Below are positions 1 through 47,085 of a DNA stretch of 47,085 nucleotides, piece after piece (positions within the stretch are counted from its first letter, which is position 1; every line of letters begins with the position of its first letter). A program made the position numbers and the translations under genes. This DNA is from Pseudomonadales bacterium (GTDB taxonomy: Bacteria; Pseudomonadota; Gammaproteobacteria; Pseudomonadales; Azotimanducaceae), in the NCBI GenBank assembly GCA_016779565.1, contig JADHNJ010000017.1, positions 1 to 47,085 of the forward strand, read 5' to 3'. Below the pieces are notes generated by a model. That model did no database searches, was not told where the DNA came from, and saw only the letters and a program-made list of their open reading frames with translations.

Positions 1-771
1 TTTACCAGAATTTTCATTCTCGACAATTTCACAACGAGCCCGCATCTGCACCCGACCGTGACCCGTTTTATACGCCTCGATAATCCCCGCCCTTCCGTTG
101 ATAATCGCTGCCGTAGGGAAATCCGGGCCTTTGATATGGGTCATGAGGCCATCTACATCGAGGGTCGGTGCATCGATCAAAGCGATGGTCGCATCAATGA
201 CCTCCGTTAAATTGTGCGGTGGAATATTGGTTGCAAAGCCTACAGCAATGCCGCTTGAGCCATTAACGAGGAGATTGGGAATTCGTGCGGGTAGGACCTC
301 CGGCATTTGCAAGGTGCCGTCATAGTTATCGCCAAAATCGACTGTCTCTTTATCGAGATCGGCCAATAACTCGTGGGCAATTTTAGCCATACGAACTTCG
401 GTATAGCGCATGGCTGCGGCCATATCACCGTCTAAAGAGCCAAAATTACCTTGGCCATCGACCAGCGGGTATCGCATTTGCCAGTCTTGCGCCATCCTGA
501 CGATGGTGTAGTACGACGCAGTATCGCCGTGGGGATGATACTTACCAATCACGTCACCGACGATTCGAGCGGACTTCATATATGGACGGTTATAGGCGTT
601 ATTTAGCTCACTCATCGCAAACAGCACTCGACGATGAACTGGCTTTAAGCCATCGCGAACATCTGGCAATGCGCGCCCGACGATGACGCTCATGGCATAG
701 TCAACGTAGGACTGACGCATTTCGTCTTCGATGTTGATACTACGGATATCGTCCTGGTCCAAATCGCTCAT
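1..771 (-). CDS. gyrA: DNA gyrase subunit A, N-terminal part (cut by window edge)
   Basis: Encodes the first 257 residues of GyrA, the breakage-reunion subunit of the type II topoisomerase that introduces negative supercoils. It opens with MSDLDQDD and carries the family blocks [20 protein letters not shown] (residues 24-43), VHRR, the region around YHPHGD (78-83) and [13 protein letters not shown]. The catalytic tyrosine lies about residue 120 in [12 protein letters not shown]. The quinolone-determining region reads [14 protein letters not shown]. With a one-residue offset from E. coli numbering, Thr84 matches Ser83 and Tyr88 matches Asp87, a position that is acidic in E. coli. The frame is open to base 1, so the C-terminal part lies outside. 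It is divergent from the mtaD-like gene, and gyrA beside ubiG is a known gammaproteobacterial arrangement. The identity is certain. Confidence 0.98.
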
Positions 772-1118
772 AAATCTCTTTTCTTTTTTTAATCGTTAAC
801 ACTGTCGGAGGCGGGTTCGGGACACCAGGGCAGCCTTCTAAGGCCGATCTGGTGTTGACTCACCGATCTTAATAAACGTGCATTTTGTGATCGCTATCGC
901 TTTGTTTAACTTGGCCTTAGCATCGCTTCTTTAGGCCGTATTGTTGTGGCGTGATGCCTGCCTCATACGAGCTCTTATCATAACACACAAAGGTCCTAAT
1001 GCCCATCAAGATGACTGCCATTTTTTGATCATAACTTATTGATAACAAAGTATATTTATCTTATGGTTCAACCGCAAAAAGGATTCCTAATAAAACCCCT
1101 CAAAGCGGCGATTTGGAC
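772..1118. other. gyrA / mtaD divergent intergenic region
   Basis: This 347-bp gap must hold the promoters of both divergent genes. No ORF in it looks like a gene. On the minus strand an extended -10-like element (TGTTATGAT, about 977-985) could serve gyrA, but no good -35 box sits at the right spacing. The stretch near 1015-1065 is A+T-rich and holds the better candidate promoter for the plus-strand operon, listed separately. Confidence 0.4.
1039..1067 (+). promoter_or_regulatory. Candidate sigma-70 promoter for mtaD-ubiG-yciK
   Basis: TTGATA (1039-1044) and TATGGT (1062-1067) are separated by 17 bp in an A+T-rich stretch, about 50 bp upstream of the first gene. This is a motif match by eye only, so other start sites are possible. 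Confidence 0.35.
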
Positions 1119-2435
1119 ATGTCATTGATCGAAAGAATCCAGCCCGATTGGCTGCTTCCCATCCGGCCTCAATCAGAGGTGCTTACAGACCATGATCTGG
1201 TGAAGCAAGGGGAGAAAATCCTCGAAATATTACCCAGAATCCATGCCGATGAGCGCTATCCCAGCGCCGAGTGTCTGAAACTGCCGGGTCAACTGCTCAT
1301 GCCCGGCTTGGTCAATTGCCACGGCCATGCTGCCATGACACTACTCCGAGGTTTTGCCGACGATTACAGTCTATTCGATTGGCTCAACCATCATATTTGG
1401 CCAATTGAGGCTCAAGTCGTCAATCCTGACTTCGTGGAGACCGGCGCCTGGTTGGCTGCCACTGAAATGGTGCAATCGGGCACCACTTGTGCTGCTGACA
1501 GCTATTTCTTTCCTGAATCCACCGTAAAAGGTTTCGCTCGAGTAGGCATCAGAGGTCAAGTGACCACCCCCATTTTAAAGTTTCCCTCACCCTGGGCAGC
1601 GACCGAGGATAAAGCGATCGATCAAAGTTTGGCATTCTTCGAGTGGGCAAAAGACTTCCCTCGGCTAACAACCGGTTTTGCACCGCATGCAGTTTATTCA
1701 GTGACCGAGGCAGGTTTCACCCAAGTCCAACGTTACGCAGAAAGTCGAGGCATACCGATTCATTTACACTTGCACGAATCGAAGGCCGAGGTTAATCAAG
1801 AAATAGCGGAAACCGGGGATCGACCCATTGCTCGACTTGATCGGCTCGGCCTTCTCACCGATCGCTTACAAGCGGTACACATGACCGACCTGACTGCATC
1901 AGAAATAGATTTGCTAAAAACTCGATCCGTCCGCGTCGCGCATTGCCCGGAATCCAATCAAAAACTCGCTAGTGGCATCTGCCCTGTGGAAGCATTGATT
2001 AGCGCGGGTATCACGGTCGGCCTCGGTACGGATGGCGCCGCTAGCAATAATGACTTGGACCTTTTCCAAGAACTTCGCAGCGCATCTTTATTAGCTAAGG
2101 TGCAACAGTTAAACCCGACGGCTCTGGATGCGTTTCAAGCACTCGAAATGGCCACAATTAAGGGCGCCGAATTTTTAGGTTTGGATACTCTGATCGGCAG
2201 CCTGGAGCCTGGCAAATTCGCCGACATGATCGCTGTCGACCTAAGCGACATTCGACATCAGCCGTTGTATCATCCGATTTCTCAACTGGTCTACACCGCG
2301 ACCGGCCAAGATGTCACACATACTTGGGTGGATGGCTCGCTAGTTTACAAGGACGGCTTGCATCTAACCTCAGACTTACCGGCACTGCGTCAGTCGGTTA
2401 ACCAATGGCAACGTAATATCACAAGCTTATCTTAA
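1119..2435 (+). CDS. mtaD: MtaD-like amidohydrolase (5-methylthioadenosine/S-adenosylhomocysteine deaminase family)
   Basis: A 438-residue cytosolic zinc amidohydrolase of the TRZ/ATZ/MtaD group, expected to deaminate 5'-methylthioadenosine and/or S-adenosylhomocysteine as part of purine and methionine salvage. Visible metal and active-site motifs in order are PGLVNCHGHAAMTLLRG (HxH metal pair), HLHLHESKAEV (metal and substrate histidines), VAHCPESNQKLASG and GLGTDGAASNNDLDL (metal Asp). The C-terminus has the composite-domain signature SLEPGKFADMIAVDL. I chose ATG at 1119; a TTG two codons upstream (1113) is also possible, and neither has a strong ribosome binding site. It lies two bases before ubiG, so the two are probably cotranscribed. 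UbiG is an S-adenosylmethionine-dependent methyltransferase that produces SAH, one of the likely substrates. Deaminase family members vary in substrate, so the exact specificity is inferred. Confidence 0.88.
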   Translation: MSLIERIQPDWLLPIRPQSEVLTDHDLVKQGEKILEILPRIHADERYPSAECLKLPGQLLMPGLVNCHGHAAMTLLRGFADDYSLFDWLNHHIWPIEAQVVNPDFVETGAWLAATEMVQSGTTCAADSYFFPESTVKGFARVGIRGQVTTPILKFPSPWAATEDKAIDQSLAFFEWAKDFPRLTTGFAPHAVYSVTEAGFTQVQRYAESRGIPIHLHLHESKAEVNQEIAETGDRPIARLDRLGLLTDRLQAVHMTDLTASEIDLLKTRSVRVAHCPESNQKLASGICPVEALISAGITVGLGTDGAASNNDLDLFQELRSASLLAKVQQLNPTALDAFQALEMATIKGAEFLGLDTLIGSLEPGKFADMIAVDLSDIRHQPLYHPISQLVYTATGQDVTHTWVDGSLVYKDGLHLTSDLPALRQSVNQWQRNITSLS

Positions 2436-2437
2436 CT

Positions 2438-3148
2438 ATGTCAGATAATATCGATCCGGAAGAAATTCAAAAATTTGAGGACATGGCTCGCCGGTGGTGG
2501 GATCCAAGCAGCGAGTTTAAGCCTCTACATGCGATCAACCCACTTCGCATGGGTTACATCGCAGATCGCGCTGCAATTGCCGGCAAACGAGCACTGGATA
2601 TCGGTTGCGGCGGCGGATTGCTTACCGAAGCTTTAGCAGCTGCCGGCGCAGAGACCACAGGGATTGATATGGGAGCGATACCCTTGCAAGTTGCGAAACT
2701 GCACCGGCACGAATCTGGGCTTGAAATCGATTATCAAATGAGTACCGCTGAGCAATTTGCACATACGCATGCTGGTGAGTTTGACGTCGTCACCTGTCTT
2801 GAAATGCTGGAGCACGTTCCCGACCCCGGTTCTGTCATCCGCGCCTGCGCCAGACTTTTAAAGCCCGGGGGGGATTTGTTTGTATCGACCATCAATCGAA
2901 ATCCCAAGAGCTATGCCTTTGCGATTGTCGGCGCTGAATACGTACTGGGTCTCCTGCCCCGCGGTACCCACGACTATCAGAAGTTTATTCGACCCTCGGA
3001 GCTTGCCCAGAGCTTTCGAGACCACCGTTTTTCTCTACAAGATCTCACGGGTATGACCTATAACCCACTCACTGGCATTTATCGTCTGAGCCGGGATACG
3101 GATGTCAATTATTTGATGCACGCAAAATATGAACCAGAACTCAGTTGA
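2438..3148 (+). CDS. ubiG: Ubiquinone biosynthesis O-methyltransferase UbiG
   Basis: A 236-residue class I SAM-dependent methyltransferase that carries out both O-methylations in ubiquinone biosynthesis. The N-terminus (EEIQKFEDMARRWWDPSSEF) is typical of UbiG. Motif I is DIGCGGGLLTE (about residues 54-64), followed by the acidic loop at TTGIDMG, the post-I motif DVVTCLEMLEHVPDP and the motif LLKPGGDLFVSTINR. The late GTHDYQKFI-P segment is also family-typical. Length equals the usual 230-240 residues. It starts two bases after the mtaD-like gene and its last 20 bases overlap the start of yciK, indicating one tightly packed operon. In Pseudomonas, as I recall, the phosphatase gene mupP lies between ubiG and yciK; it is absent here. 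Confidence 0.97.
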   Translation: MSDNIDPEEIQKFEDMARRWWDPSSEFKPLHAINPLRMGYIADRAAIAGKRALDIGCGGGLLTEALAAAGAETTGIDMGAIPLQVAKLHRHESGLEIDYQMSTAEQFAHTHAGEFDVVTCLEMLEHVPDPGSVIRACARLLKPGGDLFVSTINRNPKSYAFAIVGAEYVLGLLPRGTHDYQKFIRPSELAQSFRDHRFSLQDLTGMTYNPLTGIYRLSRDTDVNYLMHAKYEPELS

Positions 3149-3902
3149 ACTTGAGATGGAATCTCTCGACGGCCTAATCATATTGATTACGGGGGCCAAT
3201 GCCGGCATTGGTCGCGCGCTAACCTTAGACCTTGCGCACAGAGGCGCAACCTGCTTAATGCTTGGCCGCAATGTCACTGGACTCGAGGCGCTCTACGACG
3301 AGATCATGGCAGCCGGCGATCCTGAGCCCGCAATTATCCCTTTCGATCTTTCCCAACCCAACCCGGAGAGAATCGTTGAGCTTGTTTCTGCCATCAATGA
3401 TCAATACGGACATCTAGATGGATTAATCCATAATGCAGCCATCTTGGGAGAGCGAGTGCCTTTTCAACAGTACAAACTTTCGACTTGGTCAGAGGTTTTT
3501 CGCGTTAACTTTGACGCGCCAGTAGCCCTCACCCAAGCCCTTTTGCCGTTATTGCAAAGGCCTAAAGCCAGCAGCCTGCTGTTTGTCAGTTCCAGTGTAG
3601 GTAAAGCACCGAGAGCTTATTGGGGCGCCTATGCCAACTCAAAATACGCACTAGAAGGCTTTGCGGCGCTGCTTTCTGACGAGCTTGCTAACACAACGAA
3701 CATTCGCATCTCTGTCGTCAATCCAGGCGCGACCAGAACCAATATGCGCAAGGCCGCCTACCCGGCGGAAAACCCTGCCTCGGTCAAAGCCCCTGATGCT
3801 CTGCTACCATTGATGCGACATTTGATTGCGCCTAGCTCTTCTGCGCCTCGTGGCTATCGCTTCGACAGCAATGGCAACTTCGAACCTTTGGTCGCCGAAT
3901 AA
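3129..3902 (+). CDS. yciK: YciK-like short-chain dehydrogenase/reductase
   Basis: A 257-residue classical SDR oxidoreductase. It has the cofactor glycine motif TGANAGIG (about 20-27), the NNAG-equivalent HNAA (about 100-103), the catalytic serine region FVSSSVGKAPRAYW and the catalytic YANSK (Tyr-x3-Lys). The length and overall pattern match YciK of enterobacteria and pseudomonads, whose substrate is not established; NADPH use is suggested by LGRN after the second strand but is not proven. The start at 3129 overlaps ubiG by 20 bases. An internal ATG at 3156 (codon 10) is an alternative that would remove the overlap and leave an N-terminus (MESLDG) closer to the usual short leader. Neither start has a clear Shine-Dalgarno sequence. 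It is probably the last gene of the mtaD-ubiG-yciK operon. Confidence 0.85.
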   Translation: MNQNSVELEMESLDGLIILITGANAGIGRALTLDLAHRGATCLMLGRNVTGLEALYDEIMAAGDPEPAIIPFDLSQPNPERIVELVSAINDQYGHLDGLIHNAAILGERVPFQQYKLSTWSEVFRVNFDAPVALTQALLPLLQRPKASSLLFVSSSVGKAPRAYWGAYANSKYALEGFAALLSDELANTTNIRISVVNPGATRTNMRKAAYPAENPASVKAPDALLPLMRHLIAPSSSAPRGYRFDSNGNFEPLVAE

Positions 3903-4042
3903 GCCAACCTTCTGGACCAAACGATTTTTCGACTAAGATAGGGTCATCACGGTAAACAAGCATCCAAGGCCTATCAAAAGCGCCCTGCTGAAACCCGCCT
4001 AAGCGCCCCTGCCCCCAAAATGGACATGTGGTCGATCGGCCG

Positions 4043-4843
4043 CTAACGCTTAGGTCGCGATGACCGGATCTTTCGTTCTGACGGTTTTGCTTCTGTCACG
4101 CGCTCGTCCGGCGGCGTTAATCCCGCTTGACGATACAGCTCAGTGACGTCTTTGCCTTCTATGTCAATATAACGACCGGCTTTAACCGCCGAGGGTATGA
4201 AAAAGCTCCCGAAACGAACACGCTTTAACCGACTTACCGTTAATCCTTGAGATTCGAACAAGCGCCTGACTTCGCGGTTGCGTCCCTCTGTAAGCGCAAC
4301 GTAATACCATTGATTGGCACCGGATTCATCACGCCCCTTGCGAATATCCGAAAACTTGGCAATGCCATCATCTAACAACACCCCATCTTTTAAGGCTTGC
4401 ATCTGTTCCTCGCTGACCTCACCTAAAACCCGGGCGGCGTATTCTCGATCAATACCGGAGGCTGGATGCATAAGACGGTTGGCTAATTGGCCATCGGTGG
4501 TTAGAAGCAACAGACCACTGGTATTAAAATCCAGGCGCCCTACCGAAATCCATCGCTGCTGCTTGAGCTTAGGCAAGCGATCAAACACCGTTGGCCGCCC
4601 TTCTGGGTCATCCCGACTACAGATTTCGCCCGTTGGCTTGTTGTATAAAAGGTGTCGCGGTTTTTGAAAAGCTTGTCTCAGCGTTTTACCGTCGACGACC
4701 ACCTTGTCTTCTGTGGAGACTCGATCACCGATCGATGCCACTCGGCCATTGACTGAGACCCGTCCAGCTTGGATCCAGGTTTCCATGGCGCGACGACTGC
4801 CCAATCCAGCAGTGGCCAGCACCTTCTGCAACTTTTCGCTCAT
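4043..4843 (-). CDS. rluB: 23S rRNA pseudouridine synthase RluB
   Basis: A 266-residue enzyme that isomerises a uridine near the 23S rRNA peptidyl-transferase region (U2605 in E. coli). An N-terminal S4 RNA-binding domain (residues 1-60, beginning SEKLQKVLATAGLGSRRAME) is followed by an RsuA/RluB-type catalytic domain. The catalytic Asp is D105 in VGRLDFNTSGLLLLTTDG. Other family blocks are LYNKPTGEICSR, EYAARVLGE and EGRNREVRRLFE. The C-terminal tail is basic. I placed the start at ATG 4843 (MSEKLQKV), the family-typical N-terminus; an upstream ATG at 4876 would add 11 residues and overlap scpB. Last gene of the trpS-scpA-scpB-rluB series; scpA-scpB-rluB adjacency is common in bacteria. Confidence 0.96.
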   Translation of the reverse strand: MSEKLQKVLATAGLGSRRAMETWIQAGRVSVNGRVASIGDRVSTEDKVVVDGKTLRQAFQKPRHLLYNKPTGEICSRDDPEGRPTVFDRLPKLKQQRWISVGRLDFNTSGLLLLTTDGQLANRLMHPASGIDREYAARVLGEVSEEQMQALKDGVLLDDGIAKFSDIRKGRDESGANQWYYVALTEGRNREVRRLFESQGLTVSRLKRVRFGSFFIPSAVKAGRYIDIEGKDVTELYRQAGLTPPDERVTEAKPSERKIRSSRPKR

Positions 4844-4853
4844 CGATTTGGTC

Positions 4854-5903
4854 TCATGAGGATTGATCCGCTTCATCCGCTGAAGAACTAAGGGTTGCTT
4901 GCCCCGAATTCGGCTCAGCTTCTGTCATTAGTGACTGTTCTGCTTCTTGCGGGTTTGTATCCAGATCAGAGCGTCGAGCCATGGACGGATCTTCATCTTC
5001 GTCGGCAAACGCGGCCCGAATTATATCAAGATTGGTATCTCCCACGAGCTCGCCTGGCCGAGGGCTACGCTCTACCGAAGCCCTTGGCACATCTTGATCG
5101 ACTAATGGACTCTGATCAGCCTCAGAGCTCTGATGACCTGAGAGCACCCCGCCAATGCTTTGGTCTTCGTCGCCGATGGCCTCATCAAGATCATCTGCCC
5201 CATTGTCTTCCGGTGCCATCACCCGTCGAATATTGTCTCGAATGGTGTCGACCGTCTGAGCAACCGCGTCTAAATCCGCATCTTCGAGATCGTCAAAAGA
5301 ATCCTCTGTCTCATCCAAGGTTAGGGTTTTGACCTCGATCAATGGTTCATCCAAAGTCAGACGGGATTCCAAATCATCAAGATCGCGAATCTCCGATAAC
5401 GTGGGCAGTTCATCAAGACTAGTGAGGTTAAAATAGTCTAGGAAGCTCTTGGTCGTGGCATACATCGCGGGCCGGCCTGGCACATCTCTGTGACCAACGA
5501 TGCGAATCCATTCTCGTTCTAACAAGCTTCGAATAATATTGGTTGAAACCGCTACCCCTCGAACTTCTTCTATATCCCCTCGGGTAATGGGCTGTCGATA
5601 AGCGATGAGTGCCAGGGTTTCAAGAAGCGCTCGCGTATACCGTTGGGGCCGCTCTTCCCACAAACGCCCCACCCAATCCGCGTAGTCCTGTTTCACTTGA
5701 AATCGATAACCACTGGCCAGTTTCTTGAGCTCGAACCCTCTATCGATGCCATCGGCCTCAATTTCTTCTAATACTTGCTTGACGTCTTGTCGAGTCGGCG
5801 GATCAAATTCAAACAACGACATCAAATTGTCTAGTGACAGAGGACTCTCTGACGCAAGCAGGGCACCCTCCACAATCTGCTTTAATGGGAATTCCGATGT
5901 CAT
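4854..5903 (-). CDS. scpB: Chromosome segregation/condensation protein ScpB with long acidic tail
   Basis: ScpB is the kleisin-associated winged-helix subunit of the SMC-ScpAB condensin complex. Residues 1 to about 170 form the conserved tandem winged-helix region, including ALLETLALIAYRQPITRGDI, EEVRGV and GRPAMYATTKSFLDYF. From about residue 175 the protein continues for some 170 residues of low-complexity, very Asp/Glu- and Ser-rich sequence (for example DDLEDADLDA), likely disordered. The B. subtilis protein is close to 200 residues, so this tail nearly doubles the size. Gammaproteobacterial ScpB proteins often have acidic extensions, so the tail is unusual in length rather than kind. The start overlaps the end of scpA by four bases (ATGA), implying translational coupling. 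It matters that the SMC partner itself is not in this window. Confidence 0.95.
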   Translation of the reverse strand: MTSEFPLKQIVEGALLASESPLSLDNLMSLFEFDPPTRQDVKQVLEEIEADGIDRGFELKKLASGYRFQVKQDYADWVGRLWEERPQRYTRALLETLALIAYRQPITRGDIEEVRGVAVSTNIIRSLLEREWIRIVGHRDVPGRPAMYATTKSFLDYFNLTSLDELPTLSEIRDLDDLESRLTLDEPLIEVKTLTLDETEDSFDDLEDADLDAVAQTVDTIRDNIRRVMAPEDNGADDLDEAIGDEDQSIGGVLSGHQSSEADQSPLVDQDVPRASVERSPRPGELVGDTNLDIIRAAFADEDEDPSMARRSDLDTNPQEAEQSLMTEAEPNSGQATLSSSADEADQSS

Positions 5904-6775
5904 AATTCGACCTCGTTGGATTCTGACTCTATGGCATTTGACCGAGTACGAATGTGGATTGGCGCGAAGGCTTCGGTCTGCACCAACTCAATCAGCGATT
6001 CTTTAATCAATTCTAGCATCGCGACAAATGTGACGACCACGCCGGCACGGCCCTCGGTCACATCAAATAACTCAACGAAGGCTATGTACTGATTCCCACG
6101 CTGCTGAATCTGACCCAAAATATGCGACATTCGCTCTCGCGTCGACAGCGGCTCCAAGCGAACTTGATGGCTGGCGTTTTGATCCGTTCTGCGCAACACC
6201 CCTGCCAAAGCCACAAGTAATTCTTGGAGCTGGACTTCCGGCAGCGGCTTGCTCCGAGTCGGCGTCGGCGCATCGGCTTGAGCCACCCAAAAATCGCGAT
6301 TCGCTCGCGGCAATTCGTCGAGCGCGAGCGCGGCCGTTTTAAATTGCTCGTACTCTTGCAGACGACGGATCAACTCCGCTCTGGGATCATCCTCGTCTTG
6401 CTCTGACTCGGTTTGTCTAGGTAGCAACATGCGGGATTTTATTTCAGCCAGCATGGCGGCCATCACCAAATATTCTGCTGCCAGTTCAAACTGCAACTCG
6501 GTCATCAGCTCGATATACTGCATATATTGCTGAGTAATCTCAGCCACTTTAATGTCCAAAATATCGAGATTTTGACGTTTAATAAGGTACAAAAGAAGGT
6601 CTAAAGGACCCTCAAAGGCCTCAAGAAAAACTTCTAATGCATCAGGCGGAATGTAAAGATCATCGGGCAACTGCGTAAACGGCACCCCGGCAACCAAGGC
6701 AAGTTCGCTTTGCTTGTTAGGCATTGCAGCCAAAGGCGAGGGATTGGGCTCCGGCTGAGGGTTGTCTGAAGTCAT
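5900..6775 (-). CDS. scpA: Segregation and condensation protein ScpA (kleisin)
   Basis: A 291-residue kleisin subunit that bridges SMC heads in bacterial condensin. After a variable Pro/Asn-rich N-terminus (residues 1-45) comes the family signature FLEAFEGPLDLLLYLI and KRQNLDILDI, then a helical region with AAEYLVMAAMLAEIKSRMLL and a C-terminal winged-helix-like segment (VVVTFVAMLELIKE). The start is fixed by context: the ATG at 6775 shares its A with the TAA stop of trpS (TAATG), so translation of scpA is likely coupled to trpS. A longer frame reading into trpS (to 6856) lacks family similarity and is not favoured. It overlaps scpB by four bases. Confidence 0.96.
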   Translation of the reverse strand: MTSDNPQPEPNPSPLAAMPNKQSELALVAGVPFTQLPDDLYIPPDALEVFLEAFEGPLDLLLYLIKRQNLDILDIKVAEITQQYMQYIELMTELQFELAAEYLVMAAMLAEIKSRMLLPRQTESEQDEDDPRAELIRRLQEYEQFKTAALALDELPRANRDFWVAQADAPTPTRSKPLPEVQLQELLVALAGVLRRTDQNASHQVRLEPLSTRERMSHILGQIQQRGNQYIAFVELFDVTEGRAGVVVTFVAMLELIKESLIELVQTEAFAPIHIRTRSNAIESESNEVEL

Positions 6776-7995
6776 TATAACGACCTGTAGTCCAGCCCCA
6801 TTGCCGATCGCACCTCGTCCAAGGTTTCTCGCGCCTGATCCCGCGCCTTTTCGCAACCCTCAGCGATGATACTTCGAACCAACTCAGGACTCTCTTCAAA
6901 CTGCAGTGCGCGCTCCCGCATCGGTTGCTGCTCCTGCAAAATCGCTTCGATCAGGGGCGCTTTACAATCGAGGCATCCAATGCCGGCCGTTGAGCAACCT
7001 TCGGTAATCCAATTCTGGGTATCCTCGTTCGAATAGATCTGATGCAAATTAAAGACGGGACACTTTTTCGGGTCGCCAGGGTCTGTCCGTTTAACGCGAG
7101 CAGGATCCGTGGTCATAGTGCGGATTTTTTTAGAGACTGAATCCGGATCCTCCCGCAGGGCTATCGTATTGTTATAACTCTTAGACATCTTCTGACCATC
7201 TAATCCCGGCATGACAGGGTTTTCGGTAAGTAAGGCTTTTGGTTCTGGAAGGATAATCCTACCCGAGCCTTCGGCGTAGCCAAGCAAACGATCCCGATCC
7301 CCCATTGAGAGGTTACCTTGGGTGGAAACCAGGGACTGAGCCCGGTTTAGGGCTTCTTCGCTACCTTGCTCTCGATAACTTTTTCGCAGCTCTTGGAACA
7401 ACTTGGCGTTTTTCCGTCCCAACTTTTTCACCGCCTCTTCAGCGGCGCGCTCGAAGCCCTCGTCCCGCCCAAACAAATGATTAAATCGACGGGCAATTTC
7501 ACGAGTCATCTCGACATGGGGAACTTGGTCGGCGCCGACAGGCACCTGACCGGCTCGATACATGAGGATATCGGCGCTTTGCAGTACCGGATAGCCTAAA
7601 AAGCCATACGTACTCAAATCTCGGTCTCGCTGTTTACTGACTTGATCCTTGAATGTCGGTACGCGTTCCACCCAACTGAGGGGCGTGATCATCGACAACA
7701 GCAGGTGTAACTCAGCGTGCTCTGGAACTTTCGATTGAATAAACAGAGTCGTTGAACTCGGGTTCACCCCCGCGGCCAACCAATCGATGACCATCTGCCA
7801 AGTGCTTTCTTCTATTTGACGGGTCTCTTCATAGTGACTGGTAAGAGCATGCCAATCCGCCACGAAGAAATAGCTTTCATACTCCAACTGCAATTTAACC
7901 CAATTTTTAAGCACACCGTGGTAGTGACCTAAATGCAGCCGGCCGGTGGGTCGCATGCCCGACAGTACCCGAGATTGTGATTCATTAAGACTCAA
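6775..7995 (-). CDS. trpS: Tryptophanyl-tRNA synthetase with four-cysteine motif
   Basis: A 406-residue class Ic synthetase that charges tRNA-Trp. The HIGH-type motif is HLGH at 21-24 and the KMSKS loop is at 269-273. Between about 178 and 255 there is an insertion relative to the roughly 330-residue basic enzyme, a feature of the longer beta/gammaproteobacterial form. After KMSKS, Cys312, Cys334, Cys341 and Cys344 form C-x21-C-x6-C-x2-C, close to the motif that ligates a [4Fe-4S] cluster in Thermotoga maritima TrpRS (C-x22-C-x6-C-x2-C as I recall). Cluster binding here is inferred. First gene of the trpS-scpA-scpB-rluB series. The start ATG at 7995 follows an AAGGAG-like site (revcomp of ctcaaggaga region is weaker), and a 19-bp tandem array begins 29 bp upstream. 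Confidence 0.96.
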   Translation of the reverse strand: MSLNESQSRVLSGMRPTGRLHLGHYHGVLKNWVKLQLEYESYFFVADWHALTSHYEETRQIEESTWQMVIDWLAAGVNPSSTTLFIQSKVPEHAELHLLLSMITPLSWVERVPTFKDQVSKQRDRDLSTYGFLGYPVLQSADILMYRAGQVPVGADQVPHVEMTREIARRFNHLFGRDEGFERAAEEAVKKLGRKNAKLFQELRKSYREQGSEEALNRAQSLVSTQGNLSMGDRDRLLGYAEGSGRIILPEPKALLTENPVMPGLDGQKMSKSYNNTIALREDPDSVSKKIRTMTTDPARVKRTDPGDPKKCPVFNLHQIYSNEDTQNWITEGCSTAGIGCLDCKAPLIEAILQEQQPMRERALQFEESPELVRSIIAEGCEKARDQARETLDEVRSAMGLDYRSL

Positions 7996-8023
7996 GGAGA
8001 TACCTTTTGTTCATCTATCAATA

Positions 8024-8129
8024 TCTTATGCAGTTATTAACGTCTTATGCAGTTATTAACGTCTTATGCAGTTATTAACGTCTTATGCAGTTATTAACGT
8101 CTTATGCAGTTATTAACATCTTATGCAGT
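8024..8129. repeat. 19-bp tandem repeat array, 5.6 copies, upstream of trpS
   Basis: The unit TCTTATGCAGTTATTAACG (plus strand) occurs at 8024-8042, 8043-8061, 8062-8080, 8081-8099 and 8100-8118 (the last ending CA instead of CG), followed by a partial copy TCTTATGCAGT at 8119-8129. Copies are otherwise identical, which points to recent slippage or unequal exchange. The array covers about -29 to -134 relative to the trpS start, so it lies in the leader or promoter. In trpS orientation each unit holds TTAATAA, which resembles a -10 element and supplies stop codons. Confidence 0.97.
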
Positions 8130-8215
8130 CGATTCTCTAATCAATTTTTAAATTTCTACGAAGAGATTGTTCAGCCTGTGAGCCTCTCGAGATCGCAACC
8201 TTCGACCCCTGACTA

Positions 8216-8315
8216 GGCCCTTTAGTCGTCGTTGGCCCTTTAACCCTCATTGGCCCTTAAAACGCTTTCGTCCTTAAAATGCTCTGGTCCTTAAAACGTT
8301 CTTTAGTCCTAAAGT
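8216..8315. repeat. Degenerate 17-19-bp repeat array between yciO and trpS
   Basis: Six diverged units share a core like GGCCCTT-TAA or TCCTTAAAA. The cores recur at 8216, 8234, 8252, about 8269, about 8286 and about 8305, giving spacings of 18, 18, 17, 17 and 19 bp. It looks like an older, decayed version of the same kind of process that made the 19-bp array 90 bp away, but the unit sequence is different. Confidence 0.7.
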
Positions 8316-8413
8316 AAGCGCTTCCTGCATAATCTGGCGCCCAAAACTCGACGCACGCCTTTAACCACACCCCGCCTCGAAATTATAACTGGCCCATCGT
8401 GCAAAGTCCTCGT

Positions 8414-9037
8414 TTAAACCCCAAATAGCGCTGGATCTCCTAAACCCTGTCTCAGCACCTCTGGCACTGGTCCCGTTAAATCAACGACCGTCGTCGAATC
8501 CAGACCACCATAACCGCCATCAACCACGATCTCGACTTCGTGCTCGAGAGAAAGACGGATGTCATAGGGATCGTTCAAGGGATACGCCTCCCCGGGCAAC
8601 GATAAGGTAGTAGTTACGATCGGTGCACCAAAATTTTCTAGAATTGATCGGGCGATTGGGTTATCTGGCACCCGCAATCCTATGGTTTTGCGCTTAGGCT
8701 GGATCAATCGTTTGGGCACTAATTTGCTGGCTTCAAGAATAAAGGTAAAAGGCCCGGGGGTTGCCTGTTTGAGCAATCGATAAGAGGGGTTGGGCACCCT
8801 GGCGTAAGATCCCAAATCCGACAAATCGCGACACAACAGGGTAAATTGGTGGTCCTCTGGTAGCTGACGGATGCGACGAAGTCTATCCATGCCGCGCTTA
8901 TTGTCCAGACTACATCCTAGGGCATAACTGGCATCCGTGGGGTAGACAATAACCCCACCTTGCTGGAGGCAAGCAACCACCTGATCGATCAATCTTTTTT
9001 GTGGGTTTTCTGCGTGAATCGTGAAGAATTGCGCCAT
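8414..9037 (-). CDS. yciO: YciO/TsaC-family (Sua5-YciO-YrdC) protein, YciO type
   Basis: A 207-residue YrdC-fold protein. The start MAQFFTIHAENPQKRLI, the segment GGVIVYPTDASYALGC (about 27-42), RIRQLPEDHQFTLLCRDL and KRKTIGLRVPDNPIA closely follow E. coli YciO rather than the t6A enzyme TsaC/YrdC, which is shorter. The family binds ATP and RNA; TsaC makes threonylcarbamoyl-AMP, but the role of YciO is not settled. I set the start at ATG 9037, where the family similarity begins; a longer frame to 9139 adds a non-conserved leader that overlaps the divergent promoter region. In E. coli yciO lies near rluB and yciK, and the same three genes occur in this window. The PHP-domain gene rnm/yciV, usually just upstream, is absent here. 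Confidence 0.93.
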   Translation of the reverse strand: MAQFFTIHAENPQKRLIDQVVACLQQGGVIVYPTDASYALGCSLDNKRGMDRLRRIRQLPEDHQFTLLCRDLSDLGSYARVPNPSYRLLKQATPGPFTFILEASKLVPKRLIQPKRKTIGLRVPDNPIARSILENFGAPIVTTTLSLPGEAYPLNDPYDIRLSLEHEVEIVVDGGYGGLDSTTVVDLTGPVPEVLRQGLGDPALFGV

Positions 9038-9188
9038 GTAGCAATTCTGATACATCGCTACTCCGACCACAACCAATATCAACCTGCGAATCAATCGAAT
9101 CAACCCTGGCAACTCCGATGCCTTCGATGCCGTCGGCAAGCTTCTCCAAATGCGGTATGATCAAGACAAACCCCACCATTGAGGTTCC

Positions 9189-9746
9189 ATGCAACAAGTT
9201 ATTGAGATGGCCGCACCGATCTTATTTTTCGTGTGTTGGATTGTCACTAAAGACATCTTCCTTAGCACTCAGGTGTTAATCGTTGCTGTTTGCTTTCAAG
9301 CAGCTTACGAATTTTGGCGGCACCGCCAATTGAAAACCATGACCAAGGTTTTGTTGGGCAGCGTAATTCTTATGGGCGGTTTAACCATCGCCTTTCGAGA
9401 TGAAACCTTCATTCTCTGGAAACCGACGATCATGAACTGGATCTTTGCTGCTCTGCTGGCTGGTAGCCAGTTGATCTTTCGCAGGTCGATATTAGATACC
9501 CTTCTCGGTCGCCAAGTGCAGCTACCCCCACAAGTCTGGTTCCGTTTGGGTTACGGGTGGGCAATAGGTTTTTTTATCGCGGGGTGCCTAAACCTTTTTG
9601 TCGCCTATCAGTTTAGTCTCGATATATGGATGTCCTACAAACTTTTCGGCGGATTCGCGATCACCCTAATTTATGGCGTGATTACTGTCATTTATCTCAA
9701 TAGAATTGGCTTGGCCAACAATCTCGGTAAAGATTTACCGGAGTAA
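9189..9746 (+). CDS. yciB: YciB/IspZ-family inner membrane protein
   Basis: A 185-residue integral membrane protein with about five or six hydrophobic segments (starting [12 protein letters not shown], later [66 protein letters not shown]). The motif [14 protein letters not shown] and the [13 protein letters not shown] stretch are typical of YciB (also called septation protein A/IspZ). In E. coli YciB interacts with cell elongation and division proteins, but its biochemical activity is unknown. A GAGG ribosome binding site precedes the ATG by about five bases. It is the first gene of a long plus-strand run and is followed four bases later by yciI, an order also seen in other gammaproteobacteria. 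Confidence 0.93.
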
Positions 9747-9750
9747 CGCT

Positions 9751-10050
9751 ATGCTTTATATCATCATCGGTCGTGATAAACCCGACAGCCTGGCGGCTCG
9801 ATTAGCCGCGAGGCCTGCCCACCTCATCCGGATAGAGACCCTTAAAGATAGCGGCAGACTGGTCATCGGCGGCCCGATGCCGGCAGTTGATAGCGAAAAT
9901 CCCGGAGACGCTGGTTTTGTGGGATCGGTTATCATTGCTGAATTTCCGTCTCTTGAAGACGCATCTGCCTGGGCGGAGGCTGACCCTTACCAAACCGAAG
10001 GCGTTTTTGAATCTCTCGAGGTGCGCCCTTTCAAGCAGGTCCTGCCGTGA
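9751..10050 (+). CDS. yciI: YciI-like protein
   Basis: A 99-residue protein of the YciI family, a ferredoxin-like (dimeric alpha-beta barrel) fold. The N-terminus [20 protein letters not shown], the central [10 protein letters not shown] and the C-terminal [20 protein letters not shown] follow the family pattern, including the conserved histidine in RPAHL and the Asp of DPY thought to form the active site. A related family member catalyses dechlorination of chlorinated phenols, but the general function is unknown. The start ATG at 9751 has a GGAG site nine bases upstream. The stop overlaps the GTG start of the next gene by four bases (GTGA). Confidence 0.93.
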
Positions 10051-10739
10051 GCACAAGGCAAGCGCCCTTGCGTGTCGCTCTGGCTGCCCTGTTTTTCTGC
10101 GGATCTGTATTGGCAGAGACTGCCTATGTGCGAGACACGCTGTACGTGCCACTGCGCGCTGAGCCCAACAGTGAAGCCGCGCCCGTTCGACAGGCATTAA
10201 AGAGCGGAACCCGGGTCGAAATCTTAAACCCGACCATCGAATCGGGTTACCGCTTGGTGCGATTTCAGGAACCCAACGGCAATACAGTAGATGGATACAT
10301 CCAAACACAATACCTGGTTTCAGAACCTATCGCTCGAGATCAGCTGCGAGCCCTTGAAACCGCGCTCGAAGCGGCCGAGCAAGTCAACAATCTACTTAAA
10401 GCAGAGCTCGATTCAGTCCTCGAGACGCAATCCAATGCCCAAGAAGCTGCGGCTCAAGCAATCGAACGTCTCACACAAACTGAAGATGAGCTTGCTCGCA
10501 TCAAACTTTTGTCATCGGATGCTCAAAATCTTGCAGATCAGCTCGCGCAGGCGCAGAAGCGATTAGAAACCCAATCAGCCACCCTTGTAAAACTCCAGAG
10601 TTCGCAGGCTGAGCGTCGCCAAGAAGCTGAGCAACGATGGTTTTTAATCGGAAGCGGCATTGTTTTTCTCAGTCTGCTTATCGGTTTTTGGGTGAGTAGG
10701 CGGATTTATCATCGTAGTCTTTCAGGCGGCTGGTCTTAA
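10047..10739 (+). CDS. Exported SH3b/coiled-coil membrane protein (YgiM-like)
   Basis: A 230-residue protein with a signal peptide (residues 1 to about 23, ending SVLA before ETAYV), a bacterial SH3 domain (about 25-92, with VPLRAEP, RVEILNP and [10 protein letters not shown]), a long helical region with heptad-like Ala/Glu/Gln/Leu pattern (about 95-200) and one C-terminal transmembrane helix ([17 protein letters not shown], about 200-217) followed by a basic cytoplasmic end. This order matches the TIGR04211/YgiM family of periplasmic SH3 proteins, whose function is not defined; binding to cell-wall material is a common guess. The start is GTG at 10047, overlapping yciI, and the stop overlaps the pdxJ ATG (TAATG). 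Confidence 0.85.
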
Positions 10740-11506
10740 TGACAATTTTAAGCGTCAACTTAAATAAGGTCGCATTGCTAAGGAATTCGCGAGAGACAAC
10801 AATTCCCAGCGTCATAGCAGCGGCAGCGACTTGTATTGAAGCCGGCGCTCAGGGAATTACCGTGCATCCTCGACCCGACCAGCGTCATATTCGTGTCTCG
10901 GACGTTTACGATTTGAGTGAATTTCTAAAAGACTACCCAGACATTGAGTTTAATATCGAAGGTAATCCTCTTGAGGGTCCACGGGACAATGGTTACCCCG
11001 GTTTTATGCGACTCGTTGAAGATGTGCGACCCCATCAGTGCACTCTGGTTCCGGACGACCCAAATCAGCTGACGAGCGATCACGGCTGGGATTTACAAGG
11101 CAATAGCAATGTGCTGGCGCCTTTTCTGGCTGATTTAGAACATTGGGCAGTTCGGTCTAGTGTTTTCCTTGACGCTGACCCCAAACAAGTAGCCTATGCA
11201 CCTCATCTAGGGATTGACCGTTTAGAGCTCTACACTGGTCCGTTTGCAGATCGTTTCGGTCAGCCTGGGGATGCCGACGTATTAAACGACTATATCGAAA
11301 CGGCAAGAATCGCCACCGAACTTGGCATCGGTATTAACGCGGGGCATGATCTCAATCTCAATAACTTACCCACATTCATACGAGCGATCCCAGAACTTAA
11401 AGAGGTTTCGATTGGTCACGCTATCATTGCGGACGCTCTTTGGCTCGGACTTGAAGAGACCATTCATCGCTATCGTCATGCGGTTCAGCCAGAGATCGGG
11501 GTTTAA
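10739..11506 (+). CDS. pdxJ: Pyridoxine 5'-phosphate synthase PdxJ
   Basis: A 255-residue TIM-barrel enzyme that condenses 1-deoxyxylulose 5-phosphate with 3-amino-2-oxopropyl phosphate to give pyridoxine 5'-phosphate, the last ring-forming step of the DXP-dependent vitamin B6 route. Conserved blocks are LSVNLNKVALLRN, the catalytic segment GITVHPRPDQRHI, FNIEGNP, CTLVPDDPNQLTSDHGWD, RLELYTGPFAD, GINAGHDLNLNNL and EVSIGHAIIADAL. Length is close to the E. coli enzyme (243). In many gammaproteobacteria pdxJ follows recO or acpS genes; here it sits in the yciB-yciI operon. Its start shares one base with the stop of the upstream SH3 gene, showing translational coupling. Confidence 0.96.
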   Translation: MTILSVNLNKVALLRNSRETTIPSVIAAAATCIEAGAQGITVHPRPDQRHIRVSDVYDLSEFLKDYPDIEFNIEGNPLEGPRDNGYPGFMRLVEDVRPHQCTLVPDDPNQLTSDHGWDLQGNSNVLAPFLADLEHWAVRSSVFLDADPKQVAYAPHLGIDRLELYTGPFADRFGQPGDADVLNDYIETARIATELGIGINAGHDLNLNNLPTFIRAIPELKEVSIGHAIIADALWLGLEETIHRYRHAVQPEIGV

Positions 11507-11562
11507 CGGATTGACTGGAACCAGTATCATCTACGCCCTCAATTCAACACCTTAGGGTCCCT

Positions 11563-11994
11563 ATGTTTTCAAAATTACTGATTACGCTCATGCTAGCCGC
11601 GCTCACGTCACTGGCGCTTGGGTATCTTGATAACCAATCCTTATCCGTACCTGCGTCACTTCAAGATTGGGGCCGTTTTCTTATCCTCTTTGGCGGTATG
11701 CTTACCGCCGTACTTTTGACCTCAACAACAAGCGCACCTGCTGATGATGAGGACGAGGATGAAGAGACAGCAGAATACGACAGCGATGACTTCGAAGAAG
11801 GCACCGTCAAGTGGTTCAATACTAAAAAGGGCTATGGCTTCATTACCCGCGATCAAGGCGACGACATTTTTGTACACTTTCGCAATATCAAGGGACAAGG
11901 TAGACGAAGCCTTAACGACGGCCAGAAGGTCACCTACGTGGTTATAGAGGGTGATAAAGGCTTGCAAGCAGATCACGTCAGTCCACTGGGGTAA
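11563..11994 (+). CDS. Membrane-anchored cold-shock-domain protein
   Basis: A 143-residue protein with two hydrophobic N-terminal helices (about 4-22, [17 protein letters not shown], and 37-55, [18 protein letters not shown]), a highly acidic linker (about 60-78, DDEDEDEE and DSDDFEE) and a complete C-terminal cold-shock domain (about 79-143). The nucleic-acid-binding motifs are intact: [15 protein letters not shown] (RNP1) and DDIFVHF (RNP2). The topology suggests both termini in the cytoplasm, so the RNA/ssDNA-binding domain would be held at the inner membrane through a flexible acidic arm. The usual CspA is about 70 residues and soluble. Neighbours downstream include YciH, a translation factor. 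The function is inferred only. It is 56 bp after pdxJ and 9 bp before the next gene. Confidence 0.85.
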
Positions 11995-12003
11995 AGACTC
12001 GCC

Positions 12004-12429
12004 ATGGCCGATGTCTTCCTCTTAGGTAGAACCGAAGATCTTGAACTACTAGCGCCGGACGATTCGCCCGATACCGTCGCGCTATGCTTGCAAACTGGCC
12101 CCCTGGATCAAGAAGCTCGGCTGCCTCTGTATGCGCTTATGCATGGTCTGGTGCTTGAGGATGCCAAAGCCTTTGAATACCTTGCGCATCCCCTTTCAGA
12201 GGTTGGCCCCTTCTTGATGGGTATAGATCCGCGTTTCCCGGCTCAGTTAGCGGATCTTGACGAAGCAGAGCTTGAGACGCTGGTTGAGCACTGGCACGGC
12301 TGTGCCGCTCTCGAAGTGCTCGCAATCGATAGAGACGATCTCAACAAATTCCTGTTCGAGCTTGCTAATCTTTGTAAGATTAGAGACCAAAATCCCGAGC
12401 TAGAATTATTCATCTATTCGGAAGGTTAA
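12004..12429 (+). CDS. Unknown acidic protein between CSD protein and YciH
   Basis: A 141-residue, Leu- and Asp/Glu-rich soluble protein that I do not recognise. It has no signal peptide, no membrane helix and no obvious metal motif; predicted secondary structure looks mainly helical in the second half (LADLDEAELETLVEHWHG, DLNKFLFELANLCKI). Coding status is supported by the tight packing (nine bases after the cold-shock gene, one base before yciH) and by consistent codon use. It may be a lineage-restricted protein working with its neighbours, but there is no direct evidence for a role. Confidence 0.75.
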   Translation: MADVFLLGRTEDLELLAPDDSPDTVALCLQTGPLDQEARLPLYALMHGLVLEDAKAFEYLAHPLSEVGPFLMGIDPRFPAQLADLDEAELETLVEHWHGCAALEVLAIDRDDLNKFLFELANLCKIRDQNPELELFIYSEG

Positions 12430-12430
12430 G

Positions 12431-12769
12431 ATGGCTGTCTATTCCACTGACCAGGGCCGCCTGTGTTCTACTTGTAATCACGCGATTAAAGACTGCCAGT
12501 GCCGAGCGGAAAAAATCCCAACAGGTGCTGCCGGTGAGGTTCGCGTTCATCGTGAAATTAAAGGCCGCAGCGGCAAACCTGTTTCGATTATTAGGGGCCT
12601 TACATTACCGAAAGGCGAGCTCAAACAACTCTGCAAAACGCTTAAGAGAGCCTGCGGGGTCGGAGGTAGCATTATCGGCCAAGATATTTTGATCCAAGGC
12701 GATCAACGTCACAAAATTCTAGAGCTGCTCACCGCAACCGGTATCGACGCCTCTTTGGGTGGCGGCTAA
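12431..12769 (+). CDS. yciH: SUI1/eIF1-family translation factor YciH
   Basis: A 112-residue protein with the SUI1 fold (about 35-112), including KPVSIIRGLTLPKGELKQL and the CGVGGSIIGQDILIQGDQR block that matches eIF1/SUI1. The N-terminal 30 residues carry four cysteines (C12, C15, C22, C24; CxxC-x6-CxC), which suggests a small zinc-binding element. Bacterial YciH can act in start-codon discrimination in vitro, like eIF1/IF3, and is linked in E. coli to stress-time repression of translation. The length is close to the E. coli protein (108). It is placed between an unknown gene and sseA; the stop overlaps the sseA start by one base (TAATG). Confidence 0.95.
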   Translation: MAVYSTDQGRLCSTCNHAIKDCQCRAEKIPTGAAGEVRVHREIKGRSGKPVSIIRGLTLPKGELKQLCKTLKRACGVGGSIIGQDILIQGDQRHKILELLTATGIDASLGGG

Positions 12770-13614
12770 TGAGCCAGCTCATCGACTGCTACGAGCTTCG
12801 GGCAAGCCTTAAAGCGCTCGATAATCTGATCATTTTTGACTGCCGATATGATCTACAGAACCCAGACCTTGGCTTTGTACAATATCAACGAGATCACATA
12901 CCGACCGCTCATTACTTAAATTTGGCCAAGGATTTAAGCGGCCCTCATCACCCTGGGAAAACCGGTCGCCACCCCTTGCCAGACCCTGATGATTTGCGTC
13001 AACGTCTCGGCGACTTAGGCGTGGGACCAGATTCATCCGTCGTTGCCTACGACGACGGCAGCTGCGCCTATGCCTGCAGGCTCTGGTGGCTATTACGTTG
13101 GTTGGGACATGCAAAAGTGTCGGTTTTAGATGGCGGATATCAACGCTGGCAGAGTCTTCGACACCCTGTATCATCATCGGTCTCAACGCCAACACCTCAG
13201 ACCTTACCTCGACGTCAAGACCTCACCCGTCAGGTTAATGCCGAGCAAGTATTAGATCACAGTCCCATCAGAAAACTTATCGATGTGAGAGCACCTAGTC
13301 GCTATCGAGGAGAGGACGAACCTCTCGATCCAGTGGCGGGACATATCCCCGGGGCTCAAAACCTGCCTTTTCTTGAGAACCTAACTGACGGTGTTTTTAA
13401 GACTGCTGATGACCTGGCTATACAATTCGAAGCTTTAGGCTGTCGCCAAACTGACGACATTGTTTGTTATTGCGGCTCGGGGGTGACTGCGACCCAGATG
13501 ATCTTTGCCTTTATCGAAGCCGGGTTTAACGAGCCGGCGCTTTATCCTGGCTCGTGGAGCGATTGGATAACCCAAAGCGACAGGCCCGTTGTTACCGGAG
13601 CCGATCATCGCTAG
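12769..13614 (+). CDS. sseA: 3-Mercaptopyruvate sulfurtransferase-type rhodanese
   Basis: A 281-residue tandem-rhodanese protein, the same length as E. coli SseA. The N-terminal inactive domain (about 1-135, with HIPTAHYLNL and VVAYDDGSCAYACRLWW) is followed by the catalytic domain (about 155-281, with LIDVRAPSRYRGE and AGHIPGAQNLP). The catalytic loop reads CYCGSGVTA with the active Cys at 235. CGSGVTA is the mercaptopyruvate-type loop; classical thiosulfate rhodaneses have CRKGVTA. The enzyme transfers sulfane sulfur from 3-mercaptopyruvate to thiol acceptors. It overlaps mnmC by 26 bases if the TTG start of mnmC is right, and its start is coupled to yciH. Confidence 0.93.
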   Translation: MSQLIDCYELRASLKALDNLIIFDCRYDLQNPDLGFVQYQRDHIPTAHYLNLAKDLSGPHHPGKTGRHPLPDPDDLRQRLGDLGVGPDSSVVAYDDGSCAYACRLWWLLRWLGHAKVSVLDGGYQRWQSLRHPVSSSVSTPTPQTLPRRQDLTRQVNAEQVLDHSPIRKLIDVRAPSRYRGEDEPLDPVAGHIPGAQNLPFLENLTDGVFKTADDLAIQFEALGCRQTDDIVCYCGSGVTATQMIFAFIEAGFNEPALYPGSWSDWITQSDRPVVTGADHR

Positions 13615-15355
13615 GCCGTATCGCACCGAGGCTGCAGCTATTCGGTGGGACGGCCTCTTGCCCACAGCGATTGAATACGATGATAGCTATTGGGGGCAAG
13701 GAAACCCTGCAGAAGAAAAACGCTTTGTATTCCCGCTGCAGCACGACTTAACCCAGAGAGCCAAGGTTTCAGATTTTTTTGTGATTTTGGAACTCGGATT
13801 TGGTTTTGGCCATAATTTCCTGCAGACCCTTACTGAATGGCGCAAAACAGGTTCGACATCACAACTGCATTATATCGCGATAGAACGATCACCGCCCTCT
13901 AAAGCAGTGCTCAAGCAGACCCATGAAAGGCTTGATTCCGAGGGTTGGCAGCGCCTGTTATCTATCTATCCGCCACAGCTTGAAGGATGGTACGTCGTAT
14001 GGCTTGAGCAGAACGTTCGACTTACGTTGATTTTTGAAGATGCCACGACAGCTTTACCGCGTCTAGACGCTAAGGTTGACGCGTTCTATCTCGATGGCTT
14101 TAAACCAAGTTCTAATCCCGCATTGTTTAATCCATTTGTGTTCAATGCCCTGCAAACCCTTGCACAACCTGGCGCGACCGTGAGCAGTTACTCCGTTGCT
14201 GGCACCGTCAAACAAGGGCTCAAAGCCGCAGGCTTTAGCATCGAGAAACGTTCAGGATTTGGCCACAAAAGATCAATGCTGTTTGCCAGTGCGCCTCAAC
14301 AATGGCGAGGACAGCGTTTTTTAAAGCCGCTCACGCAAATTGTCGGAGCTGGCATTGCAGCCCAGTTTTTAGTGCGCAGTTTTGATCGGTTTGGACTTAA
14401 ACCAACGGTTTTCGCCGACCCTAACCATCCTGGCGCTTCAAACCAACCAGTATTCAATATCTATCCTCAAATATCTTTAGATCGCGACCGGCAGTCTGAG
14501 TTTGCTATTGCCGCCAACTACTTTGCTCTAAACAACCTGAGCAACCTAGATCAGACTACATTGTATTGGCAGAGCACCAATGTGCAGAAAACCCAGAAAA
14601 TGGCGCGACTAAGCCAACTACTTCCTGCGGACTATCTTTCTCACGAGGACGGCGCTTTTGCTTATCATCAAGCCGGCACTTGGCGACCGACCGAGCTTGT
14701 TGAGACGCTGCGCGCAAAGATCATTGGCTTTAAAGCTCACGACTCTAATCTAGAACTATTAAATGCCACCGACCAGCGTTGTGCGCCGGCAGCGGTTACC
14801 ATCCTTGCCACTGGCCAAGGCTCAGTGGCGCTCTGCCGATTGCCCCTGAAATCAATTTACGGACAAAGTATTGTCGTCGAGACCCTGCAGCCCCTACCAG
14901 GCCCCTTGATCGGGGATCTCAGCATTACCCCTTTAGGGGAATCGACTTATTTAATTGGTAGTACTTATCGACCAGAGGGCACGCCTGATTTAGGCGAGGC
15001 ATTTCGCACTCAAAGCCTTCTAGAGCGATTAACTGAGCTCGTTGGGGACCAAAAAATTCTGCTAAGACGCGCTCACCAAGGTTATCGGATTGCCCTACCA
15101 GATCGGACGCCAGTGGTTGGCAGGCTACCGATCGGTGCGCTTAAAAACCTTGCCTCATCTACCAAGCTAGCGCCAGGTCTCACGGATGCTTCTGGGTTAA
15201 TGGTCTTAATGGGCCTTGGATCTCACGGCGCGACGCTAGGCCCGCTCGCCGCAGAGGCCATAACAAGCCAGGTAGTCGGCGTCCCAAGCCCTTTGCCTCG
15301 CGACCATCTTCAGTTACTCCGACCCGACCGTTTCTTGAATGCTCTAACCCCTTAG
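13589..15355 (+). CDS. mnmC: Bifunctional tRNA (mnm5s2U34) biosynthesis protein MnmC
   Basis: A 588-residue bifunctional enzyme for the last two steps of 5-methylaminomethyl-2-thiouridine formation at tRNA wobble position 34. Residues 1 to about 235 form the SAM-dependent methyltransferase (FVILELGFGFGHNFLQT, then FYLDGFKPSSNPALFNP and FGHKRSMLFA). From about 245 the FAD-dependent oxidoreductase domain begins with the dinucleotide motif IVGAGIAAQFL and includes FNIYPQISLDRD and IGSTYRPEGTPDL. It is shorter than E. coli MnmC (about 668). The third glycine of the FAD motif is Ala here. No ATG exists near the expected start; TTG at 13589 is chosen, inside the end of sseA, and is uncertain. The stop is one base from the convergent stop of serA. 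Confidence 0.93.
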   Translation: MLPEPIIARPYRTEAAAIRWDGLLPTAIEYDDSYWGQGNPAEEKRFVFPLQHDLTQRAKVSDFFVILELGFGFGHNFLQTLTEWRKTGSTSQLHYIAIERSPPSKAVLKQTHERLDSEGWQRLLSIYPPQLEGWYVVWLEQNVRLTLIFEDATTALPRLDAKVDAFYLDGFKPSSNPALFNPFVFNALQTLAQPGATVSSYSVAGTVKQGLKAAGFSIEKRSGFGHKRSMLFASAPQQWRGQRFLKPLTQIVGAGIAAQFLVRSFDRFGLKPTVFADPNHPGASNQPVFNIYPQISLDRDRQSEFAIAANYFALNNLSNLDQTTLYWQSTNVQKTQKMARLSQLLPADYLSHEDGAFAYHQAGTWRPTELVETLRAKIIGFKAHDSNLELLNATDQRCAPAAVTILATGQGSVALCRLPLKSIYGQSIVVETLQPLPGPLIGDLSITPLGESTYLIGSTYRPEGTPDLGEAFRTQSLLERLTELVGDQKILLRRAHQGYRIALPDRTPVVGRLPIGALKNLASSTKLAPGLTDASGLMVLMGLGSHGATLGPLAAEAITSQVVGVPSPLPRDHLQLLRPDRFLNALTP

Positions 15356-15356
15356 A

Positions 15357-16529
15357 TCACAAGAGTCGCACATTGATGACATCACTGACCGCCGCCAGCT
15401 CAGCCAAAACCTCTGCTGATGGCTCCCCCTCGATATCGATCAAATTGTAAGCGATCTCATCGCGGCTCTTATTGATCATATCGATCACATTGATATTTTG
15501 ATCGGCTAAAATTGACAGCACCTGACCAAGAATTCTGGGCACGTTACGATTAGATAGGGCGATCCTTGATCCAACCGGACTTCGTTCCAAATATAAGTTG
15601 GGGAAATTCACCGAATTTTTGATATTGCCATTGATCAAGAAATCAATCAGCTGATCTGCCGCCATGACCGCACAATTTTCCTCGGCTTCATCGGTACTGG
15701 CGCCTAAATGTGGCGTTGCCAGCACACCAGGTACATCGAACAATTCTGGGTCAGGAAAATCGGAGATGTAATGGGATAATTGTCCTGTTTCTAGCGCTGC
15801 TTTAACAGCCGCTGTATCGACGATTTCGCCTCGTGCAAAATTCAGCAGCACAGTGCCCGGACGGGTATGCGATAACAGAGCCTGATTCACAAGCCCCTGC
15901 GTCGAAGGCAAAGCCGGAACGTGCAAGGTCACTAGATCCGCTTTTGCAAACAGTGCTTCAATGCTGCTCATTCTCTGGACTCGGCTAGATAACCGCCAGG
16001 CTGCATCCACCGATAACGCAGGATCAAAACCGATCACGTCCATACCTAGCGCCAGCGCCACGTCTGCGACCATAGAGCCAATGGCCCCAAGGCCCAACAC
16101 ACCTAACGTTTGCCCCTTAAGCTCTGAACCTTTAAAGGCTTTCTTGCCTGCTTCAACTTCGCTATTTAATGCGGCTTTATCGGACTGGCCGTCTAACTTC
16201 GAGACAAAATCGATACCTTGAACGACTCCGCGCTGGGACAATAGCATCCCTGCAACGACCAACTCCTTGACCGCATTGGCGTTGGCACCAGGGGTGTTGA
16301 AAACCACGATCCCGCGCTCGGTAAATTCAGCAACTGGAATGTTGTTGACGCCGGCGCCAGCCCGACCTACCGCCAGCAGTCCCTCAGTTGCATGGGCCTC
16401 GGTTAACTTAAAGCTTCTCAGTAAAATCGCCTGAGGCAGATTCTGGGAATCCGATAGCGCGAACTGCTCGCTATCAAAACGCCGCAATCCTTTTTCCGAA
16501 ATATTGTTTAGTGTCAAAACCTGAAACAT
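15357..16529 (-). CDS. serA: D-3-phosphoglycerate dehydrogenase (ACT domain)
   Basis: A 390-residue D-2-hydroxyacid dehydrogenase that commits 3-phosphoglycerate to serine biosynthesis. Features in order are the substrate-binding region (VGRAGAGVNNIPV, residues 54-66), the NAD-binding motif GVLGLGAIGSMVAD (about 143-156), the catalytic Arg in LLNFARGEIVD, the Glu region and the catalytic His in ATPHLGASTDEAE. A C-terminal ACT domain (about 320-390, NINVIDMINKSRDEIAYNLIDI) likely binds serine for feedback control. The length matches the short ACT-only form (about 390-410) rather than the 525-residue form. It is transcribed on its own, toward mnmC, with a single base between the two stop codons. 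Confidence 0.93.
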   Translation of the reverse strand: MFQVLTLNNISEKGLRRFDSEQFALSDSQNLPQAILLRSFKLTEAHATEGLLAVGRAGAGVNNIPVAEFTERGIVVFNTPGANANAVKELVVAGMLLSQRGVVQGIDFVSKLDGQSDKAALNSEVEAGKKAFKGSELKGQTLGVLGLGAIGSMVADVALALGMDVIGFDPALSVDAAWRLSSRVQRMSSIEALFAKADLVTLHVPALPSTQGLVNQALLSHTRPGTVLLNFARGEIVDTAAVKAALETGQLSHYISDFPDPELFDVPGVLATPHLGASTDEAEENCAVMAADQLIDFLINGNIKNSVNFPNLYLERSPVGSRIALSNRNVPRILGQVLSILADQNINVIDMINKSRDEIAYNLIDIEGEPSAEVLAELAAVSDVINVRLL

Positions 16530-16722
16530 AGACTAGTGTCCAAATAAAAACGGCCTTATTGTACACCGCCCTTATAGGATTGATTAGGTTTATTCTTTTT
16601 ACGGTCCTTTGGGTTTTTCTAGGTAGGCCCAACGTAATCAAGAACGTTAAAGATCACCTATTCAACAGCCCACCTAGAATGTTCAAGGTAAAACCTTTGA
16701 CAGAACTCTGCGCGCCGAAGAC

Positions 16723-16908
16723 TTATCGCAATTGTTGCTCAAGGAAAAATCGTCTGAGCTCTCCGAGGGTTTCTAGCGATATCTGGCCTTGCTCGTACGC
16801 TTGTGTGATGCGTTCGATCTGATCTATTGGGCTAGGAGAATCCAAATAGGCGAGACCTGCCAAGGCAAAAACGATTAATACCGCAGTCACCAGTCGATTA
16901 AATTTCAT
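16723..16908 (-). CDS. Small single-pass membrane protein in the ABC operon
   Basis: A 61-residue protein with one N-terminal hydrophobic helix (LVTAVLIVFALAGLAYL, about 6-22) and a charged amphipathic C-terminal half (IERITQAYEQGQISLETLGELRRFFLEQQLR). The start overlaps the end of the permease gene by 11 bases, which supports translation as the last gene of the GntR-ABC operon. I do not recognise a family. A role as a small accessory subunit of the transporter is a guess from position. Confidence 0.6.
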   Translation of the reverse strand: MKFNRLVTAVLIVFALAGLAYLDSPSPIDQIERITQAYEQGQISLETLGELRRFFLEQQLR

Positions 16909-17767
16909 TGAAGTGTCTCCTGCTTACAACCGCAATAACAAACAATATTAAACTTGTCAGAACAATTACAACAGACTCCACCAAACTTGCACCACTTAGG
17001 GGCTCCCAACTCTGAGCTTCACCGCCTAGCGGCCAGGGCGTTGCGTGAGCCCAAAACCAATCACTGATGACAGATTGGGGAAACGCAATGTTTTCAATAA
17101 TCATGACCACCAAAGGGATGCCCAATACCCACAAGATAGGCTGACTGCTAACCACACCTGACACCAATAACACCCATAGGAAAAACGGCAGGCCCCAAAT
17201 CATTTGCTTACAGACGATGACAAACCACTCAAACCCACCGTAAACCGCAGCGAAAAACAGCTCAGAAAAAGACATCCCATCGCTCATCACACTCGACAAT
17301 CCTAACCAAAGCAACAAAGCCACCAATAGCGATGTCATCCATGCCAGTAGTAAATAAACCACTGGGACCAGGACGACGCCAACGATCAATTTGCTGAGAA
17401 CGACGTCTAGATCGGAGACCGGTAGCGACTTCCAAAAAAGAATGCTGCGATCTTTACGTTCTTGATACAGCGTACCCAAAAGGTAGTTAAGCGCAATAAG
17501 TTGGCTCAGCAAAAAAAATGCAAAACAAAAAAAAGTCGATAGGGCTTGTCCGGGTCCATCGCCAACGGTCATTAAGTCACTGCCACCTACGACATCGACC
17601 GTAACTTCTGCGTTGATATCGCCCAAATAGTTAAAACCAAACACTACTGAACACACTGCCAGGAAAACAAATAATAAGCCTAAGCCCAAAGGTATTCGCC
17701 AAATTAAGTTCGGATGCTCCCAGAGCTCGCGCTGGGCGATAGCCAAAAAGGTTTTTGCTTTAATCAT
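16898..17767 (-). CDS. ABC transporter permease (ABC-2 type)
   Basis: A 289-residue membrane protein with about six transmembrane segments (IPLGLGLLFVFLAVCSVVFGF; ALSTFFCFAFFLLSQLIAL; LIVGVVLVPVVYLLLAWM; FFAAVYGGFEWFVIVCK region; LPFFLWVLLVSGVVS; VVIVLTSLILFVIAVVS). After the second helix the short cytoplasmic stretch LYQERKDRSILFWKSLPVSDLDVVLSKL is the typical ABC-2 permease coupling region, also seen in YtrC/D-like and bacitracin-type exporters. With the upstream ATPase it probably forms an efflux system acting at the inner membrane; substrate unknown. The gene is 65 bp downstream of the ATPase gene. Confidence 0.85.
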   Translation of the reverse strand: MIKAKTFLAIAQRELWEHPNLIWRIPLGLGLLFVFLAVCSVVFGFNYLGDINAEVTVDVVGGSDLMTVGDGPGQALSTFFCFAFFLLSQLIALNYLLGTLYQERKDRSILFWKSLPVSDLDVVLSKLIVGVVLVPVVYLLLAWMTSLLVALLLWLGLSSVMSDGMSFSELFFAAVYGGFEWFVIVCKQMIWGLPFFLWVLLVSGVVSSQPILWVLGIPLVVMIIENIAFPQSVISDWFWAHATPWPLGGEAQSWEPLSGASLVESVVIVLTSLILFVIAVVSRRHFNEI

Positions 17768-17832
17768 AGTAATGTTTCATTCCCTATTTTGAACGAAGAA
17801 TAAGTTGACGATTGGAGCGCAACCGATGGTGG

Positions 17833-18684
17833 CTAACCTCTACCCATAATGGATACAAACAATTCCGCAACCCCCGGCCGACGACAAGTTCCAAGCGCCT
17901 GCAATTGCGTTTCTTCAACGCCATCAAAGATAAACGTTGCGCCTTTTAAAGCGTTTTTCTCTGAAACTGGCGACAAGCTTCGAGCTGATGCGAGCTCTGA
18001 CGCTGCCACATCAACGGCTGTAAATCGCTCGTAAACACAATCCATGGCCTCGCAAAGGCGGACCTTCCCCTGATCTATCAGTACCAAATGGGTGAGCAGC
18101 GATTCGATTTCTTCGACTTGATGGGTGCTTATGACTAAAGATCGATCCTCCGTCAAAAATTCCTGAAGGATTTGCTCATAAAACCGGCTCCTATAAACAA
18201 TATCCAATCCCAGCGTTGGCTCATCAAGAATTAGGAGCTTCACATCCATTGCCATCACCAATGCCAAATGGACTTGAGTCATCATGCCTTTCGATAGCGC
18301 TTTGATCAGACTTTTGGTCGACACTTCTGTTTTTGACAGAATATCTCGGGCCACTTGCTCTGAAAAATTAGGATGTACTGCCGCCGAGTATCGAATCAGT
18401 TGGTCCACCCGCATCCATCGGGGCAATATTCCAACGTCAGAAATGTAACCCACCGATCGCATCAACTCGTGCCTGAACCGGCGTGGTGAGCGCCCGAGGA
18501 GATCAATATCCCCCTCAAACCGCAGTAAACCTAACATGGCTTTGAGCAACGTCGTCTTACCTGCCCCATTGGGTCCAATTAAACCAAGCACTGCCCCCTG
18601 AGGGACCTCAAAGGATACGCCATCAAGCGCCCAAGTCTGTCCATAGCGTTTACGCACGTCCTGTATTTTTGCCAAGGGTGTCAT
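17833..18684 (-). CDS. ABC transporter ATP-binding protein (YtrB-like)
   Basis: A 283-residue ATPase. Walker A is GPNGAGKTT (about 37-45), the signature-position sequence is ALSKGMMTQVHLALVMA (a variant of LSGGQ), Walker B is LLILDEPTLGLD, and the H-loop is STHQVEE. The switch from LSGG to LSKGM is common in YtrB/bacitracin-type subunits. The C-terminal 80 residues are an extension of unknown role. The start is set at ATG 18684 (MTPLAKIQDV), which overlaps the stop of the GntR gene by four bases (ATGA); a longer frame reads backwards into the regulator and is rejected. Together with the permease it forms a YtrA-regulated exporter module. Confidence 0.9.
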   Translation of the reverse strand: MTPLAKIQDVRKRYGQTWALDGVSFEVPQGAVLGLIGPNGAGKTTLLKAMLGLLRFEGDIDLLGRSPRRFRHELMRSVGYISDVGILPRWMRVDQLIRYSAAVHPNFSEQVARDILSKTEVSTKSLIKALSKGMMTQVHLALVMAMDVKLLILDEPTLGLDIVYRSRFYEQILQEFLTEDRSLVISTHQVEEIESLLTHLVLIDQGKVRLCEAMDCVYERFTAVDVAASELASARSLSPVSEKNALKGATFIFDGVEETQLQALGTCRRPGVAELFVSIMGRG

Positions 18685-19034
18685 GACGGCTCCTTCATTA
18701 AATCTGTTAGGGATAACTCGAGTAAGGACAAGCGATGTAAAATCCCAGGCCATTCCTGGCTCAAGAATCTGGCACGCATCTGCGACCGCAAGATAGATGC
18801 CGCATTATCGGCCACATACATCCCCAATCCCCGACGCTTTACCGCAACGCCATCTTCAACCAGTAACTGCATCGCCTTAGACACCGTGATCGGGTTGACG
18901 TGCTGCTCGACGGCAACTTGCCTGACAGAAGGCAAGGCCTCCCCCGGCGCAATTAAGCCAGCTAAGATCATTTCCGCAAGGTAAGCATGGATCTGAACGT
19001 AGATTGGCTCTTTATCATTCCAAGTCAGGGTCAT
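18681..19034 (-). CDS. GntR-family regulator, YtrA subfamily
   Basis: A 117-residue transcription regulator with a winged helix-turn-helix (about 8-75: EPIYVQIHAYLAEMILAGLI, GEALPSVRQVAVEQHVNPITVSKAMQ, RRGLGMYV) and a short C-terminal helical dimer region. The lack of a large effector-binding domain is the mark of the YtrA subfamily, which typically represses its own operon with an ABC transporter and often responds to cell-envelope antibiotics. The next gene starts inside its stop codon. A 24-bp inverted repeat about 85 bp upstream is very similar to the reported YtrA operator and overlaps a likely promoter, so autoregulation is expected. Confidence 0.92.
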   Translation of the reverse strand: MTLTWNDKEPIYVQIHAYLAEMILAGLIAPGEALPSVRQVAVEQHVNPITVSKAMQLLVEDGVAVKRRGLGMYVADNAASILRSQMRARFLSQEWPGILHRLSLLELSLTDLMKEPS

Positions 19035-19119
19035 GATCCAACCGCACCCCGGCCCGCGAGCAGAACCCTACTTATAGGATTAAACGCTTTCATTCGATCT
19101 TTTAGGCGCTCTCTGTCAT

Positions 19120-19143
19120 AGTGTATTACATAAGTATAACACT
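19120..19143. promoter_or_regulatory. YtrA-type operator (imperfect palindrome)
   Basis: AGTGTA and AACACT half-sites (outer arms AGTGT/ACACT) flank a 12-bp spacer that itself contains TAC/GTA symmetry. The consensus recalled for B. subtilis YtrA is AGTGTA, a 13-bp spacer, TACACT. On the minus strand a candidate promoter lies across it: TTGTGT (19147-19152), 16 bp, TGTAAT (19125-19130). Binding of the regulator would block the -10 box. The site is 86 bp upstream of the GntR start. Confidence 0.65.
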
Positions 19144-19152
19144 ATCACACAA
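19125..19152 (-). promoter_or_regulatory. Candidate promoter of the GntR-ABC operon
   Basis: Minus-strand TTGTGT (19147-19152) and TGTAAT (19125-19130) are 16 bp apart. The -10 has one mismatch to TATAAT, while the -35 is weak. It is overlapped by the palindromic operator, which supports its use. Confidence 0.4.
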
Positions 19153-19195
19153 AGTTGCTACCCTTGAGGCACTAACTCAGCTTTTCAGCGATGCT

Positions 19196-20650
19196 TTATT
19201 GGCTTGTATTACGGTAGTTCAGGGGCGGTGCTCGATCGCCCAGCAAGGCTTGGTAGACATAATCTGGGCCTCGGCGCCGATTGAACTCCGCCCGAGCGGT
19301 TTTGAGTGCCTGCTCATTGCTTAACAGTGTTTGCGCTGTTAGCGCCAACGATTTGGCGGCTACCATCATGCCTTTGACACCAATCGATGTGCCGCCGGCA
19401 GCAATCGCTTGCCAACTGTGCGCCGCGGTGCCTGGCACCCAAGTCGCTGTGTTTAAACCCGTTGTTGGCACTACCCAGCTAACATCACCGACATCCGTTG
19501 AACCTTTGCCTTGTGCGAAACGCAAAGGTTGAACTTCAGTCTCAAGACCAAGCATGGCGTGCCCATCACCAAAACTTTCAGCCAGTGTCCGAGCAAATTG
19601 CTGCTCGGCCTGGGTCATCGAGTAACCGCCTACCCGAGACAGACTTCCGTGCATGACTTTTGCTAATGCTTCGTTAGGCAACACCGCATGATTGCCATGC
19701 ATGGTTTCAATGCTCACCGTCGTGCCCGTGCCCAGAGCGGCCGCTTGGGCGGCATTGATCACACGATCCCAAATACCCACTAGAGCCTCGGCACTTGGAT
19801 GGCGAACATAATAGTACACCTCCGCAAAATCTGGGACCACGTTAGGTGCCTCTCCACCTTGCGTGATGACGTAGTGAATCCGTGCAGACTCAGGAATATG
19901 TTCACGCATGAGGTTAACCATATAATTCATGGCCTCAACGCCATCCAGAGCCGAACGGCCTCTCTCCGGCGCTGCCGCTGCATGGGATGAGATGCCTGAA
20001 AATCGCACCCGAGCAGACTTGTTCGCTAGCGTCGTGCCGGCATTGGCTGAATTTCGATCTGCCGCGTGCCAATGCAGCACCGCATCGACATCATCGAATA
20101 GACCCGCACGCACCATGTAAACCTTACCTGAACCACCTTCTTCCGCCGGCGTACCAAAAAGTCTGATCGTACCTTTGTGATTGCTTTCCGCTAACCAGGT
20201 TTTTACCGCAATCGCCGCTGCGGTCGAACCAGCCCCAAATAAATGATGTCCGCAGGCATGGCCAGCCACTTTGCCCGGGATTACCTGCCGAACGGGTTCC
20301 GCCGATTGAGATATACCAGGCAATGCATCAAACTCTGCCAAAATCCCAATCACCGGTTTACCCTGACCAAAACTCGCCACAAAAGCTGTCGGAATGTCGG
20401 CAACAGCCCGCTCAATCTCAAACCCTGCAGCCGCGAGCGTGTCCTGCAACAGCTGACTGCTTCGATGCTCCTGATAGCCGACTTCAGCAAAATCCCAAAT
20501 TTGCATTGCAATGTCTGCATATTGCGGTTGTTTTTCATTGAGACCGGCGAGCATCTTGTCTTGCGGATCGGCTAAGATCGACAGGCTCATGAACCCAATG
20601 CAAATACTGGTTGCAAGTTCCAGCGCTTGTCTGAGTTTCAACTTATTCAT
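19196..20650 (-). CDS. Exported M20-family amidohydrolase (AbgB-like)
   Basis: A 484-residue metallo-amidohydrolase resembling the AbgB/aminobenzoyl-glutamate and amidohydrolase branch of peptidase family M20. Residues 1-33 look like a signal peptide (basic start MNKLKLRQ, hydrophobic SICIGFMSLSILA), so the enzyme is probably periplasmic or secreted. Metal-site motifs are GILAEFDALPG, HACGHHLFGAGSTAAA and GTPAEEGGSGKVYMVRAG; the dimerisation region includes GISSHAAAAPERGRSALDG. A late histidine in GTAAHSWQAI completes the site. The start ATG at 20650 follows AGAGGAG with five-base spacing and is preferred over one six codons upstream. The substrate is unknown; N-acyl amino acids or peptidoglycan-related amides are possible. 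It is a single-gene unit. Confidence 0.88.
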   Translation of the reverse strand: MNKLKLRQALELATSICIGFMSLSILADPQDKMLAGLNEKQPQYADIAMQIWDFAEVGYQEHRSSQLLQDTLAAAGFEIERAVADIPTAFVASFGQGKPVIGILAEFDALPGISQSAEPVRQVIPGKVAGHACGHHLFGAGSTAAAIAVKTWLAESNHKGTIRLFGTPAEEGGSGKVYMVRAGLFDDVDAVLHWHAADRNSANAGTTLANKSARVRFSGISSHAAAAPERGRSALDGVEAMNYMVNLMREHIPESARIHYVITQGGEAPNVVPDFAEVYYYVRHPSAEALVGIWDRVINAAQAAALGTGTTVSIETMHGNHAVLPNEALAKVMHGSLSRVGGYSMTQAEQQFARTLAESFGDGHAMLGLETEVQPLRFAQGKGSTDVGDVSWVVPTTGLNTATWVPGTAAHSWQAIAAGGTSIGVKGMMVAAKSLALTAQTLLSNEQALKTARAEFNRRRGPDYVYQALLGDRAPPLNYRNTSQ

Positions 20651-20810
20651 TACAGCTCCTCTTGTCATTCTTGGTCGCCCCTCGTAAAACGCAGCGTACG
20701 CGCCCCATCAGCGGTGATCAGGGTTCTTGCCGGATACCGCCTTCACGGTTTTCCCTCGAGATCACGACTCAATTGCGGCCCGTTGTTGCGTTGCTAGGCT
20801 ATCGAATCAG

Positions 20811-20850
20811 CCTTACCTGCCCTTGCCTGCCCTTACCTGCCCTTACCTGC
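20811..20850. repeat. 10-bp tandem repeat, four copies
   Basis: CCTTACCTGC, CCTTGCCTGC, CCTTACCTGC and CCTTACCTGC follow one another exactly. They lie in the 264-bp gap between the M20 gene and murG, downstream of murG. No hairpin or promoter is evident in them. The rest of the gap (20651-20914) holds nothing I can name. Confidence 0.95.
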
Positions 20851-20914
20851 AGCATACCGGTTTGACGACCTTCAAAACAAATTGAAACAAGAGCCGTTTT
20901 AGACGCTTTTCTGC

Positions 20915-22006
20915 CTATTTTGCAGCGATCTTGGCTGCGGCATCATCAATGACTTGCCATATTTGGCTGACGCTATCTGGCGGGTGAAATGCCCTCAGGC
21001 GTTCAACATAAAACGCTTTGTCTGCCCACAGCGTTTCAACCGACTCCGCTAAGTCGCCCGGTCCCAATGCTTCCTCTCGCACTACCAAGGCATAACCTTT
21101 GTCAGTAAATAACGCCGCATTTTCGATCTGATCCCCCCGGCTGGCCGTTGCCGGCAGAGGAATCAACAGTTGCGGTTTATGAAAACATAAGAGCTCGTAA
21201 ATCGCGTTAGCGCCCGCTCTTGAAACGACCAGGTCTGCGGCAGCCAACACATCGCCGAAGGGTTCATCTAGATACTCAAACTGGATGTAGCCGGGATAGT
21301 CCAGTAGATTTTGGTCGATGGCATGCTTGCCTACCACGTGCACAACCTGAAACCGGGCAGTCAGTTCAGGCAAATCCGTTCGAATGCACGCATTGAGCGC
21401 CCGGGAACCCAGGCTACCGCCAACAACCAAAAGCAGCGGCTGCGTAGATTGCATACCTTTGTGCGACGCCAACCATGCGCGCCCCCGGTCGGCATCGGCT
21501 ACTTTGAGACCGGCCCTCAGCGGCGTGCCCGTTACCCGGGTGTATCGATGTCTAAACTGCTTTTGCGTTTCCTCAAAGTTTAGACAAACCCAATGACAAA
21601 AGGGCGCGCTCAGGCGATTCGCTAAACCCGGTGAGACATCCGATTCGTGAATGACAATTTTAATTCTCAGCAAGGCTGCGGCCAAGACCACCGGCACCGC
21701 GACAAACCCGCCCTTTGAGAAAAGTACAGCGGGTCGTTGGCGCAGCAAGATCAGCAGCGCCTGAAAAAAACCCCAAACGATTTTGATCGGGTCAATAAAA
21801 TTTTGCCAAGCAAAGTAACGCCTAAGTTTTCCAGATGCGATTCCAAAAAACGGGATCCCTCGAGCAGACACTAGATCCGCTTCGATGCCATTTGTGGACC
21901 CTATATAGTAACAGCGACAGTCTCGATCCCCCGCCGCCTCAATCAACGCTAAATTTGGATTGACGTGACCGGCCGTACCCCCGCCTGTAAACGCGATTCG
22001 CATCAT
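20915..22006 (-). CDS. murG: MurG-family N-acetylglucosaminyltransferase, Firmicutes-like type
   Basis: A 363-residue GT28 glycosyltransferase of the MurG family, which adds GlcNAc to lipid I to make lipid II at the inner face of the membrane. Motifs are GGGTAGHVNPNLAL (acceptor side), GKLRRYFAWQNFIDP, VLFSKGGFVAVPVV, IHESDVSPGLANRL and, in the donor domain, VVGGSLGSRALN, VSRAGANAIYELLCF and RGDQIENA. Wording such as GGGTAGH-xx-PNLALI, SGKLRRYF and HESDxxPGLANR fits the MurG of Clostridia and of some bacilli better than the GGTGGHIFPALA-type protein of the proteobacterial division cluster. The ATG shares its A with the hda TGA stop. It may be a second MurG, horizontally acquired; the dcw copy is not in this window. 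Confidence 0.88.
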   Translation of the reverse strand: MMRIAFTGGGTAGHVNPNLALIEAAGDRDCRCYYIGSTNGIEADLVSARGIPFFGIASGKLRRYFAWQNFIDPIKIVWGFFQALLILLRQRPAVLFSKGGFVAVPVVLAAALLRIKIVIHESDVSPGLANRLSAPFCHWVCLNFEETQKQFRHRYTRVTGTPLRAGLKVADADRGRAWLASHKGMQSTQPLLLVVGGSLGSRALNACIRTDLPELTARFQVVHVVGKHAIDQNLLDYPGYIQFEYLDEPFGDVLAAADLVVSRAGANAIYELLCFHKPQLLIPLPATASRGDQIENAALFTDKGYALVVREEALGPGDLAESVETLWADKAFYVERLRAFHPPDSVSQIWQVIDDAAAKIAAK

Positions 22007-22671
22007 CAGAATCTTAGAACCTCTTTGACAAAAGGTATCGTCAGCCGTCTTTGTGCTCGTAGACTCTCGTCAGCTAACTGCGTCAGGGTATTGATCAGCA
22101 TGCCGATTTCTCTCGGCGATCGATCCAATAAAAACTGCAATACCTCGTCGGGCATTGGCAAGCTATTCTCATCCGCGAATCGCATCAAAACTCGACGCTT
22201 CTCCGAATCGCTGAGTTGCCCAGCCTGCAACCAGTGCATAGCCCGACACCTAGAGGCAACATCTGGTAGCGCAAACACTGCCTCCGGCAGCGGTACTTGC
22301 GACGCCATCACTAACCAAGTTGCGCCATCAGCTGCCAAATGGTTAATCAAATCATAAAGTGCCAACTCCCATGGTTCCTCGCCCAAAATGTGGTCTAAAC
22401 CATCCAATGCAAGCACATCAAATGACCTAAGATCCCTCAGCACCTCTGGCGCTAAGTCCCTTGAATCGAGCGCCAGATAGAATACACGACCGCCTTCCTG
22501 CTCCCTCTGATGGCATAATCCCTGGAGTAAATGGGTTTTACCCGATCCTTGGACGCCACTAATCCACAAGGGCTCGGGCGAAACCGATAGCGCGCGCGGA
22601 CCTAAATCACCCTCGTATCGCTGAAGGGTCAAGTTCCGTTGTAATCGGAACTCGAAAGTTAACTGCGCCAT
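22006..22671 (-). CDS. hda: DnaA regulatory inactivator Hda
   Basis: A 221-residue AAA+ protein that, bound to the DNA-loaded sliding clamp, stimulates DnaA-ATP hydrolysis and so prevents over-initiation of replication. The N-terminus MAQLTFEF fits the clamp-binding peptide (QLxLxx type). The AAA+ region has Walker A GVQGSGKTHL (about 39-48), Walker B VLALDGLDHI, sensor 1 WLVMASQVPL and the sensor-2 area with SPREIGMLINTL. It has no DnaA DNA-binding domain, as expected. The start is ATG 22671, one base into the TGA of the upstream gene (TGATG); a GTG directly before it is also possible. Its stop overlaps the murG ATG. The perM-hda order matches Pseudomonas. Confidence 0.95.
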   Translation of the reverse strand: MAQLTFEFRLQRNLTLQRYEGDLGPRALSVSPEPLWISGVQGSGKTHLLQGLCHQREQEGGRVFYLALDSRDLAPEVLRDLRSFDVLALDGLDHILGEEPWELALYDLINHLAADGATWLVMASQVPLPEAVFALPDVASRCRAMHWLQAGQLSDSEKRRVLMRFADENSLPMPDEVLQFLLDRSPREIGMLINTLTQLADESLRAQRRLTIPFVKEVLRF

Positions 22672-23918
22672 CACACCGAGGCGCCTCCCTCATCGGTGAC
22701 TGGCTTAGCAGGAACTAGGTCATCCTTTCGATCGTCGTTCATCGTACTTGTCGGAGTCTCTTCTTCGGCGGAATCAGCGCTCCCGAGTCGTGCCGCACTA
22801 TCTTCAGAACTGCTCGCATCATTCGCTGATGACTCCAAGGCTTCGCTCATTGGATCGCTGGCATCGCCTTGATACCAAGCGCTCTGCAAGTATTGCTGCA
22901 GGAAAAATCGAACCAAAACCATCAGTACTGCGGCAACAGGTAGCGCCAGGAGCACGCCAGCAAAGCCAAACAACTGCCCACCGGCTAGAACTGCAAAGAT
23001 CACTGCGACCGGATGCAGCCCGATACGATCGCCAACAAGCCATGGCGTAAGGAAACTACCTTCCAAAATCTGCCCTAAAACAAACACGCCGAGCACATAA
23101 GCAGGATGCAGCCAATCTTGAAATTGATAAGCTGCCGCAACAGACGCTAGGGTCAGACCTAAGATAAAGCCTAAATACGGCACGATACTGGCGAGACCGG
23201 CAATCAACCCGATAATCAGTGCCATCTCGATGCCCAGTAGACCTAGGCCAATCGAATAGAACAGCCCAAGTAAAATCATCACCCAGAGTTGTCCGCGGAT
23301 AAATGCCGCCAGCATATCATCGCCTGATTTCACCAGCGCTCTGGTGACCTTAAGCCCAGGACGCGGCACCAAGGCATCTAGTCGCTGGGTAATGATGTCC
23401 CAGTCCCGCATGAGATAAAAAGCGACTACCGGCGTGAGCGCAAGGGTCATCATGGCGCTAAAAATAGCTTTACCGGACGCCGTTAACTGGTCCAAAACGT
23501 AGCCCAGCACATCACTCGACTGCTGCCATTGACCTAAATATTCTTGGGCTAAGCCTCTGACATCAAGCGCACCCACCTGGACCCCGATCCACTGAGTCAG
23601 TAAAGGCATTAGCCGTTCCTGCAGCCATGCCAAAGTGTCAGGGAGCCCACTGAGCAAGTCGCTCGCCTCTTGGGCCAGCAAGGGAATCAACATCACCAAA
23701 AGCAAAGTGAATAAGCCAGCGATCAAAAGAAACACCAGTGCTGAGGCAAACGCGCGTCCCAACCCCCACGCCTCAAGCCGATCCACCCAAGGATCGCCAA
23801 GGTAGGCAAATAATGCGCCAAGAAAAAAAGGTGTCATGATTGGGCTGAGCAAATCAAACACGACTAAAAGCCCAGCACCTAGGGCAAGCAGCAAAATCAG
23901 TCTAGCGGATATGTTCAT
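22671..23918 (-). CDS. AI-2E/PerM-family membrane transporter
   Basis: A 415-residue inner membrane protein of the AI-2E (PerM/TqsA) family with about eight transmembrane segments. Family features are the N-terminal hairpin (LLVVFDLLSPIMTPFFLGALFAYLGDP), the cytoplasmic amphipathic region (LPDTLAWLQE), the central TLALTPVVAFYLMRDW, and the C-terminal core GLIAGLASIVPYLGFILG, SFLTPWLVGDRIGLHPVAVI and FGFAGVLLALPVAAVLMVL. The last 75 residues are a hydrophilic, Ser/Asp/Glu-rich tail likely disordered. Substrate unknown; some members export autoinducer-2 or act as Na+/H+ antiporters. In Pseudomonas the gene lies beside hda, as here. Confidence 0.92.
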   Translation of the reverse strand: MNISARLILLLALGAGLLVVFDLLSPIMTPFFLGALFAYLGDPWVDRLEAWGLGRAFASALVFLLIAGLFTLLLVMLIPLLAQEASDLLSGLPDTLAWLQERLMPLLTQWIGVQVGALDVRGLAQEYLGQWQQSSDVLGYVLDQLTASGKAIFSAMMTLALTPVVAFYLMRDWDIITQRLDALVPRPGLKVTRALVKSGDDMLAAFIRGQLWVMILLGLFYSIGLGLLGIEMALIIGLIAGLASIVPYLGFILGLTLASVAAAYQFQDWLHPAYVLGVFVLGQILEGSFLTPWLVGDRIGLHPVAVIFAVLAGGQLFGFAGVLLALPVAAVLMVLVRFFLQQYLQSAWYQGDASDPMSEALESSANDASSSEDSAARLGSADSAEEETPTSTMNDDRKDDLVPAKPVTDEGGASV

Positions 23919-23949
23919 GTCACGCTCCTCGGTTAGTCATCAAACCGCT

Positions 23950-25107
23950 CTAAGGTGCCCAGCGATACCAAAGCGTTCCGGCTTGAGGATCTGCTCTCAA
24001 TAAGCTCAACGCTCGGTCTAGCGCAATCACATCCATCATTTGCTGGATATCGCCTTCAGATTTGACCGTAAAGGTCACCATATCGTCGGTAAGCGCCCGG
24101 GGCTGAACACTTATCATTTGCCCAAGACCGGTCAAATATTTTGCGACCTCGGCGTAACTTGCCAGATCCGTTAACCCTTCCACTGTAAGCGTGATTTCTG
24201 ATCTAAAAGACGTCACCGCATACTGATCACTCAATAACCGAGCGAGTGCGTCAACAAGGGCCTCAGCTAATGCCTCTTCGGACTCAGCTGTAACACTACC
24301 GCCCCGCCATTGGCCTTGCCCGCCAAGAGACCAGTCTCCCTGCCATTCACCCAAGAAAGGCGATTCGGCTCGAAAAACTAGGATTTTATCCGGAGAGTAA
24401 CGAACCGAGCCTTGCTCCAAGCGATCGAGAAATCGACCCCAAATCTCGGCAACAGAAATGTCACGGCGGTCTTCTAAATCCCAGACAGGCAAGAAGATCG
24501 GTACGCCTCTGGCTTCTGCGATCGCCCGAAGGCGTTTGGCAAAAGGCTGGGTTAACGCCTCACCAACCACTTCTCGACCGTCCGGGCCACTCAAGGCAAT
24601 CCATGCCAAAACCGAAGGTCGGTTACTACCCCAAACAGGCAATTCGGCCCGTTTGAGCAATTGCGCTACTAGGCTCGGTTCAAATCGAATCCGCATAACT
24701 TGCCTCCCAGGCAAGCCGTCGGCGGTCAGGCGTACAAGGTCTTTCTCATCAACGGGCGACGGTTCCTCTGCGACGTTCCTCGGATCCGAAACAGAGGCTG
24801 ACAAGCCCTCACCGGCTGCTTCGGTTTTCGCGCCTTCTTCGATATAGCTAAATTCTGAGTAGTATCGTTCAGGCGACTTCAGCGCTGTCTTGACCAATGG
24901 GTGATTGACCACTGACTCGGTACCGGACACTCTGATCAGCACTTGAGCAAGCCCCGCTTTGGCGTCGGCTCGTCGCTGTTCGTCGCTCTGGGAGTTGGTT
25001 GGGACACTCGCCAAATAAAGGTCGTCTACAAACAGTGCAAAACAGGCAGGCGCGACGCTTACCAAGAAAAGCAGTAAACTGAGGGAACTTTTATATGCCT
25101 GACGCAT
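23950..25107 (-). CDS. DUF2066 exported protein
   Basis: A 385-residue protein with an N-terminal signal peptide (SLSLLLFLVSVAPACFA, about 8-24) and the DUF2066 pattern: VDDLYLASVPTNSQSDEQRR, AGLAQVLIRVSGTES, YYSEFSY, the ending WYRW and the central QVMRIRFEPSLVAQLL. Residues about 95-130 form a Ser/Glu/Pro-rich low-complexity loop. It is presumed periplasmic. Function is unknown; the family is conserved next to perM/hda, and usually next to purM. An AGGGG site precedes the ATG. The start is 31 bp upstream of perM, so the operon is DUF2066-perM-hda-murG. Confidence 0.9.
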   Translation of the reverse strand: MRQAYKSSLSLLLFLVSVAPACFALFVDDLYLASVPTNSQSDEQRRADAKAGLAQVLIRVSGTESVVNHPLVKTALKSPERYYSEFSYIEEGAKTEAAGEGLSASVSDPRNVAEEPSPVDEKDLVRLTADGLPGRQVMRIRFEPSLVAQLLKRAELPVWGSNRPSVLAWIALSGPDGREVVGEALTQPFAKRLRAIAEARGVPIFLPVWDLEDRRDISVAEIWGRFLDRLEQGSVRYSPDKILVFRAESPFLGEWQGDWSLGGQGQWRGGSVTAESEEALAEALVDALARLLSDQYAVTSFRSEITLTVEGLTDLASYAEVAKYLTGLGQMISVQPRALTDDMVTFTVKSEGDIQQMMDVIALDRALSLLRADPQAGTLWYRWAP

Positions 25108-25195
25108 TCTTACCCCTAAAGCCCAAGATCTTTTGCGACGACGCTATGGACTGCCATTCGCTATGTTATATCACCCAAACAACATTATAGACCTA

Positions 25196-26044
25196 ATGCG
25201 CCGCAGACTCATGGGCCCACGACCAAATCAGCGTCGATACCCATTACACCGCTGCCGTGGGGACATCAAAGCTCTGCTGCAACAGGTGCTCATACTGGTG
25301 TGCCTGGTACCTATCAGCCTGCAAGCTACCGAACTCAACAATGGGCCTCATCCCCGACCCTTTAAAGTGATCTACAAAGCCGATTATAAAGGTCTACCGA
25401 TTAGCGCTACCGGAATCCGTGAATTTACCTTGGTGGAGGCCGAAGGCGAACAACCTTTGTACACCTTATCGTCCTCTGCGCTCAGTATTTTTGCAAAGCT
25501 CGAGGAACAGTCTGACTTTACCCTGACGGATACCAGCGCCAGACCCTTATTCTACCGCTATGACAGAACAGGCCTAGGCAAGAATAAGAACCTCCGGCTT
25601 AATTTCGATTGGACAAAATCTCTGCTGATTAATCCAGACACGGAGGTCTCTTGGCCATTAACTGCCCCAAACATCTCTGATCGCTTACTTTATCAGTTCC
25701 AGCTTCAGATTGACCTGCTTAACACAGGACCAACAATCAATCTCGGTACCACCTATCGATACAACGTTCAGGATGAGGGAACCCTTAAGCTTTACGAATT
25801 TACCGTCTTGGCCGAGACCGATCTGTCCACACCCCTTGGGTCGATCCGCACTTATGAAGTTATTCGCTCTAATGATCGGCCAGGGCGTAAAACCCGGCTA
25901 TTCCTAGCACCGGACCTTGAATTCATGTTGATCCGCTTCGAGCAAACCGACGACGAAGGCGAAGGTTTTTCACTCATGCTTGAAAAAGCCTTCATCGAAG
26001 ACAGCGCCATTACAGCTTCATCCCGTAGCGACCCAAAGCCTTAG
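25196..26044 (+). CDS. DUF3108 exported protein
   Basis: A protein of about 282 residues whose conserved part (about 50-270) contains FKVIYKADYKGLPISATGIREFTL, EEQSDFTL, PLFYRYDRTGLG, DRLLYQFQLQIDL, TYRYNV and the late VIRSNDRPGRKTRLFLAPDLEFMLIRFEQTDDEGEGFSLML, all typical of DUF3108. A hydrophobic stretch LLQQVLILVCLVPISLQA before TELNNG is the likely signal peptide, so it is probably periplasmic. The start is unclear: ATG at 25196 is used here; 25163 and 25211 are also possible, none with a good ribosome binding site. In Pseudomonas-type genomes purM and purN separate DUF2066 from DUF3108; here the two DUF genes are directly divergent. Confidence 0.85.
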   Translation: MRRRLMGPRPNQRRYPLHRCRGDIKALLQQVLILVCLVPISLQATELNNGPHPRPFKVIYKADYKGLPISATGIREFTLVEAEGEQPLYTLSSSALSIFAKLEEQSDFTLTDTSARPLFYRYDRTGLGKNKNLRLNFDWTKSLLINPDTEVSWPLTAPNISDRLLYQFQLQIDLLNTGPTINLGTTYRYNVQDEGTLKLYEFTVLAETDLSTPLGSIRTYEVIRSNDRPGRKTRLFLAPDLEFMLIRFEQTDDEGEGFSLMLEKAFIEDSAITASSRSDPKP

Positions 26045-26182
26045 CCGCAGGCTTAACCCCGCCTTAGGCGCACGCTCTGCCACCAACCAGCCACGTTTTT
26101 TTTGCGATTTTTTAATCAACAATCTTGGCTCGACCCTGCGTCGCCGCGACCGGCCAGACATTGGTTTAGGAATCATGTACTT

Positions 26183-26211
26183 CAGCGCTCGGTTCGTGAC
26201 GCTGGGTTTTT
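26183..26211 (+). terminator. Possible terminator after DUF3108
   Basis: CAGCG (26183-26187) can pair with CGCTG (26200-26204), followed by GG and five T (26207-26211). The stem is only five strong pairs with a 12-base loop. Another T-rich stretch (eight T) lies at about 26096-26103 without a clear stem. The rest of the 276-bp gap between the convergent DUF3108 and dcd genes shows nothing else. Confidence 0.35.
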
Positions 26212-26320
26212 AAGGGCCGTTTTTGACAACAGGTTCCCACTGACTGGGCCGGCTACTAATTTGCACTCATCAAGCGGCCAATAATAGCGACAAACGCGCT
26301 GACGACAGGTTGCCCTAGAT

Positions 26321-26887
26321 TTACGCCTTCGGCAGCGTAACACCCGTTTGCCCCTGATATTTACCACCCCGATCTAAATAACTGGTTTGGCAAATCTCAT
26401 CACTTTCAAAAAATAGCATTTGAGCGACCCCCTCATTGGCGTATATTTTCGCAGGCAGCGTCGTGGTATTAGAAAATTCTAAAGTCACATGGCCCTCCCA
26501 CTCAGGTTCTAGGGGCGTTACATTCACAATAATTCCGCAGCGAGCGTAGGTTGACTTGCCCAAACAAATCGTGAGTACGCTCCTCGGAATTCTAAAATAT
26601 TCAACGGTACGCGCTAACGCGAAAGAGTTGGGTGGAATCACGCAAACATCGCTTTTGACGTCAACAAAACTGTTTTCATCGAAGGCTTTAGGGTCCACAG
26701 TCGCCGAGTGGATATTGGTAAATACCTTAAATTCGTCGGCACAACGTACGTCATACCCGTAACTCGAGGTACCAAAAGATATCACTCGCTGACCATTGAC
26801 CGTGCGCACCTGTTCTGGCTCGAAGGGTTCAATCATGCCCATCTCTGATGCCATTCGCTGAATCCAACCATCTGATTTAATGGCCAT
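26321..26887 (-). CDS. dcd: dCTP deaminase
   Basis: A 188-residue homotrimeric enzyme that deaminates dCTP to dUTP to feed dTMP synthesis. Family motifs are [20 protein letters not shown] (about 36-43), the [25 protein letters not shown] block, [33 protein letters not shown] with the catalytic Glu in EGHVTLE, and the C-terminal lid [13 protein letters not shown]. Length equals the Pseudomonas enzyme. The start ATG 26887 has AAGGAG six bases upstream; the longer frame to 26938 is rejected. It is 62 bp after mrp, an adjacency known in Pseudomonas. Confidence 0.97.
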
Positions 26888-26949
26888 CACATACTCCTTG
26901 TTGCTAGTCCTGGCGATCTGAGCGAACGCCCAGCGCATGATTAAACCGG

Positions 26950-27795
26950 TCAGTCATCCACAATCGAAATGATCGGCGCGGTAGGGCCCTTTGCTTGCGT
27001 CAATTGGCCCAAAGTGGCTGCTGCAAGATTAGCAAAGACGCGGCCTACTGCTGACTCAGAATCCAGCGCTACCGGTTCGCCCGCATCTGACCGCGCGCGT
27101 GTTTCTGCGGTCAGCGGTATTTGAGCCAGCAGCGGCACCGCATATTCTGCTGCAACTCGCTCACCGCCCCCTGAACCAAAAATATCTGCGGCTTCTCCGC
27201 AGCTTGGACAGATAAACTGACTCATATTCTCAACCATGCCAAGCACGGGCACAGCGACTTTACGAAACATTTCGATGCCCTTGCGGGCGTCCAACAATGC
27301 GATATCTTGCGGCGTTGTCACAATCACGGCGCCCGACACGGGAACTTGCTGGGCGAGGGTCAGCTGGATATCCCCGGTCCCTGGCGGCATGTCGATAACA
27401 AGATAATCCAGGCCCGGCCACGCTGTTTGCGAGAGCATCTGCTGCAGCGCTCCGCTGGCCATCGGGCCTCTCCAGATCGCTGGAGTCTTACTCGAGGCCA
27501 AAAAACTCATCGACATACAATGAACCCCGTGGCCAACCACCGGGACCAGTTGATTATCGACGACATCGGGACGCGTATCGCTGGGCAAGCCAAAAAGTGC
27601 GCCTTGACTAGGGCCATAAATATCCGCATCCAACAAGCCAACCTTATGACCAGCCTGCATGAGTGCGACCGCTAAGTTGGTCGCAACCGTCGACTTGCCA
27701 ACGCCGCCCTTTCCTGAAGCCACAGCGATAATCTGATTGACGCCTACAATCTTCGATGCAGCACTTTTAAGCTCTTCTGGCACAGCCTCTCTCAC
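26950..27795 (-). CDS. mrp: Mrp/ApbC-type Fe-S cluster carrier ATPase
   Basis: A 281-residue ParA-like ATPase that binds and transfers [4Fe-4S] clusters. It has the deviant Walker [10 protein letters not shown] (about 27-35), the switch [10 protein letters not shown], Walker [13 protein letters not shown], and the cluster-binding CxxC (Cys196, Cys199) in FICPSCG. It is shorter than usual at the N-terminus, where the MIP18-like domain should be. The GTG at 27795 is the first start codon in frame, but 27 codons immediately upstream (to a TGA at 27877) read like the missing domain (ending [11 protein letters not shown]) without any ATG, GTG or TTG, only a CTG at 27861. The true start is unresolved. 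Divergent from metG; 62 bp ahead of dcd. Confidence 0.9.
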
Positions 27796-27937
27796 TACCC
27801 TAGAAAACGCGAATTGTACCTCTAGCTGCCGAGAAAATCCCGCGACTTCTCTGAGTTTCAGCGGAGTATCTAGCGATCACGGCTATCGCCAATCTCGGCA
27901 ATCGGCTAAACTTGCGGCTTTCAGATCGAAGACCGTC

Positions 27938-29947
27938 ATGACCGACCAGCGACGTTTACTGGTGACCAGCGCCCTGCCCTATGCCAATGGTGCAATCCAT
28001 TTGGGCCACATGCTCGAACATATTCAGACCGACATCTTCGTACGCTTCCAGCGGATGCAGGGACATGAGTGCATCTACGTTTGTGCAGATGATGTCCATG
28101 GCACGGCTGTGATGTTAAACGCTGATGCCGCCGGACAAGACCCTTTGGCCTACACGCTCGCAATTACCGAGGAGCACAAAGCCGATTTTGGCGCATTCGA
28201 CATCAGTCATGACTGGTACGATACCACCCACTCATCTGAAAACCGTGAATTGGCCAATACCATCTACGAACGCCTGCGGGATTCTGACAACATTAGAAAG
28301 TCCGATGTCGCCCAGTTATTTGATGCTGAAAAGTCGCTCTTCCTCGCAGATCGCTTTGTGCTAGGCAACTGTCCCAATTGTCGAGCTCCAGATCAGTACG
28401 GTGATAATTGCGATGCCTGCGGCGCGACCTACGCAGCCACCGACCTGATCAACCCCATCTCTAAATTCTCTGGCGCTGTTCCTGAAGTAAAGACTTCGGA
28501 ACATATCTTTTTTGCATTATCCCGCCATACAGAATTTTTAACGCACTGGACCCAAAGTGGTGCCTTACACCCTGCTGTCACCAACAAACTTGCGGAGTGG
28601 CTTGAATCAGGTCTGCAAGATTGGGATATCTCAAGAGACGCACCCTACTTTGGTTTTGAAATTCCTGACGAACCGGGCAAATATTTTTATGTTTGGCTTG
28701 ATGCGCCGATCGGCTACATGTCAGCCTGCTTGCAGTATTGCAATGCCAACGGACTTGCGTTTGAGGATTTTTGGCGACCCGACTCTAAAGCTGAGGTACA
28801 TCACTTTATCGGGAAGGACATCATTAACTTCCACGCGTTATTTTGGCCAGCAATGCTTCATGTCGCGGATTTCAGAACGCCAACAAAGGTTCATGCCCAC
28901 GGCTTTCTAACCGTCAATGGCGAGAAAATGTCGAAATCCAAAGGCACCTTTATCAATGCCAGAACCTACCTAGACGTGCTCCCCGCGGGCTACCTTCGCT
29001 ACTACTTTGCGTCCAAGCTCAACAGCAGCGTCGCTGACCTTGACCTGAACCTCGAAGATTTTGTGCAAAAGGTGAATGTCGATCTTGTCGGCAAAGTCGC
29101 CAACATCGCTAGCCGATGCGCTGGATTCATTAACAAACAGTTTGAGGGGCAAATTCGCCGGAGTACCGGCACACCTCTACTGGCAACCTTTCAATCTGCT
29201 GCTCACGAAATCAGCGAATATTACGAGACGCTCGAGTACAGCAAAGCGATGCGCGTCATCATGTCTCTCGCTGACCAAGCCAATCAGTTTATTGCAGAGC
29301 AACAACCTTGGCAGTTAATCAAACAGGCAGAAACGCGGGACCAAGCAGAAGCTGTTTGCGCCGATGGCATTAATCTCTTTAGGCTTCTGGCGCTCTATCT
29401 GAAGCCTGTTTTACCGAGTTTTGCCGAGCAATCTGAGGCCTTTTTGAATGTACCACCGCTTATTTGGGAAGATCATAAACAGCTACTAGAAGATCATAGC
29501 ATTTCGCCCTTCAAAGCCTTGATCGAGCGCATAGATACCGCTCAGGTCGAAGCCATCCTCACCAAAGAACGGGCCAACGCCGACCCTGCGGCTTCCGAGC
29601 CAGTGTGGCCGTCGACCCCAGCAACAATCGACATCGATACCTTTGCGGCGGTAGATCTCAGAGTTGCTCGTATCATCAAGGCTGAAGCTGTGGCAGGCGC
29701 TGACAAGCTGCTCGCACTGACCCTAGACGTGGGTGATCACGAGCGAACTGTGTTTTCTGGGATAAAATCGGCATACCGACCCGAAGATCTTAAAGGGAAG
29801 TTTACGGTCTTAGTCGCAAACCTAGCGCCGCGTAAAATGAAGTTTGGCACCTCAGAAGGCATGGTGCTCGCTGCCGGGCCAGGCGGCGAGGAGATTTTTT
29901 TGATACATCCCGACGCCGGCGCCAAACCGGGTATGAAAGTTAGCTAA
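27938..29947 (+). CDS. metG: Methionyl-tRNA synthetase
   Basis: A 669-residue dimeric class Ia synthetase. Features: [20 protein letters not shown] with the HIGH-type HLGH (about 22-25), the zinc knuckle [18 protein letters not shown] (four cysteines, about residue 143-160), the KMSKS loop in [11 protein letters not shown], the anticodon-binding helical region (about 395-540) and a C-terminal tRNA-binding OB-fold domain (about 565-669; [37 protein letters not shown]) that also dimerises the enzyme. Length matches E. coli (677). The start ATG 27938 gives the canonical N-terminus; the longer frame runs into the mrp promoter region and is rejected. Five bases separate it from rsxA, so it may drive the rsx operon. 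Confidence 0.97.
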
Positions 29948-29952
29948 TTTAC

Positions 29953-30537
29953 ATGTTCATAGAAGCCCTGACGGTGCTCTTCGCTGCAATCTTCGTCAAC
30001 AATTTCGTTGTTGTGCAATTTCTCGGCTTGTGTCCATTTTTAGGCGCTAGCCAAAGACTTGAAAGCGCTCTGGGGCTCGCCGGCGCAACCCTATTTGTGC
30101 TCACTCTCAGTGCCGGCGCGTCTTATTTACTAGAACATTACCTCCTGCAACCCTTTGGTTTAACAAGCCTGCGAATATTGGTCTTCATTATGGTTATTGC
30201 AGCCTTGGTACAACTGATGGAAATTGTGATCCGCGCAACCCAACCCCTGATTCATGCTTTTTTAGGCGTTTATATCCCGCTGATTACGACAAACTGCATG
30301 GTGCTGGGCGTCGCGCTCATCAACGCGCGGCAAAGCCAATCTCTGATCGAAGCTTTAGCGCTGGGCCTAGGTGCTAGCCTGGGCTTTGGACTACTACTAC
30401 TTTTGTTTGCTGCCCTCCGAGAGCATCAACAACGTTTGAACGTGCCTAAAGTCTTCCAGGGAGCGGCTATCAACCTGATTACCGCCGGTCTTATCGCTTT
30501 GGGATTTTCAGGTTTTACCGCGATGCAGTTCGTATGA
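29953..30537 (+). CDS. rsxA: Rsx/Rnf electron transport complex subunit A
   Basis: A 194-residue integral membrane subunit with six helices, homologous to NqrE. The start [32 protein letters not shown] contains the conserved VxxNFVVxQFLGxCPFLG motif with the cysteine that helps bind the [2Fe-2S] cluster shared with RsxE; the second half has [18 protein letters not shown] with the matching TTNC cysteine. Length equals the family (193). First gene of a five-gene rsx set starting five bases after metG. It overlaps rsxB by four bases (ATGA). Confidence 0.97.
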
Positions 30538-31427
30538 TCACCTCATACCTGCTTACCCTGGCAGGTTGCGCCCTGCTAACCATTGTTATCGTCTATCTTG
30601 CTCGCAAACATTTTGTTGCAGACATCAACGTTCTTGAATCTAGAATCGAGCAAACGCTTCCCCAAACCCAATGCGCGCAATGCGGCTATCCTGGTTGCAG
30701 ACCCTACGCAAAAGCCATAGCAGCTGGCGAGGCAATCAATCGATGTCCCCCGGGCGGCGAGACCGTTATCGAAGCCCTTGCAGATTTGCTTAATCGACCC
30801 GTGACACCCCTCGCTGATGATTTAACCCCTCAGCCTGTGCCGCTGCTCGCAAGCATTAGAGAAGCCGAATGTATTGGTTGCACCCTATGTATCAAAGCTT
30901 GCCCGGTTGACGCCATTATCGGCAGTCAAAATCAAATGCACACGATTATTAAGGCTGACTGCACTGGCTGTGAGCTTTGTTTACCACCCTGTCCTGTTGA
31001 CTGCATCGACCTGCTTCCGCAACGCTCCGTAGTCGCGCAGGCTCAGCCCCGACCGACCTTCAGTGAACCTTGTATTTTTTGTAGCGCCTGCGTCAGCGCT
31101 TGCCCAAAGGAACTTGAGCCCCAGCATCTGTTGCTCGCCTTTGACGCGCCCGAGCACATAGCTCATCAGCAGTTGTCCGCCTGTGTCGAATGCACCCTCT
31201 GCGATCAAGCCTGTCCGAGCGATCTACCCTTGACCGAGACCTTTAAAATTATGAAGCAAAACGAGGTCATTAGAGCCGCTGAGGTTGCCGCTGCAGCTGC
31301 CACACTCGCTCGTTTTGAGAAACGACAGCAACGATTAGCGGTTGATGATGCGGACTTAATTATTCGTCCAAAAGCTCAGGACGCCCAAGCACTGATTGCT
31401 GGTCTTAAAACTGGTAGCAAGCCATGA
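30534..31427 (+). CDS. rsxB: RsxB-RsxC ferredoxin fusion protein (elongated RsxB)
   Basis: A 297-residue iron-sulfur protein; ordinary RsxB/RnfB in gammaproteobacteria is about 190. It has an N-terminal anchor helix (4-22), the RnfB 4Fe-4S domain (Cys47, 50, 55, 71 in CAQCGYPGC...RCPPGGE), and two RnfB-type [4Fe-4S] motifs (Cys113/116/119/123/ and Cys143/146/149/153-157). From about residue 178 it continues with [12 protein letters not shown] (Cys180-190) and [17 protein letters not shown] (Cys217-227), then a helical tail with [11 protein letters not shown]. That last 120 residues resemble the ferredoxin region and the FEARQARL tail of RsxC. There is no separate rsxC: rsxD overlaps the end by four bases. 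The fusion would hold about five clusters. See findings. Confidence 0.9.
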
Positions 31428-32377
31428 ACAGCCAGCAGATCATGATCCATACGGGTTATGCGCTGATGCCGGGGTTTTTACTAGCGACCTACATCTTTGG
31501 CATCGGCATCGTCATCAATGTCATTGTTGCGATCATCGCGGCCCTGATCCTTGAAACCTGCCTGCAGCGGCTGTCACAAAAACCCACCTCCGGCGTTGCA
31601 ACGAGCAGCGGCTGCCTAACCGCCGTGCTATTGGCACTGTGCTTGCCGCCGTTGCTGCCCCTGACCTACCTCATTTTTGGAGTCATCTTTGCTTTGGTTT
31701 TTGGGAAATATGTCTATGGCGGCTTGGGCCAAAATCTGTTTAATCCCGCCATGGTTGGCTACGCCGCACTCATTTTGTCGGCGCCGCTGGCGCTGTCTCA
31801 ATGGGTACCGGTTTCTTCTGCGGTTACCGACTGGCAGACTGTGGTCGCCATTAAGCTGCAACTCGTTCAAGCCGACGGGTACACGGGTGCCACAGCACTT
31901 GATCTCCTCCGAAATCGAGCCGGTCTCACCATGGCGGAATATTGGCTATCTGCAGAGTCTGTATTCGGCGATCAGGTACTGATTGCGCTCGGTTATCTCA
32001 TCGGCGGAGTCTACCTACTACGCAAAAACATCATCACCCTAAGCTTACCAATCGCTATGCTCCTCGGTTTGCTTATCCCCAGCTTACTCTTTTATGACGC
32101 TGGCAGTTCCGGGAGCATGGGCTCACCAGTTTTGCATGCCTTTGCAGGTGCCACCGTAATAGGTGCTTTTTTTATCATTACTGATCCGGTCAGCTCGCCA
32201 AACACTCAGGTTGGTCTGCTGATCTATGGCGTGATGATTGGCTTGTTGACCTTCCTCATACGCAGCTTCGGCGCTTATCCGGATGGCTTGGCGTTCGCCG
32301 TCCTGCTCGCTAATGCTTGCGGCCCGCTCATTGATCACGTTGTAAGGCAAATGCAATCGCCGGGGCAATTATCATGA
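31424..32377 (+). CDS. rsxD: Rsx/Rnf complex subunit D
   Basis: A 317-residue membrane protein homologous to NqrB, somewhat shorter than the usual 350. About eight to ten helices are visible. The conserved [19 protein letters not shown] motif is present, and the covalent FMN site is [12 protein letters not shown] with Thr157 as the expected phosphoester acceptor (family motif [S/T]GAT). Late motifs [21 protein letters not shown] and [18 protein letters not shown] are family-typical. The start overlaps the rsxB stop by four bases and the end overlaps rsxG by four bases. An ApbE flavin transferase would be needed elsewhere. Confidence 0.96.
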
Positions 32378-32919
32378 GAACAGCTGGCCTGACCCTCATT
32401 ACGGCAGCCCTCTTGTCGGCCTTACTCATTGGACTAGTCTCAATCGGAACCAACCCGATCATTGTCCAAAATCAGGTCGCTCACGAAGCACGCATTCTGC
32501 GCGAGGTCGTTAAAAGCTCGACCGCAACGCTCGAACCTTTAAATGACCAAAACACAAAGTTCCGAGTCCTAGAGGGCAACGAATTAACGGGCTATTTGCA
32601 AAAAATCGAGACGACCGAGGGTTACAATGGCACCATCACAGCCTGGCTCGCGACAGATTTGCGCGATGCCATATTGAATCTTGCCACCCTTGAACACGAA
32701 GAGACTCCAGGTATCGGCGATATCATTAACAACGACTCAGTTTGGCTTGAGCAATTTATGACGACCCGCTTAGCAAGCCATACCTATCGACTCCAAAGGG
32801 AGGGCGGCGACTTCGACCATGTTACCGGCGCTACCGTGACCAGTCGCGCCTACATCGCCATGCTGAATAATGGCATGCTCGAGCATCTCGAGCACAAAGC
32901 GTCTTACCCCTATGAATAG
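32374..32919 (+). CDS. rsxG: Rsx/Rnf complex subunit G
   Basis: A 181-residue protein, shorter than the usual 205-215, homologous to NqrC. It has one N-terminal membrane helix (LTLITAALLSALLIGLVSIG, about 6-25) and a periplasmic FMN-binding domain with the flavinylation motif VTGATVTSRA (Thr154 expected to carry FMN) and the family segment EHEETPGIGD, in which the glutamates are conserved. Start and stop overlap rsxD and rsxE (ATGA type and eight bases). Confidence 0.95.
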   Translation: MRTAGLTLITAALLSALLIGLVSIGTNPIIVQNQVAHEARILREVVKSSTATLEPLNDQNTKFRVLEGNELTGYLQKIETTEGYNGTITAWLATDLRDAILNLATLEHEETPGIGDIINNDSVWLEQFMTTRLASHTYRLQREGGDFDHVTGATVTSRAYIAMLNNGMLEHLEHKASYPYE

Positions 32920-33589
32920 TTTTATTAATCAGGCAAACCAAGGACTTTGGAAGGATAATCCTGCGCTCGTCCAGCTTTTGGGCTTGTGTCCCTTGTTGGC
33001 GGTCAGTCAAACGCTGGTTACCGGTCTCACCCTAGGGGTGATCACATTAGGCGTTTTGGTCGCTTCAAATGCAGTCATCAGTTTGATTCGACGCTGGTTA
33101 GTTGAAGATATTCGTCTACCAATGCAGATTCTGGTCATCGCGACAATGGTGACTCTCGCCGACCTCACCATGCAAGCGATGTTCTTTGACATGCATCAGC
33201 GGGTCGGGCTGTTTATCGCCCTTATCGTTACCAACTGCACAATTTTAGCTAGAGCCGAGCTGTTTGCGAGACGCAATCGCTGGTGGCACGCCGTAGCCGA
33301 TGGTTTTTGGATGGGGCTAGGTTTCTTATGGGTGATTGCACTGCTGAGCGGCATCAGAGAGATTCTTGGACGAGGCACGCTCTTTGATGGACTGACCCTG
33401 ATACTTGGACCTGAGGCCGAAGCTTTTCAAATGGTGATTCACACGTCGCCGCTGCTTTTGGTAGCGCTGGCGCCAGGTGCTTTTATTACGTTAGGGTGTC
33501 TGGTTGCCCTCAAAAATTTGATGGATATCGCTTATGAATCGAGACAAACGCGTCGCCTTTCTCACCCAGCTGCGCAACGAAAATCCTGA
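32912..33589 (+). CDS. rsxE: Rsx/Rnf complex subunit E
   Basis: A 225-residue membrane subunit homologous to NqrD and paired with RsxA. The start NQGLWKDNPALVQLLGLCPLLAVSQT carries the conserved NPxxVQLLGLCPxLAV motif with the cluster cysteine, and LFIALIVTNCTILARAELFA gives the TNC partner. Several helices follow. I chose ATG 32912, overlapping the rsxG stop by eight bases; an upstream GTG/ATG frame extends further into rsxG and is not needed. The C-terminal 20 residues overlap the start of nth by 56 bases. Confidence 0.95.
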   Translation: MNSFINQANQGLWKDNPALVQLLGLCPLLAVSQTLVTGLTLGVITLGVLVASNAVISLIRRWLVEDIRLPMQILVIATMVTLADLTMQAMFFDMHQRVGLFIALIVTNCTILARAELFARRNRWWHAVADGFWMGLGFLWVIALLSGIREILGRGTLFDGLTLILGPEAEAFQMVIHTSPLLLVALAPGAFITLGCLVALKNLMDIAYESRQTRRLSHPAAQRKS

Positions 33590-34190
33590 ACCGACCACGG
33601 AGCTCGAGTACCGCGACACGTTCCAGCTGCTCATCGCGGTCATTTTATCCGCCCAATCCACCGATGTTGGGGTTAACAAGGCAACGGCTAAGCTGTTTCC
33701 GGTGGCAGGTACACCAGCTGCCATTGCCGAACTTGGTGTTGAGGGATTAAAGCCCTTTATCAAAACGATAGGTTTGTTCAATACCAAAGCCGCCAACATC
33801 ATCAAAACCTGCAAGATCTTACTCGCAGAACATAATGGCATTGTCCCAAATGATCGAGTCGCGCTCGAGGCCCTGCCAGGGGTTGGCAGAAAGACTGCTA
33901 ATGTCGTGCTCAATACGGCTTTTGGCGCGCCAACAATGGCTGTAGATACGCATATTTATCGCGTCTCTAATCGGACGCGTTTTGCGCCGGGCAAAACAGT
34001 TCTACAAGTTGAAAAGAAATTGCTAAAAGTCATCCCGGATGAATTTATCCGGGACGCTCATCACTGGCTTATTCTTCATGGCCGCTATATCTGCACGGCT
34101 CGGGCACCAAAATGCGCCGCTTGTTGTGTTTTTGACCAGTGCGAGTATCCCAGGCGTATCAAAATCGCCAACGAGCTAGATACCCCCTGA
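33534..34190 (+). CDS. nth: Endonuclease III
   Basis: A 218-residue DNA glycosylase/AP lyase that removes oxidised pyrimidines. The helix-hairpin-helix with catalytic Lys is LPGVGRKTANVVLNTAFG and the catalytic Asp is in VDTHIYRVSNRTRF. The C-terminal [4Fe-4S] ligand set is C-x6-C-x2-C-x5-C (CTARAPKCAACCVFDQC). N-terminal KRVAFLTQLR and LLIAVILSAQSTDVGVNKAT are typical. The start overlaps rsxE by 56 bases; the N-terminus aligns with E. coli Nth from its first residue, so this start is likely right. The rsx-nth linkage is conserved in gammaproteobacteria. Confidence 0.97.
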   Translation: MNRDKRVAFLTQLRNENPEPTTELEYRDTFQLLIAVILSAQSTDVGVNKATAKLFPVAGTPAAIAELGVEGLKPFIKTIGLFNTKAANIIKTCKILLAEHNGIVPNDRVALEALPGVGRKTANVVLNTAFGAPTMAVDTHIYRVSNRTRFAPGKTVLQVEKKLLKVIPDEFIRDAHHWLILHGRYICTARAPKCAACCVFDQCEYPRRIKIANELDTP

Positions 34191-34192
34191 TA

Positions 34193-34222
34193 ACATCTAA
34201 GATCTTGACATCTATGATCTTG
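34193..34222. repeat. 15-bp tandem duplication at the nth/argG convergence
   Basis: ACATCTAAGATCTTG (34193-34207) is followed directly by ACATCTATGATCTTG (34208-34222), with one mismatch. The second copy includes the argG stop codon. AAGATC (34199-34204) and GATCTT (34216-34221) could pair with an 11-base loop, so it may also act as a weak bidirectional terminator. Confidence 0.8.
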
Positions 34223-35438
34223 TCTTCGACGTTCGACGACTCGCCATTTTTAAGCGAAGGGCGTTGAGCTTAATGAACCCTTCGGCATCACTTTGATCAT
34301 AGGCGCCAGCATCATCCTCAAAGGTGACGATATTGCCATCATAAAGACTGTCATGATCTGAACTGCGCCCCACAACAGAGACTTGCCCTTTATAAAGCTT
34401 TAAGCGAACCGTCCCATTGACGTGCTGCTGAGATTGATCGATTAGCGCTTGCAGGGCTAGCCGCTCTGGGCTCCACCAATAGCCGTTATAAATCAAACTC
34501 GCATAACGAGGCATCAGTTCGTCTTTTAGATGTCCCAGTTCGCGATCGAGGGTGATCGACTCGATGGCCCGATGGGCTTTTAAAAGCACCGTACCGCCAG
34601 GGGTTTCGTAACACCCTCTTGCCTTCATGCCCACATATCGGTTCTCGACGATATCGACGCGACCAATACCATGGCTACCGGCAATCCGGTTGAGTTCTGC
34701 GAGTAACGTCGCGGGTGATAGACGCCTGCCGTTAATCGCCACCGGATCGCCTGCCTCGTAACTTAACTCTAGATACAACGGTTCGTCGGGTGCTGCTTCA
34801 GGAGAAACAGACCACAACCACATGGCTTCTTCGGGCTCCAGGCTTGGATCCTCTAAAATGCCGCCTTCGTAAGAAATGTGCAGCAAATTGGCGTCCATTG
34901 AATAGGGAGATTGATTACCAGAGCGCTTTTGATCGACCTTGATCTGATACTTTTCACAAAACGCCATGAGCGCCTCTCGAGAATGCAGATCCCATTCTCG
35001 CCAGGGCGCAATCACTTGAATGCTAGGATCTAGCGCATAGGCGCCTAATTCAAACCGCACTTGATCATTGCCTTTGCCAGTAGCGCCGTGTGCAATGGCT
35101 TCGGCGCGAGTCTCGGCAGCGACTTCCACCAATCGCTTAGCGATCAAAGGTCTTGCGATACTGGTGCCAAGCAAATATTCACCTTCGTACAAGGTGTTAC
35201 ATCGAAACATGGGGAACACGAAATCTGCGACAAACTCTTCTCGGACATCATCGATAAAAATTTCTTGAACGCCCATGCTCGCGGCTTTTTCACGCGCCGG
35301 CTCCAACTCCTCCCCTTGCCCTAAATCTGCGGTGTAGGTGACGACTTCGCAATCATACGTTTCCTGCAGCCACCTCAGGATGACGGAAGTATCTAAGCCG
35401 CCTGAGTAGGCTAGAACGACTTTATTTAACTTGGGCAT
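34212..35438 (-). CDS. argG: Argininosuccinate synthase
   Basis: A 408-residue enzyme that joins citrulline and aspartate with ATP in arginine biosynthesis. The PP-loop is [11 protein letters not shown] (about 8-18). Other family blocks are [46 protein letters not shown] and [16 protein letters not shown]. The last 10 residues (RRTSKTRS) are basic. The start ATG 35438 gives the usual N-terminus ([14 protein letters not shown]); the frame extends further upstream into the pyrC gap but is not conserved there. Divergent from pyrC, and followed by nth. argG near pyrC and rnt is a Pseudomonas-like order. Confidence 0.97.
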
Positions 35439-35526
35439 AGGTCCTTGCTCACAAAAAAACAGCCCGTATGGTAATCCTTTGCCTGCATAGAGACCAGATC
35501 TAGAGTAACAGTGATACAATTTCACG

Positions 35527-36582
35527 ATGCGCACTTTGACCTTGACCCGACCCGATGATTGGCACATCCACCTGCGAGATGGCGATTATCTCTGCCAAAC
35601 CGTCAAAGATGTCGCTCGACAATTTGGTCGGGCGATTGTTATGCCAAACTTGTCGCCGCCGGTCAGCACCGTTGCCGATGCGGCAGCCTACCGAGGCCGC
35701 ATCCTTGATTGCGTTCCTTCCGGGGACGCCTTTGAACCCTTGATGACGCTTTACCTCACGCCTGGCACCACCATTGATGACATTGCCGCCGCGAGCAGCG
35801 CTGATTTTGTCGCAGGTTGTAAACTGTACCCCGCCGGAGCGACCACAAATTCTGATGCTGGGGTCAGCGCCATTACCGATCTTTATCCTATTTTTGAGGC
35901 CATGCAAAAAGGCCAGCTGCCCCTGCTGATACATGGCGAAGTAACGGATCCTACTGTCGATATCTTCGATCGGGAAGCCCGATTTATTGACGAAAGTTTA
36001 GACCCTATTCGTCGGCAGTTTCCTGAACTCAAAATTGTGTTTGAACACATCACGACTCGAGAGGCCGTTGACTATGTCAGGGGGCAAAGTCCTCACCTTG
36101 CGGCCACCATCACTGCGCACCATTTGCTCTATGATCGGACGGATATGCTGGGCAGTGGGATGAAGCCTATTTTATTTTGTCTACCCATTTTAAAGCGAGA
36201 TAGCCATCAGCGTGCGCTGATCGACGCCGCAACTTCCGGTGACCCCAGCTTTTTTCTCGGAACAGACTCTGCACCACATCCTCGGTCTAAAAAAGAGAAT
36301 GCCTGCGGCTGCGCTGCCGGCTGCTACACCGCTCACGCGGGTATCGAACTTTACGCAGAGGTATTCGATGCCGCTGGACACTTGGACAGACTCGAAGCTT
36401 TCGCCAGTCATTTCGGCCCTGATTTTTACGGCATGGCACGCAATCAGAGCCAGATCACACTAGTCGAAGAACCGTGGACCGCTCCTCAGACGCTGCCTTT
36501 TGGAAATGAACAGCTCATGCCACTTAGGGGAGGTGAGGTCATTCGTTGGCAGATGATGCAGACGCCAGTAGCGCCATCATGA
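35527..36582 (+). CDS. pyrC: Dihydroorotase (class II, PyrC)
   Basis: A 351-residue zinc enzyme that closes N-carbamoyl-aspartate to dihydroorotate in pyrimidine biosynthesis. Metal ligands are HIH at about 13-15 ([11 protein letters not shown]), the carboxylated Lys in [19 protein letters not shown] and EHITT histidines, and the Asp in LGTDSAPHP. The length matches the E. coli class II enzyme (348). A TACAAT box lies seven bases before the ATG, so if used as -10 the message would have almost no leader; no matching -35 is clear. The stop overlaps the rnt start by four bases. Confidence 0.97.
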
Positions 36583-37226
36583 CCGATCTAAAATTGCCCA
36601 TTGCGCGCCGGTTTCGGGGATTTCTCCCGGTGGTTATCGATGTAGAGACTGGGGGATTTAATGCTCGTACCGATGCTTTGCTTGAGGTCGCAGCTATTTT
36701 GATTGGGATGGACGACAAAGGCAGACTCCATCCTGCGGAGCAATTTTTCTTTAATGTTGAGCCCTTTCAAGGGGCCAACATTGAAGCCGCGGCGCTTGAA
36801 TTTACGGGCATCAAACCTGATAACCCCCTTCGTGGCGCTGTACCCGAGAAAGATGCGCTCACTGCCATCTTCAGCGCGACCCGCGCGGAAGTAAAGCGCA
36901 CGGGTTGTCAGAGAGCGGTTGTGGTTGCTCATAATGCTTCATTCGATCAAGGCTTTTTGAATGAAGCAGCGGGCCGAAGCAATCTAAAGCGGAATCCGTT
37001 TCATCCATTTTCAAGTTTCGACACGGCAAGCCTTGCAGGCTTGGTCTATGGGCAAACTGTGCTGGCTCGCGCATGTGCTGCTGCGGGTATCGCTTTCAAC
37101 AACCAAGAAGCCCACTCAGCCCTCTACGATTGCGAAAAAACGGCGGAATTATTTTGCGACATGGTGAACCGCTGGCCGAATCCAGTGGATCTGAGTGCGC
37201 CGAGCCTACCTGAAAGCGAAGACTAA
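36579..37226 (+). CDS. rnt: Ribonuclease T
   Basis: A 215-residue DEDDh 3'-5' exoribonuclease that trims tRNA and other small RNA 3' ends and turns over the CCA end. The four acidic metal ligands appear as [10 protein letters not shown] (D, E), [11 protein letters not shown] (D), and [13 protein letters not shown] (H, D). [26 protein letters not shown] is also family-typical. The start ATG at 36579 overlaps the pyrC stop (ATGA) and gives the usual N-terminus; a frame beginning 11 codons earlier is not needed. Confidence 0.97.
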
Positions 37227-37248
37227 GCGCTCGTCGCCGGGGCACTAC

Positions 37249-37584
37249 TTAACCTTGATCTGAATCTGGCTCAGGGACTTCGTCGATCAACGACTGAAGC
37301 TCTCCGCTTTGATACATCTCGGTGATAATGTCGCAACCACCAACCAATTCGCCCTGAACGAACAATTGCGGAAACGTCGGCCACTCTGAGAACTTAGGAA
37401 GATTGGCTCGGATCTCCGGATTCGCCAAAATATCTATATAAGCAAAGGGCTTGCCGCAGGCCATCAGCATCTGCGACGCTTGTGATGAAAACCCACATTG
37501 GGGTTGATCGGGCGATCCCTTCATATAAATCAAAATCGGATTTTGCGTTACCTGCTGTTGGATACTCTCTAATATGTCACTCAT
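37249..37584 (-). CDS. grxD: Monothiol glutaredoxin GrxD
   Basis: A 111-residue CGFS-type glutaredoxin that binds and hands on [2Fe-2S] clusters, often with BolA-type proteins. The conserved LIYMKGSPDQPQCGFS motif (about 18-33) carries the single active Cys, followed by NPEIRANLPKFSEWPTFPQLFVQGELVGGCDIITEM, in which WPTFPQLF and GGCDI bind glutathione. The length matches E. coli Grx4 (115). A single-gene unit converging on rnt. Confidence 0.97.
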   Translation of the reverse strand: MSDILESIQQQVTQNPILIYMKGSPDQPQCGFSSQASQMLMACGKPFAYIDILANPEIRANLPKFSEWPTFPQLFVQGELVGGCDIITEMYQSGELQSLIDEVPEPDSDQG

Positions 37585-37684
37585 GCCGCACCTTTTACTC
37601 CTTTTGGACGCCTGATTTTAGCCTGTTTTACGGTTGCTGACACGAAAGGGCCTCAACTTTCTTTACACCCAAGGTCTAGATGCT

Positions 37685-39208
37685 TCATGCAGCTCCCCAA
37701 CCGCCGCCGCCTGGCGTCAGAATCGTCAGCACCTGATTGACCTCAACACGAAGCTGCGCTTTATCCGGGAGAACCACATCATCCAGCAGGTTTAATCCGG
37801 TTGCGCCTTCATCGCCACCAGCAAGACCCCAAGGTGCGCTGTGCCTGCGCTCGGTGATCAGCGTCACCTCAGTGGGCGATAAAAACCGATAGCTGCGTTC
37901 AAGACCATCACCGCCCCGATGCAAACCTGCGCCCCCGGAGCCCCGGCGAACGCGATAGCACAACACCTCAATCGGAAAGTTAGACTCCATGACTTCGATA
38001 GGGGTATTTAAGGTGTTCGTCATATGCGATTGCACGCCGCTGATGCCAGATCCACTTGGACCAGCACCGGTGCCGCCGCCTAAGGTCTCATAGTAGTCCC
38101 ATCGATCGACCTCACCCATGGCAACATTGTTCATCGTTCCTTGGCTCGCTGCCGGGATTTGCTCTGGAAGCGCTTTGGCTAATGCACCGAACATACAATC
38201 AACGATGCGCATCGATGTCTCCACGTTACCTGCGGCTGTTGCCGACGGGCGTTGAGCATGCACCAGAGCGCCTACTTCCGCTTTTATCTCGATAACTTCA
38301 AAGGCGCCGGCACAGGCGGGCGTGCCCGGCGGCAGCAAACAAAACACAGAATAAAATACCGCAGCAGCAGTAACGGTAAGCGGGCAATTGATATTGCCAG
38401 GTACCGAGCCGCAGGTACCAGAGAAATCGACACAAACGTGCTCGTCACTGACCGTCACCGTCAACTGAATCTGGGAGGCAGGCGATCCTTGGCCGTCGCT
38501 ATCCATCTGATCCACAAAGGTATAGCAACCATTGGGGATCTCACGAACACCTGCTTTAGCCATCGTTCGGCCATATCCATTTAATTGACGAACAGCATCT
38601 ATAAATTGTGGAACGCTTAACGAATCAATCAATGCCCCGAGTCGAGTCACACCAATACGGTTGGCGCTGCTTTGGGCAGCCAAATCTGCAGCGGTGTCTG
38701 CGCCCAGCTTGCTGGTTAGCCAAGCCATCATAGCCTCATCTCTCTCACCGTTTTTTTGCAACCAAGATGGTGCAATAAGCAAGCCTTCCTCATCTAAGTG
38801 AGTTGACAGCGGCATCGACCCGGGTGTGTCTGCACCGATCCGAGCATGATGGGCCCGATTGGCAACAAACCCTAACAAATTTTTCTCAATAAAAATCGGT
38901 CTTACCAAGGTGACGTCTGGCAAATGCGTCCCCCCAACAAAGGGGTCGTTCCAAATTAACTCATCGCCCTCGGCAAAAACGGTGTTGGCAAGGACACCTT
39001 GCATCGCAAAAGCCATGCTTCCCAAGTGAACCGGAACATGTGCGGCTTGGGCTAGCATTTTTCCTTCAGCATCAAATAAAGCGCAGGAGAAATCTAATCG
39101 GTCCTTGATGTTTGGGGAGAAAGCAGAGGCCCGCAACGTATTGCCCATCTCATCGCAAATTGCTGAGCAGCGCGAAACAAATACAGATAGTTCAACGGCA
39201 TTTAACAC
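37685..39208 (-). CDS. Hydantoinase B/oxoprolinase-family protein (HyuB-like)
   Basis: A 507-residue protein of the HyuB family, the partner subunit of ATP-dependent hydantoinase/oxoprolinase and of acetone/acetophenone carboxylases. Typical stretches are DFSCALFDAEGKMLAQAAHVPVHLGSM, WNDPFVGGTHLPDVTLVRPIF, RAHHARIGADTPGSMP, GNINCPLTVT, and the glycine-rich RRGSGGAGLHRGGDGLERSY and LTPGGGGWG. The metal-binding GGTHLPD and HHA are intact. I chose GTG 39208 because GGAAGG lies six bases upstream; a GTG six codons earlier is also possible. No HyuA partner is in the window, so the enzyme cannot be assigned a substrate. Confidence 0.88.
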   Translation of the reverse strand: MLNAVELSVFVSRCSAICDEMGNTLRASAFSPNIKDRLDFSCALFDAEGKMLAQAAHVPVHLGSMAFAMQGVLANTVFAEGDELIWNDPFVGGTHLPDVTLVRPIFIEKNLLGFVANRAHHARIGADTPGSMPLSTHLDEEGLLIAPSWLQKNGERDEAMMAWLTSKLGADTAADLAAQSSANRIGVTRLGALIDSLSVPQFIDAVRQLNGYGRTMAKAGVREIPNGCYTFVDQMDSDGQGSPASQIQLTVTVSDEHVCVDFSGTCGSVPGNINCPLTVTAAAVFYSVFCLLPPGTPACAGAFEVIEIKAEVGALVHAQRPSATAAGNVETSMRIVDCMFGALAKALPEQIPAASQGTMNNVAMGEVDRWDYYETLGGGTGAGPSGSGISGVQSHMTNTLNTPIEVMESNFPIEVLCYRVRRGSGGAGLHRGGDGLERSYRFLSPTEVTLITERRHSAPWGLAGGDEGATGLNLLDDVVLPDKAQLRVEVNQVLTILTPGGGGWGAA

Positions 39209-39300
39209 AATTGACCTTCCCGTCACTTTAGCGGCATTCGAAACTGGTTTAAGATCTGAGCTTTCGATCTAGATCATCCACTGACGCCAAGGACTCTCTC

Positions 39301-40467
39301 ATGAACGACGCCGTTATGCCAACCTACGGGCGCACTGATGTACAGTTTGTAAGCGGCGAAGGCGCATGGTTGATTGATGATGCGGGTAATCGCTATCTTG
39401 ACGCCCTGTCCGGTTTGGGCGTTGTTGCCTTGGGCCACGCTAACCCCGCAGTAGCGGCCGCGATTTCAGCTCAAGCCGACGCGCTGCTGCACACGTCGAA
39501 CTTGTATCGAATCCCTCTTCAAGAAACCTTAGCGGAACGGCTCGCAAGCTTGTCCGGCATGGATAACATGTTTTTCGGTAATTCAGGCGCTGAGGCTTGT
39601 GAATGCGCCATTAAAATCGCCAGGCTCTACGGCCATACCAAGCAATTTACCGACCCAACCATTATTGTTGCAGAGTCAGCTTTTCATGGTCGTACCATGG
39701 CGACCCTAACCGCAACCGGTAACCGCAAAGTGCATGCAGGCTTTGAGCCTTTGGTTTCGGGATTTCTTCGTGTGCCTTTCAACGACCTTGATTCAATAGC
39801 CAAGATTGCAGCTAATAACAATCAAGTGGTTGCGATCTTTGTCGAGCCCATTCAAGGAGAGGGAGGCATTCAAGTCCCGGATCCGGAATATCTCCCTGGC
39901 CTTCGCAGAATTTGTGATGCCAACGACTGGCTGCTCATCATCGACGAAGTGCAATCCGGTAACGCTCGAACAGGTGAATTTTTCTGTTATCAACACAGTA
40001 ACATTCTGCCGGATCTTGTCACCACAGCCAAAGGCTTAGGCAATGGCGTGCCCATTGGGGTGTGTTTGGCACGCGGAAAAGCCGCCGAACTCTTTAAGCC
40101 TGGCAACCACGGCTCCACCTTCGGCGGCAACCCTTTGTCCTGCGCCGCCGCTAATGCCGTTTTAGACGAATTTGAGCGCCTGGATATTACCAAGCAAGCA
40201 AAGACTATGGGCGCTTACCTTAAGTCATGCTTTGAGGCAAAACTGGCCGGGGATAATCGCGTCAAAGAAATTCGCGGCAAAGGCCTCATGCTAGGCATCG
40301 AACTCGCTCATCCTTGTCCTCAAATGGTTCAGCAAGCCTTCGAACAGAAGCTGCTCATCAATGTCACTGCAGACAGCGTGATTCGCCTACTGCCACCGCT
40401 GATCATCAATCAGGCGGAGGCCGATCAAATCGTCGATACCATTTGTGCCTTGATCACGCAGTCTTAA
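39301..40467 (+). CDS. argD: Acetylornithine/succinyldiaminopimelate aminotransferase family (ArgD)
   Basis: A 388-residue class III PLP aminotransferase. Motifs are NSGAEACECAIKIARLY (phosphate cup), SAFHGRT, EPIQGEGGI, LLIIDEVQSGNARTG and TTAKGLGNGVPIG with the PLP lysine at Lys244, followed by HGSTFGGNPLSCAAA. The length is that of ArgD (about 390-405). It probably transfers the amino group from glutamate to N-acetylglutamate semialdehyde in arginine biosynthesis, consistent with argG in the same window. A start with AAGGA upstream (ccaaggactctctc then ATG) supports 39301. Its last 14 bases overlap the convergent glpK. Confidence 0.92.
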   Translation: MNDAVMPTYGRTDVQFVSGEGAWLIDDAGNRYLDALSGLGVVALGHANPAVAAAISAQADALLHTSNLYRIPLQETLAERLASLSGMDNMFFGNSGAEACECAIKIARLYGHTKQFTDPTIIVAESAFHGRTMATLTATGNRKVHAGFEPLVSGFLRVPFNDLDSIAKIAANNNQVVAIFVEPIQGEGGIQVPDPEYLPGLRRICDANDWLLIIDEVQSGNARTGEFFCYQHSNILPDLVTTAKGLGNGVPIGVCLARGKAAELFKPGNHGSTFGGNPLSCAAANAVLDEFERLDITKQAKTMGAYLKSCFEAKLAGDNRVKEIRGKGLMLGIELAHPCPQMVQQAFEQKLLINVTADSVIRLLPPLIINQAEADQIVDTICALITQS

Positions 40468-41935
40468 TTCGCGTCACTGCCGCTTGCCAACCGGCATAAC
40501 GATCTTCGGCAACTTGTGCCGGTAGTTTACGCTGAAAGCGGCGGTCCAATTGCCAGTTTTCAGTAAGCGCGTCGATTGATGCAAATAGACCAACTTGTAA
40601 ACCAGCCAAATAAGCTGCCCCAAGGGCTGTCGTTTCGGTGACGACTGGTCGATCAACATCGATGCCTAATTGGTCCGCCAAATTCTGCGCCATCCAATCG
40701 TTGGCAATCATGCCGCCGTCGACACGAACCACCTTTGGCGCGAGCCCATCGCTAGTCATCGCGGCCAGAAGGTCTTGAGATTGATAACTCACAGATTGCA
40801 ACGTCGCAGTCACGATGTCATTGATCCCTGAATCCCGAGTGAGTCCCAGTACCGCGCCCCTTGCCCCTGGGTCCCAATAGGGCGCGCCAAGCCCTGTGAA
40901 AGCCGGCACCACGTAGACGCCGTGGCTGTCTGGGTTCGCCTCCGCGATGGCTTCCGTATCGCCAGCATGTGCAATTATTTGCATCGAATCCCGAAGCCAC
41001 TGAACGGCTGCGCCGGCAATAAAAATCGAGCCTTCTAGCCCGTAACACACCTTGCCGTTCAATCTATAAGCGACGGTAGTCAGCAACCGATGCTCCGATC
41101 GAACCAGCTGATCCCCAGTATTTAAAATCATAAAGCAGCCGGTACCGTAGGTGCTCTTCATCATGCCGACATCAAAACAACACTGTCCAATGAGTGCCGC
41201 TTGCTGATCTCCCGCCATACCTGCGATGGGAATATTCGCTGGGATCTGGGGTATATCAGTGGTGCCAAAATTGGCGCTGCAATCCAACACCTCCGGCAAC
41301 ATGACTCTGGGAATATTCAGCATCGATAAAATGTGATCGTCCCAATCTTGGGTTTCAATATTGAACAGCAGCGTGCGCGCGGCATTGGTAGCATCAGTCT
41401 TATGCGCCGCGCCGCCCGACAATCGCCATAAAAGAAAACTGTCAATCGTGCCGAAACACAATTCACCTGCTTCGGCCCTGTTTTGACCTTCCTCAATATG
41501 ATCAAGTATCCATCGAACTTTGGTCGCCGAGAAATAGGGATCGAGCAGCAGGCCTGTCCGAGCATTGATTTCAGCTTCATGACCTGCCTGCTTCAACGCT
41601 TGGCATGCCGCATCTGTCCGGCGATCCTGCCAGACAATCGCCGGGTAAACTGGCGCATGGGTTGCCCTATCCCAGACAACCGTTGTTTCTCTTTGGTTGG
41701 TGATGCCAATTGCCGCAATATCCCTATAGCTTAGCGCTGCCGCTTCTAGAGCTTGGTCAATCACTGACATCACAGACGACCAGATCTCTTCTGGGTCATG
41801 CTCAACCCAACCATCCTCAGGAAAAAATTGCTGGAACTCTTGCTGACCTAATCCGACCACCCGGCTATCTTGATCAAAAATCATAGCCCGGGAGCTGGTT
41901 GTACCTTGATCAATCGCCAGAAGATAGCCTGCCAT
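40454..41935 (-). CDS. glpK: Glycerol kinase
   Basis: A 493-residue FGGY-family kinase that phosphorylates glycerol to sn-glycerol 3-phosphate. Motifs are YLLAIDQGTTSSRAMIFD (phosphate 1), AIGITNQRETTVVWDR, WQDRRT, GTIDSFLLWRLSGGAAHKTDATNAARTLLFN, the ATP site GMAGDQQAALIGQ and STYGTGCFMILNTG, AFTGLGAPYWDPGARGAVLGLTR and the adenosine motif VDGGMIANDWMAQNLAD. Length matches E. coli (502). No glpF or glpD is nearby. The gene runs toward argD and the two stops overlap. Confidence 0.96.
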   Translation of the reverse strand: MAGYLLAIDQGTTSSRAMIFDQDSRVVGLGQQEFQQFFPEDGWVEHDPEEIWSSVMSVIDQALEAAALSYRDIAAIGITNQRETTVVWDRATHAPVYPAIVWQDRRTDAACQALKQAGHEAEINARTGLLLDPYFSATKVRWILDHIEEGQNRAEAGELCFGTIDSFLLWRLSGGAAHKTDATNAARTLLFNIETQDWDDHILSMLNIPRVMLPEVLDCSANFGTTDIPQIPANIPIAGMAGDQQAALIGQCCFDVGMMKSTYGTGCFMILNTGDQLVRSEHRLLTTVAYRLNGKVCYGLEGSIFIAGAAVQWLRDSMQIIAHAGDTEAIAEANPDSHGVYVVPAFTGLGAPYWDPGARGAVLGLTRDSGINDIVTATLQSVSYQSQDLLAAMTSDGLAPKVVRVDGGMIANDWMAQNLADQLGIDVDRPVVTETTALGAAYLAGLQVGLFASIDALTENWQLDRRFQRKLPAQVAEDRYAGWQAAVTRIKTA

Positions 41936-42232
41936 GGCGCGTTCCTTGTGCTACTTTCTCGGAATTATGTCTTAAACCACTCAAATTACAACGCAAGTAA
42001 ACCTGTGCCTTGCCAATAAGCGCCTGCCAGCCCGAAGGCCACCCGCGCGGCGCATACAACCGATGGGGGTACAACCTTGAGATTAAAAGCCTGTCGGTCT
42101 CCCACCGCGGACAACCGATGACCGGCGACCTGGAGTTAGCACCAGTAACTTGTCGCTACCATAAGCTCGCCACACTCGCTGCCCAACCGGTAGACTGCCT
42201 AGGCGAAAAAACTACATGAGCTTTAGTTAAAC
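41936..42232. other. Upstream part of the glpK / thiolase gap
   Basis: The gap between glpK and the thiolase gene is 548 bp (41936-42483). In this first part I see no convincing gene, RNA or terminator. Both flanking genes point away, so it must hold two promoters, but no pair of boxes stands out by eye. The 14-bp repeat array and the region ahead of the thiolase start follow it. Confidence 0.4.
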
Positions 42233-42288
42233 CACTTAACTTCAAACACTTAACTTCAACCACTTAACTTCAATCACTTACCTTCAAT
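42233..42288. repeat. 14-bp tandem repeat array upstream of the thiolase gene
   Basis: CACTTAACTTCAAN occurs at 42233-42246, 42247-42260, 42261-42274 and, with one change (ACC for AAC), 42275-42288. Diverged copies (CAATTGCAAGACTTCAAC, CACTTGCAAG) extend to about 42316. It lies roughly 200 bp upstream of the thiolase gene. Confidence 0.93.
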
Positions 42289-42483
42289 CAATTGCAAGAC
42301 TTCAACCACTTGCAAGCGGCTGGGCCAATAAGGTGCCTCATGCATCGATATTACTGAAGCGATAGCAATCATTGTGCTGAATATCCCCGCCATATTGCGC
42401 GCCAAGGTCGGTTGTCTCGGACCGGCAATTCAGGGCACAATGAACCTCCTTTTTTGCAGCATAAAACAAAACGGAGATGCCTT

Positions 42484-43671
42484 ATGCGTGACGTAGTAAT
42501 CGTGGACAGTGTCCGAACCGGCTTGGCTAAGTCTTTTCGCGGCTCTTTTAACCTAACCCGGCCCGACGACATGGTTGCGCATTGTATCGACGCTTTGCTT
42601 GATCGAAACAGCCAAATCGATCCAGCCGAGATTGAAGACGTTATTGTTGGTGCTGCCAGCCAAACAGGTGAGCAAGGGGGCAATATCGCTCGACTGGCTG
42701 TCATTTTGTCACGATTGCCGGTTACCGTTGCAGGTAGCACGATTTCAAGAGCGTGTTCCTCAGGTCTTAATTCTATTGCATTTGCCGCTAATCAGATCGC
42801 CAGTGGCTGCTCAGAAATTATGATTGCGGGTGGAGTCGAGTCGATCTCCGCAGGCACTCGGCAAACCCCAGGTAAATCTGATATCCATCCAACGATTCGT
42901 GAAAAGTCGCCCGATATCTTTATGGCAATGGGCAATACCGCCGAGGTCGTCGCAAGACGCTACAACGTCACTCGGGAATACCAAGACGAATTTGCTTTAG
43001 AAAGCCAAAAGCGGACCGCAGCCGCTCAGCAGGCTGGTCTGTTTGACGATGAGATCGTTCCTATGAACGTCAAGTGGGCAAAAATCATCAATAAAGAGAC
43101 TAAGGAAACTGAGATAGTCGATGGCGTCTGTGTCGGCGATGAATGTAACCGACCAGAAACGACTATCGAGGGGCTGGCTAAGCTACCACCTGCCTTTGAA
43201 GAAAACGGCACGGTCACAGCGGGTAATGCCTCACAACTGTCTGATGGCGCTTCTATGACCTTGGTCATGAGTGCCGAACGAGCCGCGCAACTAGGACTAG
43301 AGCCGATGGCCTACTTTAGAGGCTGGACGGTAGCAGGTTGCGAGCCCGATGAGATGGGTATCGGTCCGGTATTTGCCGTACCTAAACTCCTCAAGGCCAA
43401 TGGCCTGCGTACCGAAGATATCGATCTGGTCGAGCTGAATGAGGCTTTCGCTTCACAATGTCTTTACAGTCGCGATACGCTTGGGTTTGACCCATCGATC
43501 TACAACGTCAATGGTGGTTCGATCGCCATTGGTCACCCTTTCGGCATGACTGGCTCACGCTTGACGGGGCACATCGTTCGAGAACTGCGGCGACGTAACA
43601 AGAAGTACGGCATCGTCAGTATGTGTATCGGCGGCGGCATGGGTGCAGCGGGCCTATTTGAGGCTTGCTGA
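42484..43671 (+). CDS. Acetyl-CoA acyltransferase (thiolase)
   Basis: A 395-residue thiolase, which cleaves 3-ketoacyl-CoA or condenses acyl-CoAs. The nucleophilic Cys91 lies in [16 protein letters not shown], and the catalytic histidine is in [19 protein letters not shown], with the second Cys in [15 protein letters not shown]. The insert [19 protein letters not shown] matches FadI/acetyl-CoA acyltransferase members in many bacteria. A GGAG site sits eight bases before the ATG at 42484; a longer frame runs upstream without conservation. It is followed by a strong terminator, so it is a single transcript. Substrate chain length cannot be read from the sequence. The nearby acyl-CoA dehydrogenase suggests beta-oxidation or related catabolism. 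Confidence 0.93.
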
Positions 43672-43712
43672 TATTACCAGCGCCTGCCACTTTGCGTGAC
43701 AGCAAAATAAAA

Positions 43713-43737
43713 GGGAGCCTGATGGCTCCCTTTTTTT
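43713..43737 (+). terminator. Rho-independent terminator after the thiolase gene
   Basis: GGGAGCC (43713-43719) and GGCTCCC (43724-43730) form a perfect seven-pair stem with a four-base loop (TGAT), followed by seven T (43731-43737) and preceded by A-rich sequence. It ends 66 bp after the thiolase stop. Confidence 0.96.
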
Positions 43738-44210
43738 GCGTCGCTCACACACCTCAAGTTACGCCTGCCTATATCGGCCTCTAACCCCCCCCAAAAAAAA
43801 TAGCAGGGCTTTCCGCGTTGGGCGCGTAGTCCATATCATTCCGGGCACAAGCGCTAACAGAGGTCGCGGCAATAACGTGTCTCTCGATGCCACGCACCGG
43901 GCGCCTGCCTGCCAGCCCAGCTCCTATCCTCAAGTTCTGATGTTTGTTGCTGTCTCGGCAACACAAAGACCGGTTGCGCAGCGCCAATCTCGACAACTCC
44001 TTGCTGACAAACCAACAGTACCCTGTGCCTATGCGATCAAGGCCGGCACCCCCGCAGCTGCTTAGCTAGGATTGTTATCATGCACCGTACCGCAACCGGT
44101 CCGAGTCAGAAGATTACCCATCTTGCCCTTAAGCCTTTACCGGCCAGATTTACTGCTTAGCTTGCGGTTCGCAGGATCTCAACCCCACCACCTCAATCCA
44201 ATCCGGACCG
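43738..44210. other. Intergenic region downstream of thiolase
   Basis: A 473-bp gap between the thiolase terminator and the end of the alpha/beta hydrolase gene. It has a C8A8 homopolymer (about 43785-43800). The possible ORFs here lack any recognisable family pattern. It may hold a decayed gene or only spacer; I can support nothing in it. Confidence 0.5.
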
Positions 44211-45068
44211 CTAGCCAGCCTCGGAGAGCACTGATTGCAACAACGCCATAAAGGCAAGGGGCTGATCTAAAAACAAATGATGCTGGGCATTCGCCAAAGG
44301 GTGCACGATCAAAGCCGGGTTCAGCGCCGCCATATGGTCTGCGCTTTTACTGGAAAACGACGCCGAATGCTCGCCGTAAATCAACACCAGCGGCGCGGTC
44401 AAACTTGTAAAATCGGCGACGAAATCTCCGGTCACCTGCATTCTATTATTGAGCTCGTCGTCAAACTTCCAGACAAAACCCTCATCAATGGCATCAATCG
44501 AGTGGCGAGCAATATGATTCACCAGAAATTCGTTGTCACAGGTCTGAGGAGGCTGCAAGCGAAACCGCGATCTGGCAATCTCTAAGTCAGGATATACCTT
44601 GGGCTTCGACCACCGCTCTGGTCCTTTGGGACTTTCATCTTCTGGATGTTTGATTCCAGAATCTAGCAAAACGAGGCCTTTAAACCGTCCCGGATATCGC
44701 GCCATCGCTCGGATGGCCATCAATCCCCCAAAACTGTGTGCCACCAATAACGTCTCTTCACCAAGGTTCGCGGCGTCGGCGATGGCTTTAATTTCTTCCG
44801 CGTAAAGATCTGCTGAATAGACATCTCGGTGATCGCTATCGCCCATGCCACTTAAGTCTGGCGCGACGACTTGGTAATCCTGGCTAAAGCTCGGCGCAAT
44901 AAAATCCCACCAATGGGCGTGCGCGTTGTGGCCATGAATTAACATGAGCCCAGGGGCACTGGCCTCACCCCAAACCAGATAATGCAGCTCGATGTCATCT
45001 AAGCTCGTGAAGTTTGATTTCGGGGTTTGATCAACCGCCTGCCAAAACCATTCCGGTGAATCTGCCAT
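44211..45068 (-). CDS. Alpha/beta-fold hydrolase
   Basis: A 285-residue alpha/beta hydrolase. The oxyanion region is LMLIHGHNAHAHWWD, the nucleophile elbow is VAHSFGG (Ser112), a possible acid is Glu233 in YGEHSA, and the catalytic His is in NAQHHLFLDQP (His263 or 264). No signal peptide is seen. The substrate is unknown. An AAGGAG site six bases before the ATG 45068 supports the start. It is 27 bp downstream of the acyl-CoA dehydrogenase gene, so the two are probably one operon. Confidence 0.85.
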   Translation of the reverse strand: MADSPEWFWQAVDQTPKSNFTSLDDIELHYLVWGEASAPGLMLIHGHNAHAHWWDFIAPSFSQDYQVVAPDLSGMGDSDHRDVYSADLYAEEIKAIADAANLGEETLLVAHSFGGLMAIRAMARYPGRFKGLVLLDSGIKHPEDESPKGPERWSKPKVYPDLEIARSRFRLQPPQTCDNEFLVNHIARHSIDAIDEGFVWKFDDELNNRMQVTGDFVADFTSLTAPLVLIYGEHSASFSSKSADHMAALNPALIVHPLANAQHHLFLDQPLAFMALLQSVLSEAG

Positions 45069-45095
45069 AAGCGACTCCTTCAGAGACTTCTTGAT

Positions 45096-46226
45096 CTACA
45101 ATTGCCCATAACGTTTGAGATGGAAATCAGTATTGCCATAGAGTGTTTCGATCGCCGTTAGCCGCTTGAAATAATGACCGACATTGAGTTCGTTGGTCAT
45201 ACCCATTCCCCCATGCAACTGGACAGCATTTTGGCCAACGAAGGTACCGCCTTTACCGACTTGTACCTTCAATGCGGATAACGCTTTTCGTGAGGCAGCG
45301 TTGTAACCTTCCGCCAAGCGCATGGCGGCCATGTAAGCAAGCGACTTGGTTTGCTCATGCTCGATAAACATATCAACCATCCGGTGCTGTAGTACCTGAA
45401 ACTTGCCAATTGGCTGGCCAAACTGCTCACGCGTCTTACAATACTCCACGGTGTCCTTATAAAGGACTTCCATCGCGCCCACCGCTTCAGCACCGGTGCC
45501 CATCATGCCTTGGTCCAATCCATATTGGAGCGGCTCTAAGCCTTCATTTAAGCTCCCTAACAAGGCCTCTGGACCAACGACGACTTCTGCAAGGGTAAGC
45601 TCAGAAGCTCTAAATCCATCGATCGTCGGATAATCTCGGCGACTCACGCCGGCAGCATTGGCATCCACCAAGAACAAGCTGATTCCCGATGCATCCATTT
45701 GGTCACCCGCGGTCCGCGCCGGCACGATAAACACATCTGCCGAGGGTCCACCGATCACGACGCCCTTAAAGCCGTTGATCACATAGCCATCCCCTTGGGC
45801 GGTTGCGGAGGTTTTTACGTCGTTGACGTTAAACCGCGCTTGGGGCTCGATGTAGGCCAATGCCGGCAATAAGTCGCCCGCAATCAACGGCTCTAGGATT
45901 TGCTGCTTCTGTGCTGTTGTGCCGACGCTTGCAACAATCGACCCCGCTTGCAGCACCGCAGAGATATAAGGCTCAACGACTAAACCTTTGCCAAACTCTT
46001 CCAACAAAATCATCGTCTCGACGGCAGTACCACCGAAGCCGCCATCTTCTTCTGAAAACGGTAAGCCCAGCCAACCCATTTCAGCAAATTGCGCCCAATT
46101 CGCCCGACTGAACCCATCATCACTGTCAACAATCTTCTGCCTGGAGTCAAAGCTATAGGCATTTTGAATAAACCGTTGAACACTGTCCTGAAGCATGTTT
46201 TGCTCATCGGAAAAAGAAAAATCCAT
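45096..46226 (-). CDS. Acyl-CoA dehydrogenase
   Basis: A 376-residue flavoenzyme of the acyl-CoA dehydrogenase family. It begins MDFSFSDEQNMLQDSVQRFI and contains WAQFAEMGWLGLPFSEEDGGFGG, the central beta domain (ALAYIEPQARFNVNDVKTSA, VINGFKGVVIGGPSADVFIVPART), and the C-terminal helical domain with REQFGQPIGKFQVLQHRMVDMFIEHEQTKS and AVQLHGGMGMTNELNVGHYFKRL. Such 376-residue members often act as one half of an alpha/beta pair in steroid or long side-chain degradation; only one copy is seen here. The start ATG 46226 follows GGAGAG, and a longer frame upstream is rejected. Followed by the hydrolase gene. Confidence 0.93.
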   Translation of the reverse strand: MDFSFSDEQNMLQDSVQRFIQNAYSFDSRQKIVDSDDGFSRANWAQFAEMGWLGLPFSEEDGGFGGTAVETMILLEEFGKGLVVEPYISAVLQAGSIVASVGTTAQKQQILEPLIAGDLLPALAYIEPQARFNVNDVKTSATAQGDGYVINGFKGVVIGGPSADVFIVPARTAGDQMDASGISLFLVDANAAGVSRRDYPTIDGFRASELTLAEVVVGPEALLGSLNEGLEPLQYGLDQGMMGTGAEAVGAMEVLYKDTVEYCKTREQFGQPIGKFQVLQHRMVDMFIEHEQTKSLAYMAAMRLAEGYNAASRKALSALKVQVGKGGTFVGQNAVQLHGGMGMTNELNVGHYFKRLTAIETLYGNTDFHLKRYGQL

Positions 46227-46356
46227 ATTGCTCTCCATTGTGATAACTGACAGACACACCGCGCTTTAACCCTAGCGCTTCCGAGCCATTATCGCTTGTG
46301 AAGATGGAGTTCATCAAGGTACGATTGTCGTCTCTGAATCACCCGAGGATCCCGTC

Positions 46357-46599
46357 ATGACAGAACCGGTTGTTGCCCAAAATGCCCCCTATGCCATCGA
46401 TGTTGAAGCAGGCAAATCATACTTCTGGTGCGCTTGCGGTAAAAGCAGTCAGCAGCCCTTCTGTGATGGCTCCCATCAAGGCACCGACATCCTGCCGCAA
46501 AAATTTTCTCCTGAGCAATCGAAAACCGTTTATTTCTGTGGTTGCAAAAAGACCGGAAAAGCGCCTTTGTGCGACGGCACCCATAATCAGAGCAGCTAG
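46357..46599 (+). CDS. CDGSH iron-sulfur domain protein (two motifs)
   Basis: An 80-residue protein with two CDGSH-type [2Fe-2S] sites, like the mitochondrial CISD3/MiNT branch. The first is CACGKSSQQPFCDGSH (Cys25, Cys27, Cys36, His40) and the second CGCKKTGKAPLCDGTH (Cys61, Cys63, Cys72, His76). No membrane helix is present. The clusters are redox-active and acid-labile; the cellular role in bacteria is not settled. A GAGGAT site precedes the ATG. Single gene. Confidence 0.93.
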   Translation: MTEPVVAQNAPYAIDVEAGKSYFWCACGKSSQQPFCDGSHQGTDILPQKFSPEQSKTVYFCGCKKTGKAPLCDGTHNQSS

Positions 46600-46640
46600 C
46601 TTTAAGCCAGAAAGTTAACGCCAGCCGCGCGCTGTATCTT

Positions 46641-46661
46641 CAAGCGGTCGTGACCCGCTTG
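46641..46661. other. Inverted repeat (stem-loop) between CDGSH gene and sensor kinase
   Basis: CAAGCGG (46641-46647) pairs with CCGCTTG (46655-46661) around a seven-base loop TCGTGAC. There is no T run on either side, so it does not look like a rho-independent terminator; a binding site or a rho-dependent end are possible. Confidence 0.4.
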
Positions 46662-46684
46662 CGGAGCATTATGAGCAGCGCCCA

Positions 46685-47085
46685 TCACCGGGTACTCAAA
46701 ACCAAGGTGATGGCTGCGCCGCCCAACTTGGGACTTCGCCCAACTTCGAGGGTCCCGTCGTAGCGCTCGGCGATTTCGCTCACGATCGCCAAGCCAAGTC
46801 CCTGTCCTGCCGTTTTAACGTCGACTCTCACTCCTCGCTTGAGAACTTCGGCCTCCTGCTCAGGCGCGATACCGGATCCGTCATCCTCGACCAACAATAT
46901 CACTTGATCGACAAGCACCCGACTACTGACGTAAACCTGAGAGCGGCCATATTTAAATGCATTATCGAGCAAATTACCCCATGCTTCGTGAAGATCTCTT
47001 GGATCGGCTCGGCAAAGCCCTTTGTCAAAACGGTGGCTGACTGTGATGCTTTTGTCGGCGTAAACTTTATTGAGCGCAAGTAGCA
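46685..47085 (-). CDS. Sensor histidine kinase, C-terminal ATP-binding part (cut by window edge)
   Basis: The C-terminal 133 residues or so of a two-component sensor kinase. The ATP-binding domain has the N box WGNLLDNAFKYG, the G1 box VEDDGSGI and the G2 box GQGLGLAIVSEIAERYDG. The arrangement, the preceding LALNKVYADKSITVSHRFD segment and the domain length resemble PhoQ-type kinases, but the sensor part lies outside the window, so the signal is unknown. Confidence 0.9.
   Translation of the reverse strand, partial: LLALNKVYADKSITVSHRFDKGLCRADPRDLHEAWGNLLDNAFKYGRSQVYVSSRVLVDQVILLVEDDGSGIAPEQEAEVLKRGVRVDVKTAGQGLGLAIVSEIAERYDGTLEVGRSPKLGGAAITLVLSTR

Follow-up and report, generated by a model that had tools for sequence, protein, structure and literature searches.

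An Rsx operon without rsxC, in which RsxB carries the ferredoxin end of RsxC: one stage in a graded and convergent loss of the NADH module

The NADH site of RnfC/RsxC is treated as a defining end of the Rnf/Rsx complex. What, then, can be the role of an Rsx operon that encodes no such site? The question is raised by a contig of a Pseudomonadales bacterium of the family Azotimanducaceae (JADHNJ010000017.1, assembly GCA_016779565.1), of which positions 1 to 47,085 were analyzed and are called the window here. At positions 29953-34190, the open reading frames (ORFs) read rsxA-rsxB-rsxD-rsxG-rsxE-nth, without rsxC, and Pfam and NCBIfam models name each gene, in agreement with the order proposed in an earlier note on this DNA. 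The operon is compact: no additional gene lies between rsxA and nth, and the ORF coordinates bear out the claim that rsxD (start 31424) overlaps the stop of rsxB (31427) by four bases, which leaves no space for a gene. The features of the locus are listed below.

26950..27795, minus strand: apbC/mrp iron-sulfur cluster carrier, divergent from metG (NF008669, 336 bits; cut-off 348)
27737..29947, plus strand: conserved gene upstream of rsx, presumably metG, as named from its sequence (start uncertain; homologue on 107 of 120 family pieces)
29953..30537, plus strand: rsxA, membrane subunit (Pfam Rnf-Nqr, 171 bits; Cys columns kept in the family)
30534..31427, plus strand: rsxB with the 3' part of rsxC fused to it, 297 aa (NCBIfam, PDB sequence matches, ferredoxin HMMs, Foldseek)
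30534..30611, plus strand: membrane anchor helix of RsxB, residues 1-26 (AlphaFold helix 2-26, block pLDDT 85-98)
30849..31013, plus strand: two-cluster ferredoxin domain native to RsxB, residues 106-160 (Pfam Fer4_21)
31047..31226, plus strand: RsxC-derived two-cluster ferredoxin domain, residues 172-231 (NF003454, 8ahx_C, invariant Cys, Foldseek)
31227..31424, plus strand: RsxC-derived helical tail, residues 232-297 (AlphaFold helices 233-275 and 281-292; the NF003454 match reaches position 471)
31424..32377, plus strand: rsxD, flavinylation Thr157 (TIGR01946, 292 bits, over cut-off)
32374..32919, plus strand: rsxG, flavinylation Thr154 (TIGR01947, 96 bits, below the cut-off of 102; Pfam FMN_bind over cut-off)
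32912..33589, plus strand: rsxE (NF009070, 266 bits, over cut-off; start set by eye, the longest ORF beginning at 32870)
33534..34190, plus strand: nth, coding for endonuclease III (TIGR01083, 271 bits, over cut-off); a conserved neighbour on the downstream side, present on 89 of 120 family pieces

Judged from its sequence, the 297-residue protein is RsxB joined to the C-terminal two-cluster ferredoxin domain of RsxC and its helical tail. The first part is an RnfB, with the membrane helix at residues 2-26 and a match of residues 8-169 to the rnfB model TIGR01944 (210 bits); it scores 100.0 bits with an HMM of RsxB ferredoxins (RsxB-Fd) against -0.9 with one of RsxC ferredoxins (RsxC-Fd), and AlphaFold models its own ferredoxin domain (residues 106-160) poorly. 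Hydropathy gives the anchor helix in 74 of the 77 fused family rows, the other three being not callable. Residues 172-280 match positions 361-471 of the 556 in the RsxC model NF003454 (69.8 bits), and residues 165-297 alone match positions 362-472 (76.9 bits), RsxC being the top-scoring NCBIfam model for this tail. The two extra [4Fe-4S] motifs correspond to Cys 180/183/186/190 and 217/220/223/227, and all eight residues are invariant in 61 aligned fused proteins. The best PDB sequence match of the tail is 8ahx_C (E 5e-9), and Foldseek places RnfC chains at ranks 1-4. The tail of the window scores 52.0 bits with the RsxC-Fd HMM and 17.9 with the RsxB-Fd HMM. Among 79 fused rows (77 from the family, G037, and L079), 73 had the required motif spacing, and all 73 tails preferred the RsxC-Fd HMM (median 65.7 vs 11.6 bits). 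Because HMM scores, PDB sequence matches, and Foldseek agree, the end of the protein is assigned to RsxC, as the earlier note had suspected. That the protein is instead an ordinary long RnfB with added ferredoxin domains, of the kind known from clostridia or archaea, can be dismissed as most improbable: the additional C-terminal motifs of those proteins are superficially alike and a whole-protein phmmer search also returns 9eri_B and polyferredoxins, but every tested tail, the NCBIfam and PDB matches, and Foldseek all favour RsxC, and intermediates occur in the family. The long RsxB of NF005415/PRK06991 (284 aa), which we take to be betaproteobacterial, shares with the window protein a long C-terminal extension; the match of the latter to that model is confined to positions 1-137 (202.6 bits) and does not reach the cut-off of 281.

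The NADH/FMN part of RsxC, whose absence had been claimed from the operon, was not found elsewhere either, within the limits of the assembly to which the window belongs (80.9% complete, with 2.41 Mb in 85 contigs). Neither the RnfC_N domain (PF13375) nor the Complex1_51K NADH/FMN domain (PF01512) was found in this 80.9%-complete assembly, and its sole match to the RsxC model is the fused tail (positions 361-473). On these grounds, we dropped the idea that the 81%-complete genome has a full rsxC at another place. Among the 77 fused family genomes, a second RnfC over the cut-off is found in just three (G030, G044, and G095).

The remaining parts of the redox core are conserved. The motif D..TGAT, which we take as the rule for flavinylation, is present in RsxD (Thr157) and RsxG (Thr154) of the window, as stated in the earlier note; among the fused family rows, the Thr is conserved in 74 of 75 for RsxD and in 69 of 70 for RsxG, with one gap each. 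Cys27 and Cys115 of RsxA, presumably the counterparts of the RnfA residues that ligate the membrane [2Fe-2S] cluster, are present in the window together with Cys25 and Cys108 of RsxE, matching the RnfA/RnfE ligand positions. In the fused family rows, RsxA Cys27 is found in 72/75 and Cys115 in 73/75 (the remainder are gaps except for one Arg), and both RsxE residues are found in 70/70. ApbE is encoded in the window's own genome (G000:C67) and in 13 of 15 genomes of the genus. Given this near-complete retention of the core redox residues, the complex of the fused type is probably active, with a partner other than NADH.

How widely is this arrangement distributed? The survey of related genomes that the earlier note had called for yielded the fusion, as one open frame, at the locus of 77 of 119 family genomes, a count that omits 31 of the 150 genomes (RsxB match absent or weak, contig ends, locus not retrieved, or, in G026 and G031, a retrieved piece without B); an RsxB match, including weak ferredoxin matches, was obtained in 143 of the 150. 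The fused form occurs in many genera and in all 11 genomes drawn from the window's genus. An assembly or frameshift artefact was rejected because the fusion is a single open frame in 77 genomes and occurs in two single-contig assemblies (G076 and G120). Other family loci have an RsxC with the N domain, an RsxC without a detected N domain, or a ferredoxin-only RsxC, and one is an RsxB-NADH-ferredoxin fusion; these calls come from phmmer with few queries, and an undetected N domain is not proof of its absence. The NADH/FMN-domain motif ExEP is lacking from 12 of the 23 family proteins in which no N domain was detected (one being the G037 fusion), from none of 13 with that domain, and from none of 54 named RsxC proteins.

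On the operon tree, there are eight changes between fused and unfused states within the family, and a single fused clade is rejected (AU test, p 4e-113, with five of 55 named rows as the outgroup and 48 of 109 family rows left out, namely four long-branch rows, G074, and 43 near-duplicates). Because the fused rows do not form one clade, the fusion is, by this tree, convergent in origin, and one ancestral fusion for every fused genome was abandoned. In other words, the state of the window is, as read from these loci, one stage of a graded, convergent loss of RsxC. On the same tree, G074 groups with an outside MAG.

We consider it rather probable, and the best explanation of the locus, that it encodes a reduced Rsx complex in which the RsxC-derived clusters trade electrons with a soluble one-electron carrier instead of NADH. 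From the forms seen in relatives, a deletion would have fused rsxB with the 3' part of its neighbour rsxC, taking out the N-terminal, FMN/NADH, and linker domains of RsxC. According to passages of two papers, the known Rnf path is U-shaped and runs from the RnfB FeS clusters through the RnfA/E [2Fe-2S], the RnfG FMN, the RnfD FMN/riboflavin, and the RnfC [4Fe-4S] pair to FMN and NAD(H) (PMC11889175, PMC12174285). At the window locus, every station up to the RnfC cluster pair is encoded and conserved, one chain holding the RsxB anchor and ferredoxin together with the RsxC two-cluster ferredoxin and tail; the last station alone is gone. The former RsxC clusters may exchange electrons with a carrier such as ferredoxin or flavodoxin, and the ion gradient would help to supply low-potential electrons at the RsxB end, where they would probably serve cytoplasmic iron-sulfur or reductive maintenance. 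Convergent erosion and loss of the NADH site, with the other stations conserved, amount to a natural experiment that separates the ion-coupled core from NADH.

The window shares with the RnfABCDGE/RsxABCDGE systems (Azotobacter vinelandii Rnf, PDB 8ahx; E. coli Rsx) the gene order with nth downstream, the RsxA/D/G/E core with its [2Fe-2S] ligands and flavinylation sites, the RsxB anchor and ferredoxin, and the RsxC ferredoxin domain. Unlike them, it has no RsxC as a protein of its own: the RnfC_N and FMN/NADH domains have disappeared, no separate RnfC with these domains was found in the 81%-complete genome, and the ferredoxin and tail of RsxC are joined covalently to RsxB. Na+-NQR has a homologous core, and its NqrA, the RnfC homologue, has likewise lost cofactors, as parts of two papers describe (PMC4014512, PMC12174285); however, NQR lost RnfB and gained NqrF, whereas the window keeps RsxB and has lost only the NADH/FMN part of RsxC, with the clusters retained. 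As a counter-point, loss of the NADH domain with fusion could leave a structural remnant, as NqrA is relative to RnfC in the sections consulted of PMC4014512. The NQR/RNF-like two-subunit flavinylated systems are also reduced Rnf-derived sets with flavinylated parts, and an RnfD-like domain is joined there to an NAD-binding domain in two apparent subunits, as far as the portions seen of Meheust et al. 2021 (PMC8238504) go; the window, by contrast, has A, D, E, and G, and its RsxD contains only PF03116 and no NAD-binding PF00175. In the literature searched (mainly titles and abstract openings, with some passages), we found no description of an RsxB-RsxC fusion or an RsxC-less Rsx and no paper with the string 'rnfABDGE'; the string 'RnfBC' occurs in PMC12718326.

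NADH oxidation may have persisted in trans, if an unlinked FMN- or FAD-containing NAD(P)H dehydrogenase docks at the former place of the RsxC flavodomain. The RsxC ferredoxin pair is strictly kept, in line with continued feeding by a flavoprotein, and in Rnf this pair bridges the RnfD riboflavin and FMN (PMC12174285, in the part available). However, the compactness of the operon and the failure to find RnfC_N and Complex1_51K domains in the 81%-complete genome speak against such a partner, and we regard it as unlikely. Relaxed selection, with the loss of RsxC as its mark and the fusion protein as a remnant, is a more doubtful account still. More reduced states are indeed known: at the named RsxC-less loci (Pseudomonas and others), RsxA lacks Cys at position 115 in 11 of 12 rows, and RsxE lacks it at position 25 in 11 of 11; the fused loci G255 and G279, outside the family, have rsxA but no recognisable rsxD/G/E on the piece examined; and 12 class loci have an orphan RsxB without the anchor helix. 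Against decay, the fused family rows retain the [2Fe-2S] ligands and the flavinylation sites almost universally, the eight grafted Cys are invariant across diverse proteins, and many genera have the fused form. Three ORFs of g11 at the expected positions of RsxA/G/E gave no Pfam match at E 1e-5. An E. coli-like SoxR-reducing role has very little probability. RseC is over the cut-off in 75/150 family and 7/11 genus genomes, though it was not found in the window's own genome (81% complete), and ApbE is encoded; but SoxR is over the cut-off in only 15/150 family genomes, and SoxR reduction was dropped as the general role for this rarity. SoxR occurs in five of the 77 fused genomes (G034, G061, G085, G103, and G115) and in none of 11 genomes of the window's genus, including its own 81%-complete genome. 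The family raises the question of what Rsx actually does in bacteria without SoxR.

With the one-electron carrier still as our preferred reading for the window, it is worth looking at other lineages. At non-family loci without RsxC, the RsxB protein has the RsxC tail in 30 of 34 cases, and beside a separate RsxC in 0 of 22 (two of 36 RsxB proteins were too short, and 13 of 89 separate-RsxC loci lacked the needed motif and were dropped from the control); matches in the E range from 1e-6 to 1e-3 count as weak, and other Ala/Lys/Arg-rich helices were not among the controls. The match is absent in four tails (L082, L252, L267, and L279). 'RsxC-less' refers to the locus; 12 named genomes were searched whole, the genome of L082 contains an RsxC over the cut-off, and genome-wide no RsxC was found in class members with RsxC-less loci. 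The graft is seen in Pseudomonas, Burkholderia, and others with an RsxC-less locus, and the extension of the long RsxB of Burkholderia/Paraburkholderia (L126, L139, and L145) matches the RsxC tail without the RsxC ferredoxin domain.

Tentatively, and as a possibility that we would not yet call probable, deletions accompanying RsxC loss in many proteobacterial lineages may have grafted the 3' part of rsxC onto rsxB, with two main outcomes. One, as in the window, would be an anchored RsxB with the RsxC cluster pair and an intact core, that is, an NADH-independent, one-electron, ion-coupled machine; the other would be a soluble RsxB with the helical tail only and a core without most [2Fe-2S] ligands, or no core, usually still by nth, metG, or both. 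The tail would then serve every form as the docking site of one common client, and NADH oxidation would not have been the original task of the locus. That other lineages carry the graft suggests a conserved partner for RsxB; nth and metG are frequent neighbours. For annotation, many long 'RsxB' proteins resemble RsxB-RsxC remnants. Among at least 80 named-genome loci listed, mostly ordinary RnfB, the only fusion is L079 (Chromatiales MAG Ww634), and a plasmid search returned 27 records, all with less than 60% identity, one of which covers 80% of the query.

The rsx locus of the window shows the gene order that the earlier note had read, without rsxC, and every gene is named by family scans. 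The genes overlap, which leaves no space for rsxC.

29953-34190, operon rsxA-rsxB-rsxD-rsxG-rsxE-nth, with overlapping genes
26950-27795 (-), ApbC/Mrp iron-sulfur carrier, adjoining metG and divergent from it

The position of ApbC beside metG is consistent with an iron-sulfur theme and is no proof of it. RsxB is indeed 297 residues long. Its anchor helix is followed by the 4Fe-4S domain and then the two-cluster ferredoxin of RnfB, after which comes an extra part, in which eight further cysteines form two CxxCxxCxxxCP motifs followed by a helical tail. Positions 361-471 of the RsxC model NF003454 align with residues 172-280 (69.8 bits). For residues 165-297 alone, the best NCBIfam model is RsxC (76.9 bits), with rnfC (TIGR01945) second, and the best PDB sequence is Azotobacter vinelandii RnfC (8ahx_C, E 5e-9). 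Named genomes supplied 52 ferredoxins each of RsxB and RsxC, from which two HMMs were built and compared on the 73 of 79 fused rows that fit the motif pattern. The RsxC HMM outscored the RsxB HMM on all 73 tails, which rules out that the extension is closer to ordinary RnfB ferredoxins, and the RsxB HMM won on all 73 first parts. The AlphaFold model (mean pLDDT 77.9) reaches block means of 90-97 at residues 171-250 and falls below 50 at residues 116-153, inside RsxB's own ferredoxin; Foldseek ranks 1-4 are RnfC chains, three of them at E < 0.001. On the profile matches, the HMM comparison, and Foldseek, the protein is therefore RsxB fused to the C-terminal part of RsxC, as had been proposed, without RnfC_N, the FMN/NADH domain, or the linker.

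The NADH/FMN part of RsxC was also said to be missing, and neither RnfC_N, nor Complex1_51K, nor a full-length rsxC was found elsewhere in the genome that holds the window, an assembly of 2.41 Mb at 80.9% completeness, in which the sole match to the RsxC model is the fused tail of RsxB. All 11 genomes of the genus in the family survey carry the fusion, and none of these 11 has an RsxC over the cut-off. A second RnfC over the cut-off occurs in three of the 77 fused family genomes (G030, G044, and G095). Separate full RnfCs of about 450-530 aa were seen at loci L028-L033, where RnfD adjoins them, and on contigs of genomes G035, G059, G093, and G121, on different contigs from the metG locus where the latter was found; in G093, three RnfC-like genes exceed the cut-off.

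When weak matches are counted (E <= 0.001), the window RsxB was matched in 143 of the 150 family genomes, and the rsx locus was read in 119 of these, giving 120 loci. At 117 loci the piece includes metG or nth, with both present at 79, and none of the 78 fused loci lacks both. The survey found the RsxB-ferredoxin fusion in 77 family genomes, and the 120 loci divide as follows:

RsxB-ferredoxin fused, 77
RsxB-NADH-ferredoxin fused, 1 (G037)
Separate ferredoxin-only RsxC, 6
RsxC without a detected N domain, 22
RsxC with all domains, 13
No RsxC, 1

Several of these stages occur within the single genus g37: a separate RsxC with NADH and ferredoxin parts (G078) or ferredoxin only (G131 and G138), and a fusion with the NADH part (G037) or ferredoxin only (G060, G094, G111, G122, and G145). 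The FMN glycine motif of the NADH/FMN domain is kept in 22 of the 23 family proteins without a detected N domain and in 13/13 with one. The ExEP motif, which we take to bind flavin and NADH, is missing in 12 of the 23, in 0/13 family RsxCs with the N domain, and in 0/54 named RsxCs. This pattern fits the view that NADH handling was lost ahead of the domain itself.

Within the family, the fused/unfused state changes at least eight times on a FastTree phylogeny (RsxA+RsxB-N+RsxD, 164 rows) and seven times on a 66-row IQ-TREE subset. Forcing all 41 fused rows together on the 66-row quick tree lowers the log-likelihood by 575 units (AU p 4e-113). On the metG tree (137 rows), there are 21 changes over all states. 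If lost domains never return and the operon has not moved between lineages, the separate fused clades represent repeated fusions. The fusion is a real, widespread, and convergent variant of Rsx/Rnf. The rsxA-B-C-D of L021, on a small contig of family genome G074, groups with the outside MAG locus L147 and not with its own family, possibly owing to contamination or transfer.

The flavinylation threonines, which the earlier note had reported as kept, are conserved in the fused family rows: Thr157 of RsxD in 74/75 and Thr154 of RsxG in 69/70 (one gap each). Also kept are Cys27 (72/75, three gaps) and Cys115 (73/75, one gap and one Arg) of RsxA, and Cys25 and Cys108 of RsxE (each 70/70). Among the 72 fused proteins (71 and the window protein), 61 were aligned, and every one of these has all eight grafted-domain cysteines. 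ApbE is encoded in the window's genome; across the genus it is present in 13 of 15 genomes.

Outside the family, 11 named loci of Pseudomonas/Stutzerimonas (L084, L097, L099, L106, L112, L124, L125, L143, L144, L152, and L157) have RsxA, D, G, and E and lack RsxC at the locus, in the order metG-rsxA-B-D-G-E-nth. Their RsxB carries the tail of RsxC and has too little room for a membrane helix. Unlike in the fused family rows, RsxE 25 and RsxA 115 are non-Cys in 11/11; RsxA 27 is Asp in nine (two gaps), RsxE 108 remains Cys in 10/11, and both flavinylation threonines are retained in 11/11. The C-terminal RsxB extensions from RsxC-less loci (in one family genome, in class members, and in named genomes) were compared with 104 RsxC pieces: the RsxC tail was matched in 30/34 (E <= 1e-3) and RsxC bodies in 0/34, and of 680 shuffled controls none matched a tail and one matched a body. 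At loci with a separate RsxC, the RsxB tail is shorter than 30 aa in 54/76, and none of the 22 longer ones matched RsxC tails. No membrane helix was called in RsxC-less RsxB of 21/23 named loci and 12/12 class orphans (loci at which no membrane subunits were seen). Among 24 orphan loci (12 named and 12 class), nth lies on the piece in 19 and metG or nth in 23.

Class-wide, RsxB was matched in 170/184 genomes (E <= 1e-6) and RsxC in 120/184 (E <= 1e-15; 111 over the cut-off). A ferredoxin-only RsxC match was found in the window's genome and six others (G241, G279, G255, G239, G201, and G328), of which the first five were fetched. In G241 the operon is complete and includes the fusion. In L263 (G279) and L265 (G255), rsxA precedes an anchored RsxB-RsxC-ferredoxin fusion, and no rsxD/G/E is recognisable on the pieces; the G255 RsxA has, by eye, His at the Cys27 position. 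In L264 (G239) and L266 (G201), metG and nth flank an orphan fusion; membrane subunits were not seen on the piece and no anchor helix was called. Fused Rsx with an intact core is therefore mainly characteristic of this family; outside it, among the matches listed, it occurs in G241 and the named locus L079.

The Pseudohongiella-type loci L104 and L105, on one common very long branch of the core tree, have a full RsxC, yet all four RsxA/RsxE [2Fe-2S] columns are non-Cys; L090, of the same type, has a ferredoxin-only RsxC and Ala at RsxA Cys27. RsxG was not detected in these three. Four loci of genus g11 (L225, L227, L228, and L230) read metG-[hydrophobic ORF]-rsxB-ferredoxin-only rsxC-rsxD-nth, with RsxA, RsxG, and RsxE not recognisable; three L228 ORFs matched no Pfam family.

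In solved Rnf complexes, electrons pass from RnfB to the RnfA/E [2Fe-2S] cluster and RnfG FMN, and then to RnfD FMN/riboflavin, the RnfC [4Fe-4S] pair, RnfC FMN, and NAD (PMC11889175, PMC12174285). Compared with these, the window complex retains all stations as far as the RnfC [4Fe-4S] pair. With a defining subunit missing, fused Rsx is not to be classed as a complete NADH-linked Rnf. The sequences show the fusion, the loss, and the conservation; we infer the activity, direction, partner, and client of the window complex, and in our reading the RsxC-derived cluster pair would now meet a soluble one-electron carrier. SoxR is unlikely as a general client because it is scarce, being over the cut-off in 15/150 family genomes, 0/11 of the genus, and 5/77 fused. 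RseC is over the cut-off in 75/150 family genomes; in E. coli two-hybrid tests, it is reported to contact RsxB and RsxD (PMC11729352). No description of an RsxB-RsxC fusion or an RsxC-less Rsx was found in the accessible portions of the open-licence literature searched.

Elsewhere in the window, 13589-15355 encodes a bifunctional, presumably MnmC-like protein that combines a Methyltransf_30 with a DAO domain; it is preceded by a two-domain rhodanese (12769-13614). A transporter at 22671-23918 (-) matches a chloramphenicol efflux family at 266 bits, below the cut-off of 675, and has a MurG-like glycosyltransferase nearby.
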